Shown here piece after piece: positions 1 through 64,000 of a DNA stretch of 64,000 bases. Source of the DNA: Granulicella cerasi (lineage in GTDB: Bacteria; Acidobacteriota; Terriglobia; Terriglobales; Acidobacteriaceae); the NCBI RefSeq assembly GCF_025685575.1, contig NZ_JAGSYD010000001.1, positions 809,852-873,851 on the forward strand, read 5' to 3'. The position numbers and the translations under genes were made by a program. The notes beneath the pieces are model-generated. The model was not told where the DNA came from, did no database searches, and saw nothing but the letters and a program-made list of their open reading frames with translations. The stretch's first letter is position 1. Each line of letters begins with the position of its first letter.

Positions 1-681
1 CTGGAGGCTGCTGTCGCCACCGGCAAGCCGGTCGTGCTGGTCATCATGGCCGCACGTCCGCTGGAGATCGGTTGGGCTGTCGATCACGTGCCCGCGATCC
101 TCGACATCTGGTACCCCGGTACGGAGGGCGGCCATGCGGTCGCCAACCTGCTTGCGGGTGACGCCAACCCGGGCGGCAAGCTGCCGGTCACTTGGCCGCG
201 TGCCGTGGGGCAGGTGCCGATTTTCTACGCGCACTACCTCACGCAGGACCCCTCGCAGATCGGCAACCGCTATTGGGACATGCCTTCCACGCCGCAGTAC
301 CCCTTCGGCTACGGTCTCAGCTATACGAATTTCACGGTCGATGGCCTGAAGCTCGGCTCCGAGACGCTGGCGCACAACGGCACGCTGAAGGTCTCGGTGC
401 AGGTGCACAACACCGGTTCGGTCGCCGGAGCGGAGGTCGTGCAGGTCTACACGCACCAGCGTGCGGGCAGCGCCTCGCGTCCGGTGCGCGAACTGCGTGC
501 CTTCAGCAAGGTCACGCTGGCCGCAGGGGAGTCCCGCGAGGTCACGCTGGACGTCCCGGCCGCAGAGCTGACGTTCTGGAGCCCGTCGCTGCGCCGCTGG
601 GTGCTCGAGCCGGGAACCTTCGATCTCTGGGCGGGAGATAGCAGCGACGCGTCCCTCCACACGACCTTCACCCTCCAATAG
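1..681 (+). CDS. Glycoside hydrolase family 3 (beta-glucosidase type), C-terminal part
   Basis: The frame is open from base 1, so only the last 226 residues are in the window and the start lies upstream. The visible part has the typical end of the GH3 C-terminal sandwich domain: an early run ending in AARP, then YPGTEGG, GDANPGGKLPVTWP and YPFGYGLSYT. A fibronectin-III-like domain fills about residues 115-225. Such enzymes release glucose or xylose from oligosaccharides, usually in the periplasm. The catalytic Asp lies in the missing N-terminal half, so substrate cannot be judged. The gene ends at TAG 679-681 and is followed by a terminator-like hairpin. Confidence 0.9.
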   Translation: MEAAVATGKPVVLVIMAARPLEIGWAVDHVPAILDIWYPGTEGGHAVANLLAGDANPGGKLPVTWPRAVGQVPIFYAHYLTQDPSQIGNRYWDMPSTPQYPFGYGLSYTNFTVDGLKLGSETLAHNGTLKVSVQVHNTGSVAGAEVVQVYTHQRAGSASRPVRELRAFSKVTLAAGESREVTLDVPAAELTFWSPSLRRWVLEPGTFDLWAGDSSDASLHTTFTLQ

Positions 682-709
682 TCGAACCAGCCTCAACAGC
701 CGAATTCAT

Positions 710-758
710 CGCCCCAAGATAGCCATTTGGTAATGGTTACCCTTGGGGCGATTTTCGT
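710..758 (+). terminator. Terminator-like hairpin after the GH3 gene
   Basis: CGCCCCAAG (710-718) pairs with CTTGGGGCG (742-750). The enclosed GGTAA (729-733) and TTACC (737-741) pair as well, giving one long helix with a 10-nt bulge on the 5' side. ATTTTC follows, a weak U tract. Confidence 0.55.
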
Positions 759-1020
759 GCGTGTTGTGAAGTTTTCATGGCATCGTAATTCGGCCTTTTC
801 TCCCCCGAGTTCGCCATGGATGACCCGTATCGGGACAGTGCGTATCTCTTTCTTTTCATTGCCGAAAACCATGGGGATGCAACGCTCGCCGCGCATCGCT
901 TTGAACATATGCCTGACACTTGATCACCTTGGTGCTCCCCTCGATGGGGCATGGTAGTAACCCTCAATTTTGGTTACCAAGGTGTAGGCGTATTCCGGCA
1001 AAAGGGAGTTAAGCATCACC
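751..1020. other. Intergenic region before the NHL/Ig protein
   Basis: The 339 bases between the GH3 stop and the next start hold the hairpin listed above. The remaining roughly 270 bases contain no reading frame that I believe. A GGGAG stands about 13 bases before the ATG at 1021 and may be its ribosome-binding site. I found no -35/-10 pair that I would defend. Confidence 0.4.
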
Positions 1021-4000
1021 ATGGGGCCACTGGCGCGATTCGCGTTTCCGACCACGATCAAGAAGTCACTGCAGGTTGTTCTGGCAATGAGCACCATGCT
1101 GGGCGTGGGGGCGGCCTCTGCCGTTTCCCAGATCCCGACGGTCGTCCCAGGCTCCGTTGCGGTCGGCGTCACTTCGTCGCCGGTCTCGGTGACGGTTACA
1201 CCCACGGCTTCGGGCGCGGGTAGCGCCGTTGCCTCCACCCAGGGCGCGACGACCTCGGAGTACACGGTCGTCAGCGGTGGCACCTGCGATAGCGGTGCCT
1301 ACACCTCGGGCGTCTCCTGCACGGTGAACGTCACCCTCAAGCCGCTTTACCCCGGCATGCGACTCGGCGTGGTCCGATTGATCTCCGGCTCGGGCACTGT
1401 GCTGGGCCAAACGCTGCTGGCGGGTACGGCGACGGGTAGCCTCGCGGTCATCAAGCCCGGCCTCATCAACACCGTTGTCGGCTCCGGCGACTGGACCTTC
1501 CGCGTAGATGGCGTCCTCGCGACCAGTGCACAGATCTTCCTCCCAACCGCCGTCACCTCGGACGCGGCGGGCAATCTCTACGTGTCCGACAGCAACAACA
1601 ATCGCATCCGCAAGGTCACCGCAAGCACCGGCCTGATCAGCACGATCGCAGGCAGCGGCACGCCGGGGCTCTCCGGCGACGGCAGCTATGCGGTCAACGC
1701 CAGCATCAGCAGCCCGTCGGGCATCGTGGTCGATGGCGCGAACAACGTCTACTTCGTCGACACCAACAACAACTGCGTCCGTCGCGTCGATGCTGCGACG
1801 ACGTTCATCTCGGCTGTTGCGGGCACCTGTGGCGTACAGGGTTATACCGGCGACGGCGCCGCGGCGACCAGCGCCAAGCTCTCGCTGCCGGAAGGCCTCG
1901 CGCTGGCGGTGGATGGCTCGCTTTACATCGCGGACACGGGCAACAACGTCGTGCGCAAGGTTGACGGAAAGACCGGCCTGATCAGCACGATCGCAGGAAC
2001 CGGCGCGCAGGGCTACAACGGCGACGGCATCGCCGCGACTTCGGCTACGCTCACGGAGCCGTGGCAGCTCGCGCTCGGCATCGACGGTTCGCTCTACATC
2101 GCCGACCTCGGCAATAATCGCGTCCGCGCCATCAATCCTTCGGGAACGATTCGCACGGTGGCCGGCAACGGCGACCGTGGATATCACGGCGATGCAGGCC
2201 TGGCGACCGTTGCCAACCTGAACGCACCCGCAGCTGTTGCTGTCGATCCCGCAGGCAACGTCTACATTGGCGACTCGGGCAACAACGTCGTGCGCGAAGT
2301 GCTGGTCTCTACCGGCATCATCTCTACCGTCGCAGGCACCGCCAACACCACTTCGTTCGGTGGTGACACCGGACTCGCCACCAACGCCGGACTCTACGGC
2401 CCCTATGCGCTTTCGGTAGACCAGACTGGCAACCTGCTCATCGCCGACATGTTCCACAACCGCGTCCGCAGCGTTGCGGCCACGAACATTCCGCTCAGCT
2501 ACGACACCATCCGCGTCAGCAAAACCTCCGCACCGCAGGCCCTCACGCTGGAAAACGATGGCAACGCGGCGATGAACATCACCGGCTTCACCTTCGACCA
2601 GTCCGCACTGGACGCGGCGACGACTACCTGCGCTGCGGGTGCGATGGCGATCTCCACGACCTGCACGCTCGGCGTTGAGTTTGCCCCGACCACTGTTGGC
2701 AACAGCGTCACCGGCACGCTCACGGTGAACTCGGACGCTGCCAACGTTCCCACCGTCGTCACGCTCACCGGCCAGGTGCTGACGGTGAACCCCACGACGA
2801 CCGCACTGGTCTCCAGCGCGAACCCCAGCATCCAGGGCAACAGCGTCACCTTCACCGCGACGGTCTCTTCGGGCGGCACCAGCGTCACCGGCACGGTCGA
2901 TTTCCTCGACGGCTCCACGAAGATCTGCAGCGCGGTCACGCTCTCCGGCACCTCGGCTACCTGCGCCACCGCTGGGCTCACGCTCGGCTCGCATACCATC
3001 ACGGCTGTCTACTCCGGAGACTCCGAGAACGCCGCATCCACTTCGCCCGCAGTCACGCAGGTGGTCAAGCAGTCTTCCACGCTGACGCTCGGTAGCTCGG
3101 CGAACCCGATAACGGTTACGCAGTCGCTCACCCTCACCGCAAGCATCGCTGTGGCGTCGGGCACGCCGACCGGCACGGTCAGCTTCCTCTCCGACGGCGT
3201 CACGCTCGGCACGGTGGCGCTCACCTCGGCTGGAACCGCGACGTACACCACCAGCTCGCTCGCTGTCGGCACGCACGCCATCACGGCGACCTACTCCGGC
3301 GATACCAGCAACGCTCCCGCGACCTCGACGGCGATCAGCCAGGTCGTGAGCCTCGCCAACACCACGACGACGATCGCGCTCAGCCAGAGCACGCTGACCG
3401 TTGGCGACAACCTCAGCGTCTCCGCCACGGTGACCAGCAGCAACGGCCCGCAGGCCACCGGCTCTGTCGAGTTCCTCGACGGCACGGTGGTCCTCGGCTC
3501 CTCGACGCTCGCTGCTGGCGCTGGCAGCTTCACCACCGCTGGCCTCGCGCCGGGCACGCACTCTATCACCGTGAAGTACCTCGGCGACACCGACAACGCG
3601 ACCAGCACCTCGTCGCCGATGGTTGCCACGGTGAACCAGGCTGACACGACCACCACGCTCACCTCGGACAAGAACCCGGCGAGCGCCGGCGCGGTCGTGA
3701 CGTTGACCGCCGTCGTTGCCCCGAGCCTGAGCACCACCACGGCCGGCACGATCGGCGGCACCGTCACCTTCTATGACGGCTCCACCACGCTCGGCACCGG
3801 CACGCTCGACGCCACCGGCAAGGCGACGCTTGCGGTCAGCACGCTGAGCGTCGGCACGCACACGCTGCTGGCAAAGTACAACGCCAGCACCAACTACGCG
3901 AGCAGCACATCGACCTCGATCAGTGAGGTGATCAACAAGACCGCGACCACCACCACGCTTGCGGCCAGCGGCACCGGCCTCGCAGGCAAGGCCCTTACCC

Positions 4001-6429
4001 TGACGGCGACGGTCATCAGCAGCACCGGCACGCCGACCGGCACGGTCAACTTCTTCGACGGTGCCACGAACCTCGGCACCGCCACGCTGAGCGCCTCGGG
4101 CGTGGCGACGCTCTCGCTGACGACGCTTGCCACCGGCAATCACTCGATCACCGCCACCTATGTGGGCGACAGCAACTACACGACCAGCACCTCCACGGCG
4201 GTCTCGCAGACCATCTCGCTCGCTACGGTGACGCTGACGCTCGCCGGACCTTCGGGCGCGGTGAACGCAGGCACCGCGGCGACCTTCACGGCGGCATCCG
4301 CTTCCACGGGCGTCACGCCCACGGGCAGCATCACGCTGCTGGATGGCTCAACGACCATCGCCACGCAGGCGATCGCCGCGACGAACACGTTCTCCATCAG
4401 CACGCTTGCGGTAGGCTCGCACTCGCTGCACGTTGCCTACGCGGGTGACACCGACAACTCGCCGGCAAGCTCGAACGTCGCCACGGTCGTCGTGCAGCAG
4501 GGAACCACCACCACCGCCATCACCACCAGCAAGACTCCGCAGACGCTCGGTTCGGCCGTCACCTTTACGGCGACCGTGACCAGCGCCAGCCCCAGCCTCA
4601 CCGGCACGGTGAGCTTCTATGACGGCTCGACGCTGCTCGGCGGCGTGGCCTTGAGCAACGGTGTAGCCACGCTCACCACCTCGACGCTTACCTTCGGCAC
4701 GCACAGCATCACGGCCGCCTACGTCGGCGACACGAACCACGGTGCCTCCACCTCGCCTGCGCTCAGCCAGTCGATCGTGCAGGCTGCCACGGCCGCGCTG
4801 ACCTCCAGCGCGAACCCCGCGGTCGCGGGCGCTTCGGTCACCTTCACCGCAAAGCTCAGCGGCAACGGCACCGTCGTCCCCTCGGGCCCGGTCGTCTTCT
4901 CTGACGGCGCAGCATCGCTGGCGAGCGTCAACCTGGACGCCTCCGGCACGGCGGTCTTTACCACCACCTCGCTGGCCGTCGGCGCGCACTCCATCACGGT
5001 CAGCTACGCGGGCGACACGAACTACTCCTCGGTCACCTCGGCTGCGATCATCGAAACGATCACCAACGCGGACACGCAGGTGGCGATCAGCTCCAGCGCC
5101 AACCCGGCGACCTATGGATCGCCGCTGGTATTCACAGCGAAGGTCACCTCGAACGGCGGCACCGCCACCGGTAAGTTGAACTTCCTGGACGGCACGACGG
5201 TTCTCGGCACTTCGGTGCTCGACGCCACCGGCACGGCCACGCTTTCTACCTCCACGCTCGCCCCTGGCACCCACACCATCGTGGCCAGCTACGCCGGCGA
5301 CGGCAAGGCCTCGGCGTCGGTCTCGCCTTCGCTCTCGCAGACAGTGCTGCAGACCAGCAGCGTCGCCGTCAGCTCCAGCGCGAACCCGTCGCTGACCCTC
5401 GCCAGCATCACCTTCACGGCAACCGTGACCAACGCGGGCCAGGACATTCCTGCTGGCGCGATCACCTTCACGGACGGCAGCACCTCGCTCGGTACGGCAA
5501 CGCTGGATGCTTCCGGCCACGCCACGCTGACGGTGGCTTCCATGGCGGCGGGCACGCACAGCATCGTCGCAGCCTACGCGGGTAACGGTACGAACCTTTC
5601 GGCAACCTCGCCCGCACTCTCACAGGTGGTCGACCTGCGCGACACCACCACCACGCTGAGCGCGGCCACGAGCTCCAACAACGCGCAGCAGGTCACGTTG
5701 ATTGCGGTCGTCCGCTACACCGGCCCCACCGCTCCGACGGGCGTCGTCACCTTCACCGAAGGCTCAACCACGCTTGGCACCGGCACCGTGGATAGCACCG
5801 GCGTCGCCACCATGACGCTCGCCGTCGGCAGCGGCTCGCAGACAGTCACCGCCAGCTATAGCGGCGATGCCAGCTACGCCGCTTCCACCTCCGGCCCCAC
5901 GGTCGTTTCGGGAACCACGACGGCGCCGTTCACGGTCGCGCTGAACCCTTCGACCTACGCCATGACCAGCGGTCAGCATGAAGCCGGCTCGGTCTCCGTC
6001 ACCTCGGTCGCGCCTTTCGCGGACACGCTCGAGTTCGGCTGCCTCGGCTTGCCTTCGTACGCTACCTGCACCTTCTCGAAGACCACCACCGACATCACCT
6101 CCGGCGGTACGGTCAGCGTACAGTTGACCGTAGACACCGGGGATCCGCTGGGCGCAGGTGCCTCGGCGAACGCCAGCAAGAGCACCGCCTTCGCGTGGAT
6201 GCCCTGCGGCACTCTGGCTCTCGCGATCCTCTTCGGCCTCCGTCGTCGCAAGCGCCTCGCGAGTCTGCTGTTGCTCGTCTTCACCCTGGCGACCATGGGC
6301 GTGATGACCGGCTGCGGTGGCATCAGCCAGAAGACGACCCCGGCCGGGAACTACACCTTCCAGGTCGTCGTGCGCGGCAAGAACACCGGCAACGCCGTCA
6401 CGCAGACCGTAACGCTCAACGTAAAGTAA
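1021..6429 (+). CDS. Giant secreted protein with NHL propeller and eleven Ig-like repeats
   Basis: The protein has 1802 residues. An N-terminal signal sequence (about residues 1-38, ending AASA) leads to a beta-sandwich stretch. Six NHL repeats follow (about 145-495), with recurring signatures such as LYIADTGNNVVRKV and GDG turns; these should form one six-bladed propeller. Next comes an ASH-like domain with CTLGVEFAP (about 500-590). Then eleven bacterial Ig-like repeats of about 90-100 residues run to about 1630, each with a GTV-F-DG core and a G(T/S)HSI-A-Y-GD ending. The C-terminus has two hydrophobic segments around RRRKR and a short exposed tail. Proteins of this build are common in Acidobacteria and are probably surface adhesive or binding proteins; the ligand is unknown. 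Confidence 0.85.
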   Translation: MGPLARFAFPTTIKKSLQVVLAMSTMLGVGAASAVSQIPTVVPGSVAVGVTSSPVSVTVTPTASGAGSAVASTQGATTSEYTVVSGGTCDSGAYTSGVSCTVNVTLKPLYPGMRLGVVRLISGSGTVLGQTLLAGTATGSLAVIKPGLINTVVGSGDWTFRVDGVLATSAQIFLPTAVTSDAAGNLYVSDSNNNRIRKVTASTGLISTIAGSGTPGLSGDGSYAVNASISSPSGIVVDGANNVYFVDTNNNCVRRVDAATTFISAVAGTCGVQGYTGDGAAATSAKLSLPEGLALAVDGSLYIADTGNNVVRKVDGKTGLISTIAGTGAQGYNGDGIAATSATLTEPWQLALGIDGSLYIADLGNNRVRAINPSGTIRTVAGNGDRGYHGDAGLATVANLNAPAAVAVDPAGNVYIGDSGNNVVREVLVSTGIISTVAGTANTTSFGGDTGLATNAGLYGPYALSVDQTGNLLIADMFHNRVRSVAATNIPLSYDTIRVSKTSAPQALTLENDGNAAMNITGFTFDQSALDAATTTCAAGAMAISTTCTLGVEFAPTTVGNSVTGTLTVNSDAANVPTVVTLTGQVLTVNPTTTALVSSANPSIQGNSVTFTATVSSGGTSVTGTVDFLDGSTKICSAVTLSGTSATCATAGLTLGSHTITAVYSGDSENAASTSPAVTQVVKQSSTLTLGSSANPITVTQSLTLTASIAVASGTPTGTVSFLSDGVTLGTVALTSAGTATYTTSSLAVGTHAITATYSGDTSNAPATSTAISQVVSLANTTTTIALSQSTLTVGDNLSVSATVTSSNGPQATGSVEFLDGTVVLGSSTLAAGAGSFTTAGLAPGTHSITVKYLGDTDNATSTSSPMVATVNQADTTTTLTSDKNPASAGAVVTLTAVVAPSLSTTTAGTIGGTVTFYDGSTTLGTGTLDATGKATLAVSTLSVGTHTLLAKYNASTNYASSTSTSISEVINKTATTTTLAASGTGLAGKALTLTATVISSTGTPTGTVNFFDGATNLGTATLSASGVATLSLTTLATGNHSITATYVGDSNYTTSTSTAVSQTISLATVTLTLAGPSGAVNAGTAATFTAASASTGVTPTGSITLLDGSTTIATQAIAATNTFSISTLAVGSHSLHVAYAGDTDNSPASSNVATVVVQQGTTTTAITTSKTPQTLGSAVTFTATVTSASPSLTGTVSFYDGSTLLGGVALSNGVATLTTSTLTFGTHSITAAYVGDTNHGASTSPALSQSIVQAATAALTSSANPAVAGASVTFTAKLSGNGTVVPSGPVVFSDGAASLASVNLDASGTAVFTTTSLAVGAHSITVSYAGDTNYSSVTSAAIIETITNADTQVAISSSANPATYGSPLVFTAKVTSNGGTATGKLNFLDGTTVLGTSVLDATGTATLSTSTLAPGTHTIVASYAGDGKASASVSPSLSQTVLQTSSVAVSSSANPSLTLASITFTATVTNAGQDIPAGAITFTDGSTSLGTATLDASGHATLTVASMAAGTHSIVAAYAGNGTNLSATSPALSQVVDLRDTTTTLSAATSSNNAQQVTLIAVVRYTGPTAPTGVVTFTEGSTTLGTGTVDSTGVATMTLAVGSGSQTVTASYSGDASYAASTSGPTVVSGTTTAPFTVALNPSTYAMTSGQHEAGSVSVTSVAPFADTLEFGCLGLPSYATCTFSKTTTDITSGGTVSVQLTVDTGDPLGAGASANASKSTAFAWMPCGTLALAILFGLRRRKRLASLLLLVFTLATMGVMTGCGGISQKTTPAGNYTFQVVVRGKNTGNAVTQTVTLNVK

Positions 6430-6440
6430 GCGAGGACGCC

Positions 6441-7046
6441 TTGAGATTCTTCACCGCACTTCGCTTCGCCCCTGGCTTTGCACTTCGCGTGTTGCTGGGC
6501 CTCGCCGTCGGCATCGCCGCTCTCCATGCCGGGGCGCAGGCGCTGCCCACGGCGAGCGGCCCCGGCTTGTACTTTTCCGCAGGCGTCGAGGCTTCGGCCT
6601 TCCAGGTCGACTACGGCAAACGCATTGACGGCGGCTACACGATCCTCGGCGCGATGCATCTGAAGGGGCGCTACAACCTCGAAGGCGAAGCCCGCTTCAT
6701 CCAGTTCCACACCGACGAGCAGGTTACGCAGCGGAACCTGCTCATCGGCCCGTCCGTGAACATCCTGCGCGTCGGACACATCCAGCCCTACGCGAAGTTC
6801 CTCGTAGGCAGCGGTCACATGGTCTTTCCGTTCCAGTACGCGACCGGAAACTACCTCGTGCTCGCCCCCGGCGGGGGCGTGGACATCCCACTCAACAGCG
6901 TCGTGACCATCCGCGCCGTGGACTTCGAGTACCAGTCCTGGCAGCACTTCACGTACGGCAACCTCCACCCCTACGGCGTCAGTGCGGGAATTACTTTCCG
7001 CCTCACGCGCCCGAACATCTTCAAGAAAGACCCTTACGTCTACTAG
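6441..7046 (+). CDS. Small outer-membrane beta-barrel protein
   Basis: 201 residues. I chose the TTG at 6441 because GCGAGGA stands just before it and it gives a good signal peptide (about residues 1-31, ending HAGAQA). The rest alternates polar and hydrophobic residues as in OmpA/porin-type eight-stranded barrels, with aromatic girdles (YFSAG, YNLEGEARF, PYAKFLVG, GVSAGITFRL). It begins 12 bases after the NHL/Ig gene and is probably cotranscribed with it. The family is typically an outer-membrane structural or attachment protein. I cannot assign a specific role. Confidence 0.7.
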   Translation: MRFFTALRFAPGFALRVLLGLAVGIAALHAGAQALPTASGPGLYFSAGVEASAFQVDYGKRIDGGYTILGAMHLKGRYNLEGEARFIQFHTDEQVTQRNLLIGPSVNILRVGHIQPYAKFLVGSGHMVFPFQYATGNYLVLAPGGGVDIPLNSVVTIRAVDFEYQSWQHFTYGNLHPYGVSAGITFRLTRPNIFKKDPYVY

Positions 7047-7081
7047 GCGTCAGGCATTTGCGACAATGGTGTAGATCGCGG

Positions 7082-7110
7082 TTGGACATTCGGCCATCCC
7101 GTGGTACACT
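7082..7110 (+). promoter_or_regulatory. Sigma-70-like promoter for rpmB
   Basis: TTGGAC at 7082-7087 and TACACT at 7105-7110 are separated by 17 bases. The -10 lies in GTGGTACACTG, a string repeated exactly upstream of gyrB at 62170-62180. Transcription from here would give rpmB a 5' leader of about 148 bases. Confidence 0.6.
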
Positions 7111-7265
7111 GAAACCCTTGACACGGTTGCGGCCGCTGGCGCCTTGTGCGTATTGAGCCCACCGGATTCCCGGCTGAACATCCAGAGATGTCCACAGCAA
7201 CAGACATAGCGTCCGGGGAATTCTGCGGTCAAACACTTTAGGTTTCTTCTGAGAGGAAGTTCATC

Positions 7266-7454
7266 ATGGCACAGGTTTGCGAGCTTTGCGGCAAGGGTCC
7301 CCAGTTCGGTAACAACGTTTCTCACGCGCACAACGTCACGCGTCGTCGCTGGAACCCGAATTTGCAGACGGTAAAATCCAAGACCAACGGCAACACCAAG
7401 CGCGTTAAGGTCTGCACGTCCTGCATCAAGACCGGCAAGATCGTTAAGGGCTAA
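7266..7454 (+). CDS. rpmB: 50S ribosomal protein L28
   Basis: The 62-residue protein matches L28 over its whole length: [12 protein letters not shown], then [17 protein letters not shown] and a lysine-rich C-terminus. Cys5-x2-Cys8 and Cys50-x2-Cys53 form the zinc-binding pairs of the zinc-containing version of L28. GAGAGGAAG stands at a suitable distance before the ATG. The gene is monocistronic, with a promoter about 150 bases upstream and a strong terminator 30 bases downstream. Confidence 0.97.
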
Positions 7455-7482
7455 GCCCTCACGCATCTCCATGCTTTTCGAG

Positions 7483-7511
7483 ACTCCCGGCGGCTTGCCG
7501 TCGGGAGTTTT
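7483..7511 (+). terminator. rpmB terminator
   Basis: ACTCCCGGCGG (7483-7493) pairs with CCGTCGGGAGT (7498-7508) around the loop CTTG, with one G-U pair, followed by TTT. Confidence 0.85.
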
Positions 7512-7559
7512 CGTGCGTGGGCAAGAAGTCGTAAGTGAAACGTGGTACGTCATAAGTGA

Positions 7560-7584
7560 AAGGCGCCTTCACCGAAGGCGCCTT
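7560..7584. terminator. Convergent hairpin between rpmB and msrB
   Basis: AAGGCGCCTTC (7560-7570) and GAAGGCGCCTT (7574-7584) form a perfect 11-bp stem with loop ACC. It lies between convergent genes and reads as the msrB terminator on the minus strand (CTTTCACTT follows). On either side are imperfect copies of AAGTCGTAAGTG in opposite orientation (near 7528 and 7595-7615). Confidence 0.65.
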
Positions 7585-7620
7585 GATCGTTTCCACTTAC
7601 GACTTACGACTTCTCACTTC

Positions 7621-8067
7621 TCACTCGCCACTCGGGGTAAAGCCCAGCGAAACCGAGTTGATGCAGTAACGCTGTCCGGTCGTCTGGCGTGGTCCGTCGG
7701 GAAAAACATGCCCCAGGTGGCTGCCACAGGTGGCGCACGTCACCTCGACGCGACGCATACCGTAGGTGGTGTCTTCGTGATAATGCACGGCATCCGGCGT
7801 AATCGGGTCCCAGAAGCTGGGCCAGCCACAACCAGCGTCGTACTTGGTGTCGCTTTTGAAGAGCGGGGCATTGCACGCGGCGCAGTGATACACGCCTTCG
7901 TCGGTCACCTTGTAGAGCGCGCCTGTGAACGCACGCTCGGTGCCCTTTTCGCGCAGCACATGGTATTGCTCGGGCGTGAGCTGCGCGCGCCACTCGGCGT
8001 CGGTCTTCTCCACCCTGGCGCGGGGCGCCGCGTCGGCCAATGGGCCACCAGCAGGAATTTCAGTCAT
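7621..8067 (-). CDS. msrB: Peptide-methionine (R)-S-oxide reductase
   Basis: 148 residues, full length for MsrB. It reduces methionine-R-sulfoxide in proteins back to methionine. CAAC and CATC are the two zinc-binding CxxC pairs. The core reads [11 protein letters not shown] and GHVFPDGP, and the catalytic cysteine is Cys135 in RYCINS. GAGGAG precedes the ATG (minus strand). It follows ridA on the same strand after 56 bases and may be cotranscribed. MsrA is encoded separately at 52654. No signal peptide is visible, so the enzyme is expected in the cytoplasm. Confidence 0.96.
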
Positions 8068-8123
8068 CGGGAGTTACTCCTCTCAGGCTTGATTGGATGC
8101 GGATGGCCCGCAAAGCGGTGCGG

Positions 8124-8516
8124 TTAGCCCTCGATCGCGACGATCTCGATCTCGACGAGCGAATCCTTCGGCAGGCGGGCGACCTGCACGGTCGAGCGCG
8201 CGGGAGGCTGAACACCTTCGGCTGCGAAGACGGTCGAGTACACCGCATTCATCGCGGCAAAGTCGTTCATATCGGCGAGAAACACCGTGCTCTTCACCAC
8301 GTTGTTTACCGCAAGGCCCGCCGCTGCGAGCACAGCCTGGACGTTCTTGAGCACCTGCTCGGTCTGCTCGGTGATGCCGCCAGCGACGAGGTCGCCGGTT
8401 GCCGGATCGATAGGAATCTGCCCGGAAGCGAAGAGCATGTTGCCCAGGCGAACTGCCTGCGAGTACGGGCCAATGGCCGCCGGTGCGTCGGGGGTGCTGA
8501 TGATCTGCTTTGCCAT
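8124..8516 (-). CDS. ridA: RidA family enamine/imine deaminase
   Basis: 130 residues, normal for RidA (YjgF/YER057c/UK114). The family hydrolyses reactive enamine/imine intermediates such as 2-aminoacrylate released by PLP enzymes. The conserved parts are present: GPYSQAV near residue 16, FASGQIP near 29, and PARSTVQVARLP near 104 with the substrate-binding arginine. The frame extends upstream, but the ATG at 8516 gives the standard N-terminus MAKQIISTPDAPAAIGPYS. It is divergent from the SDR gene, with 106 bases between them, and precedes msrB on the same strand. Confidence 0.93.
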   Translation of the reverse strand: MAKQIISTPDAPAAIGPYSQAVRLGNMLFASGQIPIDPATGDLVAGGITEQTEQVLKNVQAVLAAAGLAVNNVVKSTVFLADMNDFAAMNAVYSTVFAAEGVQPPARSTVQVARLPKDSLVEIEIVAIEG

Positions 8517-8622
8517 GCGTCGATTCTCGCAACCGCAGACCGGGAAGTCCAGCGGCGGTAATCGGCGGCGCGTTGCGTCTATCGCTCGCCAGCGGCATCT
8601 ATCCAGACTCAGGAGAGTGCGC

Positions 8623-9690
8623 GTGGCGAAGAGAACAGCATTGGTGGTGGGAGCGTCCGGCATCGTCGGGCAGGCAATTGCAAACCTGCTGGTGGAGCGC
8701 GGCGATTGGGACGTCTACGGCCTCGCCCGCAAACCGCTGGCGCTTCCGGGCATCACGCCCGTGGCCGCCGATCTGCAGGATCCCGCGTCCCTCGAGCAGG
8801 CGCTCCAGGGGATCAAGCCGACGCACATCTTCCTCGCCACCTGGCTGCGCCAGCCGACCGAAGCCGAGAACATCCGCGTGAACTCCGCGATGGTGCGCAA
8901 TCTGCTCGCCGCGACCTCGCCTGCCGGAAGCGTGGAGCACGTCGCTCTCGTGACCGGGCTGAAGCACTACCTCGGGCCGTTCGAGGCCTACGGCAAGGGC
9001 AAGCTGCCGCCGACGCCTTTCCGCGAGTCGCAAGGGCGTCTCGACGTCGAAAACTTCTACTACGCGCAGGAGGACGAGGTCTTCGCTGCCGCCGAGCGTG
9101 ACGGCTTCGGCTGGAGCGTCCACCGCCCGCACACGATCATCGGCTACGCCGTCGGCAACGCGATGAACATGGGCACAACGCTTGCGGCGTACGCCGCGCT
9201 CTGCCGCGAAACCGGCGCGCCCTTCCGTTTCCCGGGCTCCGCCGCGCAGTGGAATGGCCTTACCGACATGACGGACGCCCATCTGCTGGCCCGGCAACTG
9301 CTGTGGGCTTCGACTACCCCGGCGGCACGCAACGAGGCGTTCAACGTGGTGAATGGCGACGTCTTCCGCTGGAGCTGGATGTGGGAGCGCCTCGCCGAAT
9401 ACTTCGGCCTGCAGCCCGCGCCGTTTGACGGCATCGTAGAGCCTCTGGAGCCCAAACTCGCCGCAGCGGGCGACGCGTGGCGCGCCCTCGCCGACAAGCA
9501 CGGCCTTCGCGAGCCCGACCTCTTCAAGCTGACGAACGCTTGGCACACGGACGCCGACCTTGGCCGCCCGATCGAGGTGCTGACGGACATCTCCAAGAGC
9601 CGCCGGCTGGGTTTCCTCGACTACGTGGCGACGGACGACAGCTTCTTCCAGCTCTTCGACCGCCTGCGCGCCGAACGCCTCATCCCGTAG
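8623..9690 (+). CDS. SDR family oxidoreductase, PRISE-like
   Basis: 355 residues from a GTG at 8623 with AGGAGA seven bases upstream. The N-terminal Rossmann motif is VVGASGIVGQAI. Typical features of the atypical short-chain dehydrogenases related to progesterone 5-beta-reductase/iridoid synthase follow: VTGLKHYLGPF, a Tyr in ENFYYAQED and the RPHTIIGY segment. Such enzymes reduce enones with NAD(P)H, but bacterial members are mostly uncharacterised. The previous and next genes do not point to a pathway. Confidence 0.8.
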   Translation: MAKRTALVVGASGIVGQAIANLLVERGDWDVYGLARKPLALPGITPVAADLQDPASLEQALQGIKPTHIFLATWLRQPTEAENIRVNSAMVRNLLAATSPAGSVEHVALVTGLKHYLGPFEAYGKGKLPPTPFRESQGRLDVENFYYAQEDEVFAAAERDGFGWSVHRPHTIIGYAVGNAMNMGTTLAAYAALCRETGAPFRFPGSAAQWNGLTDMTDAHLLARQLLWASTTPAARNEAFNVVNGDVFRWSWMWERLAEYFGLQPAPFDGIVEPLEPKLAAAGDAWRALADKHGLREPDLFKLTNAWHTDADLGRPIEVLTDISKSRRLGFLDYVATDDSFFQLFDRLRAERLIP

Positions 9691-9718
9691 GCGCGGCGCG
9701 GGGGTATCCTAGTCAGCG

Positions 9719-10411
9719 ATGCCTCTGAACGTTGCACTCATCATTTTCGAGCTGGTCCTGATGGTTTTGGCCATCTGCATCCACGACTGCGCGCAGGCGT
9801 GGGCGGCCAATAAGCTTGGCGACCCCACGGCCCGCATGCTGGGCCGCATGACCATGAACCCCGCCGCGCACTTCGACCTCTTTGGCATGGTGATCTGGCC
9901 GCTGCTCTACATCTGGCGTTCGCCGATGGTGCTTGGCTGGGGCAAGCCTGTACCGATGACCTGGCGGAACTTCAGCAAGAAGAACGGCGAAATGCTCGCT
10001 ACACTCGCCGGCCCTGCCGCGCAGCTCGGGACGGCGATCGTCTGCCTGATCGTCCTCGTGATTTTGAAGCACACCGTTGCCGGAGCCGCGGACTCGCTTG
10101 TGGATGCGCTGGTACTGACCATGCGTGCGCCGGTCGACACCACGGCGCTGCCAGGCGTGTTTCCCGTGCTGTTGCTGCTGGACATCGCGATCTTCGTGAA
10201 CCTGCTGCTGGCGATCTTCAACCTCGTGCCCATTCCGTTCCTCGACGGTGGCAAGATCCTGGTGCACTTCCTGCCGTATGACGCGGCGAAGGCCTTCGAG
10301 CAGTACGGCCTCTACATCATGATCGCGTTCTTCTTCTTCGGCTTCACGATCATCATGGCGGTCTTTAGCCCCGTATTTACGATCTTCCAAAGGCTGCTGC
10401 TTTCGCTCTAA
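9719..10411 (+). CDS. Site-2 protease (M50) homologue with altered active site
   Basis: 230 residues with about five or six membrane segments and the general order of YwhC-type M50 intramembrane proteases. The first motif, normally HExxH, reads H22-D-C-A-Q26, so the catalytic Glu is Asp and the second zinc-binding His is Gln. The second motif, NLVPIPFLDGG, is intact with Asp176 as the third zinc ligand. AWAANKLGDPTAR, after the first motif, is typical of the family. It may be a pseudo-protease or use an unusual metal site. A TATCCT stands eight bases before the ATG, which suggests a leaderless transcript. Confidence 0.8.
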   Translation: MPLNVALIIFELVLMVLAICIHDCAQAWAANKLGDPTARMLGRMTMNPAAHFDLFGMVIWPLLYIWRSPMVLGWGKPVPMTWRNFSKKNGEMLATLAGPAAQLGTAIVCLIVLVILKHTVAGAADSLVDALVLTMRAPVDTTALPGVFPVLLLLDIAIFVNLLLAIFNLVPIPFLDGGKILVHFLPYDAAKAFEQYGLYIMIAFFFFGFTIIMAVFSPVFTIFQRLLLSL

Positions 10412-10455
10412 ACCCCGCCACGTGCCTGTATTCTGAAGAGAGCCTTAAATCTGCA

Positions 10456-11670
10456 ATGAGTTCTGTGAATCCTGTATCTTCCTGCGATCCCAAGCCCGCA
10501 CCGCTTCGCGGCGCGCCGCGTCCTCGCGTGCTTTCGGGCATGCGCCCCACCGGCAAGCTGCACCTCGGCAACTACATGGGTGCTCTCTACAACTGGGTGC
10601 GTTTGCAGTCCGAGTATGAGTGCTACTTCTTCATCGCCGACCTGCACGCGCTGACCACCGATTACGCTGACCCCTCGCGCATCGGGCAGAACAACATCGA
10701 GATCGCCCTCGACTTTCTCTCCGCGGGCCTTGATCCCGGCCGCTGCGTCATCTTCCGCCAGTCGGACGTGATGCAGCACGCGCAGCTGCATGCGCTCTTC
10801 AGCATGTTCACGCCGCTTGGCTGGCTGGAGCGCGTGCCGACGTACAAAGATCAGCAGGAGCAGCTCCGCGAGAAGGACCTGAACACCTACGGCTTCCTCG
10901 GCTATCCGCTGCTGCAGGCCGCGGACATCCTGCTCTACAAGCCGGACTTCGTGCCCGTGGGCGCGGACCAGATCGCGCACGTTGAGCTGACGCGCGAGGT
11001 CGCTCGCCGTTTCAACGGCCTCTACCCCGGCGAGTTCTTCATGTCGCCCGAGGCCAAGCCATGGGAGCTGCCGTCGATTCTCGAAAAGGCACGCAAGCTT
11101 GCTGGTGAGCCCAAGGATTCCACGCGCACCGACTTCTCCGCCGCGCAGATGTACGAAGCCGCGCAGCAGACGAAGAAGCTTTCGCCGTTCGGTCGTCGCG
11201 AGATTCTGCCCGAGCCGCAGGTGCTGCTGACGCCCTCGCCGAAGCTGCCCGGCCTTGACGGTCGCAAGATGTCGAAGAGCTACAACAATCACCTGATGCT
11301 CTCCGCGCCGCCGGAAGAGATTCGCGCGAAGATCAAGACGATGGTCACAGACCCTGCGCGCGTTCGTCGTGACGATCCCGGCGACCCGGACAAGTGCCCG
11401 GTCGGCGATCTGCACAAGGTCTTCTCCAGCGAGGAGACGATGCTGAAGGTGTACGACGGCTGCCGCTCGGCGAGCATCGGTTGCATTGAGTGCAAGGGCT
11501 GGTGCGCGGACGCGATCGTCACCGCGATTGCGCCGATTCAGGAGCACCGCCGCGACCTCGAGAAGCGTCCCGATGTGATTCGCGACGTACTGTCGAACGG
11601 TGCGCAGCGCGCCATCAAGCGCGCGCAGCCGACGCTCGACGAAGTGCAGCATGTGATGGGTCTGCGGTAA
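10456..11670 (+). CDS. trpS: Tryptophan-tRNA ligase
   Basis: 404 residues. Class I aminoacyl-tRNA synthetase that charges tRNA-Trp. The ATP-binding motifs are PTGKLHLGNY (HIGH equivalent, near residue 32) and KMSKSYNN (near 276). The protein belongs to the longer TrpRS type, with an extra N-terminal stretch of about 25 residues and a cysteine-rich insert (GCIECKGWCAD) near the C-terminus. A TATTCT about 22 bases upstream is a plausible -10. scpA starts 10 bases after its stop. Confidence 0.96.
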   Translation: MSSVNPVSSCDPKPAPLRGAPRPRVLSGMRPTGKLHLGNYMGALYNWVRLQSEYECYFFIADLHALTTDYADPSRIGQNNIEIALDFLSAGLDPGRCVIFRQSDVMQHAQLHALFSMFTPLGWLERVPTYKDQQEQLREKDLNTYGFLGYPLLQAADILLYKPDFVPVGADQIAHVELTREVARRFNGLYPGEFFMSPEAKPWELPSILEKARKLAGEPKDSTRTDFSAAQMYEAAQQTKKLSPFGRREILPEPQVLLTPSPKLPGLDGRKMSKSYNNHLMLSAPPEEIRAKIKTMVTDPARVRRDDPGDPDKCPVGDLHKVFSSEETMLKVYDGCRSASIGCIECKGWCADAIVTAIAPIQEHRRDLEKRPDVIRDVLSNGAQRAIKRAQPTLDEVQHVMGLR

Positions 11671-11680
11671 AAAGGTAGCG

Positions 11681-12766
11681 ATGGCCGACGAGCAGAACGA
11701 ACAAGCCGAGCAGAACAAACAACTCGACGCGCCGCAGGAGCCGGTGGAAACCGAGCAGCCTGTAGCAGCGGAAGAAGCGCAGCCTGCTGCGTCTGCGGAG
11801 CCCGCTGCGTCTGCGGAACCTGCTACGTCTGCGGAACCTGCTACGTCTGCGGAACCTGCTGCGTCTGCGGACGGCAAGGTCGTTGAGCCGTTCGAACTGC
11901 AGCACCCTGTTGTGCCGCCGAAGCCCGAGCCTCCGCGTCAGAAGACCGACAAGGAGAAGGAGCGCGAGGAGGCCTCGCAGTCGCCGTACATGATCACGGT
12001 GGGCAAGGTGTACGACGGCCCATTCGACCTTCTGCTCGACCTCATCCGCAAGCAGAACATCGACATCTACGACATTCCGATCGCGAAGATCACCGCGCAG
12101 TTCCTGGAGTACACGCATCACCTGAAGCAGACGGACGTCGACGCTGCGGGTGAGTTCGTCTACACGGCCGCACTGCTCATTCACATCAAGAGCAAGACGC
12201 TGCTGCCGCGCGATCCGCTCGAAGTGCTGGCCGGAAACGACGAAGATCCTCGCCGAGAGCTGGTCGAACGCCTGCTCGAGCACGAGCGCTTCAAGTCCGC
12301 CGCGCAGATGCTGCTGCAGAAGCAGCAGATCGAAGACGCGACCTGGACGCACTCGGGGATGCGGGGCTTCCTGCGCGATGAAGGCATCTCGAGCGTGGAC
12401 GCCGAACGCGAGATCGATGCCGACACCTCGTCCTTGCTGCTCGTCTTCCGTGATGTGCTGCAGAAGCTGCGCGAGCGCCCGATCCACAAGATCGACGAAG
12501 AGACCGTCACCGTGGCGCAGATGATCCAGTACGTGAAGCAGCGGTTGCTGATGGAAGATCGCCCGGTCTCGCTGCGCAAGCTGCTCGGCAACTCGCGCTC
12601 GGAGCGCGCGCTGATCTGCACCTTCCTCGCGATGCTGGAGCTGATTCGCCTGCAGGCGATCCTCTTCCGCCAGCCGGAAGCGCTCGGCGACATCCTCATC
12701 AAGAAGGCCGAAAACTTCGAGCAGGTGATGAGCGAGAACGCTGTGGTGCGCGACGACTGGAGCTAA
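11681..12766 (+). CDS. scpA: Segregation and condensation protein A
   Basis: 361 residues. ScpA is the kleisin that bridges SMC heads in the chromosome condensation complex. The typical start of the family is KVYDGPFDLLLDLI followed by IDIYDIPIAKIT, and the winged-helix end is SRSERALICTFLAMLEL. The first about 105 residues are extra and of low complexity. They contain an (A-E-P-A-(A/T)-S) repeat encoded by four 18-base units at 11789-11860. No scpB gene is next to it; the following gene is murJ. The trpS-scpA spacing suggests one transcript. Confidence 0.92.
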   Translation: MADEQNEQAEQNKQLDAPQEPVETEQPVAAEEAQPAASAEPAASAEPATSAEPATSAEPAASADGKVVEPFELQHPVVPPKPEPPRQKTDKEKEREEASQSPYMITVGKVYDGPFDLLLDLIRKQNIDIYDIPIAKITAQFLEYTHHLKQTDVDAAGEFVYTAALLIHIKSKTLLPRDPLEVLAGNDEDPRRELVERLLEHERFKSAAQMLLQKQQIEDATWTHSGMRGFLRDEGISSVDAEREIDADTSSLLLVFRDVLQKLRERPIHKIDEETVTVAQMIQYVKQRLLMEDRPVSLRKLLGNSRSERALICTFLAMLELIRLQAILFRQPEALGDILIKKAENFEQVMSENAVVRDDWS

Positions 12767-12783
12767 GTTCCGCACATAGTTTG

Positions 12784-12823
12784 GGTGCCCCATCCGTACG
12801 CGCGGTTCGCGGACGGGTGGGCT
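12784..12823 (-). repeat. GGGTGCCCC hairpin repeat, unit 1 (upstream of murJ)
   Basis: GGGTGCCC is followed by CCATCCGT and, after CGCG-CGGTT-CGCG, by ACGGGTGG. The outer arms pair over nine bases with one G-U pair and the inner arms over four. It carries the GGGTGCCCC flank of the repeat family found at 21.8, 29.0, 47.1 and 52.6 kb but has a different stem sequence. Confidence 0.6.
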
Positions 12824-12853
12824 GCCACCGAACCTGCGAAAATAGAAGCTCGC

Positions 12854-14539
12854 ATGCCCGAGACTCCGCAACAGCCATCGTTATTCTCCGAGCCGGAACC
12901 GCGTCCTCTGCCCGAGCCGCAGTTGGCGACGCAGCCAGACCTGCTGGACCCCGCTCTCGCGCCGCAGGACAAACCTGCGCCCGAGGCTGTCTTAGAGGCG
13001 ACGCCACCTGCGAAGACGCCGACGGTCGCCTCTGCCGCTCTCTTGCTTATGGTGACGGGCATGCTCGCGAGCGTGCTTGGTCTGCTGCGCACAAAGTACA
13101 TCAATCACATCTTCGGTGCCGGTGCTGCGACGGACGCGTACAACGCAGCGTTCCAGTTGCCGGACATGGTGAACTACTTCCTCGTGGGGGGGGCGGCCTC
13201 GGCCACGCTCGTGACCATGCTCACGCGTTTTCGCGAGAAGAATGACGAGCAGGCAGAGCAGGAGACCGTCTCTGCTGTTCTGAATGCAATGCTGGTAGTG
13301 CTTGCAGGCGCAATCCTCATCGCAGAACTTCTCACACCGCTCTACGTTCACCATGCTTTTCCCCGCTTCGATAAAGAACGCGCCGATCTCTGCATCTCTC
13401 TGACGCGTTTGCTGCTTCCAGCGCAGTTGTTTTTTTTCACCGGCGGTATCTTCAACGCACGTCTGCTCTCGCGCAAAATCTTCTTTTGCCAAGCACTGTC
13501 GCCGCTCATTTACACGCTGGGAATTCTCGCAGGCGCGTATCTTTTTTCCTCGCGTATCGGTGTGTACTCACTGCCCGTGGGCGTGCTCATGGGCGTGTTG
13601 GCCGGCCCCGGTTTGCTGAACATGTACATGGCCTTCCGCACAGGGCTGCGCTATAAGTTCGGCTGGACGGTGAACCATCCTGCGTTCCGCGAATGGCTGC
13701 GCCTGAACCTGCCATTGATGCTTGGCTTCACGATCGGACAGTCCGATAAGTGGATCCTTGGTTACTTCGCTTCGGCGGATTTGGGCGGTATCTCGCGACT
13801 GACTGTGGCTAAGAGCCTCTTCAATGCGCCGCTGAACATTGTGGGAGCCGCTGCGGGAGCAGCCTCCCTACCGTTCTTCGCAAGTCTTCATGCGAAGGGT
13901 AAGGCTTGGGATTTTTCGACATCGGTCTCGCGTTCCGTTTCTCGTTTGCTCGCGTTCGGCGCCCTGCTTGGCGCGTGGATGATTGCGCTTGCACCGTGGT
14001 TGCTGGATCTTTTCCGTGGTGGCAGCTTCCACCGTACCGATGCGGCCGAAACAACGCAGTACTTTACGATTTTTTCGCTAACCGTAGGCATCTGGGCCGC
14101 ACAAGGCATCTACGCTCGCGCCTTCTATGCTGCGGGTAATGCGAGAACACCGCTCGTTGCAGGTTCCCTCATCACCGTGCTGAGCTTGCCGATCTACAAG
14201 CTGCTCTTCGTCTCGCAAGGCACCATTGGTCTGCCGATTGCCAGCGATATTGGTATGACGGCGTACACCGTTGCACTGGCGGTGTTGCTTCACAAGCGAC
14301 GGTTGGTATCGATCGCACATCTAGAGTGGGGCGAGCTGTTGCGCTCGGTTGCCGCAGGCGGGGGCGCGCTCGCCGCAGCGTACTTTGCCGCCCACGCCTT
14401 GCCTGTTACGCGTACCCACTCAGGCGACATCGTGGTGGTCGCCGTGGGTTCGGTCGCTTGGTTCGTCGCGGGCTTCGGCATGCTGATCCTGACGGGCAGC
14501 AAGTTGCCGAGACAGCTCCTCCGCCGCGGCAAGGCATAG
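12854..14539 (+). CDS. murJ: Lipid II flippase MurJ
   Basis: 561 residues from the ATG at 12854, within the MurJ/MviN membrane family. It moves lipid-linked peptidoglycan precursor across the inner membrane. About 14 membrane segments begin after a proline-rich cytoplasmic stretch of about 55 residues. Family features are GLLRTKYINHIFGAGAATDAYNAAF, then FLVGGAASATLVTM and LARAFYA-like YARAFYAAGNARTP. The frame stays open back to 12785, but that stretch is made of the hairpin repeat at 12784-12823, so I reject the longer start. It is the last gene before a strong terminator. Confidence 0.9.
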   Translation: MPETPQQPSLFSEPEPRPLPEPQLATQPDLLDPALAPQDKPAPEAVLEATPPAKTPTVASAALLLMVTGMLASVLGLLRTKYINHIFGAGAATDAYNAAFQLPDMVNYFLVGGAASATLVTMLTRFREKNDEQAEQETVSAVLNAMLVVLAGAILIAELLTPLYVHHAFPRFDKERADLCISLTRLLLPAQLFFFTGGIFNARLLSRKIFFCQALSPLIYTLGILAGAYLFSSRIGVYSLPVGVLMGVLAGPGLLNMYMAFRTGLRYKFGWTVNHPAFREWLRLNLPLMLGFTIGQSDKWILGYFASADLGGISRLTVAKSLFNAPLNIVGAAAGAASLPFFASLHAKGKAWDFSTSVSRSVSRLLAFGALLGAWMIALAPWLLDLFRGGSFHRTDAAETTQYFTIFSLTVGIWAAQGIYARAFYAAGNARTPLVAGSLITVLSLPIYKLLFVSQGTIGLPIASDIGMTAYTVALAVLLHKRRLVSIAHLEWGELLRSVAAGGGALAAAYFAAHALPVTRTHSGDIVVVAVGSVAWFVAGFGMLILTGSKLPRQLLRRGKA

Positions 14540-14557
14540 TCTTCTACGCAGCTGCAC

Positions 14558-14590
14558 AAACGGCCTGCCGAGGATGTCGGCAGGCCGTTT
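14558..14590. terminator. Terminator between murJ and the ABC permease gene
   Basis: AAACGGCCTGCCG (14558-14570) and CGGCAGGCCGTTT (14578-14590) form a perfect 13-bp stem with a 7-nt loop. The symmetry (AAA before, TTT after) fits use by both convergent genes. Confidence 0.85.
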
Positions 14591-14611
14591 TGTATTGTTC
14601 GTGGCGGAAGT

Positions 14612-15718
14612 TTATTCGTAGCTGAGCGCGTCGATGGGGTCTTTGCGCGCGGCCTTCAGCGAAGGATACAGCGCGCCGAGCAGCGCGCCGAAGAGCGCGA
14701 TGCAGACCGCGGTCAACACCCACAGCGGCGTTACGGAGAAGCTCATCGTCGGGAACTTCGCACGTAATACCGCGCGGAGTATGTACGTCCCTAACACCCC
14801 CAGCGCCGTACCGACGACGGCCAGCAGGCCCGTCTCGCGCAGCACCACGGAGACGATGTCCATCTTGCCCGCACCGAGCGACTTCAGAATGCCGATCTCT
14901 CGCGTGCGCTCCATCACGGCCGTGTACATCGACTGGAAAATCACGAGGAAGCCGATGATGATCGCGATTCCGATCACGACGCGTAGTGCGATGTTGAAGC
15001 CCGGCATCTTCTCCGGCGTCAGCGAAGCGAGCAGCTCTTCGACAGTCTGCACGCTCCAGCCCTGCAGGCCGTCGGTGGCGAGGATCTCCTTGCGTACAAG
15101 CTCCTGGTTCCTGGGCGAGTCGTCCGTCTTGATGTAGAACGCCGAAGCCTTGCCTGCGTTGCCGTCGAGCGCATCCATCGTCGTCAACTGGATGAACTTG
15201 CGCGCGCCCTTGCCGTGCTCCACGATGCCGACGACGCGGAAGTCGTGGTTGAGCGCCTTGATGGTGTCACCGATTTTCGTGCCCTTGCCGCGCGCGGCCT
15301 GCAGGTCGTCGATGATCATGTCGTACGGCTGCTCGAACGGTCCACCCGCTTTGAAGACGAAGGGACGCAGTGCGTTGAAGCTGGCGAAGTCGATCCCGTA
15401 GATGTTTTCGAGCGACGCACCGGTCGTCAGCTTGATGTTCACCGGCGCGACGACCTGCACATGGGGCAGATCCTTCAGTACGTTGGCGATGCGCACATCG
15501 GCCGAGGCGGACGAGGTGTTCATCAGCGCCGTAGAAGCGCCGGGGTGCGTGATCATGTCCGCACCAATGCCGAGTGTGCCATTGCGCGAGTTGTCCAACA
15601 TGCCGAACATGATGGCCGCGATGGAGAGAATCATGATGACTTCAATGGCCACAGCAAAGGCGCTGATGATCGAGCGCAGAGGACGATGTACGAGATTGCC
15701 AACAATCAGTTTGTTCAT
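14612..15718 (-). CDS. FtsX-like ABC transporter permease
   Basis: 368 residues. One N-terminal membrane helix (about 20-42), a periplasmic MacB-like domain (about 45-240) and three C-terminal helices with the FtsX signature MERTREIGILKSLGA. The C-terminus ends AARKDPIDALSYE, typical of the MacB/LolCE permease group. These proteins couple an ATPase to periplasmic work such as efflux or lipoprotein handling. No ATPase gene is adjacent in this window. The gene follows the membrane protein at 15737 by 18 bases and is probably cotranscribed with it. Confidence 0.88.
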   Translation of the reverse strand: MNKLIVGNLVHRPLRSIISAFAVAIEVIMILSIAAIMFGMLDNSRNGTLGIGADMITHPGASTALMNTSSASADVRIANVLKDLPHVQVVAPVNIKLTTGASLENIYGIDFASFNALRPFVFKAGGPFEQPYDMIIDDLQAARGKGTKIGDTIKALNHDFRVVGIVEHGKGARKFIQLTTMDALDGNAGKASAFYIKTDDSPRNQELVRKEILATDGLQGWSVQTVEELLASLTPEKMPGFNIALRVVIGIAIIIGFLVIFQSMYTAVMERTREIGILKSLGAGKMDIVSVVLRETGLLAVVGTALGVLGTYILRAVLRAKFPTMSFSVTPLWVLTAVCIALFGALLGALYPSLKAARKDPIDALSYE

Positions 15719-15736
15719 AGAGAGATTTCAGAAGCC

Positions 15737-17236
15737 TTAGTGTACGAAGGTCGCGCCAGACAACGGCGTTGCAGTTCTGCGACCGTGATCGCGATAAACC
15801 AGTTGCCCCAGCAGAGGAGCCACGAAGGTGCCGGCAAACATGCCGATGATCACGCCGAAGTTGTTGTAAGCGATGAAGCCTACGAGGCCGCTCACAGCGC
15901 TTTCTGCTGCCATGTGCGAGAAGACCATGAAGTAGAACAGTCCCCACGGTGCTCTGCGGATGTCACCCGCGATGAGGTCGATGACGATGAAGTGCAGCGC
16001 CCACAAGAGTGGGAGCATGACGATCAGCGCGCGCCAACCATCAAAGTGAAAAGCCTCGGCGGCTGGGCCAAACGAGATGCCGGTGGAGGTGTCATCTTCC
16101 ACGATCATGCCGATTTGGCGGGCATAGTAGTTACCACCAGCGTCCTGCGGCATCAACGCTTCCTTATTCGGCAGCAGGACGTGTGGGAACCACGAATAGA
16201 AGAGGTACCAGAGATAGCCGTAACCGATGTAGTTCCCGTGAGAGCTGAAGGAGATCAGCGTATCGTCGGCAGGCCAGATGATGAGTCGCTCCGCGAATGC
16301 ACCAACGCTGGTCCGGAAATAAGAACGCTCGAGCATCAGCCCTTGCGCCTCATTCTCATTCTGAATACTCCGATACTCATCGATATTGGCGAGGATCATC
16401 CCCGTAAGCGCGACGCGCTGCATGAAGGAATCCGTCGGGATGCCGCGACCGATTTGCGCGACCGGGATGAGATAGTGGCTGATACCAAACGCGATCAGCG
16501 CGACGGCTACGAAATGCTGAATCTTCAGACGGAAGCGCGTGTAGGCGAGTGCCACGAGCCAGCAGGCGAAAGGCGTGATGATGCCTTCCTTGGAGAAGTT
16601 GAAGACGCCCTGCACAAAGACGTAAGTGCCGGCCACCAGCGAGATCCAGCAGTAGGTCTTCTTTCCTCCGCTGGACTGAACCGCATAAACCGTGCCGAAG
16701 AGGACGGCGAGCACGGCGAACACGTCCAGACGGCGCAGAATGAGCGCAAAGGAACCATTGCTCTGCGGCAGCACGCTGGTGAGCGCGAAGACGATGGCGC
16801 TGAGCATCAGGCAGCCGAGCGCGCTCATGTGGAAGTCAAAGGGGCGGGAGGCCTGAAGCCGGTCTGCCAGCGAGCGCGTGCCCGCAGTGACGCGGCGGCT
16901 CATCACGCTGGCGAGCAGGATCGCCGCCATACTCACGGTATAAACGGCGATCGTGAGCGTAGGCACCCAGCCACCGGTGTCCGGCGCTTCGCCTACTGCG
17001 GCCTTGAGCGTGACCGGGATCAGCACGGTCAGCGTGCCGTACCAGAAGATGTAGCTGCCCGAAGGGCGCGTCAGTCCACCAGCCACATTCATGGCAAGCA
17101 CCCACATCATCGTGCAACCGAAGTTCAGGATGATGAAGGTCAATCCGGTGTGCAGAAAAATTTGAACAGCAGCGGTCACGATGGCCCATGTAAGCGCCCA
17201 GGAAACCGGAATGCGTTCAAAGAAGGAGAGTCGCAC
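15737..17236 (-). CDS. Polytopic membrane protein, possibly polymerase-like
   Basis: 499 residues with about 11-12 hydrophobic segments and one long loop (about 290-385). I do not recognise a signature. The topology and the large loop resemble O-antigen or polysaccharide polymerases (Wzy-like), and the nearby glycosyltransferase-like gene at 17936 would fit, but this is only an inference. The start is a GTG with AAGGAA close before it. It is the first gene of the minus-strand pair with the FtsX-like permease. Confidence 0.7.
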   Translation of the reverse strand: MRLSFFERIPVSWALTWAIVTAAVQIFLHTGLTFIILNFGCTMMWVLAMNVAGGLTRPSGSYIFWYGTLTVLIPVTLKAAVGEAPDTGGWVPTLTIAVYTVSMAAILLASVMSRRVTAGTRSLADRLQASRPFDFHMSALGCLMLSAIVFALTSVLPQSNGSFALILRRLDVFAVLAVLFGTVYAVQSSGGKKTYCWISLVAGTYVFVQGVFNFSKEGIITPFACWLVALAYTRFRLKIQHFVAVALIAFGISHYLIPVAQIGRGIPTDSFMQRVALTGMILANIDEYRSIQNENEAQGLMLERSYFRTSVGAFAERLIIWPADDTLISFSSHGNYIGYGYLWYLFYSWFPHVLLPNKEALMPQDAGGNYYARQIGMIVEDDTSTGISFGPAAEAFHFDGWRALIVMLPLLWALHFIVIDLIAGDIRRAPWGLFYFMVFSHMAAESAVSGLVGFIAYNNFGVIIGMFAGTFVAPLLGQLVYRDHGRRTATPLSGATFVH

Positions 17237-17474
17237 AGTTCCTTCAGTCTACGCGTTCCACCATGTCAGCGTTCCTCCGCGCCGTATTCAAACCTCAGCC
17301 GTCGGAGGCAGGAGCGGGGCTGCCAACCCCTCTCTATAGAGTCGCAAGTCGCCCTCGTACCAAGATGGGAATTGCTCCCCTGGGTTCGGAGCCGCCGATT
17401 TGCCCTCAAAATAGTGCACAATCGGCTACAGAAGAGTTCAGTCAGAAGACCGGAATCCCTGAACGGAGAATTGG

Positions 17475-17939
17475 GTGCAGGAGTTTGGAGCCAGCCTGCG
17501 TGCCGAGCGTGAGCGCTTAGGCGTGCCGATCGATGCCGTGTGCGAAGGCACAAAGGTGTCGCTGCGCTATCTGCAGGCCCTCGAGCAGGGTGCGTTCCCG
17601 GAGCTTCCCGGCGGGGTCTTCAACCGGGGCATCGTGCAAAGCTACTGCCGCTATCTCGGCCTGGACGAGGACGTCTGGATGGAGCGCTACGTAGCCGCGC
17701 AGCCCTCAGTGGATGAGACGGATTTCACGCAGTTTGCCGAAGCCGTAAAGCGCAACCGTCTGCCCTCGGAGCCTCTCGTGCGCAACCGCTGGTGGGGTGT
17801 GCTGGCGATGTTGCTGGCGTTTCTCGCCATTGCTTTCGCCATCTGGCACTATGTCATTCATCCGCGACCTGGGCACGGCACCGCTGCTCCCGATGCCAAT
17901 GCCGCGCTGGCCGGTGCCGTTTCTATACTGAAGGCATGA
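17475..17939 (+). CDS. RodZ-like helix-turn-helix membrane protein
   Basis: 154 residues from a GTG at 17475 with GGAGA nearby. The first about 75 residues form a HTH_25/RodZ-type domain: FGASLRAERERLGVPIDAV, then VSLRYLQALEQG and LPGGVFNRGIVQSYCRYLG. One membrane helix (about 103-124) follows, with a short outer tail. RodZ binds MreB and supports rod shape, but many short homologues act as membrane regulators. The periplasmic RodZ domain is absent. The stop overlaps the next gene by four bases (ATGA), so the two are translationally coupled. Confidence 0.82.
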   Translation: MQEFGASLRAERERLGVPIDAVCEGTKVSLRYLQALEQGAFPELPGGVFNRGIVQSYCRYLGLDEDVWMERYVAAQPSVDETDFTQFAEAVKRNRLPSEPLVRNRWWGVLAMLLAFLAIAFAIWHYVIHPRPGHGTAAPDANAALAGAVSILKA

Positions 17940-19006
17940 GTCTTCCCTCGGCACGGTACACGTTGGTCTGGCGTTCGGAGAACGTCGAACATAAGCGCAT
18001 GTTGAGCACGCTGCTCGCTCCGTTCGTGGCCGAGACCATCGTCGATCCTGACCGCCAGTTCAACGGCGACCATGCCATCTTCGTCGAGTATTTCGCGAAT
18101 ACGTTGAATCCGCAGCTCTTCGAGGGTTTTCGCGGCAAGGACGTCTTCCTCGTCGACATGAGCGACGAGAACTACGAGTTCGTGCCCGCGCTCTACACCT
18201 GCTTTCGCGGCGTCATTCGCGCGCACTGGTCGGAGATCTTCCGGCCAGAGACTGTCTTCTGCATTCCGGTCGGGCCGTCGGACTCAAGCGTGGCTCCGCC
18301 GCCCGCATTGCCTGCGTCCTCGCGTGAGTTTGCGTGGTCCTTCATCGGGCAGATGAACAAATCCACGCGGCCGGATGCCGCGCGCGCCTTTGCCAGCATC
18401 GAGCCACACTTGCTTTTCACCACGGACAATGTTCCGGGCATCAGCATGTGGAATCGAACGCTGGCGCAGGCGCCCCGCCGTTACAGCCCGGATCGTAATA
18501 GCGAGGTCCTGGCGCAGACGATCTTCTCGCTCTGCCCGATGGGCAACACGAACCTTGAGAGCTCGCGGCCCTATGAGTCGCTGGAATATGGCTGCATCCC
18601 CATCGTGGAGCGGCGCCCGGGCTTCGATTACTTCACCGGTCTGCTTGGCGAAAACCCGCTGCCAAAGTTCAACTCCTGGCCTGAGGCGGCAGCGTTTGCG
18701 AGCGGTCTTCTCGCGAAGCCCGAAGAGCTCGACGCGCTGCAGCAGCGCTGCATTTCGTGGTGGGCGGCTTATAAGGCGGAGCGCGAACAGCGACTCGCTA
18801 AGTTCCTCACCACGCGTTCAAACGACGTAAGGCCGACCACGGAGGACTCCTTCGTTACCCCGGCGTATCGCAAGCGCTACTTTGTGGAGCGCGAACTGCT
18901 GCGTCATCACAACCTGCGCGCGCTGTACCGCCGCGTGGCGTTGATGGTGAAGCGCAAGCTGTCTGGGCGGGGAATGAGGGTGCACTCCGGCTCGCAGTGG
19001 AAGTAG
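17936..19006 (+). CDS. Exostosin-like glycosyltransferase
   Basis: 356 residues without signal peptide. The stretch FSLCPMGNTNLESSRPYESLEYGCIPIVE (in parts: FSLCPMG and SLEYGCIPIV) matches the C-terminal nucleotide-sugar-binding motif of exostosin/GT47-type transferases, where an acidic SR-YE-L-GCIPV pattern is typical. It probably transfers a sugar to a surface glycan. It overlaps the RodZ-like gene by four bases. A TATACT at 17924-17929, six bases before the ATG, could also start a leaderless transcript from inside that gene. Confidence 0.7.
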   Translation: MSLPSARYTLVWRSENVEHKRMLSTLLAPFVAETIVDPDRQFNGDHAIFVEYFANTLNPQLFEGFRGKDVFLVDMSDENYEFVPALYTCFRGVIRAHWSEIFRPETVFCIPVGPSDSSVAPPPALPASSREFAWSFIGQMNKSTRPDAARAFASIEPHLLFTTDNVPGISMWNRTLAQAPRRYSPDRNSEVLAQTIFSLCPMGNTNLESSRPYESLEYGCIPIVERRPGFDYFTGLLGENPLPKFNSWPEAAAFASGLLAKPEELDALQQRCISWWAAYKAEREQRLAKFLTTRSNDVRPTTEDSFVTPAYRKRYFVERELLRHHNLRALYRRVALMVKRKLSGRGMRVHSGSQWK

Positions 19007-19165
19007 CGCGCGAACCCATTCGCCGGCATCCTCGGAGGTCTCGGTGTCACCTCGTCGTCGCCAGGCGGAGAAGGCGAGTCTGCCTGCTGCTTCCACTCCG
19101 CGGACCGTCGCGCAGGAGCCATCACCGCAGTAGGCAGTGTGAGATGCGGTCGAGATTGCTCCGTG

Positions 19166-19181
19166 TATTCTGGGGCACATG
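19166..19181 (+). promoter_or_regulatory. -10 element with likely leaderless start
   Basis: TATTCT (19166-19171), seven bases GGGGCAC, then ATGCG. The arrangement is almost identical at 60481-60498 (TATACT, CGGGCAC, ATGCG). The distance puts the expected first transcribed base at or next to the A of ATG. No clear -35 is seen. Confidence 0.45.
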
Positions 19182-20255
19182 CGTTCAAAGAGTGATTTCA
19201 AAGAGAACCACTGGCTCGGTCGTTCGCCGGTGGAGCGGTGGACGCTGTTTGCGCTCGCACTCGTTGTCTATGGTGTGGCCTATCGCGGGTATGCGGTCTA
19301 TTCGTTCACCGAAAGATTCTTCGGGATCAGCGAGTCGCTCGCGATCGGGCAGGGAACGGCCCCGGCGCCCTTTGTTTATCGCGTCGGTGTGGGCCGTCTG
19401 GCGTATTTTCTGTATCGGCACGGGATCCAATTTCGCTGGAGCCATGGACTTTTCGACGGCATCAGTTGCGCCGTCGCGGTCTTTATCGGCTATCACCTGC
19501 TGACGCGGCAGCGTTTCTTTCGCAGCTCGGGAACGCTGGTGCAGGCGCTTCTCAGCGTGCTGTATACCGGCTGCATCGCCGAACTGCTGAGCTGGCAGGA
19601 CCTGTTCAAGAAGACGGACACGGACCCCTCGATCATGATGGTCACGCTGATGCTGTGGCTTTTGTCGAGTCGGGTTTCGCAGGAGCCTTCTCGCCCGGAG
19701 CGCGCGTCGTGGCTTACGGTCATTCTGTTGCTTGTAGTCGGGTTTGCGCAGGGCCTGATTCGGGCCGAGATTACTGCCTTCGTTGGCTGCGGAGTGCTGG
19801 CCGCGGCGGTGCTCGTGCCGCAGGCCCGGTTCTCGCTCTCGCGTCGGGGCACGATGGCCGCGGCAAGCTTGCTGGTGGCGCTCGCGGTTGCAACGCAGTT
19901 CGTACTGAGCCACATCATTTTCAGGAACTCACACTACGCCGCGGGCGAGTTCCTGATGCTGCACGCGAATCTGGTCGAGACGCATAGCGATCTGGCGTTT
20001 CTGGATTTCATGCTGCCGATCGCTGTGCTGTATTGGCTTGCGTGGCGGCGTCGGGCCTCGCTGGCGGAGGACGCCCCGAGTGTAGCCCTGATGCTCGGAG
20101 CTCTCCCGTTCGTCGGCTTGTGGGCCGTGATCGGAAGGTTCGAAGAGGTCCGTATCTTTCTCCCGATGGCCGTTCCTTTGGTGCCGCTCTTCTGTCGCCT
20201 GTTCACGCAGGAGGTGGTGGCGCTGAGTGGGGAAGGCGTTCGGCCCGCAGCCTGA
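19179..20255 (+). CDS. Polytopic membrane protein of unknown function
   Basis: 358 residues with about nine hydrophobic segments. A conserved-looking outer loop between the first two helices carries FVYRVGVGRLAYFLYR, which recalls membrane glycosyltransferases or polymerases of cell-surface pathways, but I find no signature that proves it. It follows the exostosin-like gene after 172 bases and has its own -10 element. The start ATG has no Shine-Dalgarno sequence, in line with a leaderless message. Confidence 0.65.
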   Translation: MRSKSDFKENHWLGRSPVERWTLFALALVVYGVAYRGYAVYSFTERFFGISESLAIGQGTAPAPFVYRVGVGRLAYFLYRHGIQFRWSHGLFDGISCAVAVFIGYHLLTRQRFFRSSGTLVQALLSVLYTGCIAELLSWQDLFKKTDTDPSIMMVTLMLWLLSSRVSQEPSRPERASWLTVILLLVVGFAQGLIRAEITAFVGCGVLAAAVLVPQARFSLSRRGTMAAASLLVALAVATQFVLSHIIFRNSHYAAGEFLMLHANLVETHSDLAFLDFMLPIAVLYWLAWRRRASLAEDAPSVALMLGALPFVGLWAVIGRFEEVRIFLPMAVPLVPLFCRLFTQEVVALSGEGVRPAA

Positions 20256-20350
20256 GCGTGAGGCCGCAGGCGCGGAGGGACCAGAAGGCGCCCATCCAGT
20301 GTCCGCTATGGCCCGTCTGGTGCAGATTTCGCCGCAACGAAGAGGCGGCG

Positions 20351-20380
20351 GTGACCTTCCGGTTCTGTTGCGGGTAAAAT
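20351..20380 (+). promoter_or_regulatory. Candidate metK promoter
   Basis: GTGACC (20351-20356), 18 bases, then TAAAAT (20375-20380). This would start transcription near 20387 and give metK a leader of about 170 bases. Confidence 0.45.
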
Positions 20381-20386
20381 AGAAGG

Positions 20387-20556
20387 GTTCCGCCTTGCAG
20401 CCATCGTGCTCGGGTGGAGCGACCGGAGCGCAGGTGTTCTTTGAGCGGGTTTGTGCCCGCTTTCTCCGCCGCATGGAGCCGGTCGTCGGGCGTCTGGGGG
20501 CTTGTTCGCAGGCTGATGGGCGGGTCCGGCTATCTCATAGAGGAGTACCAAAAGCT
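20387..20556 (+). promoter_or_regulatory. Structured metK 5' leader
   Basis: Three hairpins can be drawn. First, GCTC/GAGC with inner GGT/ACC (20408-20429). Second, AGCGGG/CCCGCT (20444-20461) followed by TTC. Third, AGCCGG (20477-20482) with CCGGCT (20526-20531), enclosing GCTTG-TTCG-CAGGC (20500-20513), a UUCG tetraloop. AGGAG at 20541 then serves the TTG start. The order suggests cis regulation of SAM synthesis. I do not find the consensus core of the SAM-I riboswitch. The upstream part of this 301-base gap (20256-20350) holds nothing I can name. Confidence 0.4.
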
Positions 20557-21750
20557 TTGTCTACCACCGATCGTTTCCTGTTTACCAGCGAATCCGTGAC
20601 CGAAGGTCACCCCGACAAGATTGCCGACCAGATCTCTGACGCGATCCTCGACGCCTGCCTTGCAGAAGATCCCTACTCGCGCGTGGCGTGCGAGACGCTG
20701 ACCTGCACCGGCCTCGTTGTGGTTGCTGGCGAAATCACCACCAAGGCGTACGTTGACTTCCAGACGGTCGTTCGCGAAACGGTTCGCGAGATCGGTTATG
20801 ACGATGCTCTCAAGGGCTTCGATTGCGACACCTGCGGCGTGATCTCGACGATCAACCGCCAGTCGCCTGACATCGCGCAGGGCGTGGACACCGGCGGCGC
20901 CGGCGACCAGGGCATGATGTTCGGCTTCGCGACCAACGAGACCCCGGAGCTGATGCCGACCCCCGTTTCGCTCGCGCACAAGCTTTCGCGCAAGCTCTCG
21001 GAAGTTCGCAAGAACGGCAAGCTCGGCTACCTCCGTCCTGACGGCAAGAGCCAGGTGACCGTGGAGTACGACGCGAACTACAAGCCTGTGCGCGTGGACG
21101 CGATCGTCATCTCGACGCAGCATGCAGAGTTCGCTGACCGCGATCCGAAGAGCACGCTCACCAACGAGCAGCTGCACGCGGACATCATGGAGCACGTGAT
21201 CCAGGCGGTCATCCCGGCTGAGCTGCTCGACGCCGACACCAAGTACCACATCAACCCGACGGGCCGCTTCGTTATCGGCGGACCGATGGGCGACTCCGGC
21301 CTGACCGGCCGCAAGATCATCGTGGATACCTACGGTGGCATGGGCCGTCACGGCGGCGGAGCTTTCTCGGGCAAGGACGCGACCAAGGTTGATCGTTCGG
21401 CGGCGTACATGGCGCGCTACATCGCGAAGAACATCGTGGCCGCTGGCCTCGCTGACCGCGCTGAAGTGCAGCTTGCGTACGCGATCGGCGTGGTTGAGCC
21501 GGTTTCGATCCGCATCGACACCTTCGGTACGGGCAAGGCGAGCGAGAAACGCCTGATCGAGCTCGTGCGCGAGAACTTCCAGCTGACGCCGAAGGGCATT
21601 ATCGAGAGCCTGAACCTGCGCCGCCCGGTCTTCAAGCAGACCGCAGCGTACGGCCACTTCGGCCGCTCGGGTGAAGGCTTCACCTGGGAAGCCACCGACA
21701 AGGCTGAGGCCCTCAAGGCCGGCGCCGCTGCAGAGCTCGCTGCCAAGTAA
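20557..21750 (+). CDS. metK: S-adenosylmethionine synthetase
   Basis: 397 residues from a TTG at 20557. The enzyme makes S-adenosylmethionine from methionine and ATP. Family motifs are [21 protein letters not shown] (in parts: [11 protein letters not shown], near residue 10), [10 protein letters not shown] (near 117) and GGGAFSGKD (near 266). The frame is open upstream to 20395, but the TTG gives the standard N-terminus and is preceded by AGGAG at 11 bases. It sits alone between its leader and a perfect terminator. Confidence 0.97.
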
Positions 21751-21769
21751 GCTCGCAGGCAGAAATGCG

Positions 21770-21803
21770 AACGGCAGCCCCAATGGGGCTGCCGTTTTGT
21801 TTT
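21770..21803 (+). terminator. metK terminator
   Basis: AACGGCAGCCCC (21770-21781) and GGGGCTGCCGTT (21785-21796) form a perfect 12-bp stem with loop AAT, followed by TTGTTTT. Confidence 0.92.
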
Positions 21804-21834
21804 CCGCGCAGGCGGTGATCCAAAGCCACAAACC

Positions 21835-21866
21835 GGGTGCCCCATGTCTCGATTCTGAGACATGGG
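21835..21866 (-). repeat. GGGTGCCCC hairpin repeat, unit 2
   Basis: Read on the minus strand: CCCATGTCTC, loop AGAATC, GAGACATGGG, then GCACCC. Nine or more base pairs. It faces unit 3 at 21910 in opposite orientation, 43 bases away. Confidence 0.75.
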
Positions 21867-21909
21867 TTTGCAGGCTTCGTCAGGAAGCGCACGTCGACAT
21901 CGTCGGTCT

Positions 21910-21942
21910 CCCACATCTGCTGCGCAGATAGGGGGCACCCGG
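21910..21942 (+). repeat. GGGTGCCCC hairpin repeat, unit 3 (divergent)
   Basis: CCCAC, ATCTGC-TGC-GCAGAT, AGGGGGCACCC. The stem sequence differs from that of unit 2, but the GGGGCACCC flank on the 3' side is kept. Confidence 0.6.
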
Positions 21943-21991
21943 CAGAGGCGGCCGGGCGAAATTTTAAGTGGAGTGTGTCGGAGCGAAGGCC

Positions 21992-22081
21992 CTAGGTCGC
22001 GAACCAGACGAGGCAGAGCAGCACGCAGACGCCGATGCTGGCTGCAAATATCCGGTTGGCCTTGAGCAGTACCTCGGTCAT
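21992..22081 (-). CDS. Possible 29-residue membrane peptide
   Basis: An ATG at 22081 (minus strand) opens 29 codons to TAG: MTEVLLKANRIF, then a hydrophobic run ASIGVCVLLCLVWFAT. One membrane span is predicted. It lies just downstream of the OsmC gene on the same strand, 42 bases away. Upstream is only a weak AAAGAG, so translation is not certain. I do not recognise it. Confidence 0.35.
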   Translation of the reverse strand: MTEVLLKANRIFAASIGVCVLLCLVWFAT

Positions 22082-22123
22082 GCTCTTTGTGACGCGAAAA
22101 CCCGCGCTGGGGTTGACCCGAGG

Positions 22124-22522
22124 CTACTTCTCCACGGAAATTTCCGTGCGCAGCGTTGGCGGGTGCGTCAGCGTGTTGTGCAGAATGCACTTGCCGACGG
22201 CGGCTTCCACGCCCTCGCGGTGTTCCCTGGAAAGCTCCGTCGGGGTGAAGACGCGGGTCAGGATCTCGCCGAGCCGTGCCGGGTTCTTCAGCTTTTCCGC
22301 CTCGACCGAGACGCGGACTCCCTCGAACGGCAGCTTGTTGCGCTTCAGATAGTCCACCGCATAGTACGCCGCGCAGGCGCCCAGCCCGCCGAGGAAGATC
22401 TCCGGTGGGGTCATCGCTTCGTCGTAGCCACGGTTGTCCTCGGGCTGATCGCTGTAGATCGTGTGGCCGCGCGTGGAGATGGAGAACTGCACGTCGCCCA
22501 TGTGCTGAATTTCAAGCTTCAT
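22124..22522 (-). CDS. OsmC family protein
   Basis: 132 residues. OsmC/Ohr proteins are thiol peroxidases that reduce organic or lipid hydroperoxides. Both reactive cysteines are present: Cys50 in GLGACAAY and Cys112 in GKCILHNTL. The early MTPPEIFLGGLGAC segment is typical of the YhfA-like branch of the family, whose substrates are not known. It starts nine bases after the cyclophilin gene on the minus strand and is probably in the same transcript. Confidence 0.88.
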   Translation of the reverse strand: MKLEIQHMGDVQFSISTRGHTIYSDQPEDNRGYDEAMTPPEIFLGGLGACAAYYAVDYLKRNKLPFEGVRVSVEAEKLKNPARLGEILTRVFTPTELSREHREGVEAAVGKCILHNTLTHPPTLRTEISVEK

Positions 22523-22531
22523 CGTTCCTCC

Positions 22532-23767
22532 TTAGGGCACGATGGTGATCGAGCGGACTGTGATCGGCTTCAGCGGCTTGTGGTGAGCGTCGCGCGGCAC
22601 GCTGCTGATCGCGTCGACCACCTTGAGCGCGTCGGCATCGCACTGGCCAAAGATCGTGTAGTTGCCGTCCAGCCGGTGCTCGGGCGTGGAGGTGATGAAG
22701 AACTGGCTGTTGTTCGTCGTCGGGCCGTCATTCGCGTAGGCCAGGCGGCCAGGGCGGTCGAAGCTGATGCCAGGAATGATTTCGTTGGCGAAGGTGAAGC
22801 CGATGTCGCCATCCGCAGCGCCGCCGGGCACATCGCTTTGCTGCACCATGAAGTCGGGGATGACGCGCGCGAAATGCACGCCGTTGTAGAACGGCTTGTC
22901 GTGCATCGTCTGGTGCGTGATCGGGTGCTTCCAGTCCTTCTTGCCCTCGGCGAGGCCGATGAAGTTCTCCGTTGCAACGGTCGTTTGCGTGAAGAGCTTG
23001 CAGCGCATCGCGCCCATCGTCGTATCGATCACTGCGGTGGGGCCGGTCGGCTCCGGTGGAGCGACGGCGGGTGCAGGCTGTGGCGGAAACTGCGGGACGA
23101 TGCTCGCTGCCGCAGCGTGCGGGGCCACCGCTGGCAGCGGTCGACCCGGCGGGACGATGCTCACATGGTCGATCGCGACCGGTTCGGCCGGGCGGTTGTC
23201 CGCCATCAGCAACGCGTGTTGTAGCTTGCGGATCACCTCGATGCTCGCCGCATCGCAGAGGCCGAAGGGCAACATGCGGTGCTCCATCTCGAGGTTTGCG
23301 TGCGTCTGGAAGATGAGGCCCGAGGCGGTTTGCTGCGTGCCGTCGCTGATGAGGCGGATGCCGAGCAGGCCGTCATGCAGCAGCGAGACGCCTGCCTTCT
23401 CGGTCGGTGTCGGGTCGTCCGCGTAGCCTTTGCCGGAGCCGACGCGGTCGCCTCCGGAGACGCCGCCTGTGATGCCGAGAATCGAGGTCGCGTCGAAGTA
23501 CGGCGTGCCGCTCATGGTCTTGCCGGTGAACGGGTCCATCCACGGCTTCCTGCCTTCGGCAAGCGCGATGAAGTTCGCCGTAGTCGCGGGCATTTCTTTC
23601 GCGTAGAGCTTGCAGGTGATGCGGCCCATCGTCGTATCGAATACGGCGGTGGGGCCGGTCGGCTGCGGCTCCGCGGGCTTATGCGCTGTGTGCGAAGCGA
23701 CGTGCTGGGCAACGGCGGCGGAGGCGAGCGTCAACGAAAGAAGGCAAGCGGAAGCGAAGCGTTTCAC
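22532..23767 (-). CDS. Exported tandem cyclophilin (peptidylprolyl isomerase)
   Basis: 411 residues: signal peptide (about 1-20, ending AVAQ), a cyclophilin-like domain at about 40-205, a Pro/Ala linker and a second domain at about 240-410. The second keeps the usual core: FARVIPDFMVQQSD and NNSQFFITSTPEHRLDGNYTIFG (in parts). The first starts with the same TGPTAVFDTTMG but lacks the Arg/Phe-Met catalytic stretch and has ILGITGGVSGGD in its place, so it is probably inactive. The protein should help fold periplasmic or outer-membrane proteins. It precedes the OsmC gene by nine bases. Confidence 0.88.
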   Translation of the reverse strand: MKRFASACLLSLTLASAAVAQHVASHTAHKPAEPQPTGPTAVFDTTMGRITCKLYAKEMPATTANFIALAEGRKPWMDPFTGKTMSGTPYFDATSILGITGGVSGGDRVGSGKGYADDPTPTEKAGVSLLHDGLLGIRLISDGTQQTASGLIFQTHANLEMEHRMLPFGLCDAASIEVIRKLQHALLMADNRPAEPVAIDHVSIVPPGRPLPAVAPHAAAASIVPQFPPQPAPAVAPPEPTGPTAVIDTTMGAMRCKLFTQTTVATENFIGLAEGKKDWKHPITHQTMHDKPFYNGVHFARVIPDFMVQQSDVPGGAADGDIGFTFANEIIPGISFDRPGRLAYANDGPTTNNSQFFITSTPEHRLDGNYTIFGQCDADALKVVDAISSVPRDAHHKPLKPITVRSITIVP

Positions 23768-23802
23768 CGCTTCAGTGTAGAGGCTTCGGCCTCGCGCGTG
23801 GG

Positions 23803-24987
23803 CTAGGCCAGCGCGCGGCTGCCTTCGGTCACGTCGAAGAGGGGGAAGACGCAGTTGCGGCCCCGCTGCTTGGCGCGGTACAGGTGTTCGTCGGCGCGCT
23901 GCATCAGCGACTCGACGGTGTCGCCGGCCTGGTACGACGCCAGCCCGATGCTCACCGTCAGCTGCAGCGAACGCGGGCTGTTGATCTGCAGTGCCAGCGG
24001 CACGAGCAGCTTCTCCACGTTGGAGCGGACGCGCTCCGCGGCGATGCGCGCGGAGGACATATCGGCCTGCGGCAGCAGCGCGCTGAACTCCTCGCCGCCC
24101 CAGCGTGCCAGCGTGTCCGAGCCGCGGACGGCGGCCTGCATCGCTTCCACCACGGCCACCAGCGCGGAGTCGCCCACGGCATGGCCGAACTCATCGTTGA
24201 TCTTCTTGAAGTGGTCGAGGTCGATCATCAGCACGGAGAACGGACGATGGCGCTGGATCGCGGTGCTGAGTTCCTTGTCGCAGACGTTGAGGAAGGTGCG
24301 GCGGTTGTACAGCCGCGTCAGCGGATCGGTGCCGGCCATCAATTGCAGCTGCATGGAGAGCTGCACGTTCGACATCCAGAAGAAGGACGAAGCAATGGTG
24401 AGCGAAGCCACCAGCAGCGCCACCTGGTGCGCGACGAGCAGACCATCGCTCTGCGGCCGGTGGTGGAGACCCGCAGAGACCAGCATGCCGAAGCGCACCA
24501 GCTGGAAGAGGCCGAAGGCGATGAAGACCGCAGAACTGAACCAGGCCGGCAGCGTTTCCTCGTCGTGCGCGGCGCGCAGCAGCAGATAGGTGGTGCGCAC
24601 ACACTTGATCACCAGCGTCAGCGGCATCAGGCTGCGCGCCGCATTCGGCAGCAGATGCAGCGCCACGCCGCCGTCGATGACGCAGACCGCGATCAGCAGC
24701 AGGATGCCGACGCTCGGCACCGGCTTGCGCTTGGTCATCATCTCCATCACGGCCACGTGCATCAGCACAAAGCCGAGCAGCGTGAAGAAGTCGCCCGCAA
24801 ACTGGCGTGCCCACAGCGGCAGCGGCTGCGCAGCAGAGGTTCCCCAACCCAACAGGCCCGCGAAAAAGGTCGCAGCCAGCCAGCCTACGCCACGCAAGCG
24901 CTGGTTCGAGAGGTGGATGAGGAGAAAACTGACGCTACTCAAGGCAAAGAGTATGATCGCCAGCCAAACGACTGTTTGCGGATCCAT
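23803..24987 (-). CDS. Membrane-bound diguanylate cyclase (GGDEF)
   Basis: 394 residues. Six or seven membrane helices fill about 1-205, and a GGDEF domain follows from TDPLTRLYNRR (near 220). The active loop reads RWGGEEF (near 295), a functional variant. RGSD precedes it by five residues, which is the RxxD inhibitory site for product feedback. The protein should make cyclic di-GMP under control of its membrane sensor part, which has no recognised ligand. It is transcribed away from the transglutaminase gene. Confidence 0.9.
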   Translation of the reverse strand: MDPQTVVWLAIILFALSSVSFLLIHLSNQRLRGVGWLAATFFAGLLGWGTSAAQPLPLWARQFAGDFFTLLGFVLMHVAVMEMMTKRKPVPSVGILLLIAVCVIDGGVALHLLPNAARSLMPLTLVIKCVRTTYLLLRAAHDEETLPAWFSSAVFIAFGLFQLVRFGMLVSAGLHHRPQSDGLLVAHQVALLVASLTIASSFFWMSNVQLSMQLQLMAGTDPLTRLYNRRTFLNVCDKELSTAIQRHRPFSVLMIDLDHFKKINDEFGHAVGDSALVAVVEAMQAAVRGSDTLARWGGEEFSALLPQADMSSARIAAERVRSNVEKLLVPLALQINSPRSLQLTVSIGLASYQAGDTVESLMQRADEHLYRAKQRGRNCVFPLFDVTEGSRALA

Positions 24988-25306
24988 AAGGGTTCGTACT
25001 TTGACTGAATTTGTGGTCTCACCACACCGTCATTACGAGCTGAATGCAAGCAGACTCGACTGACGCACCCGAGGACTTTCACGCTTCCTGTTTGGCGGCT
25101 CGCCGTAGCGGGGCCGTCCTGAAATCACGAGCGCTTCATAAGGGCCGAACGAATGTTACTAACCATAGTGATCCAAAATGGATTTTCTATCAATAACTTC
25201 CGCGAGGGATCGGGCGTAAATCCCGGATTTTCTTCTAGCTTGTGGACTTGATCGAAGAATTCCGCATCTGACTACAAAAGTTCGATCTCTACTCCGGAAA
25301 ACTCCT
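24988..25306. other. Divergent intergenic region
   Basis: 319 bases between the diguanylate cyclase (minus) and transglutaminase-like (plus) genes. It is AT-richer than its surroundings. A short imperfect hairpin ATCGGG/CCCGGAT near 25215 is followed by TTTTCTTCT. No coding frame and no convincing promoter pair were seen. Confidence 0.4.
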
Positions 25307-26224
25307 GTGCTGATCAAGTCTGAATTTGACATCCAGTTTCATCTCCCCGCTGAAACGCCGGTGATCGCGTTGCTGCACGCGCACCCTTCGCTGGACGAGC
25401 AGCTGCGCTCCTCGGACGTGCTCAAGGTGGAGCACATCCTGCCCGCTGCCGAGCGCGAAAATCCGCTGCAGCTGGCAGTGGAGGAGTACATCGACAGCTT
25501 CGGCAATCGTTGCTCGCGCTTCGTCGCTCCCGCCGGGGCTATCCGGCTTTCAGGCGTGCACATCATCAGCGCTCCGGAAACGCCGGACCCGCAGGGCGTT
25601 GGGATAGGCGCCACCCCGATTCAGGACGTGCCGGCGGAGGCCCTGCAGTATCTGCTGGCCTCGCGTTACTGCCAGGTCGACCAGTTCGGCGGCATCGCGC
25701 AGGACCTCTTCGGCTTCTACGCGCCGGGCTGGGAAACCGCTGCGGCGATTCGCGACTGGGTCCACGAGAAGGTGGCATTCAATTACATGGCCGCCCGCTC
25801 GACAAAGACCGCGATGGACGTCTTTACGGAACGCATCGGCGTCTGCCGCGACTTCCAGCATCTGGCGGTCACGCTCACGCGCTGCATGAACATCCCCGCG
25901 CGCTATGTGACTGGCTACCTTGGAGATATCCGCGTCCCCGCAGGTGGCGCAGGCGACTTCTCGGCCTGGTATCAGGTGTATCTGGACGGCCGTTGGTGGG
26001 ACATGGACGCGCGCCACAATGAGCCGCGTTATGGCCGCATTCTGATGGCCGTAGGCCGCGATGCCGCAGATGTCGCGATCACCACGAGCTTCGGCGTGGC
26101 CAACCTGACGCACTTCTTCGTGGAGTCGAAGGAGATCGACGCCGACGGAAACCCGGTGCCGCTGCCCGCCAAGGTGCCGCTGGCCGCGTTCCCGGAGGCT
26201 GAGGGCGAAGTGCAGGAGCGGTAA
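25307..26224 (+). CDS. Transglutaminase-like cysteine protein, catalytic His replaced
   Basis: 305 residues from a GTG. An N-terminal beta domain (about 1-130) leads to a transglutaminase core with Cys180 in IGVCRDFQHLA. The motif that normally holds the catalytic histidine (xHAW) reads DFSAW with Ser219. The third position is probably Asp234 in WDMDARHN. Proteins of this kind are often proteases or peptide-binding proteins. Loss of the His may mean a non-catalytic role, or His237 may substitute. No signal peptide is seen. The MFS gene follows after 46 bases. Confidence 0.78.
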   Translation: MLIKSEFDIQFHLPAETPVIALLHAHPSLDEQLRSSDVLKVEHILPAAERENPLQLAVEEYIDSFGNRCSRFVAPAGAIRLSGVHIISAPETPDPQGVGIGATPIQDVPAEALQYLLASRYCQVDQFGGIAQDLFGFYAPGWETAAAIRDWVHEKVAFNYMAARSTKTAMDVFTERIGVCRDFQHLAVTLTRCMNIPARYVTGYLGDIRVPAGGAGDFSAWYQVYLDGRWWDMDARHNEPRYGRILMAVGRDAADVAITTSFGVANLTHFFVESKEIDADGNPVPLPAKVPLAAFPEAEGEVQER

Positions 26225-26270
26225 CTGGCGGTGGCCAACCGCGTCTGCCATACTGAACCCTCGACAACCT

Positions 26271-27506
26271 ATGCCCCCGCACCACGAGCCGCCTCTCGAA
26301 AACCCGAAGAAGTTCCCCGTGTGGGCGATGGGCCTGGCGAATGCGCCGACAGGGTTCGTCTACGGCTTCATCTCGACGGCGATGGGCATCATGCTCGCCT
26401 CGCGCGGCGTTTCGGTGGCGAAGATCGGTGCGATCTCTGCGCTGGCTTTCTCGCCGACATTCTGGGCGTGGCTCTTCGCTCCTATTCTAGATGTCCGCTT
26501 CACCAAGCGCTTCTACGCGTTGATTCTGGCGGTGCTGGCGGCTGTGCTGCTTGCCGGCGCGGTGGTGTCGATGGGCGATCTCTCCCGCTTCGCCATCTTG
26601 CTGACGGCTTCAAGCGTGGCGGCGACGCTCTACTCGAACGCTGTCGCGGGCTGGGCGCCGGATGTGCTCGCCGACGAAGAGTTCGACACGATGAGCGGCT
26701 GGTTCAACGTCGCGAACCTCGGTGCGGCGGGTGTTTTCAGCATCATCGCCGTGACGCTGATGCATCGCCTGCCAGCGACGACGGCGGCGGCGTTCCTCGC
26801 GCTGCTGGTGCTCGCTCCGGCGCTGCTGCTCCTCTGGTTTCCTGCGCCGCGACAGCCGGAAGGCACGCTGGCGGCAAACTTCTCCGCGATGCGCCGCGAC
26901 CTGTTTCGCGTGCTGCGTGGCAGCCGCATCTGGCTGGGGTTGGCGATCTTCCTCTCGCCCATCGCGTTCGCACTGACGAACATTTTTTCTTCGCTGGGTG
27001 ACGAGTTCCACGTGCCCGAGCGCTGGGTGACGAACCTCAACGGCCTCGGCGTGGCAGGAGTCTGCTCGATCGGCTGCCTGCTGGCGATCCCGGCGTGCCG
27101 TCGCTGGCCGCGGCGAAATGTGTTTGTGCTGGCCGCGGTGGGCGCGGCGATCTTCGCGGCGTTTCTCGCGCTGACGCCGCATACGCTGGGCTGCTACGCC
27201 GTCGGCGTGCTGGGTTACAACTTCTTTCAGGGGTTCAACTACACGGCGTTCGTCGCGCTGGCGCTGGAGATCACCGGCCCCGGCAATGCGCTCTCGGGAA
27301 CGATGATGGCGATGCTGACTGCGTCGATGAACGTGCCGATTGCGGCGCTCATCTGGCTGGATAGCCGCGTGCATGACAGGTGGGGACTGCAGTCGATGCT
27401 GTGGTTCGACTGCTTGAGCGCGGTGGTGACGGCGGTGGTGTTGCTCGGCTTCGTCATCCCGCGCATGGAGCGTTGGGTCGCTCGCAGGGAAGGGCATACG
27501 GCTTAG
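26271..27506 (+). CDS. Major facilitator superfamily transporter (AmpG/PAT-like)
   Basis: 411 residues with about 12 membrane segments. The start has the PAT/AmpG look: WAMGLANAPTGFVYGF and LASRGVSVAKIGAISAL, then LFAPILDVRFTKR between helices. AmpG carries muropeptides from the periplasm for wall recycling, and other members carry acetyl-CoA or siderophore, so the substrate is open. The C-terminal half keeps LGYNFFQGFNYTAFVAL. A CATACT element lies about 20 bases upstream. Confidence 0.8.
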   Translation: MPPHHEPPLENPKKFPVWAMGLANAPTGFVYGFISTAMGIMLASRGVSVAKIGAISALAFSPTFWAWLFAPILDVRFTKRFYALILAVLAAVLLAGAVVSMGDLSRFAILLTASSVAATLYSNAVAGWAPDVLADEEFDTMSGWFNVANLGAAGVFSIIAVTLMHRLPATTAAAFLALLVLAPALLLLWFPAPRQPEGTLAANFSAMRRDLFRVLRGSRIWLGLAIFLSPIAFALTNIFSSLGDEFHVPERWVTNLNGLGVAGVCSIGCLLAIPACRRWPRRNVFVLAAVGAAIFAAFLALTPHTLGCYAVGVLGYNFFQGFNYTAFVALALEITGPGNALSGTMMAMLTASMNVPIAALIWLDSRVHDRWGLQSMLWFDCLSAVVTAVVLLGFVIPRMERWVARREGHTA

Positions 27507-27561
27507 CGTTTCGCCGCGCAGACTCGTCGTGGCCTGCGAAACGCTGTAAAGAATGTGTGAG

Positions 27562-27651
27562 TTACTCGGCGTCGGCGCCAGAACGGCTGGCCACGAGGCA
27601 GGGAGCGAGAACCATCATCAGGAAAGCGCCGGCGATCAGAAAGCTGTGCAT
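27562..27651 (-). CDS. 29-residue hydrophobic peptide with strong ribosome-binding site
   Basis: Minus-strand ATG at 27651, stop TAA at 27562. The peptide begins MHSFLIAGAFLMMVLAP and ends SRSGADAE: one membrane span with an acidic tail. AAAGGAGT stands about ten bases before the ATG, one of the best ribosome-binding sites in the window. It is convergent with the MFS gene. I do not recognise it. Confidence 0.5.
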   Translation of the reverse strand: MHSFLIAGAFLMMVLAPCLVASRSGADAE

Positions 27652-27867
27652 GTGGAAGAGACTCCTTTGTGCCGCTGTGAGCGAGTACCCTGATCCTCTC
27701 GTGGGAGATATCGCCGGTGATATCACGCATCCGCAGCAGCGCCCAAACGTCGGCGTTATCCGGCATCCCACTTTGGTCGTAGTGGTTCCCGTTTCGGCAA
27801 CTTTCGGGCTGCGGCCATCTTTCTTGCTTTGACCGCAACCAGCGGAGTGCAGCGCGCAGAGCGTGCG
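27652..27867. other. Region between the small peptide and ada
   Basis: The 216 bases carry GATATC-GCCGGT-GATATC (27708-27725), a symmetric site that could bind a dimeric regulator of either neighbour. No other gene is supported. The 361-base gap from 27507 also includes the small peptide above. Confidence 0.35.
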
Positions 27868-28974
27868 ATGGACGATACTGGAATGGACACCTTGATGACG
27901 ACCTCGCGTTCCAAATCGACCCCCGCACCGGCCTTCGCCGGACTCGCCTGGCAACAGGTGCTCGCGCGCGACACTCAGGCGGACGGCCAGTTCGTCTACG
28001 CCGTGAAGTCCACCGGCATCTACTGCAAGCCAAGCTGCCCCAGCCGCAAGCCGGAGCGCCGCAATGTCAGCTTCTTCTCCACGCCCGCGCTGGCGGAGGA
28101 GGCCGGTTTCCGCGCCTGCCTGCGCTGCCAGCCGCAGCTTGCCACGCCTCGCACGGACCCGCAGGCCGCGCTGGTGGAGCAGGCCTGCGCGCTGCTCTCC
28201 AAGCCCGGCAGCCCGGACCTCGAGCGCATTGCGGCCGAGGTAGGGTTGAGCAAGTTCACGATGTCGCGCGCGTTTCAGCGCATCCTCGGCGTAACGCCCG
28301 GCGACTATGCGCGCAACGCCCGTCGCACGCGGCTGCGCGAGCGTGTTCGCGAGCCACGGACGACGATCACGGAAGCGATTTACGACGCGGGCTTTGGCTC
28401 GTCGAGTCGCGTCTATGAGAGCCTTGACGCGATTCTGGGCATGACGCCCTCCGCGTGGAAGGACGGCGGCAAGGGCGAAACGATTCGCTGGGCGGTGGGG
28501 CAATCATTCGCGCTGGGCGAGGTGCTTGCTGCGGCGACGGACCGTGGCCTCTGCGCGGTGTTCTTCGCGGACTCCGAAGGCGAAGCGGCTGCGGAACTCC
28601 GCGAGCGCTTCCCGCAAGCGGTGCTGCGGCACGACAACGAAGGCATGGGCGAGATGCTGCGCTCGGTGCTGGCGTATCTCGAGGAGTCCGACGGCGCGCT
28701 GAACCTGCCGGTGGACCTTCGCGCCACCGCCTTCCAGCAGCGGGTGTGGAAGGCGCTGTTGGCGATTCCTCGCGGTGAAACGCGCACGTATGCGGAGATC
28801 GCCGAGAGCATCGGAGCGCCGAAGTCTGCGCGCGCTGTGGGTACGGCCTGCGGAGCGAACCCTCTGGGCGTGATCATCCCGTGCCACCGCGTTGTTGGTG
28901 CGACGGGCGCGCTTACCGGCTATCGCTGGGGCAAAGAGCGCAAGCGCACGTTGCTGGAGCAGGAAAGCCGCTAA
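27868..28974 (+). CDS. ada: Ada: alkylation response regulator and DNA methyltransferase
   Basis: 368 residues. The N-terminal domain binds zinc through Cys53, Cys57, Cys84 and Cys87 (GIYCKPSC and CLRC) and repairs methyl phosphotriesters. An AraC-type helix-turn-helix follows (about 105-200). The C-terminal domain is the O6-methylguanine methyltransferase with Cys339 in IIPCHRV. All three parts are intact, so the protein should act as both repair enzyme and activator. Starts at 27868, 27883 and 27895 are all possible. I took the first ATG, since no Shine-Dalgarno decides. Confidence 0.93.
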   Translation: MDDTGMDTLMTTSRSKSTPAPAFAGLAWQQVLARDTQADGQFVYAVKSTGIYCKPSCPSRKPERRNVSFFSTPALAEEAGFRACLRCQPQLATPRTDPQAALVEQACALLSKPGSPDLERIAAEVGLSKFTMSRAFQRILGVTPGDYARNARRTRLRERVREPRTTITEAIYDAGFGSSSRVYESLDAILGMTPSAWKDGGKGETIRWAVGQSFALGEVLAAATDRGLCAVFFADSEGEAAAELRERFPQAVLRHDNEGMGEMLRSVLAYLEESDGALNLPVDLRATAFQQRVWKALLAIPRGETRTYAEIAESIGAPKSARAVGTACGANPLGVIIPCHRVVGATGALTGYRWGKERKRTLLEQESR

Positions 28975-29002
28975 GGTTCTCTTTTCCTGATTCACGACAG
29001 AC

Positions 29003-29034
29003 GGGTGCCCCACATCTCGATTTTGAGATGTGGG
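29003..29034 (-). repeat. GGGTGCCCC hairpin repeat, unit 4
   Basis: Read on the minus strand: CCCACATCTC, loop AAAATC, GAGATGTGGG, GCACCC. Compared with unit 2 both stem arms have changed together (ATGTCTC to ACATCTC, GAGACAT to GAGATGT). It is 86 bases before the tandem array. Confidence 0.78.
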
Positions 29035-29067
29035 AGAGCACGGGTGCTCGTCGCGCCGATCTATCGG

Positions 29068-29345
29068 CCTCCACAAACCTCTCTGGAAACCCAGGTCTCC
29101 AAAAATCGAGACCTGGGGCACCCGTTCGTGCGGGCTTCGGTCTCCGCAAACCTCTGGAAACCCAGGTCTCCAAGAATCGAGACCTGGGGCACCCGTCGTC
29201 CGGGGCTTCGGTCTCCGCAAACCTCTCTGGAAACCCAGGTCTCCAAAAATCGAGACCTGGGGCACCCGTCGTGCGGGCTTCGGTCTCCGCAAACCTCTCT
29301 GGAAACCCAGGTCTCCAAAATCGAGACCTGGGGCACCCGTTCGTG
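29068..29345 (+). repeat. Tandem array of four hairpin repeats
   Basis: Four units start at 29090, 29161, 29234 and 29306, a period of 71-73 bases. Each has CCCAGGTCTC, loop (C)AAAAATC, GAGACCTGGG, GCACCCG. The bases between (GGCTTCGGTCTCCGCAAACC and similar) are also nearly identical, so the array arose by recent duplication of a longer unit. The start of htrA lies 67 bases after it. It is not a CRISPR array, because the intervening parts do not vary and no cas gene is near. Confidence 0.85.
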
Positions 29346-29377
29346 GAGCCAGCGGAACCATCCCCGCGGCAAACTCG

Positions 29378-29383
29378 TAGAAT
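29378..29383 (+). promoter_or_regulatory. Possible -10 element of the HtrA gene
   Basis: TAGAAT, 28 bases before the ATG. The -35 position (about GAACCA, 29355-29360) is poor. Confidence 0.3.
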
Positions 29384-29411
29384 CTAAGGCAACGAGTGCG
29401 CTGCTGCGCCG

Positions 29412-30641
29412 ATGGGTTTTCTTCGCTCTATGAAGCTTCGTCCTGTTCTTGTCGTTCTGGTAATTCTGGCTGGGTTTTATCTGCTCACCATGCGGCTGGT
29501 GCCGGTGGGGGCGTTGGGCAATCTACTGCACGGCTCTGGCGATGGCACGGCGACGAGCTTCATTAGCGGGCCACTCGGCAGCTTCGGGCTGACCGAGGCC
29601 AAGGCCGCGCCTGCGTTCGACGAGGAAGAGCAACAGAACATCGCCGTCTACAAGAAGGCGCTGCCCAGCGTGGTCAACATCACCTCGACCGAGGTGGCCT
29701 ACGACTTCTTCTATCGCCCGGTGCCGCAGCAGGGCCAGGGCTCGGGCTTCATCCTCAACAAGGATGGCAACATTCTCACGAACAACCACGTCATCGACAA
29801 CGCGCAGTTGGTCGAGGTGACGCTTTGGAACAAGAAGAAGTACAAGGCGCGCGTGGTGACGGTGGACCGCAATCACGATCTTGCGCTGCTGAAGATTGAT
29901 GGCGCGCCGGACCTGCAGCCTGCGACGCTGGCGTCAGTGAACAACCTCGTCGTGGGTCAGCGCGTGTACGCGATCGGCAACCCGTTCGGCTTCAGCGGAA
30001 CGATGACGCGCGGCATCATCTCGGCGATTCGTTCGGTGCAGATGCCGAGCGGCAACAAGATTGAAGACGCGATCCAGACGGACGCGAGCGTGAACCCGGG
30101 TAACTCCGGCGGCCCTCTCCTGAACTCTAAGGGCGAGGTCATCGGCATCACGACGATGATCGCGACGAACCCCAACGGTGCGGCGGAGCAGTCGGCGGGC
30201 ATCGGCTTTGCGATTCCGATTACGACGGCTAAGGCTGTGCTTGATGACTTTGCGCGCTTCGGCCGTGTGCGTCGACCGTCGCTGGATGTGGTGACGTTGC
30301 CCATCGGTCCGGATCTCGCCGAACAGATCGGTCTACCTGCGGACTACGGCATTTTGATCGAGCGTGCGTTGCCCGGCGGTGCTGCAGAGCAGGCTGGTTT
30401 GCGCGGAGGTACGCAGCGCGCGCTGCTCGGCAATACGCCGATCATGCTGGGTGGCGATCTGATCGTCGGCTTCGACGGCCAACCGATTTCGAATGCGCAG
30501 GACCTGTCGAACGCGCTCAACGGCCATCACGCTGGCGATGCGGTGACGCTCACAGTCTTCCGCGGACGCAACCGCATGGCGGTGCATGTGACTCTGTCTG
30601 AGGCCAAGCAGATCGTCAACGACAACAACCAGCGCATCTAG
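29412..30641 (+). CDS. HtrA/DegP-type trypsin-like serine protease with PDZ domain
   Basis: 409 residues. One N-terminal membrane anchor (about 10-30) and a linker precede a trypsin-like domain with the triad His (TNNHVI, near 119), Asp (HDLALL, near 157) and Ser (GNSGGP, near 235). One PDZ domain follows (about 290-395). Such proteins degrade or refold damaged envelope proteins. ATGs at 29412 and 29430 both lack a good ribosome-binding site, and I use the first. The gene is single, with a strong terminator after it and the hairpin array before it. Confidence 0.93.
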   Translation: MGFLRSMKLRPVLVVLVILAGFYLLTMRLVPVGALGNLLHGSGDGTATSFISGPLGSFGLTEAKAAPAFDEEEQQNIAVYKKALPSVVNITSTEVAYDFFYRPVPQQGQGSGFILNKDGNILTNNHVIDNAQLVEVTLWNKKKYKARVVTVDRNHDLALLKIDGAPDLQPATLASVNNLVVGQRVYAIGNPFGFSGTMTRGIISAIRSVQMPSGNKIEDAIQTDASVNPGNSGGPLLNSKGEVIGITTMIATNPNGAAEQSAGIGFAIPITTAKAVLDDFARFGRVRRPSLDVVTLPIGPDLAEQIGLPADYGILIERALPGGAAEQAGLRGGTQRALLGNTPIMLGGDLIVGFDGQPISNAQDLSNALNGHHAGDAVTLTVFRGRNRMAVHVTLSEAKQIVNDNNQRI

Positions 30642-30673
30642 ATTTGAGCCGACAATCACTTCGATCCAACGAG

Positions 30674-30705
30674 AAAAAGCCCCGGCGCGATGGCCGGGGC
30701 TTTTT
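30674..30705 (+). terminator. Terminator of the HtrA gene
   Basis: AAAAAGCCCCGGC (30674-30686) pairs with GCCGGGGCTTTTT (30693-30705); six-base loop, five T in a row. Confidence 0.93.
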
Positions 30706-30747
30706 GCTTGCGAAGTTGTCGCATTCAAGAGATGCGGTTGCGAAGTG

Positions 30748-30903
30748 TTAGCGATGAGCAACCGAGGTGTGAACAATATGCGGTCGGGGTGCACGATCGT
30801 GTACCGAGATCGATGTGGGATGAGCGGCGATGACCTTTTGGGCAGATGCAACTGCCGGCGCCAGGATCAAGGCCGCAGCGAGCACGCGAAGTGCTGTCTT
30901 CAT
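30748..30903 (-). CDS. 51-residue secreted peptide
   Basis: Minus-strand ATG at 30903, with GGAGG six bases upstream, opens a 51-codon frame. Residues 1-22 are a clear signal peptide (MKTALRVLAAALILAPAVASA). The mature part of about 29 residues is rich in His and small residues (VIAAHPTSISVHDRAPRPHI). The frame is open further upstream, but only this start has a ribosome-binding site and a signal peptide. It is followed on the strand by no gene. Two glycine-zipper genes lie upstream on the same strand. I do not recognise it. Confidence 0.6.
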   Translation of the reverse strand: MKTALRVLAAALILAPAVASAQKVIAAHPTSISVHDRAPRPHIVHTSVAHR

Positions 30904-30998
30904 GCGGTCCTCCAATCCAGAAAAGCGTTGTTCCTCGCGAGTCGAACGTTTCCTGTTACGTCTTATACGACGCACGAAGGTTGTACGTGGATTCAGGA

Positions 30999-31050
30999 AA
31001 ATAAACGGCCACGTGCGAACATCGAATGGTTCGCGCGTGGCCGTTTATTT
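30999..31050 (-). terminator. Terminator of the glycine-zipper genes
   Basis: A 22-bp stem (30999-31020 with 31029-31050, one G-U pair, loop ATCGAATG), including AAATAAACGGCC and GGCCGTTTATTT. On the minus strand it ends in TTTATTTTCC. Confidence 0.85.
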
Positions 31051-31064
31051 CGAAGAACTTGCGT

Positions 31065-31376
31065 TTAGTAGCGTCCGCTACGCTCACGCTTCTTGACGTC
31101 GTGGTCCTTGCGGGCCTTGTTGGCGAGCAGTCCACCACCCGCGCCGACGCCTGCACCGATCAGGGCGCCCTTCGGCCCACCGGCCACCGCACCGATCACT
31201 GCTCCGCCAGCGGCTGAGCCACCGACGACCTTCGCCTTCGTGTGGTGCCGCGCATCGGAGCGCTCCTGCGCATGCTTGGCTTCCTCATGCTCGCGATACG
31301 TCTGTGCCCCGGCCGCAAGCGGCAACGAGACGACTGAAATCAAAGCGACCTTTGCTGCGATCTTCATCATGTTCAT
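31065..31376 (-). CDS. Glycine-zipper periplasmic protein
   Basis: 103 residues. Signal peptide (about 1-24, ending AAGA), a charged and His-rich stretch (about 25-50), then a glycine-zipper segment from VVGGSAAGGAV to GAGGGLLANKARKDH (about 50-92) and a basic end. AGGAG precedes the ATG. Such segments form membrane-inserting or oligomerising helices, as in SlyB/YgdI-type outer-membrane proteins, but no function is known for this type. It is a paralogue of the gene at 31405. Confidence 0.75.
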   Translation of the reverse strand: MNMMKIAAKVALISVVSLPLAAGAQTYREHEEAKHAQERSDARHHTKAKVVGGSAAGGAVIGAVAGGPKGALIGAGVGAGGGLLANKARKDHDVKKRERSGRY

Positions 31377-31404
31377 GGCTCAACTCCTCTGGATGCGCTA
31401 GGCG

Positions 31405-31719
31405 CTAGTAGTGGTTCGGGGATGCGTACTTCTGACGCTGCTTGATGGAGTGGTGCTTACGCGCCTTGTTGCCGATCACACCCGCGCCTGCACCGATACC
31501 CGCACCTACAACCGCGCCGACAGGACCACCGACCACGGCGCCGGTCGCTGCACCGCCGGCAGCGCCACCGCCCACGAGCTTGGCCTTGTTGTGGTGCTTG
31601 GCATCATGCGCCTCTACCTGCGCCTTGGCGTCTGCATGAGACTCCTGCGCGGCGAGCGTGAGTGGGGCGACCGAGAAACTTCCGAGAAGAACAACTGCTG
31701 CAAGTCTGGTGACGTTCAT
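31405..31719 (-). CDS. Glycine-zipper periplasmic protein, paralogue
   Basis: 104 residues from the ATG at 31719, with GGAGG about seven bases before it. The frame stays open further, but that start has no ribosome-binding site. Signal peptide to about residue 24 (LTLAAQ), a charged stretch with HADAKAQVEAHDAKHH, then VVGGPVGAVVGAGIGAGAG and NKARKHHSIKQ. It has the same layout as the next gene (31065), 28 bases downstream, so the two came from a duplication and are probably cotranscribed. Confidence 0.75.
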   Translation of the reverse strand: MNVTRLAAVVLLGSFSVAPLTLAAQESHADAKAQVEAHDAKHHNKAKLVGGGAAGGAATGAVVGGPVGAVVGAGIGAGAGVIGNKARKHHSIKQRQKYASPNHY

Positions 31720-31854
31720 GTGCAATCCTCCGACGTCGTACAGGAAAGATGGATGGCTCGGTTTCGCCGTAAGTGGCCTAAAAAGCAGTAAAAAGATACA
31801 TTTTTCGCGGGCAACCCTTGCGTTTCGGCTTAGTCGGGAGTACGTTAGCTAGGA
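31720..31854. other. Region between glycine-zipper genes and the aromatic leader
   Basis: This is the first part of the 333-base gap before trpB. Promoter candidates for the plus strand are TTGCGT-17-TACGTT (31818-31846) and a TACATT at 31797. Neither is strong. With the first, the transcript would begin at or next to the ATG at 31855. Confidence 0.35.
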
Positions 31855-31929
31855 ATGCGTAACTCGTTCAGCCCGTTTTTTGCGTTTCCGTTCCGCTACT
31901 GGCCCCCGGTAGCGGCGATGGCGGACTGA
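31855..31929 (+). CDS. Aromatic-rich leader peptide of the trp/aro operon
   Basis: A 24-codon frame from ATG 31855 to TGA 31927. Residues 5-16 read FSPFFAFPFRYW: five Phe codons, then one Tyr and one Trp side by side. The likeness in composition to E. coli PheL is clear. The aromatic codons end exactly where a hairpin begins (31893-31915), and a terminator lies 60 bases further on. This is the standard order of a ribosome-mediated attenuator. The ribosome-binding site is weak, so the message may be leaderless. The role is inferred from this arrangement. Confidence 0.6.
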   Translation: MRNSFSPFFAFPFRYWPPVAAMAD

Positions 31930-31993
31930 GCCTGCACGAAGCTCCAAAGCAACACTGAGACTTCGAAGCAACGCACAAGAACCTCCGAGCCGC
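31893..31993 (+). promoter_or_regulatory. Alternative pairings of the attenuator
   Basis: Arm 1 CCGCTACTGG (31893-31902) pairs with arm 2 CCGGTAGCGG (31906-31915): ten pairs, one G-U, loop CCC. Arm 2 can instead pair GCGGC (31912-31916) with arm 3 GCCGC (31989-31993), which is the 5' side of the terminator. A ribosome paused at the aromatic codons would cover arm 1 and free arm 2; one at the stop codon would sit on arm 2. No folding energy was computed. Confidence 0.5.
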
Positions 31994-32022
31994 GACCCTA
32001 CCCAGGGCGCGGCTTTTGCTTT
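31988..32022 (+). terminator. Attenuator terminator before trpB
   Basis: AGCCGCG (31988-31994) pairs with CGCGGCT (32008-32014). CCCT/AGGG extends the stem inside past a one-base bulge. TTTTGCTTT follows. The trpB start is 30 bases downstream, so the site must be read through for expression of the operon. Confidence 0.8.
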
Positions 32023-32052
32023 AGCACCAACAAACGATCGACAGGAGAAGCA

Positions 32053-33279
32053 ATGAGCGCAGTGGAGACGATGACGAAACCAGCAGCCGAGATCGCAGGA
32101 CGCTTCGGCGCCTACGGTGGCCGCTACGTGCCGGAGACGCTGATGGCCGCGCTGCTCGAACTCGACCAGTGCTACGCCGACGCGCAGGCTGACCCGGCGT
32201 TTCATGCGGAACTCGACCACCTGCTGCACACCTACTGCGGCCGTCCTACGCCGTTGTACTTCGCCAAGCGCCTGAGCGAGCAGCTTGGCGGCGCGAAGAT
32301 CTACCTGAAGCGCGAAGACCTGCTGCACACCGGCGCGCACAAGATCAACAACGCGCTGGGGCAGGCGTTGCTCGCCAAGCGCATGGGCAAGACGCGCATC
32401 ATCGCCGAGACAGGCGCGGGCCAGCATGGCGTGGCGACCGCCACGGTCTGCGCGTTGTTTGGGCTGGAGTGCGTGGTCTACATGGGCGAAGAAGATATGC
32501 GCCGCCAGGAGCCGAACGTCTACCGTATGCGCTTGCTTGGCGCAGAGGTGCGCGGTGTGGGCGCGGGTTCGGCCACGCTGAAGGACGCGATCAATGAAGC
32601 GATGCGCGACTGGGTCACGAACGTGCGCGACACGTTCTACATCCTCGGCTCGGCGCTCGGCTCGCATCCTTACCCGACGATCGTGCGCGACTTCCAGCGC
32701 GTCATCTCGCGTGAGTCGCGCGAGCAGATTCTCGCCGCAGAAGGCAAGCTACCGGACACCGTTGTGGCTTGTGTCGGAGGTGGCTCGAACGCGATTGGCG
32801 CGTTCTATGAGTACCTGAACGATGCGAGCGTGGCGCTGGTCGGCGTAGAGGCTGGTGGACGCGGCACCGCGCTTGGCGAACACGCTGCACGCTTCCACGG
32901 CGGCATCCCCGGCGTGCTGCAGGGCACGTACAGCTATGTGTTGCAGAATGACGCCGGTCAGGTGGCTTCGACGCACTCGGTGAGCGCGGGCCTCGACTAC
33001 GCGAGCGTCGGCCCCGAGCACGCGATGCTGCATGACTCGGGCCGCGCGACGTACACCTACGCGATGGACCACGAAGCGCTCGACGCGGTGAAGGTGTTGA
33101 GCCGCACGGAAGGCATCATCCCGGCGCTGGAGTCGGCACACGCGATTGCTGAGGCGATGAAGCTCGCGCCGAAGATGAGCAAGGATCAGGTGCTGATGGT
33201 GAACGTCAGCGGTCGTGGCGATAAGGACCTTGGGATTTTGCGGAACGAGATGAGCTTGGAAGGTGCGGGAGAGAAGTAG
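32053..33279 (+). CDS. trpB: Tryptophan synthase beta subunit
   Basis: 408 residues; joins indole with serine to give tryptophan, using PLP. The PLP lysine stands in [15 protein letters not shown] (near residue 95), with [13 protein letters not shown] following and the phosphate-binding GGGSNAIG near 242. AGGAG precedes the ATG at 32053. Its stop TAG shares one base with the GTG start of the small gene at 33279, so the two are translationally coupled. It heads the operon under the leader described at 31855. Confidence 0.98.
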
Positions 33280-33692
33280 TGGTCACCCTGCCAATAAAGA
33301 GGAAGCTTTATACCATTCCAGTTGCTTCTACGAGTTTTGTTGAAGAGGCCGTTTGGGATGGTCGTAAGCAAGCAATTATCTTCTCGTACGAATTGGAGTC
33401 GAATCCGAAGGAGTTTCGTACAGTTGGTATCCGATTCCAGCGCCCTCAGCTACTCGTGAAACGTTCTGAAGCGATGTGCCGAGCGGAGCAGATCGAAGCT
33501 TGCTACGACATCCTCGTAGAGATAGAAAACTCACCTTTGTTGCATGAATACAAAGAAGAGATTGAGCGGGGACGCATAAACCAGGCTCATCACTACATGA
33601 TTTATCTCGATAGCGTAGGCAGCTTCGAGTTGATTGCAGAAGGTTGGACAGTTGAAGACGTCTTGCAAGAATCGAAAGAAGGTAAGCAGTGA
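33279..33692 (+). CDS. Orphan gene between trpB and trpA
   Basis: 137 residues that I do not recognise. No signal peptide or membrane segment. It is a charged soluble protein with VEEAVWDGRKQAIIFSYELE near the start and HHYMIYLDSVGSFELIAEGW near the end. It overlaps trpB by one base (TAGTG) and trpA by four (GTGA), so it is fully built into the operon. Its base composition is visibly lower in GC (roughly 48 percent against over 60 for its neighbours) and its codons are AT-ending, which suggests recent acquisition. A function in tryptophan synthesis is possible but nothing shows it. Confidence 0.7.
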   Translation: MVTLPIKRKLYTIPVASTSFVEEAVWDGRKQAIIFSYELESNPKEFRTVGIRFQRPQLLVKRSEAMCRAEQIEACYDILVEIENSPLLHEYKEEIERGRINQAHHYMIYLDSVGSFELIAEGWTVEDVLQESKEGKQ

Positions 33693-34465
33693 TTTCGTTT
33701 GCGAATAAGCCCGGCCTCGTTATCTACCTCACCGCGGGCGACCCCGATCTTGCCACTACGCGCGACATGGCGATCGCCGCGATTGACGCAGGTGCGGATG
33801 TTATCGAACTCGGTGTGCCGTTCAGCGATCCGTTGGCCGATGGCCCGGTGATTCAGCGTGCGAGTGAGCGTGCGGTGGCGAGGGGAACTCGGCTCGAAGA
33901 CGTGCTGAAGACCTGCCGTGAGATTCGTGATGCGCGGGCGAGCGCGGGCATCATTCTCTTCAGCTATCTCAACCCTGTGGTGCGCTTTGGCATGAGTGCT
34001 TTCGCGAAGGCCGCGAAGGCCGCGGGTGCGGATGGTGTGTTGCTCACCGACATGATCGTGGAAGAGGCGGGCGAGTATCTCGAAGCGATGCGCGCGAATG
34101 ATCTTGCGCCGGTGTTTCTCGCTGCGCCGACCTCGCCGGATGAACGCCTCAAGGCCATCGCAGAGAACTCGCGCGGATTCGTCTACGCGATCTCGCGCGT
34201 GGGCATCACGGGTACGCAGACGGAACTTGCTGCCGATGCAGAGACGCTGGTGAAGCGCCTCAAGCAGTTCGCCCAGGTCCCTGTCGCGCTGGGCTTCGGC
34301 ATCTCGACGCCGGAGCATGTGAAGACCGTTGCAGGCTTTGCGGACGCGGCTGTGGTGGGTTCGGCGATCGTTGCGCTGGTGGAGAAGACTCCCGCAGCGG
34401 ATGCGCCTAAGGCCGTTGGCGAGTTTGTTCGCTCGCTCAAGCAAGGAGGCCAGCCTTCAAGCTAA
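33689..34465 (+). CDS. trpA: Tryptophan synthase alpha subunit
   Basis: 258 residues; splits indole-3-glycerol phosphate to indole, which passes to TrpB. The catalytic Glu is in IELGVPFSDPLADGP (near residue 45), the Asp in LLTDMIVEE and the phosphate-binding GFGIST near 200. Starts at a GTG that overlaps the orphan gene by four bases. An ATG-free start with coupling explains the missing Shine-Dalgarno sequence. The chorismate mutase gene follows after 52 bases. Confidence 0.97.
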   Translation: MISFANKPGLVIYLTAGDPDLATTRDMAIAAIDAGADVIELGVPFSDPLADGPVIQRASERAVARGTRLEDVLKTCREIRDARASAGIILFSYLNPVVRFGMSAFAKAAKAAGADGVLLTDMIVEEAGEYLEAMRANDLAPVFLAAPTSPDERLKAIAENSRGFVYAISRVGITGTQTELAADAETLVKRLKQFAQVPVALGFGISTPEHVKTVAGFADAAVVGSAIVALVEKTPAADAPKAVGEFVRSLKQGGQPSS

Positions 34466-34517
34466 ACGCATATCATCAACTGGCACCGACATTCAGATTC
34501 TGGCACGGAGAAGCACG

Positions 34518-34781
34518 ATGGAAATAGCGGACTGGCGTAACAAGATTGACGAGATCGACGAGCAGATCACCGTTCTGCTGAACAAGCGCGCAGAGTGCGC
34601 CGTCGAGATTGGCAAGCTGAAACTGGCGAATGCTGCTGCAGTGTACGAACCGCAGCGCGAACAGCGTGTCTTTGAGCACGTGAGCGCCGTAAGCACCGGT
34701 CCGCTGACCACCGCCGAACTGACTGACATTTATCAGCGCGTCATGGACGTGATGCGCAACAAACAGAGGCCCGCCAAGTAA
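34518..34781 (+). CDS. Chorismate mutase, AroQ type
   Basis: 87 residues, all of it one AroQ helical domain. It converts chorismate to prephenate, the first step to phenylalanine and tyrosine. ADWRNKIDEIDEQITVLLNKR (in parts: WRNKIDEIDEQI) and the basic KLKLANAAAVYEPQREQ are typical. It is not fused to prephenate dehydratase or dehydrogenase. The ATG at 34518 is preceded by CGGAG. The frame is open upstream within trpA but the family begins here. Part of the trp/aro operon. Confidence 0.93.
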   Translation: MEIADWRNKIDEIDEQITVLLNKRAECAVEIGKLKLANAAAVYEPQREQRVFEHVSAVSTGPLTTAELTDIYQRVMDVMRNKQRPAK

Positions 34782-34825
34782 GCGCGAACAGCCTCGTCGA
34801 ACTCGACGAAAAGAGGATTGAAGTG

Positions 34826-35869
34826 ATGATCGTTGCCATGCAGGACAACGCAAGTACAGAGCAAATTGTGAACGTGATCGAGCGCATGGAGTCGCTCGGT
34901 TTCAACGTGCATCGCACCACCGGCGAAACGCAGACCATCCTCGCGGGTGTCGGCACGCCTTCGCACTTTGAGGTGACCGAGTTTCAGGTGTTGCCGGGTG
35001 TGCAGCAGGCGTACCGGATCTCGTCGCCGTACAAGCTGGCGGGTCGCGGCTTCCGCCCGGAAGGCACGCGCATCACCTTCCCCAACGGCGTGGTCGTTGG
35101 CGGTGAAGAGATTGTCGTGATGGCGGGTCCGTGCTCGGTGGAGTCGCGCGAGCAGATCATGCTGAGCGCGAAGCAGGTGGCTGCTGCTGGCGGACAGTTC
35201 CTGCGTGGTGGTGCGTACAAGCCGCGCTCGTCGCCGTACTCCTTCCAGGGCATGGGCGTCGAAGGCCTGAAGCTGATGCGCGAAGCCGCGGATGAACACG
35301 GCCTGCTTGTGATCACCGAGGTGATGGAGATCTCGCAGATCGAAACGATGCTGCCGTACATCGACTGCTTCCAGGTGGGCGCGCGCAACATGCAGAACTT
35401 CAACCTGCTGCGTGAGCTGGGCAAGGTGCGCAAGCCGGTGCTGATGAAGCGTGGCATCGCAGCGACGATTGAAGAGACGTTGCTCTCGGCCGAGTATGTG
35501 CTTTCGGGTGGCAACTACGACCTGATGCTTTGCGAGCGCGGCATTCGCACGTACGAAACTGCAACGCGCAACACGATGGACATCTCCGCGATTCCAGTGC
35601 TGAAGAAGCTGACGCATCTGCCGGTCTTTGGCGATCCGTCGCACGGCGTGGGCATTCGCGCATTCGTTCCGCCGATGGCGCTGGCTGCTGTGGCTGCGGG
35701 CGCGGACGGCTTGCTGATGGAGATGCATCCGAACCCGGACAAGGCAATGAGCGATGGCGCTCAGTCGTTGACGCCCGAGCAGTTGAATGAGCTCGTCGCG
35801 AAGCTGCGCCAGCTTGCGCCGGTGGTCGATCGCTCGGTGGCTCCGGCTGTTCAGCCTGTGCACGTGTAA
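34826..35869 (+). CDS. aroF: 3-deoxy-7-phosphoheptulonate (DAHP) synthase
   Basis: 347 residues. First enzyme of the shikimate pathway, joining phosphoenolpyruvate and erythrose 4-phosphate. A ferredoxin-like N-terminal domain (about 1-75) is fused to the catalytic barrel. The motifs are MAGPCSVES, GAYKPRSSPYSFQG, VGARNMQNF and FGDPSHGVG. This is the type I-beta form with regulatory domain, as in Thermotoga, where tyrosine and phenylalanine inhibit through the added domain. GTG at 34823 is an alternative start; I chose the ATG with AGAGG nine bases before. Last gene of the operon. Confidence 0.95.
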   Translation: MIVAMQDNASTEQIVNVIERMESLGFNVHRTTGETQTILAGVGTPSHFEVTEFQVLPGVQQAYRISSPYKLAGRGFRPEGTRITFPNGVVVGGEEIVVMAGPCSVESREQIMLSAKQVAAAGGQFLRGGAYKPRSSPYSFQGMGVEGLKLMREAADEHGLLVITEVMEISQIETMLPYIDCFQVGARNMQNFNLLRELGKVRKPVLMKRGIAATIEETLLSAEYVLSGGNYDLMLCERGIRTYETATRNTMDISAIPVLKKLTHLPVFGDPSHGVGIRAFVPPMALAAVAAGADGLLMEMHPNPDKAMSDGAQSLTPEQLNELVAKLRQLAPVVDRSVAPAVQPVHV

Positions 35870-35888
35870 GGGCCTTGCTGCGAACACG

Positions 35889-35929
35889 CAAACGCCCACC
35901 GTGCACGATGCCTCGGTGGGCGTTTGTTT
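35889..35929. terminator. Terminator after the trp/aro operon
   Basis: CAAACGCCCACCG (35889-35901) and CGGTGGGCGTTTG (35914-35926) form a perfect 13-bp stem. It sits between convergent genes and can serve both. Confidence 0.85.
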
Positions 35930-35938
35930 GCGCAGTGG

Positions 35939-36787
35939 TTAGAGCTTCAGCCCGGCTTTCTTCAGCATCGCCACGAACTGTCGCGGTGTGCGGCCATCGA
36001 TAGCAACGGCAGCGAGCTTGCCTTCGCGATCGAAGACAAAGGTCTTCGGCAGGCTGTTCACCTTGAACTTCGTCGCGGCCTTGTGGTCGCTGTCGAAGAG
36101 CACGGTGAGGTGCGGGATGCGCGAGAGGATGGGCTGCACCTTCAGCGAATCTTCATCGGTGAGTGCGAGCACGACGACGTCGTTGGGCAGCTTGTCGGCG
36201 ATGTTGTCGAGCGCGGGCAGCTCCATGCGGCAGGGTGGGCACCACGTCGCCCAGAAGTTGACGATGACGATCTTGCCGCGCAGTTGGCTCAGCGTCCACT
36301 TCTTGCCCTTGATGTCCTTAGCGGTGAAGTCCTGCTTGCTGACCTCTTCGTCGTCCTTCGCGAGCTTGTCGAGCGCGGCGATGTACTGCGGGTTCTGCGC
36401 GATGGGGCCGGAGACCTTCATCTCTTCGTAGCGCGCGAGGGTGGCGAGCTCGTTGTACGGCTCGGCGGGCTTGCCGTTGGCTTCAGGCACGGGGAAGCCG
36501 TTGGTCGCGGCGGCGAGCGTGTCGGTCACAGCTTGCAGGTTGTCGCGACCGGGGTCGCCTTCGGTGGAGAGATGCGCCAGCCCCAGCGCAAGGCCGAGCT
36601 TGGGTTTGCCGTCGGGCAGTGTGGCGATCTCTTTGGCGATGGAGCCGGTGCGCGTGCCGCGCTCGGCTTCGGGCAGCGAGCGCAGCGTGCCGATCTCCTT
36701 GCGAATGCTGTCGGGAGTGGCCTGGGCATGCAACGCGGTAGCGGTGAAGAGGAGTGCAGCAGCGGTGAGAGCGAGTACGGGTTTCAT
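35939..36787 (-). CDS. Periplasmic TlpA-like thioredoxin
   Basis: 282 residues. Signal peptide (about 1-22, ending LHAQ), a helical region of about 120 residues without known family, then a TlpA/ResA-type thioredoxin domain with the redox pair Cys183-Pro-Pro-Cys186 in NFWATWCPPCRMELP. Such proteins reduce disulfides in the periplasm, for cytochrome c maturation or for repair. The helical part probably mediates partner binding. It is a single gene, convergent with the trp/aro operon. Confidence 0.9.
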   Translation of the reverse strand: MKPVLALTAAALLFTATALHAQATPDSIRKEIGTLRSLPEAERGTRTGSIAKEIATLPDGKPKLGLALGLAHLSTEGDPGRDNLQAVTDTLAAATNGFPVPEANGKPAEPYNELATLARYEEMKVSGPIAQNPQYIAALDKLAKDDEEVSKQDFTAKDIKGKKWTLSQLRGKIVIVNFWATWCPPCRMELPALDNIADKLPNDVVVLALTDEDSLKVQPILSRIPHLTVLFDSDHKAATKFKVNSLPKTFVFDREGKLAAVAIDGRTPRQFVAMLKKAGLKL

Positions 36788-36891
36788 GTCGGCGGTGAAT
36801 AGCTCCTGAGTAGAAGGTGTGCAGGGAGTGTACGACAGGCGCGGGTTTGGCTTGTTATCCTCGAAGTGTCAAAGCAGAAAGCGAGAAGTGG

Positions 36892-37704
36892 ATGCGTCGC
36901 ATCGTAGTCAAGCTTGGAACGAACGTGATCATGCGCACGGATGGCAAGGTAGCGTTGGGTTTGTTGTGCGGCCTGGTGGAACAGGTGGCGGCGCTGCGTG
37001 AGCAGGGCTATGAGGTGTTGGTTGTATCTTCGGGCGCTGTGGGGCTCGGTGTGGAGCGACTGGGGCTGAGCACGCGACCGACGGTACTGGCGCAGGTGCA
37101 GGCGTGTGCGGCGATTGGCCAGTCGCGACTGATGGCGCTGTATGGTGACGCATTCGACCGCTTCAACTGCCCGATCGCGCAGGTGCTGCTGACCGAAGAT
37201 GATTTCCGCGATCCGACACGCCATGCCAATCTGCGCGCGACGCTCGATGCGTTGCTGACGCTGGGCGTGATTCCGATCGTGAACGAGAACGATACGGTTT
37301 CGACGATGGAGCTGGAGCGCCCGGCGGAAGGCGCGCCGCAGCGTCTGTTCGGCGACAATGACAAGCTTTCGGCGCTGCTGGTGAAGCACATCAACGCCGA
37401 CTTGCTGGTGCTGCTTTCGGATGTGGATGGACTTTACGATCGCAATCCAACGGAGCCGGGCGCGCAGGTGTTGCAGCGCGTTGAGGTGATCGACGAGAGC
37501 GTGTTGGCGCTGGCGCAGGGCGGCAATGGCCGCGGTCGCGGTGGCATGAGCTCGAAGCTCGAGAGCGCGAACATCGCGCTGCGCGCGGGAAAGCAGGTGG
37601 TGATCGCGAACGGTCGCACGCCGCAGGTGCTCGAGCGTTTGCTCGCGGGTGAAGTGCTCGGAACGCGCTTTGCTGCGCCGGTGGCTGCTGGGAGTTGGCG
37701 ATGA
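36892..37704 (+). CDS. proB: Glutamate 5-kinase, short form
   Basis: 270 residues. Phosphorylates glutamate as the first step to proline. The kinase domain is complete: VVKLGTNVI at the start, VSSGAVGLG near 48, VNENDTVS near 138 and GRGRGGMSSKLE near 215. The usual C-terminal PUA domain is absent, as in the short class of ProB. A TATCCT at 36856 may be its -10. The stop overlaps proA by four bases (ATGA). Confidence 0.95.
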   Translation: MRRIVVKLGTNVIMRTDGKVALGLLCGLVEQVAALREQGYEVLVVSSGAVGLGVERLGLSTRPTVLAQVQACAAIGQSRLMALYGDAFDRFNCPIAQVLLTEDDFRDPTRHANLRATLDALLTLGVIPIVNENDTVSTMELERPAEGAPQRLFGDNDKLSALLVKHINADLLVLLSDVDGLYDRNPTEPGAQVLQRVEVIDESVLALAQGGNGRGRGGMSSKLESANIALRAGKQVVIANGRTPQVLERLLAGEVLGTRFAAPVAAGSWR

Positions 37705-39032
37705 GCGAGCGCACGGTTCGCGAGATCGCTGTCGCTGCCAAAGCGGCTTCGCGTGTGCTCGCGCCACTGGATGAAGCGAAGCGCAACGCTGCGTTGGAAG
37801 CGATGGCGGATGCCATTGCAGCAGCGGGGCCGGAGTTGTCTGCAGCGAACGCGGAAGACTTGAAGGCTGCGGAGTCGTTGAGCGGCGAGGATGCACTATC
37901 GCCTTCGACGCTCTCGCGCTTGAAGCTGAACAAAGCGAAGTTGCAGGAGATGGTGGAACAGATTCGCTCGGTGGCGGCATTGCCTGATCCTCTTGGTCGG
38001 GTGCTGGATGCGACGGAGTTGGACAACGCGAATCCGTTGCCCGGTGGCAGCGTGGATGGCCTGCATCTGCAGAAGATTTCTGTGCCGCTCGGTGTGTTGG
38101 CGGTGATCTTTGAAGCACGTCCGGACGCGGTGACGCAGATTGCGGCGCTGGCGCTGAAGAGCGGCAATGCGGTGATGTTGAAGCCGGGCAAAGAAGTGGA
38201 ACGCACGGCGATTGCGTTGGTGGATGTGTTGCGCAAAGCTGTCGCGGCTGCTGGTTTGCCGAGCGATCTGATTTCGCTGGTGCTGGGGCGGGAGCGCGCA
38301 GCAGAGATGCTGGCGATGCACGATGCGATCGATATGATGATCCCGCGCGGCGCGAAGAAGCTGGTGGAGTACGTGCAGGCGAATACGCGCATTCCAGTGT
38401 TGGGTCATGCCGAGGGCATCTGCCATATCTATGTCGATCTCGCTGCGGATGAGCAGCTAGCGTTGCGCGTGATTGACGATGCGAAGCTCGATTATCCGGC
38501 GGCGTGCAATGCGGTGGAGACGGTGCTGGTGCATCGCGATATCGCCGATGAGTTTGTGCCGAAGCTTGCCGAGCATCTCTCGCGTCGCGGCGTGAAGTTG
38601 CATGGTGACAGCGAAGTGTTGAAGCTCACGAAGGATGCAACGCCGGTTGCGGACTGGTCGCATGAGTACGGCGAGCCGGAGATCGCTGTGGGTGTTGTGG
38701 ACTCGCTCGATGCGGCGATCGCGCACATTCACACGCATGGCTCATCGCACACGGAGAGCATTCTTACGGAGGATGCTGTGGCCGCAGAGCGCTTCCTGCG
38801 CGAGGTGGATGCGGCGGGCGTGTATCACAACGCGAGCACGCGTTTTGCTGATGGCTTTCGTTACGGCTTTGGTGCCGAGGTGGGCATCAGCACGAGCAGG
38901 TTTCACGCGCGCGGACCCGTGGGGCTAGATGGCTTGACGACGTACAAGTATGTGTTGCGCGGGCGCGGTCATGTGGCTGGCGACTATCGCGGTGTGGCGG
39001 GCCGCAGCTTCACGCACAGGAAAGAAAGCTAG
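37701..39032 (+). CDS. proA: Glutamate-5-semialdehyde dehydrogenase
   Basis: 443 residues. Reduces glutamyl 5-phosphate to the semialdehyde in proline synthesis. The catalytic cysteine stands in LDYPAACNAVETVLVH (near 265), with NASTRFADGFRYGFGAEVGIST following. The ATG overlaps the proB stop, so the two are coupled and their products probably work as a pair. tyrA starts 15 bases after the stop, which suggests a proB-proA-tyrA transcript. Confidence 0.97.
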   Translation: MSERTVREIAVAAKAASRVLAPLDEAKRNAALEAMADAIAAAGPELSAANAEDLKAAESLSGEDALSPSTLSRLKLNKAKLQEMVEQIRSVAALPDPLGRVLDATELDNANPLPGGSVDGLHLQKISVPLGVLAVIFEARPDAVTQIAALALKSGNAVMLKPGKEVERTAIALVDVLRKAVAAAGLPSDLISLVLGRERAAEMLAMHDAIDMMIPRGAKKLVEYVQANTRIPVLGHAEGICHIYVDLAADEQLALRVIDDAKLDYPAACNAVETVLVHRDIADEFVPKLAEHLSRRGVKLHGDSEVLKLTKDATPVADWSHEYGEPEIAVGVVDSLDAAIAHIHTHGSSHTESILTEDAVAAERFLREVDAAGVYHNASTRFADGFRYGFGAEVGISTSRFHARGPVGLDGLTTYKYVLRGRGHVAGDYRGVAGRSFTHRKES

Positions 39033-39047
39033 ACCAGGACACAACCA

Positions 39048-39917
39048 ATGGCCACGCGCGTTCTCATTCTCGGCACGGGACTCATCGGCGCAAGCATCGG
39101 GCTTGCGCTGAAGTCGCTCGGCGCTGCGTTTGAGGGCGAGGTGTTGGGCTGGGACCCGAATGCGGCCGAGTCTGCGGAGGCGCTGCGCATCGGTGCGCTC
39201 GATCGCGTGCTGGCTTCGCAGGAGGATGTGCTCGCCCTGAACGCTGCAGATGTGTACGTGCTCGCTGCGCCGGTGTTGCCGATCCTCGATTGGATGGAGC
39301 GGCTGGCGCCGGTGCTGAGCGAAGGACAACTGGTGACGGACGTTGGCAGCACGAAAGTTGTGATCTGCGAAAAGGCGAACGCGCTGTTCAATCAGCCGGG
39401 GCGCGCAACGTTTTTGCCGGGACATCCGATGGCGGGCAAAGAGTCTGGCGGCGCTGCGATCGCGGAGGCCTCGCTCTTCCGCGGGGCCACCTGGTTGTTT
39501 ACTTCGCTGGCAGAGCCAACGCCTCTGACGCTGCAGTGGCAGGCGTGGATCGCCGCGTTCGGCGCGGTGCCGCGTGAGATTGAAGCGCTGCGCCATGACA
39601 AGGTTTGCGCCTGGGTTTCGCATCTGCCGCAGATGTTGTCGACGGCGTTTGCGGCTTTGCTCGAAGATTCGTTCGGCGAGGACGCGGCGGCGATGGAAGA
39701 CATCCGCGCGATCGGCGGGCGTGCACTGCGCGAGACGACGCGCCTCGGTGCCAGCCCGTATTCGATGTGGCGCGACATCGCGATGACGAACACGCAGCCG
39801 CTTGCGGCGACGCTCTTCGCGCTGGAGCAGCACCTGGCGCATATTCGCGAGAACCTGCGCACGCCGGAGTTGCGCGAAGAGTTCCGCGCCGCGAATCGGT
39901 TTCGCTCCACGCGTTAG
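39048..39917 (+). CDS. tyrA: Prephenate dehydrogenase
   Basis: 289 residues. Oxidises prephenate to 4-hydroxyphenylpyruvate, the step to tyrosine. N-terminal Rossmann motif ILGTGLIGASIGLAL, then TDVGSTK (near 98) and the catalytic GHPMAGKE (near 126). The C-terminal helical domain follows, without an ACT or chorismate mutase domain. The mutase is the separate protein at 34518. It follows proA by 15 bases. Confidence 0.94.
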   Translation: MATRVLILGTGLIGASIGLALKSLGAAFEGEVLGWDPNAAESAEALRIGALDRVLASQEDVLALNAADVYVLAAPVLPILDWMERLAPVLSEGQLVTDVGSTKVVICEKANALFNQPGRATFLPGHPMAGKESGGAAIAEASLFRGATWLFTSLAEPTPLTLQWQAWIAAFGAVPREIEALRHDKVCAWVSHLPQMLSTAFAALLEDSFGEDAAAMEDIRAIGGRALRETTRLGASPYSMWRDIAMTNTQPLAATLFALEQHLAHIRENLRTPELREEFRAANRFRSTR

Positions 39918-39967
39918 CGCGCTGTGCCATCATCGAAGCAGCGTCACTTCTCTTTGCGAGGTTGCTC

Positions 39968-41341
39968 TTGAAGACTCTGTTCCGCTCTGTCTCTGTGCTG
40001 GCTGCTGCGTTGGCTCTTAGCTCCGCTGCTCATGCGGGCGATCCGCCGCGGGTGTATCCGACGGGCACGACGGTCTACAACCCGGCGAAGGCGTACAACA
40101 GCTATGTCGCGTTCAGCGGGCCTGATGGGCTGATGCACCTGATCGACATGAACGGCCACGAGGTGAAGCGCTGGTCGCATGGCGGCAACCCCGGCGAGGT
40201 GCTTGATCCGAAGCTCGTGGGCGGAGCGCGCGGCCACGTGATGCTGCAGCTTGCGGAAAATGGCGACAAACGCGGCGGCATCTTCACGAACAAGACCTTC
40301 GGCGAAGCGGACTGGAATGACAAGACCGTGTGGTCGTGGAGCGGCGAGGGCAAGGATGGCTCGGCGTTGCAGAATCACGACTGGGCGCGGCTGCCGAACG
40401 GGCATACGCTGATGCTTCGCACGGTGGTGCACGCGGTGCCGATGGTTGGGCCGACGGTGATCGGCGATCAGGGCATCGTCGAGGTCGATCAGCAGGGCAA
40501 GGTGGTGTGGACGTGGGACGCGGGCGATCATCTCGCGGAGTTCGGCTTCTCGCCGGAGGGCATCAGGTATCTGCAGGCGCGTGTGGCCAAGAACGGTGCG
40601 GAGCCGTATGGCTATCTCGAGATCAACGACATGCAGGTGCTCGGGCCGAACCAGTGGTTCGACGCAGGCGACAAGCGCTTTGACCCCGAGAACATCATGA
40701 TCGACGCCCGCAAGGGCAACGTGGTGCTGATCATTTCAAAGCGCACAGGCAAGGTGGTCTGGAGCCTTGGGCCGAACTTTCCGGGCGATGAGCTGTCGCC
40801 GGACCAGCGCATCGGCAACAAGACGCTGCCGCGTCCGGTGGACCAGATCTCGGGCCAGCACAACGCGCATTTGATCGCGAAGGGCCTGCCGGGTGCAGGG
40901 CATCTGCTGCTCTTTGACGACGAAGGCGGCGCAGGCTTTCCGCCTGCAGCGTTGGGAATTTATGCGGGCTCGCGCATTCTGGAGATCGACCCGGTGAAGA
41001 AGCAGATCGTGTGGCAGTACACGGGCGAAGACTCCGGCCGGCCAACGTGGACGTTCTTTTCGTCGTTCGTGTCGAGCGCGCATCGTCTGCCGAACGGCAA
41101 CACGTTGATCTGCGAGGGCATGTATGGACGCCTCTTCCAGATCACGCCGACGGGCGAGATCGTGTGGGAGTACGTAGTGCCGTACCTCGGCCACGGCAAG
41201 CGTGGCGACAAGCCGTTCGAGTCGATGCTGACGTATCGCGCGCAGGCGGTGCCGTATGACTGGGTTCCCGAAGGCACGCCGCACACGGAGACGCCGGTGC
41301 AGGAACTCGACATCACGAGCTATCGCGTGGGGCAACCGTAG
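39968..41341 (+). CDS. Secreted arylsulfotransferase-like beta-propeller protein
   Basis: 457 residues from a TTG at 39968, with GCGAGG seven bases before. Signal peptide about 1-22 (ending AHAG). The rest consists of repeated beta blades of the ArsS/ASST type: LMHLIDMNGHEVKRWSH, NHDWARLPNGHTLMLRT, GNVVLIISKRTGKVVWSLG, AHRLPNGNTLICEG and WEYVVPY. The family moves sulfate between phenols or simply forms a PQQ-like propeller, so the enzymatic role is not proven. The signal peptide indicates export. It follows tyrA closely. Confidence 0.8.
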   Translation: MKTLFRSVSVLAAALALSSAAHAGDPPRVYPTGTTVYNPAKAYNSYVAFSGPDGLMHLIDMNGHEVKRWSHGGNPGEVLDPKLVGGARGHVMLQLAENGDKRGGIFTNKTFGEADWNDKTVWSWSGEGKDGSALQNHDWARLPNGHTLMLRTVVHAVPMVGPTVIGDQGIVEVDQQGKVVWTWDAGDHLAEFGFSPEGIRYLQARVAKNGAEPYGYLEINDMQVLGPNQWFDAGDKRFDPENIMIDARKGNVVLIISKRTGKVVWSLGPNFPGDELSPDQRIGNKTLPRPVDQISGQHNAHLIAKGLPGAGHLLLFDDEGGAGFPPAALGIYAGSRILEIDPVKKQIVWQYTGEDSGRPTWTFFSSFVSSAHRLPNGNTLICEGMYGRLFQITPTGEIVWEYVVPYLGHGKRGDKPFESMLTYRAQAVPYDWVPEGTPHTETPVQELDITSYRVGQP

Positions 41342-41361
41342 ACGCTTACCGGTCGGCGAAG

Positions 41362-41390
41362 TTTGCGCGGCGGCGGTGCTGCGCTATCAT
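41362..41390 (+). promoter_or_regulatory. Promoter of the 38-residue membrane protein gene
   Basis: TTTGCG (41362-41367), 17 bases, TATCAT (41385-41390), 37 bases before the ATG. Confidence 0.4.
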
Positions 41391-41427
41391 CAAAGGCGAC
41401 AGTATTACGGCATAAGGAGTGATCGAG

Positions 41428-41544
41428 ATGGAAGAGCACGTACACGCGCAGCATGATGTGATTGACGAGTGGTGGCCGCTTGGCTTGATTGTGTTTGGCG
41501 TGAGCTGCGTTTCGTTCCTCATCTTCTTCACCGCCAGCTGGTAA
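41428..41544 (+). CDS. 38-residue membrane protein
   Basis: ATG at 41428 with AAGGAG eight bases upstream, stop TAA at 41542. An acidic, His-rich head (MEEHVHAQHDVIDEWW) is followed by one membrane span (GLIVFGVSCVSFLIFFTASW). It has its own promoter and a strong terminator, so it is very likely a real gene. I do not recognise the family. The shape is that of small subunits of membrane complexes. Confidence 0.65.
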   Translation: MEEHVHAQHDVIDEWWPLGLIVFGVSCVSFLIFFTASW

Positions 41545-41565
41545 ACCGCAAAGATTCGGCAAAAG

Positions 41566-41602
41566 AAAACGACCGCAAGCCTTAGGGCTGCGGTCGTTTT
41601 TT
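41566..41602. terminator. Terminator between the small gene and obg
   Basis: AAAACGACCGCA (41566-41577) pairs with TGCGGTCGTTTT (41589-41600), then three inner pairs past a bulged A; TT follows. Symmetric, so it can serve both convergent genes. Confidence 0.9.
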
Positions 41603-41619
41603 GTTGCTGTGCCGAGGGC

Positions 41620-42771
41620 CTAGTGCGTGCGGCTGCCGCGCGCGTTGGGGGCAGGCGGCGGATAGATCGCCTTGCGCTTCGGCGCCTTCTCGATCTTCGG
41701 CTCCGGCTTGGTCGGGTGCGTGAGATCTTCGGTGCGATGCGTGGCGACGGCTTCGGCCATGGCAAACTTCAGCTTCTCGATGCCTTCGCCGGTCACGGCG
41801 GAGATCTCAAAGTACGGCAGCTTGCGGCGCTTGGCGTAGGCCTTCAGGTTCTTCAGCTTCTCGGGGTTGGCGGAGTCGATCTTCGTGGCGACGACGATGG
41901 TCGGCTTGGCCGCGAGCGCGGGGTCGAAGCTCTTGAGCTCGGCGGTGATGACCTTGAAGTTTTCGACCGGGTCTGCGGTTTCGCCTTCGGCGAGCGCGGC
42001 GTCGGTCGTCACCGCGCTGTCGGAAACATCGACGAGGTGCACGAGAACGCTGGTGCGCTCAATGTGGCGCAGAAACTGTACGCCGAGGCCTGCGCCGAGA
42101 TGCGCGCCTTCGATGAGGCCGGGGACGTCGGCCACGGTAAACGACTGCTCGTAGGGGAAGTCGCCGATCTGCACAACGCCGAGGTTGGGCTCGAGCGTGG
42201 TGAAGGCGTAGTTTGCGATCTTCGGCTTTGCGGCGGAAATGCGCGAGATGAGTGTCGACTTGCCGACGTTCGGGAAGCCTACGAGGCCGGCATCGGCGAG
42301 CAGACGGAGTTCAAGGCGCAGTGTGCGCGCTTCGCCGGGGCGACCGAGTTCGTGCTCGCGGGGGGCCTGGTGCGTGCTGGTGGCGAAGTGCTGGTTGCCT
42401 CGTCCGCCGCGTCCGCCGCGGGCGATGACGAAGTCTTCGTCCACGTGCTGGAAGTCGTGAATCTGCGCACCGGTCTCTTCGTCGTAGACGACGGTGCCGA
42501 CGGGGACCTTGAGCACGAGCGGCTCGCCGGAGCGGCCGCTCATGTTGGAGCCGAGGCCATGTTCGCCGCGTTCGCTCTTATGCTCCGGGTTGAAGCGGAA
42601 GTGCACGAGCGTGTTGTGCATGCGCGAGCTGCGCAGCACGATGTCGCCACCGTGGCCGCCGTCGCCGCCGGAAGGGCCGCCGCGCGGCACAAATTTCTCG
42701 CGCCGGAACGCCATACAACCGTTGCCGCCGTCGCCGGCCTTGATGCGGATTCGCGCTTCGTCAATAAACAT
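41620..42771 (-). CDS. obg: Obg family GTPase
   Basis: 383 residues from the ATG at 42771. Obg binds the 50S subunit and takes part in ribosome assembly and stress signalling. The glycine-rich Obg fold fills about 1-158 ([20 protein letters not shown]). The GTPase domain begins with [12 protein letters not shown] (about 165), has DVPGLIEGA (near 212) and the ATKID motif (near 285). The C-terminus is a short proline- and lysine-rich tail in place of the full OCT domain. The frame is open upstream but the family starts at [10 protein letters not shown]. Confidence 0.95.
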
Positions 42772-42905
42772 CGTGCAGCCCCTGAACTTTCTCCAATCTC
42801 CAGTGTAGATGCTTTGCGGCGATCCTCCTATGCCCCGATGCGATTTGCTCTTTGCATCCGCACCGCGACTCACGATACCGTGAAAGAAATTTCTCCTCTT
42901 GCGTA

Positions 42906-45900
42906 GTGAGTGCCTCGGCTCGTTTGCCTCCGAGGCGGAGTGTACGTTTGCGTCTTTGGTGGCGAGTGGCCTGGGCTGGATGCACTGTGTCGGCAGCGTT
43001 ATGGCTGGCCGGATGCGGGGTGTCGCGCGTGCCTGCGCAGCCGGAAATCGCGCTGGAACCGCCGGAGTGGGAGCAGGTAGAGCTGCAGCGGGTGGACCTC
43101 CGCGATGCAACGCTCGCCGACCGCAGCGAAGACGCCGACGCAGACGATGAAAGCACCACTCACCGCGGACAATCTGTCGATCCCGCCAGCGGAGCCAGCT
43201 CTGCGGGCCTTGCCACGACCACGAACGACAACACCGTTGATGGACTTTCGGCGTGGCAGTCCTTCCGCGCCAGCACCCGGGGAGCGGCGGCAGGCGCGGC
43301 GCGCAGCCGTGCCTCGTTTGCGGGCAGCGCCATCCGCTCGATGGAGGCGGGAAGCGCGAATTTCACCGCAGAGGCCGGCGGTGCAGGAGCGGTCGTTGCG
43401 GTGGGCTCGCGGCGCGGGGGCGAGCATCTGCACGGGCGGCTGTTTGCAATCGCGCTGGACGCAGCCTTTGCGGCGACGAACCCTTACTCGGTCGCCACGC
43501 GCTACAACAACGGCTCGCCGATCACCTCGCTCGTCAAGCCGCGCGCGGCAACGGTCGAGGTAGGCGGCAGCGTGGGCGGCCCCCTCGCGTTTCGCGGCGC
43601 GCCGCACTGGTGGCGCACCCATGCGGCGGGCATTGCCTCGCTGGAGTATGAGTTGCGTGACACGCGCGTGGTGGCGTCGTCGCAATCGCCGAGCTTTTTC
43701 ACGCTCTCCGCCACGCAGCAGGCGTTGCTGGCCAACCGCGGCGTGACGGCGGTCCAACGCGCGCAGGCGTTGCGCTTCCTCGATAGCCTGATGGGCGAGA
43801 CGACGCGCGACTCCACGCGGCTGCTCAGCTTCGCGCGGCTCGATCTGAAGCCGACGATGAGTGATTCGCTCGCGCTTGCATTCCTTGGCAACCGCTTCGC
43901 TTCGCCGGTGGGTGCATCGTTTGCGGGCCGCTCTGATGCGGTGATGACGCGCGGCGTCGGCAGTCTTGGCGACGCGCGCACGGAGGTCACGGCCTTCACC
44001 GCGAGCTGGACGCGCACGCTGCCGCACGGCTGGACGAATGATCTTCGCGCGCAGTGGTCGCACGATCTCGAGTTTGAGCAGCCGCGGGCTCCGCTGGCGC
44101 AGGAGCCCGCCGTCGCCAGCGGGGGCCTTTCGCCGCAGGTCACCATCGCGCCGGAAGGCTTCGTCTACGGCACGCCCGCATCGCTGGGGCGAACGGCCTA
44201 CCCTGACGAACATCGCGTCCAGCTTGTCGAAACGGCATCGTGGCTGCATCGCGGCGTGTTCCTGCGCCTGGGCGCGAACTGGAGTCGCGTGCAGGATCGT
44301 ATCGACTCAGCGACGAATACGAACGGCACCTTTCGCTACTCCAGCGGTGATACGAACGGCCGCGCGGGCGGGCTTGTCGACTGGATGACCGACTACATTT
44401 ACGGCGTGAACGCATACCCCAATGCCGCGTGCCCGAGTATCACCGCGAGCGTGCACCGCTTCTGCTTCCTGAGCTACACGCAGACCTTCGGCGCGCAGCA
44501 GACGGAGTTCGCCACGCACGAGATCGCAGGCTTTGCGCAGGCGGAGTGGAGCGCGTGGCAGCGCTTGCACTTCACGCTCGGGTTGCGCGGCGAGTACACC
44601 CTGCTTCCGTTGCCGCAGCGCTCGAACCCTGCGCTGAACCTCGCGTTGCGCTCGCTCAACGACCCGCGCGCAGGCTCGACGGCGGTCTTTCCCGAGGACC
44701 GCAACAACTTCGGCCCGCGTGTCAGCGTGGCGTGGCGCGCGCCTCTGGGCATTACGGCGACGGCTGGTTACGGTCTCTTCTTCGGCAGGCTTGCGGGCGA
44801 GACCACGCGTGCGGCGCTCACGGAAAATGCGCTCGCCACGGGCATCGAACGCGTGCGCATCACGCCACGCACCGAGGTGCTTTGCCCGCAGACGCCGACG
44901 GTGAGCTTCGGCTATCCGTGTTCGTTCACCGGCGCGGCTCCGTCAGCCGTGGCGGAGACCGCACGAGCGCTCGTCTTCGCCCCGCACTTTCGGTTGCCTG
45001 CCGTGCAGCGCTTCTCGCTGACGCTGCAGCGCGAAATCGCGCGCGGCTGGCAGGCGCACGTGGCCTACGCAGGAGCGCTTGCCACGCAGCTTCCTGGAAC
45101 AGTGGATCTGAACGTGCAACCGTCGACGACGCTCACCACGTTTCAGCTGCAGGGCGGCGTAAATCGCCTTGGCGCGCGTGCGGGGACGACGTTTTCCGTG
45201 CCGCTTTACAGCGCGCGCAAGCTCAACGGTTACGGTCCGCTGACGGCGTTGCTCTCGGACGATAACGCGACCTTCCATGCGTTGGACGCGTCTCTGCGCG
45301 GACGCTGGCGCACGTTGCAACTGCAACGGCCTACGCATGGTCGCGCGCCATCGACTACGCTCCGCTGCAGGGCGCCGCTCCGCATACGGACACGCAGTTC
45401 GACCCGTTTGCGAACGGTTACGACAAAGGCCGCTCGTCGCTCGACTACACGCACCACTTCTTCGGCACCGTGCAGTGGCGGCCGACGTTTGCAGGGGGCG
45501 CGTTGTGGCAACGCTCTGCCTTCCGCGATTGGACCGTCGGCGCGACGGGGATTGCGGGCAGCGGCGCACCGTTCAGCATGATGATCGACGGCGGCACCGA
45601 GCTGTCCGGGGGCAGTGAGACGATCAACGGTTCGGGCGGTGCGAAGTATTTGCCCACGGTGGGCCGCAATACGCTGCGCTTGCCTGTGCGCAGCAACGTG
45701 GACCTTCGCCTGGAGCGGACGGTCACGTTACCGGGTCGTTGGCGCGCGAGCTTCGCGGCAGAGACCTTCAATCTGCTCAACACGCCCAGCACCAGCGTGG
45801 AAACGCGTGCTTTCGCGCCCGGCACTGTCACCGGCGGGGTCACGCCACTCGTCTTTCAGGACACCACCGCCCTTGCCGCCGAGGGCGACACCACGACCAC

Positions 45901-45982
45901 GCCCTTCGGCCAGCCGCTCTCTTCTACCACCGGCATCCTGCACGAACGGCGGCTGCAACTCAGCGCGCGCTTTGTGTTTTAG
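42906..45982 (+). pseudogene. TonB-dependent receptor (Oar-like) with a frameshift
   Basis: Two frames join to one beta-barrel protein. The first runs to DASLRGRWRTLQL near 45324 in frame with 42906. The second continues as TAYAWSRAIDYAPLQGA and ends LQLSARFVF at 45982. Loss of one base between about 45298 and 45330 separates them, and the first frame then runs 250 bases through unrelated sequence to a stop at 45581. The barrel is of the Oar type common in Acidobacteria, but the carboxypeptidase-like N-domain and a clear plug are absent. A lipobox (WLAGC) stands near residue 37. The start is unsure: GTG 42906 or TTG 42852. Confidence 0.65.
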
Positions 45983-46089
45983 GCGGGAAACAGCGGATTT
46001 TCACGTGCGGGAATCTACTTCGTAACGCCTACCGTAAACTCTGCATCCTAGTAGCCAGAACCTTCCTCGTTTCCGGAGCCGCAGTCGCC

Positions 46090-47076
46090 ATGCATCTGCT
46101 CGACGCCATCATGCACCACGGTTATGTGGCGACGGCTGTGATCCTGTTTGTCGCGGCCTGCGGCGTGCCGCTGCCGCTCAGCTTAGTGCTGCTGACTGCA
46201 GGGGCAGCCGCCCATGCGGGCACGCTTTCGTTTCCGACGCTTGTAGCCTGCGCGGTCATCGCGGGCGTTTGTGGCGACACGCTGATGTACTTCGGCGGAC
46301 GCTTCACTGGCTGGTGGCTGCTCGCGGGGTTGTGCCGCCTGAGCGTGAACCCGGAAACCTGCATCTTCGGCTCGGCGCGCTCGTTCTACAAGCGCGGCCC
46401 GCGAACGCTGCTCTTCGCGAAGTTCGTGCCAGGGCTCGCGACCGTAGCCGCCCCGCTTGCGGGCAGTCTGTACATGCGCCCGTCGCGGTTCTTGCGGCTG
46501 GACCTTCTCGGTGTCACTTTCTATGTGCTCACGTGGACGACGCTTGGCTACTTCTTCTCGCACGCGCTGCGCACGCTCACCGCGTGGGTGATCGGCTTCG
46601 GCCATGTCACGGCGGCGATGTTCACGACGCTGTTCGTGCTGTACCTGCTGTATCTCATCATCGCGACGCTGCGCGACACGCGCTTCACCACGGTAGAACG
46701 CGTCGCTGCGGTGGAGCTGCGCCAGCGCCTCTCGCTGCATAAGGCGCATGAGCGCGTGGTGGTGATCGCCGATGTGCGCTCGCACGGGTATTACGATCCG
46801 AAGGCGACGCGCATCAAGAACTCGATTCGCATTGAGCCGAACCGTCTGCGCGAAGAGCTTTCTGCGCTGCGTGAGTTCATGGCACCGGAGTGCGATATCT
46901 ATCTCTACTGCTCGTGCGCGCACGACGCCACGAGCGTCCGCGTCGCGAAGGTGCTGGAGCAGGAGAACTGCCATACGAAGGTGATTCGTGGCGGCCTGCG
47001 GGCGTGGGTGAAGGCGGGTGGCGAGGTCGAGCCTGTGCCGCACAGCGAGATGGAACATCTACCGCGTTTCGAGTAG
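46090..47076 (+). CDS. DedA-type membrane protein fused to a rhodanese domain
   Basis: 328 residues. A DedA/VTT domain with about six helices comes first (GVPLPLSLVLLTAGA near 26, FGGRFTGWW, KFVPGLATVAAPLAG near 116). Then a C-terminal rhodanese domain begins near 215 (VVVIADVRSHGYYDPKATRIKNS) with a cysteine in YLYCSCAHDATSVRVA. The frame is open upstream, but this ATG gives the usual DedA start. DedA proteins are lipid scramblases or flippases; the rhodanese part could carry sulfur or sense redox state. Two hairpin repeats follow. Confidence 0.85.
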   Translation: MHLLDAIMHHGYVATAVILFVAACGVPLPLSLVLLTAGAAAHAGTLSFPTLVACAVIAGVCGDTLMYFGGRFTGWWLLAGLCRLSVNPETCIFGSARSFYKRGPRTLLFAKFVPGLATVAAPLAGSLYMRPSRFLRLDLLGVTFYVLTWTTLGYFFSHALRTLTAWVIGFGHVTAAMFTTLFVLYLLYLIIATLRDTRFTTVERVAAVELRQRLSLHKAHERVVVIADVRSHGYYDPKATRIKNSIRIEPNRLREELSALREFMAPECDIYLYCSCAHDATSVRVAKVLEQENCHTKVIRGGLRAWVKAGGEVEPVPHSEMEHLPRFE

Positions 47077-47136
47077 TGGTTGCCATATCGGTGGCGCAGA
47101 TGCCGAGGGTCCTTGGCTCGCTTGCATCCTGCAAAA

Positions 47137-47229
47137 CCCATGTCTCAAAGTCGAGACATGGGGCACCCGGTCTGTGGCGCAGATGCCGCAAAACCCCTGT
47201 CTCAAAGTCTAGACAGGGGGGGCGCCCGG
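47137..47229 (+). repeat. Two hairpin repeats in tandem
   Basis: Unit at 47137-47170: CCCATGTCTC, loop AAAGTC, GAGACATGGG, GCACCCGG. Unit at 47194-47229: CCCCTGTCT, loop, AGACAGGGG, GGCGCCCGG. Both are preceded by a copy of GTGGCGCAGATGCCG, so a segment of about 57 bases was duplicated and the stems then changed together. Confidence 0.75.
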
Positions 47230-47262
47230 TCTGTGGCGCGATGGATTAGCTAAGGTGGTTAG

Positions 47263-48471
47263 CTAGCTGGCCCATCGTGCGAGGGTGGCGAGCAGTTTTG
47301 TCTTGCCGACACCGTCGGCGTAGGTCTTCAGCACGAGGTTACGCAGCAGCGGCCAGCGCATCACCTTGAAGCCGCGCGCGGGCTCGCGATAGAACGAACG
47401 CGATGCGCGATCGGAGAACGCGAGCACCTCTTGCAGCGGACGCAGATGATGCGCGTAGCCTTCTGCCATGGCATAGGGTGCGCCGAGGATCGCTGCTGCT
47501 GCCGCCTGTCCGCTCACGAGCGCAGAGTGGATGCCTTCGCCGGTCAGGGGATCGACGAGCCCCGCAGCATCGCCGACGAGCAGTACGCGGCCACGCGGCG
47601 CGTAGCGATGACCGCCCATGCCGAGGTACTGTCCGGTCACCTCGGCAGGAAGCTCCACGCCAAGCTTGGTGCGGGTGTACTCGGCGAGCAGCGCGCGCGT
47701 TACCGTCTTCAGCTTCGCGTTGATCGGATCGTTGTCGGGGGCGAATGCGCCGACGCCGATGTTGATGTGATCGCCCTTGGGGAACAGCCAGCCGTAGCCA
47801 TCGGCGAGCGGAGCGAAGTCGAAGACCAGGTCCTGCGGACCGTCTCCTTCGGGCAGCGGTACGGGGAGGCTCGTGTACGGCACCATCGCCTCGAGCGCGA
47901 AGCCGCGCATGTACCACTGCGGCTCTTCGCCGGTAAGGAGTTTGCTCTGCGTGGAGAGGCGACGCGTCTGGCCGTTGGAGCCGTCGGCGCCGATGAGCAC
48001 AGGCGCGGTGAAGGTCTGCGGGCCATCGTTGGTGGCCACGGTCAGGGCGACGTGGTCGGGCTGTTCGTCCAGCGTGAGGATGTTATCGATCTTCATCCAC
48101 TCGGCGCTGCCGCCTTTGGCGCCGGCCTTCAGCGTCTGCTCAAGGCAATAGGCATCGAACTTCTCGCGCACGGCCATCGCGGCGATGGGCGTCTTTGCCT
48201 TCACGCGAATCTCCTGCGACTTGTCGGCGACGGTGCCGCTCGTTGCGCGTTGCAGCACGATCTCGTCGCACACGCGCTCAACCACGGGATCGACGGAGTA
48301 GCGCAGCGCCGCGAGTGTCTTGCGTGTGAGCCCGCAGGCGCAGGCTTTGGGGCGAGGGAAGAGCCGCTTGTCGAGCAGCAGAACGCGCTTGCCGTTGCGG
48401 GCAAGATCAAAGGCCGCGGCGCAGCCAGCCGGTCCGGAGCCGACGATCAGAGCATCGTAGGAGAAAGCCAT
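47263..48471 (-). CDS. Geranylgeranyl reductase family FAD oxidoreductase
   Basis: 402 residues. N-terminal FAD-binding motif ALIVGSGPAGCAAAFDLAR, a cysteine-rich stretch FPRPKACACGLT (near 42), and the second FAD motif RVLLVGDAAGLVDPLTGEGI (in parts) near 290. The family saturates prenyl chains of lipids or quinones with NADPH, and the exact substrate here is unknown. The minus-strand gene runs in the same direction as the LLM gene after it, 25 bases apart. Confidence 0.88.
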   Translation of the reverse strand: MAFSYDALIVGSGPAGCAAAFDLARNGKRVLLLDKRLFPRPKACACGLTRKTLAALRYSVDPVVERVCDEIVLQRATSGTVADKSQEIRVKAKTPIAAMAVREKFDAYCLEQTLKAGAKGGSAEWMKIDNILTLDEQPDHVALTVATNDGPQTFTAPVLIGADGSNGQTRRLSTQSKLLTGEEPQWYMRGFALEAMVPYTSLPVPLPEGDGPQDLVFDFAPLADGYGWLFPKGDHINIGVGAFAPDNDPINAKLKTVTRALLAEYTRTKLGVELPAEVTGQYLGMGGHRYAPRGRVLLVGDAAGLVDPLTGEGIHSALVSGQAAAAAILGAPYAMAEGYAHHLRPLQEVLAFSDRASRSFYREPARGFKVMRWPLLRNLVLKTYADGVGKTKLLATLARWAS

Positions 48472-48496
48472 CGCTACTGAGTGTAACGAGTGCGGG

Positions 48497-49564
48497 CTAA
48501 AGCTCGAAGGCCTCGGCCAGCAGCGAGTAGCTGCGCTTGCGCGCTTCGTGGGAATGCGTGATGGTGTTCACGATCAGCTCGCGCAGTTCAAGCTCGCGGG
48601 CGATGCGGAGCAACTCGTCGCGCACCTTGGCGGGCGTACCGACGACGTAGCGCGGGTACTCGGTCTCCGGCTGGTCGATCGCGCCGGCGAGCACAGGCCA
48701 GGGCTGCCGTGGGACCGCAGGCGGCACGTTGAGTTCGCGCAGCGCCTCTTCGGGCGTGGCTACCGGGCGGCGGTCATCCTGGCGGATGCGTCGCTGCAGC
48801 AGGCGGACGGAGGCGTGCAGATGGTCGGCTTCTTCCTGCGTGGGGGCGACGATCGCGCCGATGGCGATCATCGCTTCAGGCTTCTGCAGCTCGGCGCTGG
48901 GCACGAAGCTGCGCTGGTAATGCGTAATCGCCTCACGTGTGCCCTGACCGGAGAAGAAGTGCGCAAAGGCGTACGGCAGGCCCTCCTGCGCGGCGGTCAC
49001 AGACGACCACATGGAGGAGCCAAGCAGCCAGACGCGCGGCGTCGTCTCCGCGCTGGGCATCACGCGAATCTTCGAGAACGGATGTGGACCGCGGGCGTCG
49101 CGATAGTTGTCCCAGCGCGAGTTGTCGAGGAACGCGCGCAGTTCGGCGAGCTGTTGCGGAAAGTCATCGCGCGAGGGGGCTTCGCGGTCGCGCTTGAGCG
49201 CGTAGGCCTCGAGCTGCCCGCCGCCGGGTGCGCGACCGATGCCGAGATCGATACGGCCGGGGAACATCGCTTCCAGCGTGCGGAAGACTTCAGCCACCTT
49301 CAGCGAAGCGTAGTGCGGCAGCATCACGCCGCCGGAGCCGACGCGGATCTGCTTGGTAAAGGTGGCGGCGCGGGTGATGAGGATCTCCGGCGCGGTGCAG
49401 GCCAGCAGGTCCATCGCATGGTGCTCGCTGTACCAGAGGCGTGTATATCCGAGCGCGTCCACATGCTGCGCGAGGTCGAGCGAATTGGCCAGCGTCTGTG
49501 CAGGCGTGGAGCCTGTGACGACGGGCGACTGATCGAGCACGGAGAGGCGAATCGGCGATGCCAT
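48497..49564 (-). CDS. LLM class flavin-dependent oxidoreductase
   Basis: 355 residues from the ATG at 49564. It belongs to the luciferase-like monooxygenase fold of the MsnO8/YhbW subgroup: LSVLDQSPVV at the start, YTRLWYSEHHAM (near 42), LGIGRAPGGG (near 105) and WLLGSSMWS. The frame is open far upstream, across the divergent gene, but the family starts here. The enzyme should use reduced FMN; its substrate is unknown. It is divergent from the heptapeptide-repeat gene. Confidence 0.9.
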   Translation of the reverse strand: MASPIRLSVLDQSPVVTGSTPAQTLANSLDLAQHVDALGYTRLWYSEHHAMDLLACTAPEILITRAATFTKQIRVGSGGVMLPHYASLKVAEVFRTLEAMFPGRIDLGIGRAPGGGQLEAYALKRDREAPSRDDFPQQLAELRAFLDNSRWDNYRDARGPHPFSKIRVMPSAETTPRVWLLGSSMWSSVTAAQEGLPYAFAHFFSGQGTREAITHYQRSFVPSAELQKPEAMIAIGAIVAPTQEEADHLHASVRLLQRRIRQDDRRPVATPEEALRELNVPPAVPRQPWPVLAGAIDQPETEYPRYVVGTPAKVRDELLRIARELELRELIVNTITHSHEARKRSYSLLAEAFEL

Positions 49565-49689
49565 ACGAAGTATTGGAGTACGAAAGCGGCCCGAAAGGTT
49601 CAATCGGTGTCGAAAGATAACGTTCGGCGCGCGGCGAAGTCCAAGTACGCTAAAGAGCAGCCGTGCTGCATGGGAAGAGGGGAGTCTGC

Positions 49690-51285
49690 TTGCGACGCTG
49701 GGAATGGGTTGCCGCGATGATGTTGAGTGCAGCGTCCATGACGCTGTCCGCGCAGTCGACGCACTACTCCCATGCTGCAGATGACCCTTCGCTGACCGCG
49801 CTGCGGACAGGCACCCTGAACGTCTGGGTGGTACGCAAAGCCGCACCGGGATGGAAGCCCGCCGGCAGCGATACGGCTCTGATGGGCAACTTGCCCACGA
49901 CGATGGCGGAGCAGACCGCTGGCAGCTTCGGCACGGCCTCCAGCAACTACGGGCAGACGGCAAGCACTTACGGCCACAACGCTTCAAGCGTTGGCAGCAA
50001 TGCCAGCGACGTGGGCCAGACCGCCGGAAGCGTCGGGCAGACGGCGGGAAACTTCGGTACGGCTTCGAGCAATTACGGCACGGCCTCCAGCAACTACGGC
50101 CAGACTGCGGGCAGCTACGGGCAAACGGCCGGGAGCTTCTCCGGCACGGGAACGGCCGCGCCCGGCGCGACGACAGGGCCACGTCTGGTGCGGGGAAGTG
50201 ACCCGGTGTGGAGCGCCACCTTTGCGCGTTTGCGCACGGACTTTCCTGAGCTGCACACGCATGTGTCCACCGTGCGCGAAGAGGACCTTGTCGATGCTCT
50301 GCAGGCAACGCAGGGCACGACGATCGCGCCGGACCTGCTGCTGATCTCGCCGAACGGATGGAGCTGGGCCGAGACCGGGCAAGGTGCTGCATGGTCCTCC
50401 GTGATGGTGCCGTTGGGGGCACTGCGCTTTCCGTCGCAGATGGAAGGCCTCACCGGCGCCACGATCACGGCGGCGCTGCCGACCGTGCTGCGCGGAGCGG
50501 GGCATCCGCTGTCTGCGCGGGCCTTTGCTGTCTGGCTGCAGAGCTTCCGCCGCTGTGATGCGTGCACACCGATCATTCCCGCGAGCTACAGCGATCAGGA
50601 GCGGCTGGCGGCCGCGGCGGCGCGCAGCGTTCTGGTGTCCGACACTGCCGACGGCAGCGCGGACTCGGCGTATGCGACCTCCGACGCTTCGCTGGTGCGC
50701 GCGGAGATTTTGCAGGGGCCGCACACGGTCGCGCTCGACAGTCTGCAGTTACGCAGCGATGTGATCGATTCCGTCTCGGGCGATGTCTTTGCGTTGGTGA
50801 GCGTGCGGGTGACGGCGGAGGTCAACAGCGGCTTCGGCGTGGTGCAGGCGATGGTCGTCGAGCGCAGAGACAACGACGGCAACTGGCACGTGCTGCATGT
50901 CACGCCCGACATGTCTGCGTCGATGGAGATGCGCGCGAAGAAGTATCTTTCTGCGTACGCCATCACGGCGGAGAAGGTGGTTCCGGCGGAGGTCGTTACG
51001 CTGGATTCGCCGAAGGACGGAGCGTTCACCACACTGCGTCCGGAGCTCGGCTGGGAGCACAAAGGCGCGCCAACGCTCGAGGTGATCGAGTGGCAGCGCG
51101 GCGGGCCTGAGCACTGGGGCGCGGCATCGATGTTCCTGGTGCCGGACGACGGACAGCACTTACGCACGCGTGCCACGGCAGACTTCGTGGCGCGCCCGGG
51201 CCAGTATCGCTGGCGCGTCTGGGCGTTGAGCCCGAGCGGTGACCTTGCCGTTTCGGAGTGGTCGAGCTTCGCGGCGGACCACTGA
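49690..51285 (+). CDS. Secreted protein with heptapeptide repeats
   Basis: 531 residues from TTG 49690, preceded by GAGGGGAG (GTG 49663 is an alternative). Signal peptide about 1-22 (ending LSAQ). Near residue 75 about eleven heptads begin, of the type QTAGSYG, TASSNYG, HNASSVG, encoded by 21-base units at 49908-50150. A larger part without known domain follows. It has a Cys pair (RRCDAC) near 295 and ends in a fibronectin-like stretch (PKDGAFTTLRPELGWEHKG). I do not recognise the protein. A surface or envelope role is likely from the signal peptide. Confidence 0.7.
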   Translation: MRRWEWVAAMMLSAASMTLSAQSTHYSHAADDPSLTALRTGTLNVWVVRKAAPGWKPAGSDTALMGNLPTTMAEQTAGSFGTASSNYGQTASTYGHNASSVGSNASDVGQTAGSVGQTAGNFGTASSNYGTASSNYGQTAGSYGQTAGSFSGTGTAAPGATTGPRLVRGSDPVWSATFARLRTDFPELHTHVSTVREEDLVDALQATQGTTIAPDLLLISPNGWSWAETGQGAAWSSVMVPLGALRFPSQMEGLTGATITAALPTVLRGAGHPLSARAFAVWLQSFRRCDACTPIIPASYSDQERLAAAAARSVLVSDTADGSADSAYATSDASLVRAEILQGPHTVALDSLQLRSDVIDSVSGDVFALVSVRVTAEVNSGFGVVQAMVVERRDNDGNWHVLHVTPDMSASMEMRAKKYLSAYAITAEKVVPAEVVTLDSPKDGAFTTLRPELGWEHKGAPTLEVIEWQRGGPEHWGAASMFLVPDDGQHLRTRATADFVARPGQYRWRVWALSPSGDLAVSEWSSFAADH

Positions 51286-51316
51286 GGTCCGCGTGTCGGC
51301 TATCCTCGAAGAGTTG

Positions 51317-52156
51317 ATGTCTGCTGCTGAAACTACTCCGTTGCTCGAGGTGCGTGACCTGCGCGTGCGTTTTGGTGCGTTTGAGGCCGTGCATGGCGCG
51401 AGCTTCTCGCTGGCACCGGGGGAAACCCTGGGCCTCGTCGGCGAGTCCGGCTCGGGCAAGTCGGCGACGAGCCTTGCGCTGATGGGGCTGTTGCCCGCGA
51501 CGGCGAGCACGGAGGGCGCGGTGCGGCTCGGCGGGGCGAACCTGCTGGCGCTGGATGAGGCTGCGATGCGTCGCCAGCGCGGCAGCGAGATCGCGATGAT
51601 CTTCCAGGAGCCGATGACGGCGCTGAATCCCGTGATGCCGATTGGCCGGCAGATCGCCGAGGCCGTCGAAGCGCACCATCCGAAGCTGAAGCGGAGCGAG
51701 GTGAAGGAGCGTGTGCTGCGCGTGTTGCACGACGTTGCGCTGCCCGACCCGGAGCGCCGTTACAACGACTATCCGCACCAGTTTTCCGGCGGACAGCGCC
51801 AGCGCATCGTCATCGCGATGGCTCTGGTGAACCGCCCAAAGCTCGTCATTGCCGATGAGCCGACCACCGCGCTCGACGTCACCGTGCAGGCGCAGGTGCT
51901 TACGCTGCTGCGCCGCCTGCGCGCGGAGTACGGCCTGGCGATGATCTTCATCTCGCATGACCTTGCGGTGGTGGGACAGGTGGCGGATCGCATCGCCGTG
52001 ATGCAGCGCGGGCACATCGTGGAGATGGGCGAGGCCGCGCAGGTGCTGCGCGCGCCGCAACATGCGTATACGCAGCAGTTGCTCGCCGCATTGCCGACGA
52101 TGACCACCGATCGCACGCGTCCGCTGGCCTCGGTCGCACCGCCTGCCGTATCGTGA
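51317..52156 (+). CDS. Peptide/nickel-type ABC transporter ATPase
   Basis: 279 residues. Walker A GESGSGKS (42-49), signature FSGGQRQRI (near 154), Walker B LVIADEPTTALD (near 175), then LISHD-like FISHDLAVV. It is of the OppD/DppD type, but without the C-terminal oligopeptide domain and without permease or binding-protein genes nearby. Its partners must be elsewhere. A TATCCT lies ten bases before the ATG. It ends at the HIT gene. Confidence 0.85.
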   Translation: MSAAETTPLLEVRDLRVRFGAFEAVHGASFSLAPGETLGLVGESGSGKSATSLALMGLLPATASTEGAVRLGGANLLALDEAAMRRQRGSEIAMIFQEPMTALNPVMPIGRQIAEAVEAHHPKLKRSEVKERVLRVLHDVALPDPERRYNDYPHQFSGGQRQRIVIAMALVNRPKLVIADEPTTALDVTVQAQVLTLLRRLRAEYGLAMIFISHDLAVVGQVADRIAVMQRGHIVEMGEAAQVLRAPQHAYTQQLLAALPTMTTDRTRPLASVAPPAVS

Positions 52157-52161
52157 TCTCC

Positions 52162-52500
52162 ATGGACTGCCTTTTCTGCAAGATCGTATCGGGCGACATC
52201 CCCGCGACACGCGTTTACGAGGACGAGCAGGTGCTGGCCTTCCCGGACATCCATCCGCAGGCCCCGACGCACCTCCTCATCATTCCGAAGAAGCACATCC
52301 GCTCGCACGCCGAAGCCGCCGCAGGCGACAAGGAGATGCTCGGTCACCTGATGTTTGCCGCAGGCGAACTCGCACGCGAGAAGAAGCTCGATGGCGGCTA
52401 TCGCCTCGTCATCAACACCGGCCCGGACGGCGGCCAGACGGTCGACCACATGCATGTGCACCTGCTCGGAGGCCGCCCCATGCACTGGCCTCCGGGCTAG
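52162..52500 (+). CDS. HIT family nucleotide-binding protein
   Basis: 112 residues. The histidine triad is HMHVHLLGG near residue 95, and Cys5/Cys8 (DCLFCKI near the start after MD) fits the zinc-binding version. HinT-like proteins hydrolyse nucleotide phosphoramidates. A GTG at 52153, overlapping the ABC gene's stop (GTGA), is an alternative start that would couple the two genes. Neither start has a clear ribosome-binding site. Confidence 0.92.
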   Translation: MDCLFCKIVSGDIPATRVYEDEQVLAFPDIHPQAPTHLLIIPKKHIRSHAEAAAGDKEMLGHLMFAAGELAREKKLDGGYRLVINTGPDGGQTVDHMHVHLLGGRPMHWPPG

Positions 52501-52587
52501 TCGTGAAAGAGCGTCGAGTGCCCTTATCTGCACGGCTTCTTGCATAGAGGTGGGAGCGAGAATCGGGACTCTGCGACATCCTGCAAA

Positions 52588-52621
52588 CGCACCTCTCCAA
52601 AGGCGAGATGTGGGGCACCCG
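52588..52621 (+). repeat. GGGTGCCCC hairpin repeat, unit 11
   Basis: CACCTCTC (52590-52597) pairs with GAGATGTG (52605-52612), one mismatch, followed by GGGCACCC. It is one unit of the dispersed family, just upstream of msrA. Confidence 0.65.
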
Positions 52622-52653
52622 AACCTTAAGGGAGCTGAAAGCATCCAATCGAT

Positions 52654-53292
52654 ATGAGCATTTTCAGCAAGCCTAAGCGCACCGAACCGATCCCCGCACC
52701 GCTGCACGACATCGTCGCGCCGGAAGCTGGCTACGACGCTGGCCAGACGGAAACCGCTGTCTTTGCGGGCGGATGTTTCTGGGGAGTGCAGTCTGTTTTC
52801 CAGCGAGTTCGCGGAGTGATCGACACGGAGGTCGGTTACACCGGCGGCGCCGCAGAAACGGCGAATTACCGCACTGTCTGCGAAGACTGGACCGGCCACG
52901 CCGAAGCGATCCGGATCACCTTCGATCCGAACGTCGTCACCTACGGCACATTGCTGCGCATTCTGTTTTCGGTGGTGAGCGATCCTACGCAGGCCAACGG
53001 GCAGGGCAATGATCTCGGGACGAGCTACCGCTCGTCGATCTTCACCAGCGATGAGCAGCAGGCGCGGGTGGCCAGCGAGTACATCGCGCAGCTCGACGCG
53101 GCGCACGTCTTCCATGCACCGATCGTCACGAAGATAGAGCCACTGATCGCGTTCTACCGCGGCGAGGAATACCACCAGGACTTCGGCATGAAGAACCCCG
53201 CACATCCGTACGTGCAGGTCTGCGATGTCCCCAAGGTGGCCGCGCTCGAAACGCAATTTCCTGAGCTGCTGCAGGAGTATCGCCAGCGGTAG
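52654..53292 (+). CDS. msrA: Peptide-methionine (S)-S-oxide reductase
   Basis: 212 residues. Reduces methionine-S-sulfoxide. The catalytic Cys41 is in FAGGCFWGVQ, and the family features GYTGGAAETANY and YRSSIF follow. An extra N-terminal part of about 30 residues has no signal character. The gene is single, with a terminator 47 bases after the stop. The partner msrB is at 7621. Confidence 0.97.
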   Translation: MSIFSKPKRTEPIPAPLHDIVAPEAGYDAGQTETAVFAGGCFWGVQSVFQRVRGVIDTEVGYTGGAAETANYRTVCEDWTGHAEAIRITFDPNVVTYGTLLRILFSVVSDPTQANGQGNDLGTSYRSSIFTSDEQQARVASEYIAQLDAAHVFHAPIVTKIEPLIAFYRGEEYHQDFGMKNPAHPYVQVCDVPKVAALETQFPELLQEYRQR

Positions 53293-53338
53293 GGCAAGGG
53301 TTTGGCGTAGGGATAGGGTGTAGGGTTTCGAAGAGCCG

Positions 53339-53367
53339 GGCCGCTCCGTGGGAGCGGCCTTTCTTTT
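53339..53367 (+). terminator. msrA terminator
   Basis: GGCCGCTCC (53339-53347) and GGAGCGGCC (53351-53359), loop GTG, then TTTCTTTT. Confidence 0.93.
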
Positions 53368-53468
53368 GCCATAGTTTGCTGTCCCTTATCCCCTTGCTTT
53401 TCTCAGCCATCCACAGCGCGTTTCATTGCGTCAAAGCCATTACCTAGTTGTAAAAGTTCTGCCCGAGG

Positions 53469-55955
53469 ATGTACCCGCTCGTGAATCGACGATCTGTTTC
53501 TCTCGCCGCTGCTCTTCTGTTGACCACGGTTCCCGCATCCAGCGCGTTCGCGCAGGCCGCCTCGGCGGCGCAGCCTGTCATAGACGGGCAGCAGGTGCTA
53601 CAGTCGGGCAAGGGCAACGGCCGCTCGGCAGCGAACACCGCCGCGGGCGTCGGCTCGAAGGACGCTCCTTCGCAGACGGACAAGCAGGCCGCTCCGGCGG
53701 GGCAGGACAAGAGCTCGGCATCGAAACCCGCGACCGGCGGTTCTTCCGAAGTCTCGGCCTCGGTCACGAAGCTGAAGCTGGGTCCGCTCGACCCCTCCAC
53801 GCCCCCGACGAATGTACCGCATAACCGACCGGTGATCGGCGTTGCGATGGGCGGCGGCGCAGCGCTCGGCATGAGCGAAATCGGCACGTTGCAGTGGATG
53901 GAAGAGCATCACATCCCGGTCGATGTGATCGCGGGTACGAGCATGGGCTCGATCCTCGCCGCGCTGTACTCCACCGGCAAGACGCCCGAGCAGATGAAGC
54001 ACATCCTCACGGACCAGAGCGTGAACCGCGTCTTCCGCATCGGTGCAGATTATGAAGGCCTCAATTACCGCCGCCGCGAGGAGTCGCGTGAGATTCCCGC
54101 TGGTCTCGGCGTTGGCCTGAAGCATGGCGTCAGCCTGCGCAACTCGCTGCTCACCGATACCGGCTTGAACGAGCTGCTCGATCGCGAGTTCATGGCCTAC
54201 AACGACCAGACCGACTTCAACAATTTGCCGATCCCGTTCCGTTGCCAGGCCACGGACCTCAACGATGCGAAGACCGTCACCTTCGCGCGCGGCTCGCTGC
54301 AGAACGCGGTGCGTGCGTCCGCGTCGATCCCCGGGGTTTTCCGTCCGTTTGAGATGAACGGCCACGAGTTCGTCGACGGTGCGATCCTGCAGAACCTGCC
54401 GACGCAGGACCTGAAGTCGATGAAGGCCGATGTCATCATCGCGATCAGTCTGCCGCTCAGCCCGGTGGGTAAGGGCGATCTCGACTCCATCCTCGGTGTG
54501 CTGCAGCGTGCGTTCTCCGTGGGTATCGAGGCGAACGAAGCGAATAGCCGCAAGCTCGCAAACGTCGTCGTCATGCCGGATACGAGCGGCTTTACGGCGA
54601 ACAGCTATCTCGAAACCGATAAGCTCGCCAAGCGCGGTTACGAGGCTGCGGAGAAGCACAAGGACGAGCTGATGAAGTACGCGCTCTCCGACGCGGACTG
54701 GGACGCCTACATCGCGCACAAGCGGTCGCTCATGCGCCCGGCGCCGGGCAACGTGATTCGCGTAACGGTGCATGCGCCCAACTCGCAGGTGAAGAGCGTC
54801 GTGGAGACGATCTTCGCGCCTGTCGCGGGTAAGCCGATCAACCTCGACGACGTTGAGAAGCGTCTTTCGGACGTGCGCTCCGATGGCCGCTACGATGCGG
54901 ATTACACCATCGGCTATGCGGACGCAGACTCGAACGAGCCGATCATCCTCGTCGATGTGCGTGACAAGAAGACCGGCCCGCCGTTCCTCGATCTTGGCTT
55001 CGATCTGCAGGCGCAGACCGGCGGCGTGACGCGCGCCACGGTCGCCACGATCTTCAAGTGGCAGGATCTCGGCGGCTACGGTTCGAGTTTGCGAGCGAAC
55101 ATTGACCTCGGATTCCGCACCCGCGCTGAACTCGAGTACTACTGGAAGCCGCAGCCGCTTGGACACTTCTTCCTTGCGCCGCGCGCGGGCATCACGCGCC
55201 GACCGTACTACATCTATCAGGGCGACTATCGCGTCTCCGAGCGCCAGTCACAGTACACCGGCGTCGCAGGTGATGCAGGTTGGAGCGACAACAAGTATCA
55301 GGAAGCGCGCGTCGGCATCGACTTCGAAAACGTGCAGTGGACCGCCACGACGGGCTTCGACAACTACCCCGATTACGGTGGCAACGCGACGCTCTTCCAC
55401 GGTCACTATGTCTACGACAATCAGGACCGCGCGTTGGTGCCGAGCCGCGGTATGCGCGCCGTCTTCGATGCGGGCTACTGGCGCAACACCACGCTCTCCG
55501 CGCTGACGAACACCGTTAGCGCAGGCGCACCGAAGTTCACCGGCCAGATCGAAGCCGCACACACACTGAGCAAGAAGAATACCTTCCTCTTCAACATCGA
55601 GGGCGGCACGCTCGGCAACCATAACGTGGCGCAGCCGTATCGCTTTACGCTCGGCGGCCCGCTGCGCCTGGCGGCTTCGGCTATCGATCAATACCGAGGC
55701 ACCGACTACTGGCTGGCGACGCCCGGATACCTGCATCGCATCGCTAAGCTGCCAGCACCGCTTGGTCAGTCGATCTATGTGGGCGGAGCGTATGAGATCG
55801 GCCAGATGCGCGCGCCGGATGCGGCGACCATCACACGTCAGGATGTGTACTTCGGCCTCTTCGCCGAGACACCGCTCGGCGTCGTGACGCTCGCACCGTC
55901 CTTCGGCGATCACGGCGAACGCAAGTTCACCTTCACACTCGGCAAGTTCTTCTAA
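53469..55955 (+). CDS. Patatin-like phospholipase fused to an Omp85-type barrel
   Basis: 828 residues. Signal peptide (about 1-29, ending AFAQ) and a low-complexity linker precede a patatin domain (about 115-400). The oxyanion motif is MGGGAALG, the nucleophile Ser158 is in AGTSMG and the catalytic Asp303 in VDGAILQ. A POTRA-like domain (about 420-490) and a 16-strand-type beta barrel (about 500-828, ending TFTLGKFF) follow. This is the build of type Vd secretion proteins (PlpD family). The patatin part probably cuts phospholipids on the outside. It is closed by a strong terminator. Confidence 0.92.
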   Translation: MYPLVNRRSVSLAAALLLTTVPASSAFAQAASAAQPVIDGQQVLQSGKGNGRSAANTAAGVGSKDAPSQTDKQAAPAGQDKSSASKPATGGSSEVSASVTKLKLGPLDPSTPPTNVPHNRPVIGVAMGGGAALGMSEIGTLQWMEEHHIPVDVIAGTSMGSILAALYSTGKTPEQMKHILTDQSVNRVFRIGADYEGLNYRRREESREIPAGLGVGLKHGVSLRNSLLTDTGLNELLDREFMAYNDQTDFNNLPIPFRCQATDLNDAKTVTFARGSLQNAVRASASIPGVFRPFEMNGHEFVDGAILQNLPTQDLKSMKADVIIAISLPLSPVGKGDLDSILGVLQRAFSVGIEANEANSRKLANVVVMPDTSGFTANSYLETDKLAKRGYEAAEKHKDELMKYALSDADWDAYIAHKRSLMRPAPGNVIRVTVHAPNSQVKSVVETIFAPVAGKPINLDDVEKRLSDVRSDGRYDADYTIGYADADSNEPIILVDVRDKKTGPPFLDLGFDLQAQTGGVTRATVATIFKWQDLGGYGSSLRANIDLGFRTRAELEYYWKPQPLGHFFLAPRAGITRRPYYIYQGDYRVSERQSQYTGVAGDAGWSDNKYQEARVGIDFENVQWTATTGFDNYPDYGGNATLFHGHYVYDNQDRALVPSRGMRAVFDAGYWRNTTLSALTNTVSAGAPKFTGQIEAAHTLSKKNTFLFNIEGGTLGNHNVAQPYRFTLGGPLRLAASAIDQYRGTDYWLATPGYLHRIAKLPAPLGQSIYVGGAYEIGQMRAPDAATITRQDVYFGLFAETPLGVVTLAPSFGDHGERKFTFTLGKFF

Positions 55956-55960
55956 GCCAC

Positions 55961-56006
55961 AAACAGCAAAGGAGGCGCGATGATGATCGCGCCTCCTTTG
56001 CTGTTT
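55961..56006. terminator. Long terminator between convergent genes
   Basis: A perfect 21-bp stem (55961-55981 with 55986-56006, from AAACAGCAAAGG to CCTTTGCTGTTT) with loop GATG. Confidence 0.88.
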
Positions 56007-56013
56007 CTATGCT

Positions 56014-56763
56014 TTATCGACCCGTCTCAAGTCGTGCGGCCAAACGCTCGGGCAAGCCCGCACCGCGAATCGCCTTTTGCGCACCGGCCACGTCGTAGGG
56101 GATGCGATGAAACGTAAGCTGTCCGGCGGTATCGTCGTAGATCGCAAACGCTGCGCGCCAGTCGTTGTCACGTGGCTGGCCCACGGATCCGGGGTTGAGC
56201 AGATGCCGGGATCCTTCGGGCAGCTCGATCGTCCAGGTCTCCGCATCGTTCTGCGTGGCATAGCGGGGACGGAATTCTTCCCAATCCTGAAAGTGTTGTG
56301 AGAAGCCGCCCTGCACATGCGTGTGCCCGAAGAAGGTGATCGGCGTCTCCATCTTCTGTAGCGGTCCCCAGGCGTCGCGCATCGTCACGATGTACTGGTC
56401 TTCGTGGATGGGTGAACCGTGCGCGCAAGAAGCCTTGATCGTCGCTTGAATCGGCCCTTGCGGCCATGCGCGAATCCACTCGAGGTTGGCGACGGTCAGC
56501 TTCTGCTTCGTCCACGAAGCCGCTTCTGCAGCGACGGGATTGAAGCCATGCGTGCTCGTCAGGCCGGAGCAGGCGCGGTCATGATTGCCGCGCACATGCA
56601 GCGTTGCGTGCTCGCGCAGAAGGTTCAGCACTTCGTTCGGGTTCGCACCATAACCGACCGCATCGCCGAGGTTCCAGAGCTCGTCCCAACCCTGCGCCGC
56701 CTGTAGCACGGCCTCGAGTGCGTGAACGTTGCCGTGAATGTCGGAGAGAATAAGTGCGCGCAT
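56014..56763 (-). CDS. Metallophosphoesterase, YfcE-like
   Basis: 249 residues. The metal motifs of the calcineurin-like family are present: ILSDIHGN (near 5), NLGDAVGYG (near 35), RGNHDR (near 62) and FFGHTH (near 150). Bacterial members hydrolyse phosphodiesters or phosphomonoesters, here of unknown substrate. The frame extends upstream but the ATG at 56763 gives the standard N-terminus. The M48 gene precedes it on the same strand, 93 bases away. Confidence 0.9.
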   Translation of the reverse strand: MRALILSDIHGNVHALEAVLQAAQGWDELWNLGDAVGYGANPNEVLNLLREHATLHVRGNHDRACSGLTSTHGFNPVAAEAASWTKQKLTVANLEWIRAWPQGPIQATIKASCAHGSPIHEDQYIVTMRDAWGPLQKMETPITFFGHTHVQGGFSQHFQDWEEFRPRYATQNDAETWTIELPEGSRHLLNPGSVGQPRDNDWRAAFAIYDDTAGQLTFHRIPYDVAGAQKAIRGAGLPERLAARLETGR

Positions 56764-56856
56764 GACGAGTTTCAGTGACGTTTCAGTGTAGCGCAGCACA
56801 AGCGGTTGCATCGTGCTTCGAAGCGCACCTCGCGTGGTACTTCCGTGCGATCAAAC

Positions 56857-58194
56857 TCAGCGTGGAAAGTACTTCGGCCTCATGCCCGCGGCCCACGGAT
56901 CGTAGGCGTGGGCAAACGCCGCGCGGCGGCCCAGCGCAGGATGATTGCCCAGCAACGTCTCCTCCCACAACGGCTCGTTCGGCACAGCAAAGCTGTTCTC
57001 GCCGAGCCGGACCATTGCGCCCTGCATCGCTGCCTGCGGATCAGCCACCAGACCATGCACAGCCTCCTGCCCATAGACATCGGCATCATGCTCCACATGG
57101 CGGCTCATCGTGTTGGCGAGCGGTTCAATGAAGAGTCCGAAGAGGCTGAAGACGAAGAACAGCACCGCGAAGGTGCCCCAGTCCTGAAGCCGTGGGATGC
57201 GCCACGCTGCCCCGAAGCGCGCAAGCATCCAACGCACGATAAACGCTGCGAGCCACATACCGACGAAAAGCCCGGCGAGACCCATAGCGACGCCGTTGCG
57301 CACATGGTTCAGCACGTAGTGGCCGCTCTCGTGGCCGAAGACCGTGACGACTTCCTCGGGCTTCATGCGATCGATCGTGGTGTCCCACACGACGACGCGC
57401 TTGGATGCGCCAAAGCCCTCGACGTCTGCGTTCATCGTCGTCACCTTAGCGCTGGCCTTCATGACGAACATGCGGTCCAGCGGGATGTCCATATGGCCGC
57501 GCTGCGCAACCTGTTCGAGCTGTTGTGCGAGCGCGGCGTGATGCAGCGTCATCGGCTCGTACTGGTTGAAGGCGAAGTTGATGTACGGATCGGCGAAGAC
57601 GAGGAAGAGCGTCACAGGGACCGCGCAGATGGCGAAAGCCAGCCACCAGCGGCGAGGGAAGCGCGTGAGCGCCCACATGGTTCCGCGGGCGAGCAGCGTA
57701 TAAAGCGCCCACGACAGCGCGAGCGACTTCAGCTTATCGACAAACCAGCTTCCCCAGCCCTGCACCGAAAGCCCGTACTGCAAGCCGAGATGATGTCCGT
57801 ACAGGCGCAGCGGAAGATCGAGCACAAACAACGCGAGCCCCAGCCAGAAGCAGAAGACGGCGGCCTGCGCCCAGCGGTTCTCCGCAGCGTGCTCAGCGCG
57901 GTCGCGCATCCAGCCGATGATGCCGAGCCACAGCAGCAGCGCGATCTGCACGACGCTCCACACGGTATCGACGGCGACGATTCTCATGCTGATCGCGTGA
58001 AGATGCTGTGCCCTGGCGAGCTTGTCTGCGGGCAGCGAATAGTCGGGCAGATTGCCGAGCGCAGGATGCGATGCGAGCTCCTGCGCAGCGTACACATTCG
58101 CCACATGCTCGGCGGGCGTCTCCGCAGCGTGCATCGCTCGCGGAGAAAACAGGGCCACAGCCAACATCATCACCAGCAGCCAGCGCATACGCAT
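56857..58194 (-). CDS. M48 family (Ste24-like) membrane metalloprotease
   Basis: 445 residues. Signal or anchor at about 1-23 (MHAAET), then about six membrane helices. The zinc site is His288-Glu289-x-x-His292 in VFGHESGHYVLNH, with the third ligand in the EHDADVYG motif near 365. It resembles the CAAX-type Ste24 proteases and HtpX relatives of bacteria. It probably acts on membrane or exported proteins. It is divergent from the M13 gene. Confidence 0.92.
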   Translation of the reverse strand: MRMRWLLVMMLAVALFSPRAMHAAETPAEHVANVYAAQELASHPALGNLPDYSLPADKLARAQHLHAISMRIVAVDTVWSVVQIALLLWLGIIGWMRDRAEHAAENRWAQAAVFCFWLGLALFVLDLPLRLYGHHLGLQYGLSVQGWGSWFVDKLKSLALSWALYTLLARGTMWALTRFPRRWWLAFAICAVPVTLFLVFADPYINFAFNQYEPMTLHHAALAQQLEQVAQRGHMDIPLDRMFVMKASAKVTTMNADVEGFGASKRVVVWDTTIDRMKPEEVVTVFGHESGHYVLNHVRNGVAMGLAGLFVGMWLAAFIVRWMLARFGAAWRIPRLQDWGTFAVLFFVFSLFGLFIEPLANTMSRHVEHDADVYGQEAVHGLVADPQAAMQGAMVRLGENSFAVPNEPLWEETLLGNHPALGRRAAFAHAYDPWAAGMRPKYFPR

Positions 58195-58313
58195 CGAGAG
58201 GTCCTCGCACTCAGGGAAGTTGCGCTCCAGTGTCGCACAGCGTTCGCGCCATGCGTATGCGCTGATAGCATCTTCACAACGCCGCTCACGACGGCGACAG
58301 GAGACCAGATTTC

Positions 58314-60386
58314 ATGCGTACTTGGATGACAACAGCGCTGCTCGCAGCAGCGGTCTGCGGTGTGGCTTCGGCTCAGACCGGCGCGGTGGCCAGCGGCCCG
58401 GCCGCACCCCGGCAAGTTCCGCTGACGGCGATGCCGTACTCGCCTTCGCTCGACACCACCAGCATGGACCGCTCGGTGAACCCCTGCGAAGACTTCTACA
58501 AGTACACCTGCGGCGGCTGGCAGCAGCGCAACCCCATCCCCGCCGACCAGTCGCATTGGGACGTCTACGCGAAGCTTGCGAATGACAATATGCAGTTCCT
58601 CTGGGGTGTGCTCGCGGAAGATGCGAAGGCCACCAGGCGTGATGCCGTGCAACAGAAGGTCGGCGACTACTTCGGCTCCTGCATGAATACCAGCGCCATC
58701 GACGCGCTCGGCGACAAGCCACTGCGTCCTGCACTGGCAAAGCTCGCGAACATCAAGAGCCGCGAGGCGTTCATCGCTGCACTCGCTGCGATACAGCGTG
58801 ACAACTTCGGCAGCCCGTTCTTCGAGTCCGGCACAGACCAGGACGCGGTGAACTCTTCGGTGATCATCGTGGAGCTCGGCGCGGGCGGTCTCGGCCTGCC
58901 TGACCGCGATTACTACCTGAAGACGGACGACCGCAGCGTGAAGCTGCGTGAACAGTATGTCGCGTTCCTCGAAAAGCTCCTGACGCTCTACGGCGAAACA
59001 CCCGCGCAGGCCAAGGCCGACGCTGCTGCTACGCTGAAGATCGAAACGTCGCTCGCGAAGGCTTCGCTCTCGCGGGTTGATCGCCGCGATCCGCACAAGG
59101 TGTACCACATCATGACGGTCGGCGAACTCAGCCAGATCGCGCCGTCGATCCACTGGGCGGAGTACTTCAGCGAAGCGGGTGGTGTGCATCCTGAGAAGCT
59201 GAACGTCTCGCAGCCTGAGTTTTTCAAGGCCCTCAACACGGTGCTCACGACCGAGTCGCTGGAAGAGCTGAAGGCGTACACCCGCGTTCACCTGATGACA
59301 GGCGCCGCACCGTATCTGGCGACGCCGTTTGTCGAGGCGAACTTCGACTTCTACTCGCGCACGCTGCGCGGCACGCCACAGATGCCGCCGCGCTGGAAAA
59401 CGTGTGTGCGTGGTGTCGATCGCAACCTCGGCGAAGCGCTGGGGCAGGAGTTCGTGCGCCGCACCTTCTCCGCGGAGATGAAGGCCAAGACCGTGCTGAT
59501 GACGCAGCAGATCGAAGACGCCATGAAGGTCGAGATCGAAGGCCTTACCTGGATGTCGCCCGAGACGAAGACCGAGGCGCTGCGCAAGCTGCACGCGATC
59601 CGCAACAAGGTCGGCTATCCCGACCAGTGGCGCGACTACTCGGCGCTTACGGTGAAGCCCTCGGACTACTTCGGCAACGCGCGTCGCGCTGGCGAGTTTG
59701 AAGACAAGCGCCAGTGGAACAAGCTCGGCAAGCCGGTTGACCTGAACGAGTGGGGCATGACGCCGCCGACCGTGAACGCCTACTTCAACCCGCAGATGAA
59801 CGACATCAACTTCCCTGCGGGTGTGCTGCAGCCACCGCTGTATGACCCCAAGATGGACGACGCGCCGAACTATGGCAACACCGGTTCGACCATCGGCCAC
59901 GAACTTACTCACGCCTTCGACGATGAAGGCCGCCAGTTCGACTGGCAGGGCAATCTGCGCGACTGGTGGACGCCCGCCGACGCGAAGGGCTTCGAAGACC
60001 GCATCAACTGCGTACGCGACCAGTATGCGGGCTACGTCGTGGTGGACGATCAGCACATCAACTCGAAGCTGACGAGCGGCGAAGATGTGGCCGATCTCGG
60101 TGGCACGCTGCTCGCCTACATGGCGTGGAAGAAGCAGACCGCAGGCCTCGACCTGAAGACCGTCGATGGGCTGACGCCGGACCAGCGTTACTTCGTCGGC
60201 ATGGCGCAGTGGGCGTGCGAAAACTCGCGCCCCGAGCAGCTTCGCCTGCAGGTGGCCACGGACCCGCACTCGCCGGGCTTCGCGCGCATCAACGGCGTGG
60301 TGAGCAATCTGCCGGAGTTCCAGAAGGCGTTCGGCTGCAAGGCCGGTCAGCCCATGGTGCACACGCCCACCTGCAAGGTCTGGTAA
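58314..60386 (+). CDS. M13 family metallopeptidase (neprilysin/PepO-like)
   Basis: 690 residues. Signal peptide (about 1-19, ending ASA), then the full M13 fold. The zinc site is His529-Glu530-x-x-His533 in IGHELTHAFDDEG, with Glu590 in GEDVADLGG. The substrate-binding NAYFNP motif is near 485 and the C-terminus PTCKVW is typical of the family. The enzyme cleaves oligopeptides in the periplasm. AGGAG is about 11 bases before the ATG. Followed by a strong terminator. Confidence 0.95.
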   Translation: MRTWMTTALLAAAVCGVASAQTGAVASGPAAPRQVPLTAMPYSPSLDTTSMDRSVNPCEDFYKYTCGGWQQRNPIPADQSHWDVYAKLANDNMQFLWGVLAEDAKATRRDAVQQKVGDYFGSCMNTSAIDALGDKPLRPALAKLANIKSREAFIAALAAIQRDNFGSPFFESGTDQDAVNSSVIIVELGAGGLGLPDRDYYLKTDDRSVKLREQYVAFLEKLLTLYGETPAQAKADAAATLKIETSLAKASLSRVDRRDPHKVYHIMTVGELSQIAPSIHWAEYFSEAGGVHPEKLNVSQPEFFKALNTVLTTESLEELKAYTRVHLMTGAAPYLATPFVEANFDFYSRTLRGTPQMPPRWKTCVRGVDRNLGEALGQEFVRRTFSAEMKAKTVLMTQQIEDAMKVEIEGLTWMSPETKTEALRKLHAIRNKVGYPDQWRDYSALTVKPSDYFGNARRAGEFEDKRQWNKLGKPVDLNEWGMTPPTVNAYFNPQMNDINFPAGVLQPPLYDPKMDDAPNYGNTGSTIGHELTHAFDDEGRQFDWQGNLRDWWTPADAKGFEDRINCVRDQYAGYVVVDDQHINSKLTSGEDVADLGGTLLAYMAWKKQTAGLDLKTVDGLTPDQRYFVGMAQWACENSRPEQLRLQVATDPHSPGFARINGVVSNLPEFQKAFGCKAGQPMVHTPTCKVW

Positions 60387-60402
60387 GCGGCCTTCAGAGC
60401 GC

Positions 60403-60435
60403 GCAAAGGCCACCACGGATCGTGGTGGCCTTTGC
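60403..60435 (+). terminator. M13 peptidase gene terminator
   Basis: GCAAAGGCCACCACG (60403-60417) and CGTGGTGGCCTTTGC (60421-60435) form a perfect 15-bp stem with loop GAT. The downstream U tract is short (TGTCTT). Confidence 0.8.
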
Positions 60436-60480
60436 TGTCTTCAAGCGGTTGCGGGGGCCTTTGGGTCGCGACCCGATCTG

Positions 60481-60496
60481 TATACTCGGGCACATG
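60481..60496 (+). promoter_or_regulatory. -10 element with likely leaderless start
   Basis: TATACT (60481-60486), seven bases CGGGCAC, then ATGCG at 60494. Nearly the same string as at 19166. The -35 is not clear (TTTGGG at 60460 is a candidate with short spacing). Confidence 0.45.
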
Positions 60497-62071
60497 CGAA
60501 CTTCAGGCAGAGCAGTCCTCGCAGCGTTTCTGTGCGCGTCCGTGGCAGGTTGCGCGACGTCAAACTCCGTCACCAGTGACCCGGGCAATCCCGGCCAGGC
60601 TACGTCGCTGACGCTGACGCCGAGCGCAACGGATTTCGCGTTTGGTGATACTGCTTCGTTGAAGGCAACGCTCAATACCTCGGTGACGCAGGGCAGTGTC
60701 GAGTTCACGGACAAGACGACGAACCAGACGGTGCTGACCAGTTTTACTGGAAGCACGACGAGCGTTCCTCTTCTGGGTTCGGCATCAACCGTTGATCTGC
60801 AGAACCTGAGCGCTCCGATCGGGGCGCACCTCTACTCGGCGAAATTTGATCAGGTCGGCAACTACAAAGCGAGCACTTCGGGGACGGTGCGCGTCACGAT
60901 CCATGCACCCAACGCGAATTGTGGACTCGGTGGAGCGACGGTCTACGCCGGCGGCACGGTGCCTGCAGCGGGTGCGACGATCACCGCAGCATCCACAGAC
61001 AGCAGTGCTGTCTGTGCGAGCTCGTCACGCTCGCTCACGCTGACCTCCCCCGTCATTACAGGTACAGGAGCGACGCTGTTCTACAACGACGGCGGCACCG
61101 GCGCCGCAGTACTCGCATTCAGCAACAATGACCAAGTGCTCGACGGTGGCGTTGTCACGATCAACGGCGGAAGCATCGTCAACAACCAGCCCACAGGCGG
61201 TGCCGTGATGGCGACCGGCCTGCCGTCGATGGTGGTGCTGAAGAACGTGAACACGTCCACGACGATGGGCACGGTGGTGGTCGCGGGTGGCCAGTCCGTC
61301 CTCGCGGGCTACGCTATCGGTGCCGCACGTCATGGCATCGTCTCTCTGCTGGGCGGTTCGGTAACGAGCCAACCGTTCGCGAGTGCTTTCTCGGTTCCGC
61401 TTTTCTGGGTCGCGAGCGGAGGTCAGGTGCAGGCTTCGGGCACTACTCTGGTTGCGAATGGAGCCGTTGCGGAACTGGAGGGGGCGGCTTCCCTGAACCT
61501 CACTGGTGTCAATCTCGACATGAGCCATAGCACGGGATTCGGGGTGGGGCCGACGGATGAGAACGGGAACACAGGCACAGCGCAGATGAGCCTGTCGAAC
61601 AGCACGTTTGTATTGCCCGCGACACTGAACTTTGGGCTCTTCAGCGTCAACGGGAGCGCTCAGATCACGCTTTCGCACAATGCTCCGCTCTCGGCACAGT
61701 ACCTTCTCGAAGAAAACATCCTGAGCACTTCGGGCAACTATCAGCTTTCGCTCGATGGCCAGACTGTCACGGGTGGGGTGGAACTCGAGGGCGGGAATCT
61801 CTCGATGTCGCTCGCCAACAACTCGCAGTGGACTGGCTTCGTGAATCCCGACAGAGGCACAGCAGCGTTGACGCTCGATGCGGGCAGCATCTGGACGCTG
61901 ACTTACGATTGTGCTCTGACGACTTTGACCGACCCCGCGATCACCGCGACGGATGTGCCAAACATCGTGGGCAACGGCCACACGTTGACCTATGTGGCGA
62001 GCAAGAACCCTGCGCTTGGCGGTAAGACGTACACGCTGGCCGGCGGCGGAACACTCAAGTCTGCGAGCTAG
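60494..62071 (+). CDS. Beta-rich secreted lipoprotein
   Basis: 525 residues. A lipoprotein signal with the lipobox VAGC (Cys near 19) is followed by an Ig-like domain (about 30-135) related to the repeats of the protein at 1021. The rest (about 140-525) is made of short repeated beta strands (GGVVTINGGSIVNN, GGSVTSQPFA, GTTLVANGAVAEL), as in right-handed beta-helix proteins. A role in binding or degrading surface polysaccharide is possible but not shown. No Shine-Dalgarno sequence precedes the ATG. Probably leaderless. Confidence 0.7.
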   Translation: MRTSGRAVLAAFLCASVAGCATSNSVTSDPGNPGQATSLTLTPSATDFAFGDTASLKATLNTSVTQGSVEFTDKTTNQTVLTSFTGSTTSVPLLGSASTVDLQNLSAPIGAHLYSAKFDQVGNYKASTSGTVRVTIHAPNANCGLGGATVYAGGTVPAAGATITAASTDSSAVCASSSRSLTLTSPVITGTGATLFYNDGGTGAAVLAFSNNDQVLDGGVVTINGGSIVNNQPTGGAVMATGLPSMVVLKNVNTSTTMGTVVVAGGQSVLAGYAIGAARHGIVSLLGGSVTSQPFASAFSVPLFWVASGGQVQASGTTLVANGAVAELEGAASLNLTGVNLDMSHSTGFGVGPTDENGNTGTAQMSLSNSTFVLPATLNFGLFSVNGSAQITLSHNAPLSAQYLLEENILSTSGNYQLSLDGQTVTGGVELEGGNLSMSLANNSQWTGFVNPDRGTAALTLDAGSIWTLTYDCALTTLTDPAITATDVPNIVGNGHTLTYVASKNPALGGKTYTLAGGGTLKSAS

Positions 62072-62099
62072 GACGGCAAAGCGGAAAACGCGCGTCCGT

Positions 62100-62132
62100 G
62101 GCTTCCACAACAGGTGGAAGCCTTCGCCTTTT
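62100..62132 (+). terminator. Lipoprotein gene terminator
   Basis: GGCTTCCAC (62100-62108) and GTGGAAGCC (62114-62122), loop AACAG, then TTCGCCTTTT. Confidence 0.75.
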
Positions 62133-62172
62133 CTGCGATTTGCAGCGGCCGATTTCCGTACTCCCTGCGTGG

Positions 62173-62233
62173 TACACTGGAAGAGCTAAATAACGCCTCA
62201 ATCGCCAATATTTTCAAGGGTTTTTGAGGCGTT
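62173..62233 (+). promoter_or_regulatory. gyrB promoter -10 and leader hairpin
   Basis: TACACT (62173-62178) lies in GTGGTACACTG, as at the rpmB promoter. The -35 is poor (TTTCCG near 62153). In the leader AACGCCTCAA (62192-62201) and TTGAGGCGTT (62224-62233) form a 10-bp stem with a 22-base AT-rich loop. TTGCG follows, so it is not a classic terminator. Confidence 0.45.
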
Positions 62234-62257
62234 TGCGCCGGCCTTACCGCCCGCTGA

Positions 62258-64000
<1,743 letters not shown>

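Follow-up and report, generated by a model that had tools for sequence, protein, structure and literature searches.

The window, a 64,000-nt stretch of Granulicella cerasi DNA, carries a predicted operon in which trpB and trpA are followed by chorismate mutase and DAHP synthase genes, preceded by a short open reading frame, a hairpin and an intrinsic terminator (Table 1). The order trpB–trpA–chorismate mutase–DAHP synthase is widely kept among relatives. The small protein encoded between trpB and trpA matched nothing in Pfam or NCBIfam; of the loci fetched, only that of Granulicella paludicola has a relative of it (about 40% identity) at this position. Two adjacent genes on the reverse strand, divergent from the predicted leader promoter, encode small glycine-zipper-like secreted proteins that are apparently duplicated (31065-31376 and 31405-31725), and about four 71-bp units arranged in tandem (29064-29345) read as repeated peptides in several frames and are suspected to form a non-coding repeat.

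Table 1. Leader elements and genes at the trpB locus, in window coordinates
Feature	Positions	Strand	Evidence or remarks
Predicted leader promoter, -35 element TTGCGT	31818..31823	+	17-nt spacer; conservation of TTGN-17/18-TAnnnT; not listed by a single-window promoter scan
Predicted leader promoter, -10 element TACGTT	31841..31846	+	ends 8 nt before the leader ATG
Leader peptide gene, MRNSFSPFFAFPFRYWPPVAAMAD*	31855..31929	+	frame open in 99/100 homologues
Predicted control window, codons F11-P12-F13-R14-Y15-W16	31885..31902	+	constrained folding; conservation of aromatic positions
Arm 1 of pause/protector hairpin 1:2, holding the Tyr and Trp codons	31893..31902	+	folding; covariation
Arm 2, partner of arm 1, or of arm 3 via GCGGC and a 3' extension	31906..31924	+	arm co-evolution
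Arm 3, 5' side of terminator and 3' side of antiterminator	31982..31998	+	covariation; arm co-evolution
Arm 4, 3' side of terminator stem	32005..32015	+	covariation
Interrupted U-tract, TTTTGCTTT	32014..32022	+	similar interrupted T-rich tract after the stem in congeners
trpB, tryptophan synthase beta, first structural gene	32053..33279	+	TIGR00263, 629 bits
Uncharacterised 137-aa protein	33279..33692	+	between trpB and trpA; start and stop overlap its neighbours
trpA, tryptophan synthase alpha	33689..34465	+	TIGR00262
Chorismate mutase, type II	34512..34781	+	PF01817, TIGR01807
DAHP synthase (B. subtilis type), last gene of the predicted operon	34823..35869	+	TIGR01361, PRK08673

The leader and its transcript start

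The leader gene runs for 24 codons to a TGA at 31927-31929, and its product contains FFAFPFRYW and, in all, five Phe, one Tyr and one Trp. Hairpin 1:2 (CCGCTACTGG/CCC/CCGGTAGCGG, 31893-31915) has 10 bp, and its arm 1 (CCGCTACTGG) comprises the end of the Phe13 codon together with the codons for Arg14, Tyr15 (31897-31899) and Trp16 (31900-31902). The terminator, GAGCCGCGACCC..GGGCGCGGC TTTTGCTTT, extends to 32022 with its stem at 31987-31998/32005-32015 and ends 30 nt before the trpB ATG. The sequence bears out these elements as the initial annotation had described them: the 24-codon frame, the 10-bp hairpin whose 5' arm covers the Tyr and Trp codons, and the terminator 30 bases ahead of trpB.

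Taken alone, this one sequence gives modest evidence. When the segment is shuffled by dinucleotides, an open frame with seven aromatic codons appears in 0.16% of cases, and among the 385 short ATG open reading frames in the window just 2, the leader included, are equally rich in aromatic residues. The folding energy of the 261-nt region is unremarkable (z -1.65), and a simple terminator scan of the window did not pick up the leader terminator, probably because its U-tract is broken by GC. It is conservation that places the leader far above chance.

A promoter of the form TTGN-17/18-TAnnnT, or TTGC-17/18-TAnnnT, is shared by the upstream regions of 97 non-redundant leaders to a degree well above that in shuffled sequences. 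Its -10 element ends 4–13 nt (mostly 7–10) before the leader ATG in 88% of these loci, compared with 18% after shuffling. Transcription is accordingly predicted to start at about 31852-31855, at or adjoining the leader ATG. So short a gap leaves no space for a Shine-Dalgarno sequence, and initiation on the leader is therefore predicted to be leaderless or nearly so.

Coding signature and control codons

Among 22 trpB loci of the same genus, fetched for comparison, hairpin and terminator are present in all 22 that are readable, and the leader precedes trpB in every readable congener; in one locus the upstream part is masked by N. Indels in the coding part of these leaders come in multiples of three, and at genus level the peptide is conserved as SPRFTPS[FY]RYWP.VAASVE. 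Beyond the genus, conservation is confined to the aromatic positions and to residues constrained by the RNA, and the rest varies freely, with peptide lengths from 17 to 35.

The wider comparison used 100 strong matches to a covariance model that was built without the upstream ATG region; 99 of them nevertheless have an in-frame ATG shortly upstream of the modelled part. Up to and including arm 1, Phe, Tyr and Trp make up 35% of residues in the leader frame as against 4% and 10% in the two other frames, which contain many stops. Counted from the Trp codon as position 0, aromatic residues occupy position -5 in 84% of the 100 leaders, -3 in 92%, -1 in 91% and 0 in 88%, with mostly non-aromatic residues between them. 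These positions read F, F/Y, Y and W, and in the window they correspond to F11, F13, Y15 and W16.

Three alternative pairings

Compensatory changes in 95 model-aligned sequences support pairings 1:2 and 3:4 (11 pairs, 91 cells; none of 500 shuffles as high), counts which are inflated by the relatedness of the sequences and come from an alignment itself fitted to the model. Among them, in 12 sequences, U-A replaces C-G where the Tyr codon has its third base. Since arms 2 and 3 are unpaired with each other in the model, their co-evolution constitutes an independent test: native arm pairs have a mean energy of -21.1 kcal/mol as against -19.4 kcal/mol for arms exchanged among loci (z -6.5, 0/200). 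Because common descent may raise such figures, controls were included. The reversed control gives z -1.6; the part of the antiterminator lying outside GCGGC/GCCGC gives z -5.2 on its own, its control being +1.1. An initial set of 36 sequences had yielded no support for 1:2 and none above chance for 2:3; that set had been gathered partly by a pattern that fixes those very bases, and the broader, model-based set resolved the matter.

The check that had been proposed, whether relatives keep the aromatic codons and show covarying pairs, thus came out in favour of the attenuator, with covariation in both the terminator and the pause hairpin and with frame, codons and pairings conserved. The GCGGC/GCCGC antiterminator held up in that its arms co-evolve, and had to be extended in that the pairing is longer than 5 bp, at about -21 kcal/mol both here and on average.

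How would a ribosome on the leader influence the choice among these pairings? We folded the window leader as transcribed to the end of arm 3, varying the position of the ribosome. With the ribosome upstream 1:2 forms, with its A site at codons 11-15 2:3 forms, and with the ribosome anywhere from codon 17 to the stop 2:3 does not form. For a stall at Trp16 the outcome depends on the downstream footprint, 2:3 forming only if this is at most 11 nt, since a longer footprint covers the core of arm 2. F5, F8 and F9 lie too far upstream in this folding model and are predicted to have no or weak effect. Folding and position data therefore agree that the conserved aromatic positions are the codons where stalling would release arm 2. 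Once the whole leader has been transcribed, the terminator is the more stable fold wherever the ribosome stands, so that antitermination would have to be kinetic; a kinetic decision is usual for known attenuators.

Distribution and downstream genes

A scan of 84,980 species genomes with a 26-nt pattern, TWCCGCTACTGGNNNNNNGTAGCGGC, gave 37 matching stretches. By name or label, most belong to Acidobacteria or Acidobacteriaceae (Terriglobus, Granulicella, Edaphobacter and Bryocella among them); one record title gives Verrucomicrobia and another just 'bacterium'. The majority lie upstream of trpB and the remainder upstream of aroK or a DAHP synthase gene. Within the family, the covariance model found matches in 170 of the 300 genomes searched and in 44 of the 79 genera, a minority of these matches being individually inspected, with no more than five in any genome and one in that of the window. 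Searched across the phylum, it gave fewer and weaker matches outside the family. Several of these are leaders rich in Phe and Tyr, such as MRKSFNNFSFYFYFSGKAAEVCVRIG and MNTGRQYFYFYYFYLK, that precede chorismate mutase, prephenate dehydratase or DAHP synthase genes, and they possibly represent a wider, older form of the element. Eight weak loci at phylum level encode no aromatic peptides and were set aside as ordinary terminators.

The idea that the leader always precedes trpB across the family was rejected, as other genera have none there; several of these still keep the trpB–trpA–chorismate mutase–DAHP synthase order, and some carry a leader before a separate DAHP synthase gene. Congeners have a second leader upstream of the shikimate kinase gene aroK, which is absent before aroK in the window's genome (C2:929666-929872). 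There, aroK directly follows a response-regulator-like gene.

All strong matches examined that have a downstream coding sequence precede aromatic-pathway genes: trpB in 41, aroK in 29, DAHP synthase in 22 and chorismate mutase in 7. The Trp codon is present in 41/41 leaders before trpB, 29/29 before aroK, 18 of the 21 read before DAHP synthase and 0/7 before chorismate mutase, although these last come from a few related genera and do not amount to seven independent events. Prephenate dehydratase and/or DAHP synthase genes are visible in 5 of the 7 operons that begin with chorismate mutase. Judged from its codons, the specificity of the leader follows the downstream operon and is adjusted to it.

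This pattern, together with the four conserved positions, leads us to revise the initial view that control rests mainly on Phe; all three aromatic amino acids appear to be read. The accompanying suggestion, that control by the three together suits an operon that includes chorismate mutase and DAHP synthase, is strengthened by the lack of a Trp codon in chorismate-mutase-first leaders, and it answers the puzzle of Phe codons ahead of a Trp gene.

Proposed mechanism and alternatives

Established by comparison among relatives, the coding frame, the placement of codons, the three alternative pairings and the association with particular genes point to a ribosome-mediated transcription attenuator for aromatic amino acids, a reading to which we assign a probability of roughly 0.9. 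The locus would combine a short open reading frame containing codons for the regulated amino acids, as its coding signature indicates; control codons sited, according to constrained folding and conservation, such that a stalled ribosome masks arm 1; conserved and mutually exclusive pairings 1:2, 2:3 and 3:4; and an intrinsic terminator with a U-tract before the first gene.

From this comparison we infer the start site, stalling, termination and response to starvation, and propose the following model. RNA polymerase would start at or a few bases from the leader ATG, with a ribosome trailing it through the 24 codons. When the tRNAs for Phe, Tyr and Trp are charged, the ribosome would pass F-x-F-R-Y-W and reach the stop codon; arm 2 would then be held off arm 3, either by hairpin 1:2 or by the ribosome, allowing the 3:4 terminator to form and leaving trpB, trpA and the chorismate mutase and DAHP synthase genes untranscribed. 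A shortage of any one of the three amino acids would stall the ribosome in codons 11-16 with arm 1 covered, so that arm 2 could pair with arm 3 while arm 4 has yet to be transcribed, the terminator would fail to form and the operon would be read. In the absence of translation, 1:2 and 3:4 would form and transcription would stop. In relatives the same element, its codons tuned to each operon, lies ahead of aroK, of DAHP synthase genes and of chorismate mutase/prephenate dehydratase genes. The leader frame before aroK continues far beyond arm 2 to its stop codon, and protection of arm 2 would there require 1:2 to reform.

The attenuator might be real and yet sense essentially Trp, or Phe, alone, with the other aromatic codons as ancestral baggage. 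A first gene that is trpB, the invariable Trp codon of trpB leaders and the five Phe codons in the window would fit such a device, but we consider it unlikely, since the F, F/Y, Y and W positions are kept at 84-92% over all operon classes and chorismate-mutase leaders drop only Trp. It is also conceivable that the locus pairs a terminator with a conserved small protein, the 24-aa peptide working in trans and the hairpin being incidental. The peptide is well conserved within the genus, and peTrpL of S. meliloti is known to act in trans (PMC7298713); against this, the free variation and variable length of the peptide outside the genus, the dependence of codon specificity on the downstream gene and the co-evolution of the RNA arms make a trans-acting peptide very unlikely.

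Still harder to credit is an RNA that senses a protein or ligand (a T-box, a riboswitch or a TRAP-like system) and runs the terminator, the open reading frame being a by-product: a terminator and a competing pairing do exist, but Rfam gave no T-box or riboswitch match and an aromatic-rich frame is open in 99 of 100 homologues. That an aromatic-rich short open reading frame lies beside an ordinary terminator by mere chance might be entertained given the weak folding score and a second such frame in the window, at 10319, but it is refuted by conservation, by matches in 170 of 300 family genomes and by the co-evolving arms, and we regard its probability as negligible.

On balance, we favour a broader proposal: that a leaderless attenuator reading the charging of Phe, Tyr and Trp jointly arose in Acidobacteriota, separately from the leaders of proteobacteria, and has spread or re-evolved at the aromatic pathway's entry, in its middle and at its branch points (DAHP synthase, shikimate kinase, chorismate mutase, prephenate dehydratase and trpBA genes) with codons tuned per operon, forming an RNA-only aromatic regulon. 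A phylum abundant in soils would thereby gain a class of regulatory RNA whose signal can be read, for which a covariance model exists and which makes clear predictions. One leader would integrate three amino acids of a single pathway, re-tuned by the gene it controls through keeping or losing the Trp codon, and the series of leaders by operon offers a natural test set for relating stall position to attenuator specificity. Routine initiation on leaderless leader peptides is also suggested.

Comparison with known systems

An Rfam search of the window returned no known leader family (Trp_leader, Phe_leader or others), T-box or riboswitch above the gathering score. The best match was RF02883 BcKCsr2, at 17.8 bits against a gathering score of 40 (31880-32020), with the same layout. 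BcKCsr2 has been described in papers as an iron-responsive Burkholderia sRNA; its hairpin–hairpin–terminator layout is that of an attenuator, and it may be a leader too. Our literature search, with one subscription survey outside its coverage, found actinobacterial, proteobacterial and firmicute attenuators and none for aromatic operons in Acidobacteria, in agreement with the initial annotation, which knew of no acidobacterial example.

The element works like a classical Trp or Phe attenuator yet belongs to no Rfam leader family. Enteric trpL (Trp_leader in Rfam) likewise has control codons in arm 1, 1:2, 2:3 and 3:4 pairings and an intrinsic terminator before a trp gene. Unlike it, the acidobacterial leader does not match Trp_leader, has F, Y and W codons instead of WW, leaves no room for a Shine-Dalgarno sequence, precedes a trpB operon that includes chorismate mutase and DAHP synthase, and serves other operons too. 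The enteric pheA and pheST attenuators (pheL; Phe_leader in Rfam) share a Phe-rich leader before a Phe-pathway gene; the acidobacterial leader differs in its lack of an Rfam match, its mixed Phe/Tyr/Trp control, its genes and its phylum.

A leaderless leader mRNA, predicted here, is known from the trpLE(G) attenuator of S. meliloti (rnTrpL/peTrpL), whose trpL transcript starts at the leader ATG (PMC7298713). That alphaproteobacterial system, unlike ours, responds to Trp only, at trpE(G), one of three trp operons. Classical trp attenuators outside Proteobacteria are found, as here, in Corynebacterium, where one precedes trpB2A in C. diphtheriae (PMC1262725), and in Streptomyces, but these contain only UGG runs, with no Phe or Tyr control. 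In the ilvB-II uORF motif and the ilv attenuators, as in the acidobacterial element, one leader reads several related amino acids of a shared pathway (PMC10272879), there branched-chain instead of aromatic and in one copy per genome.
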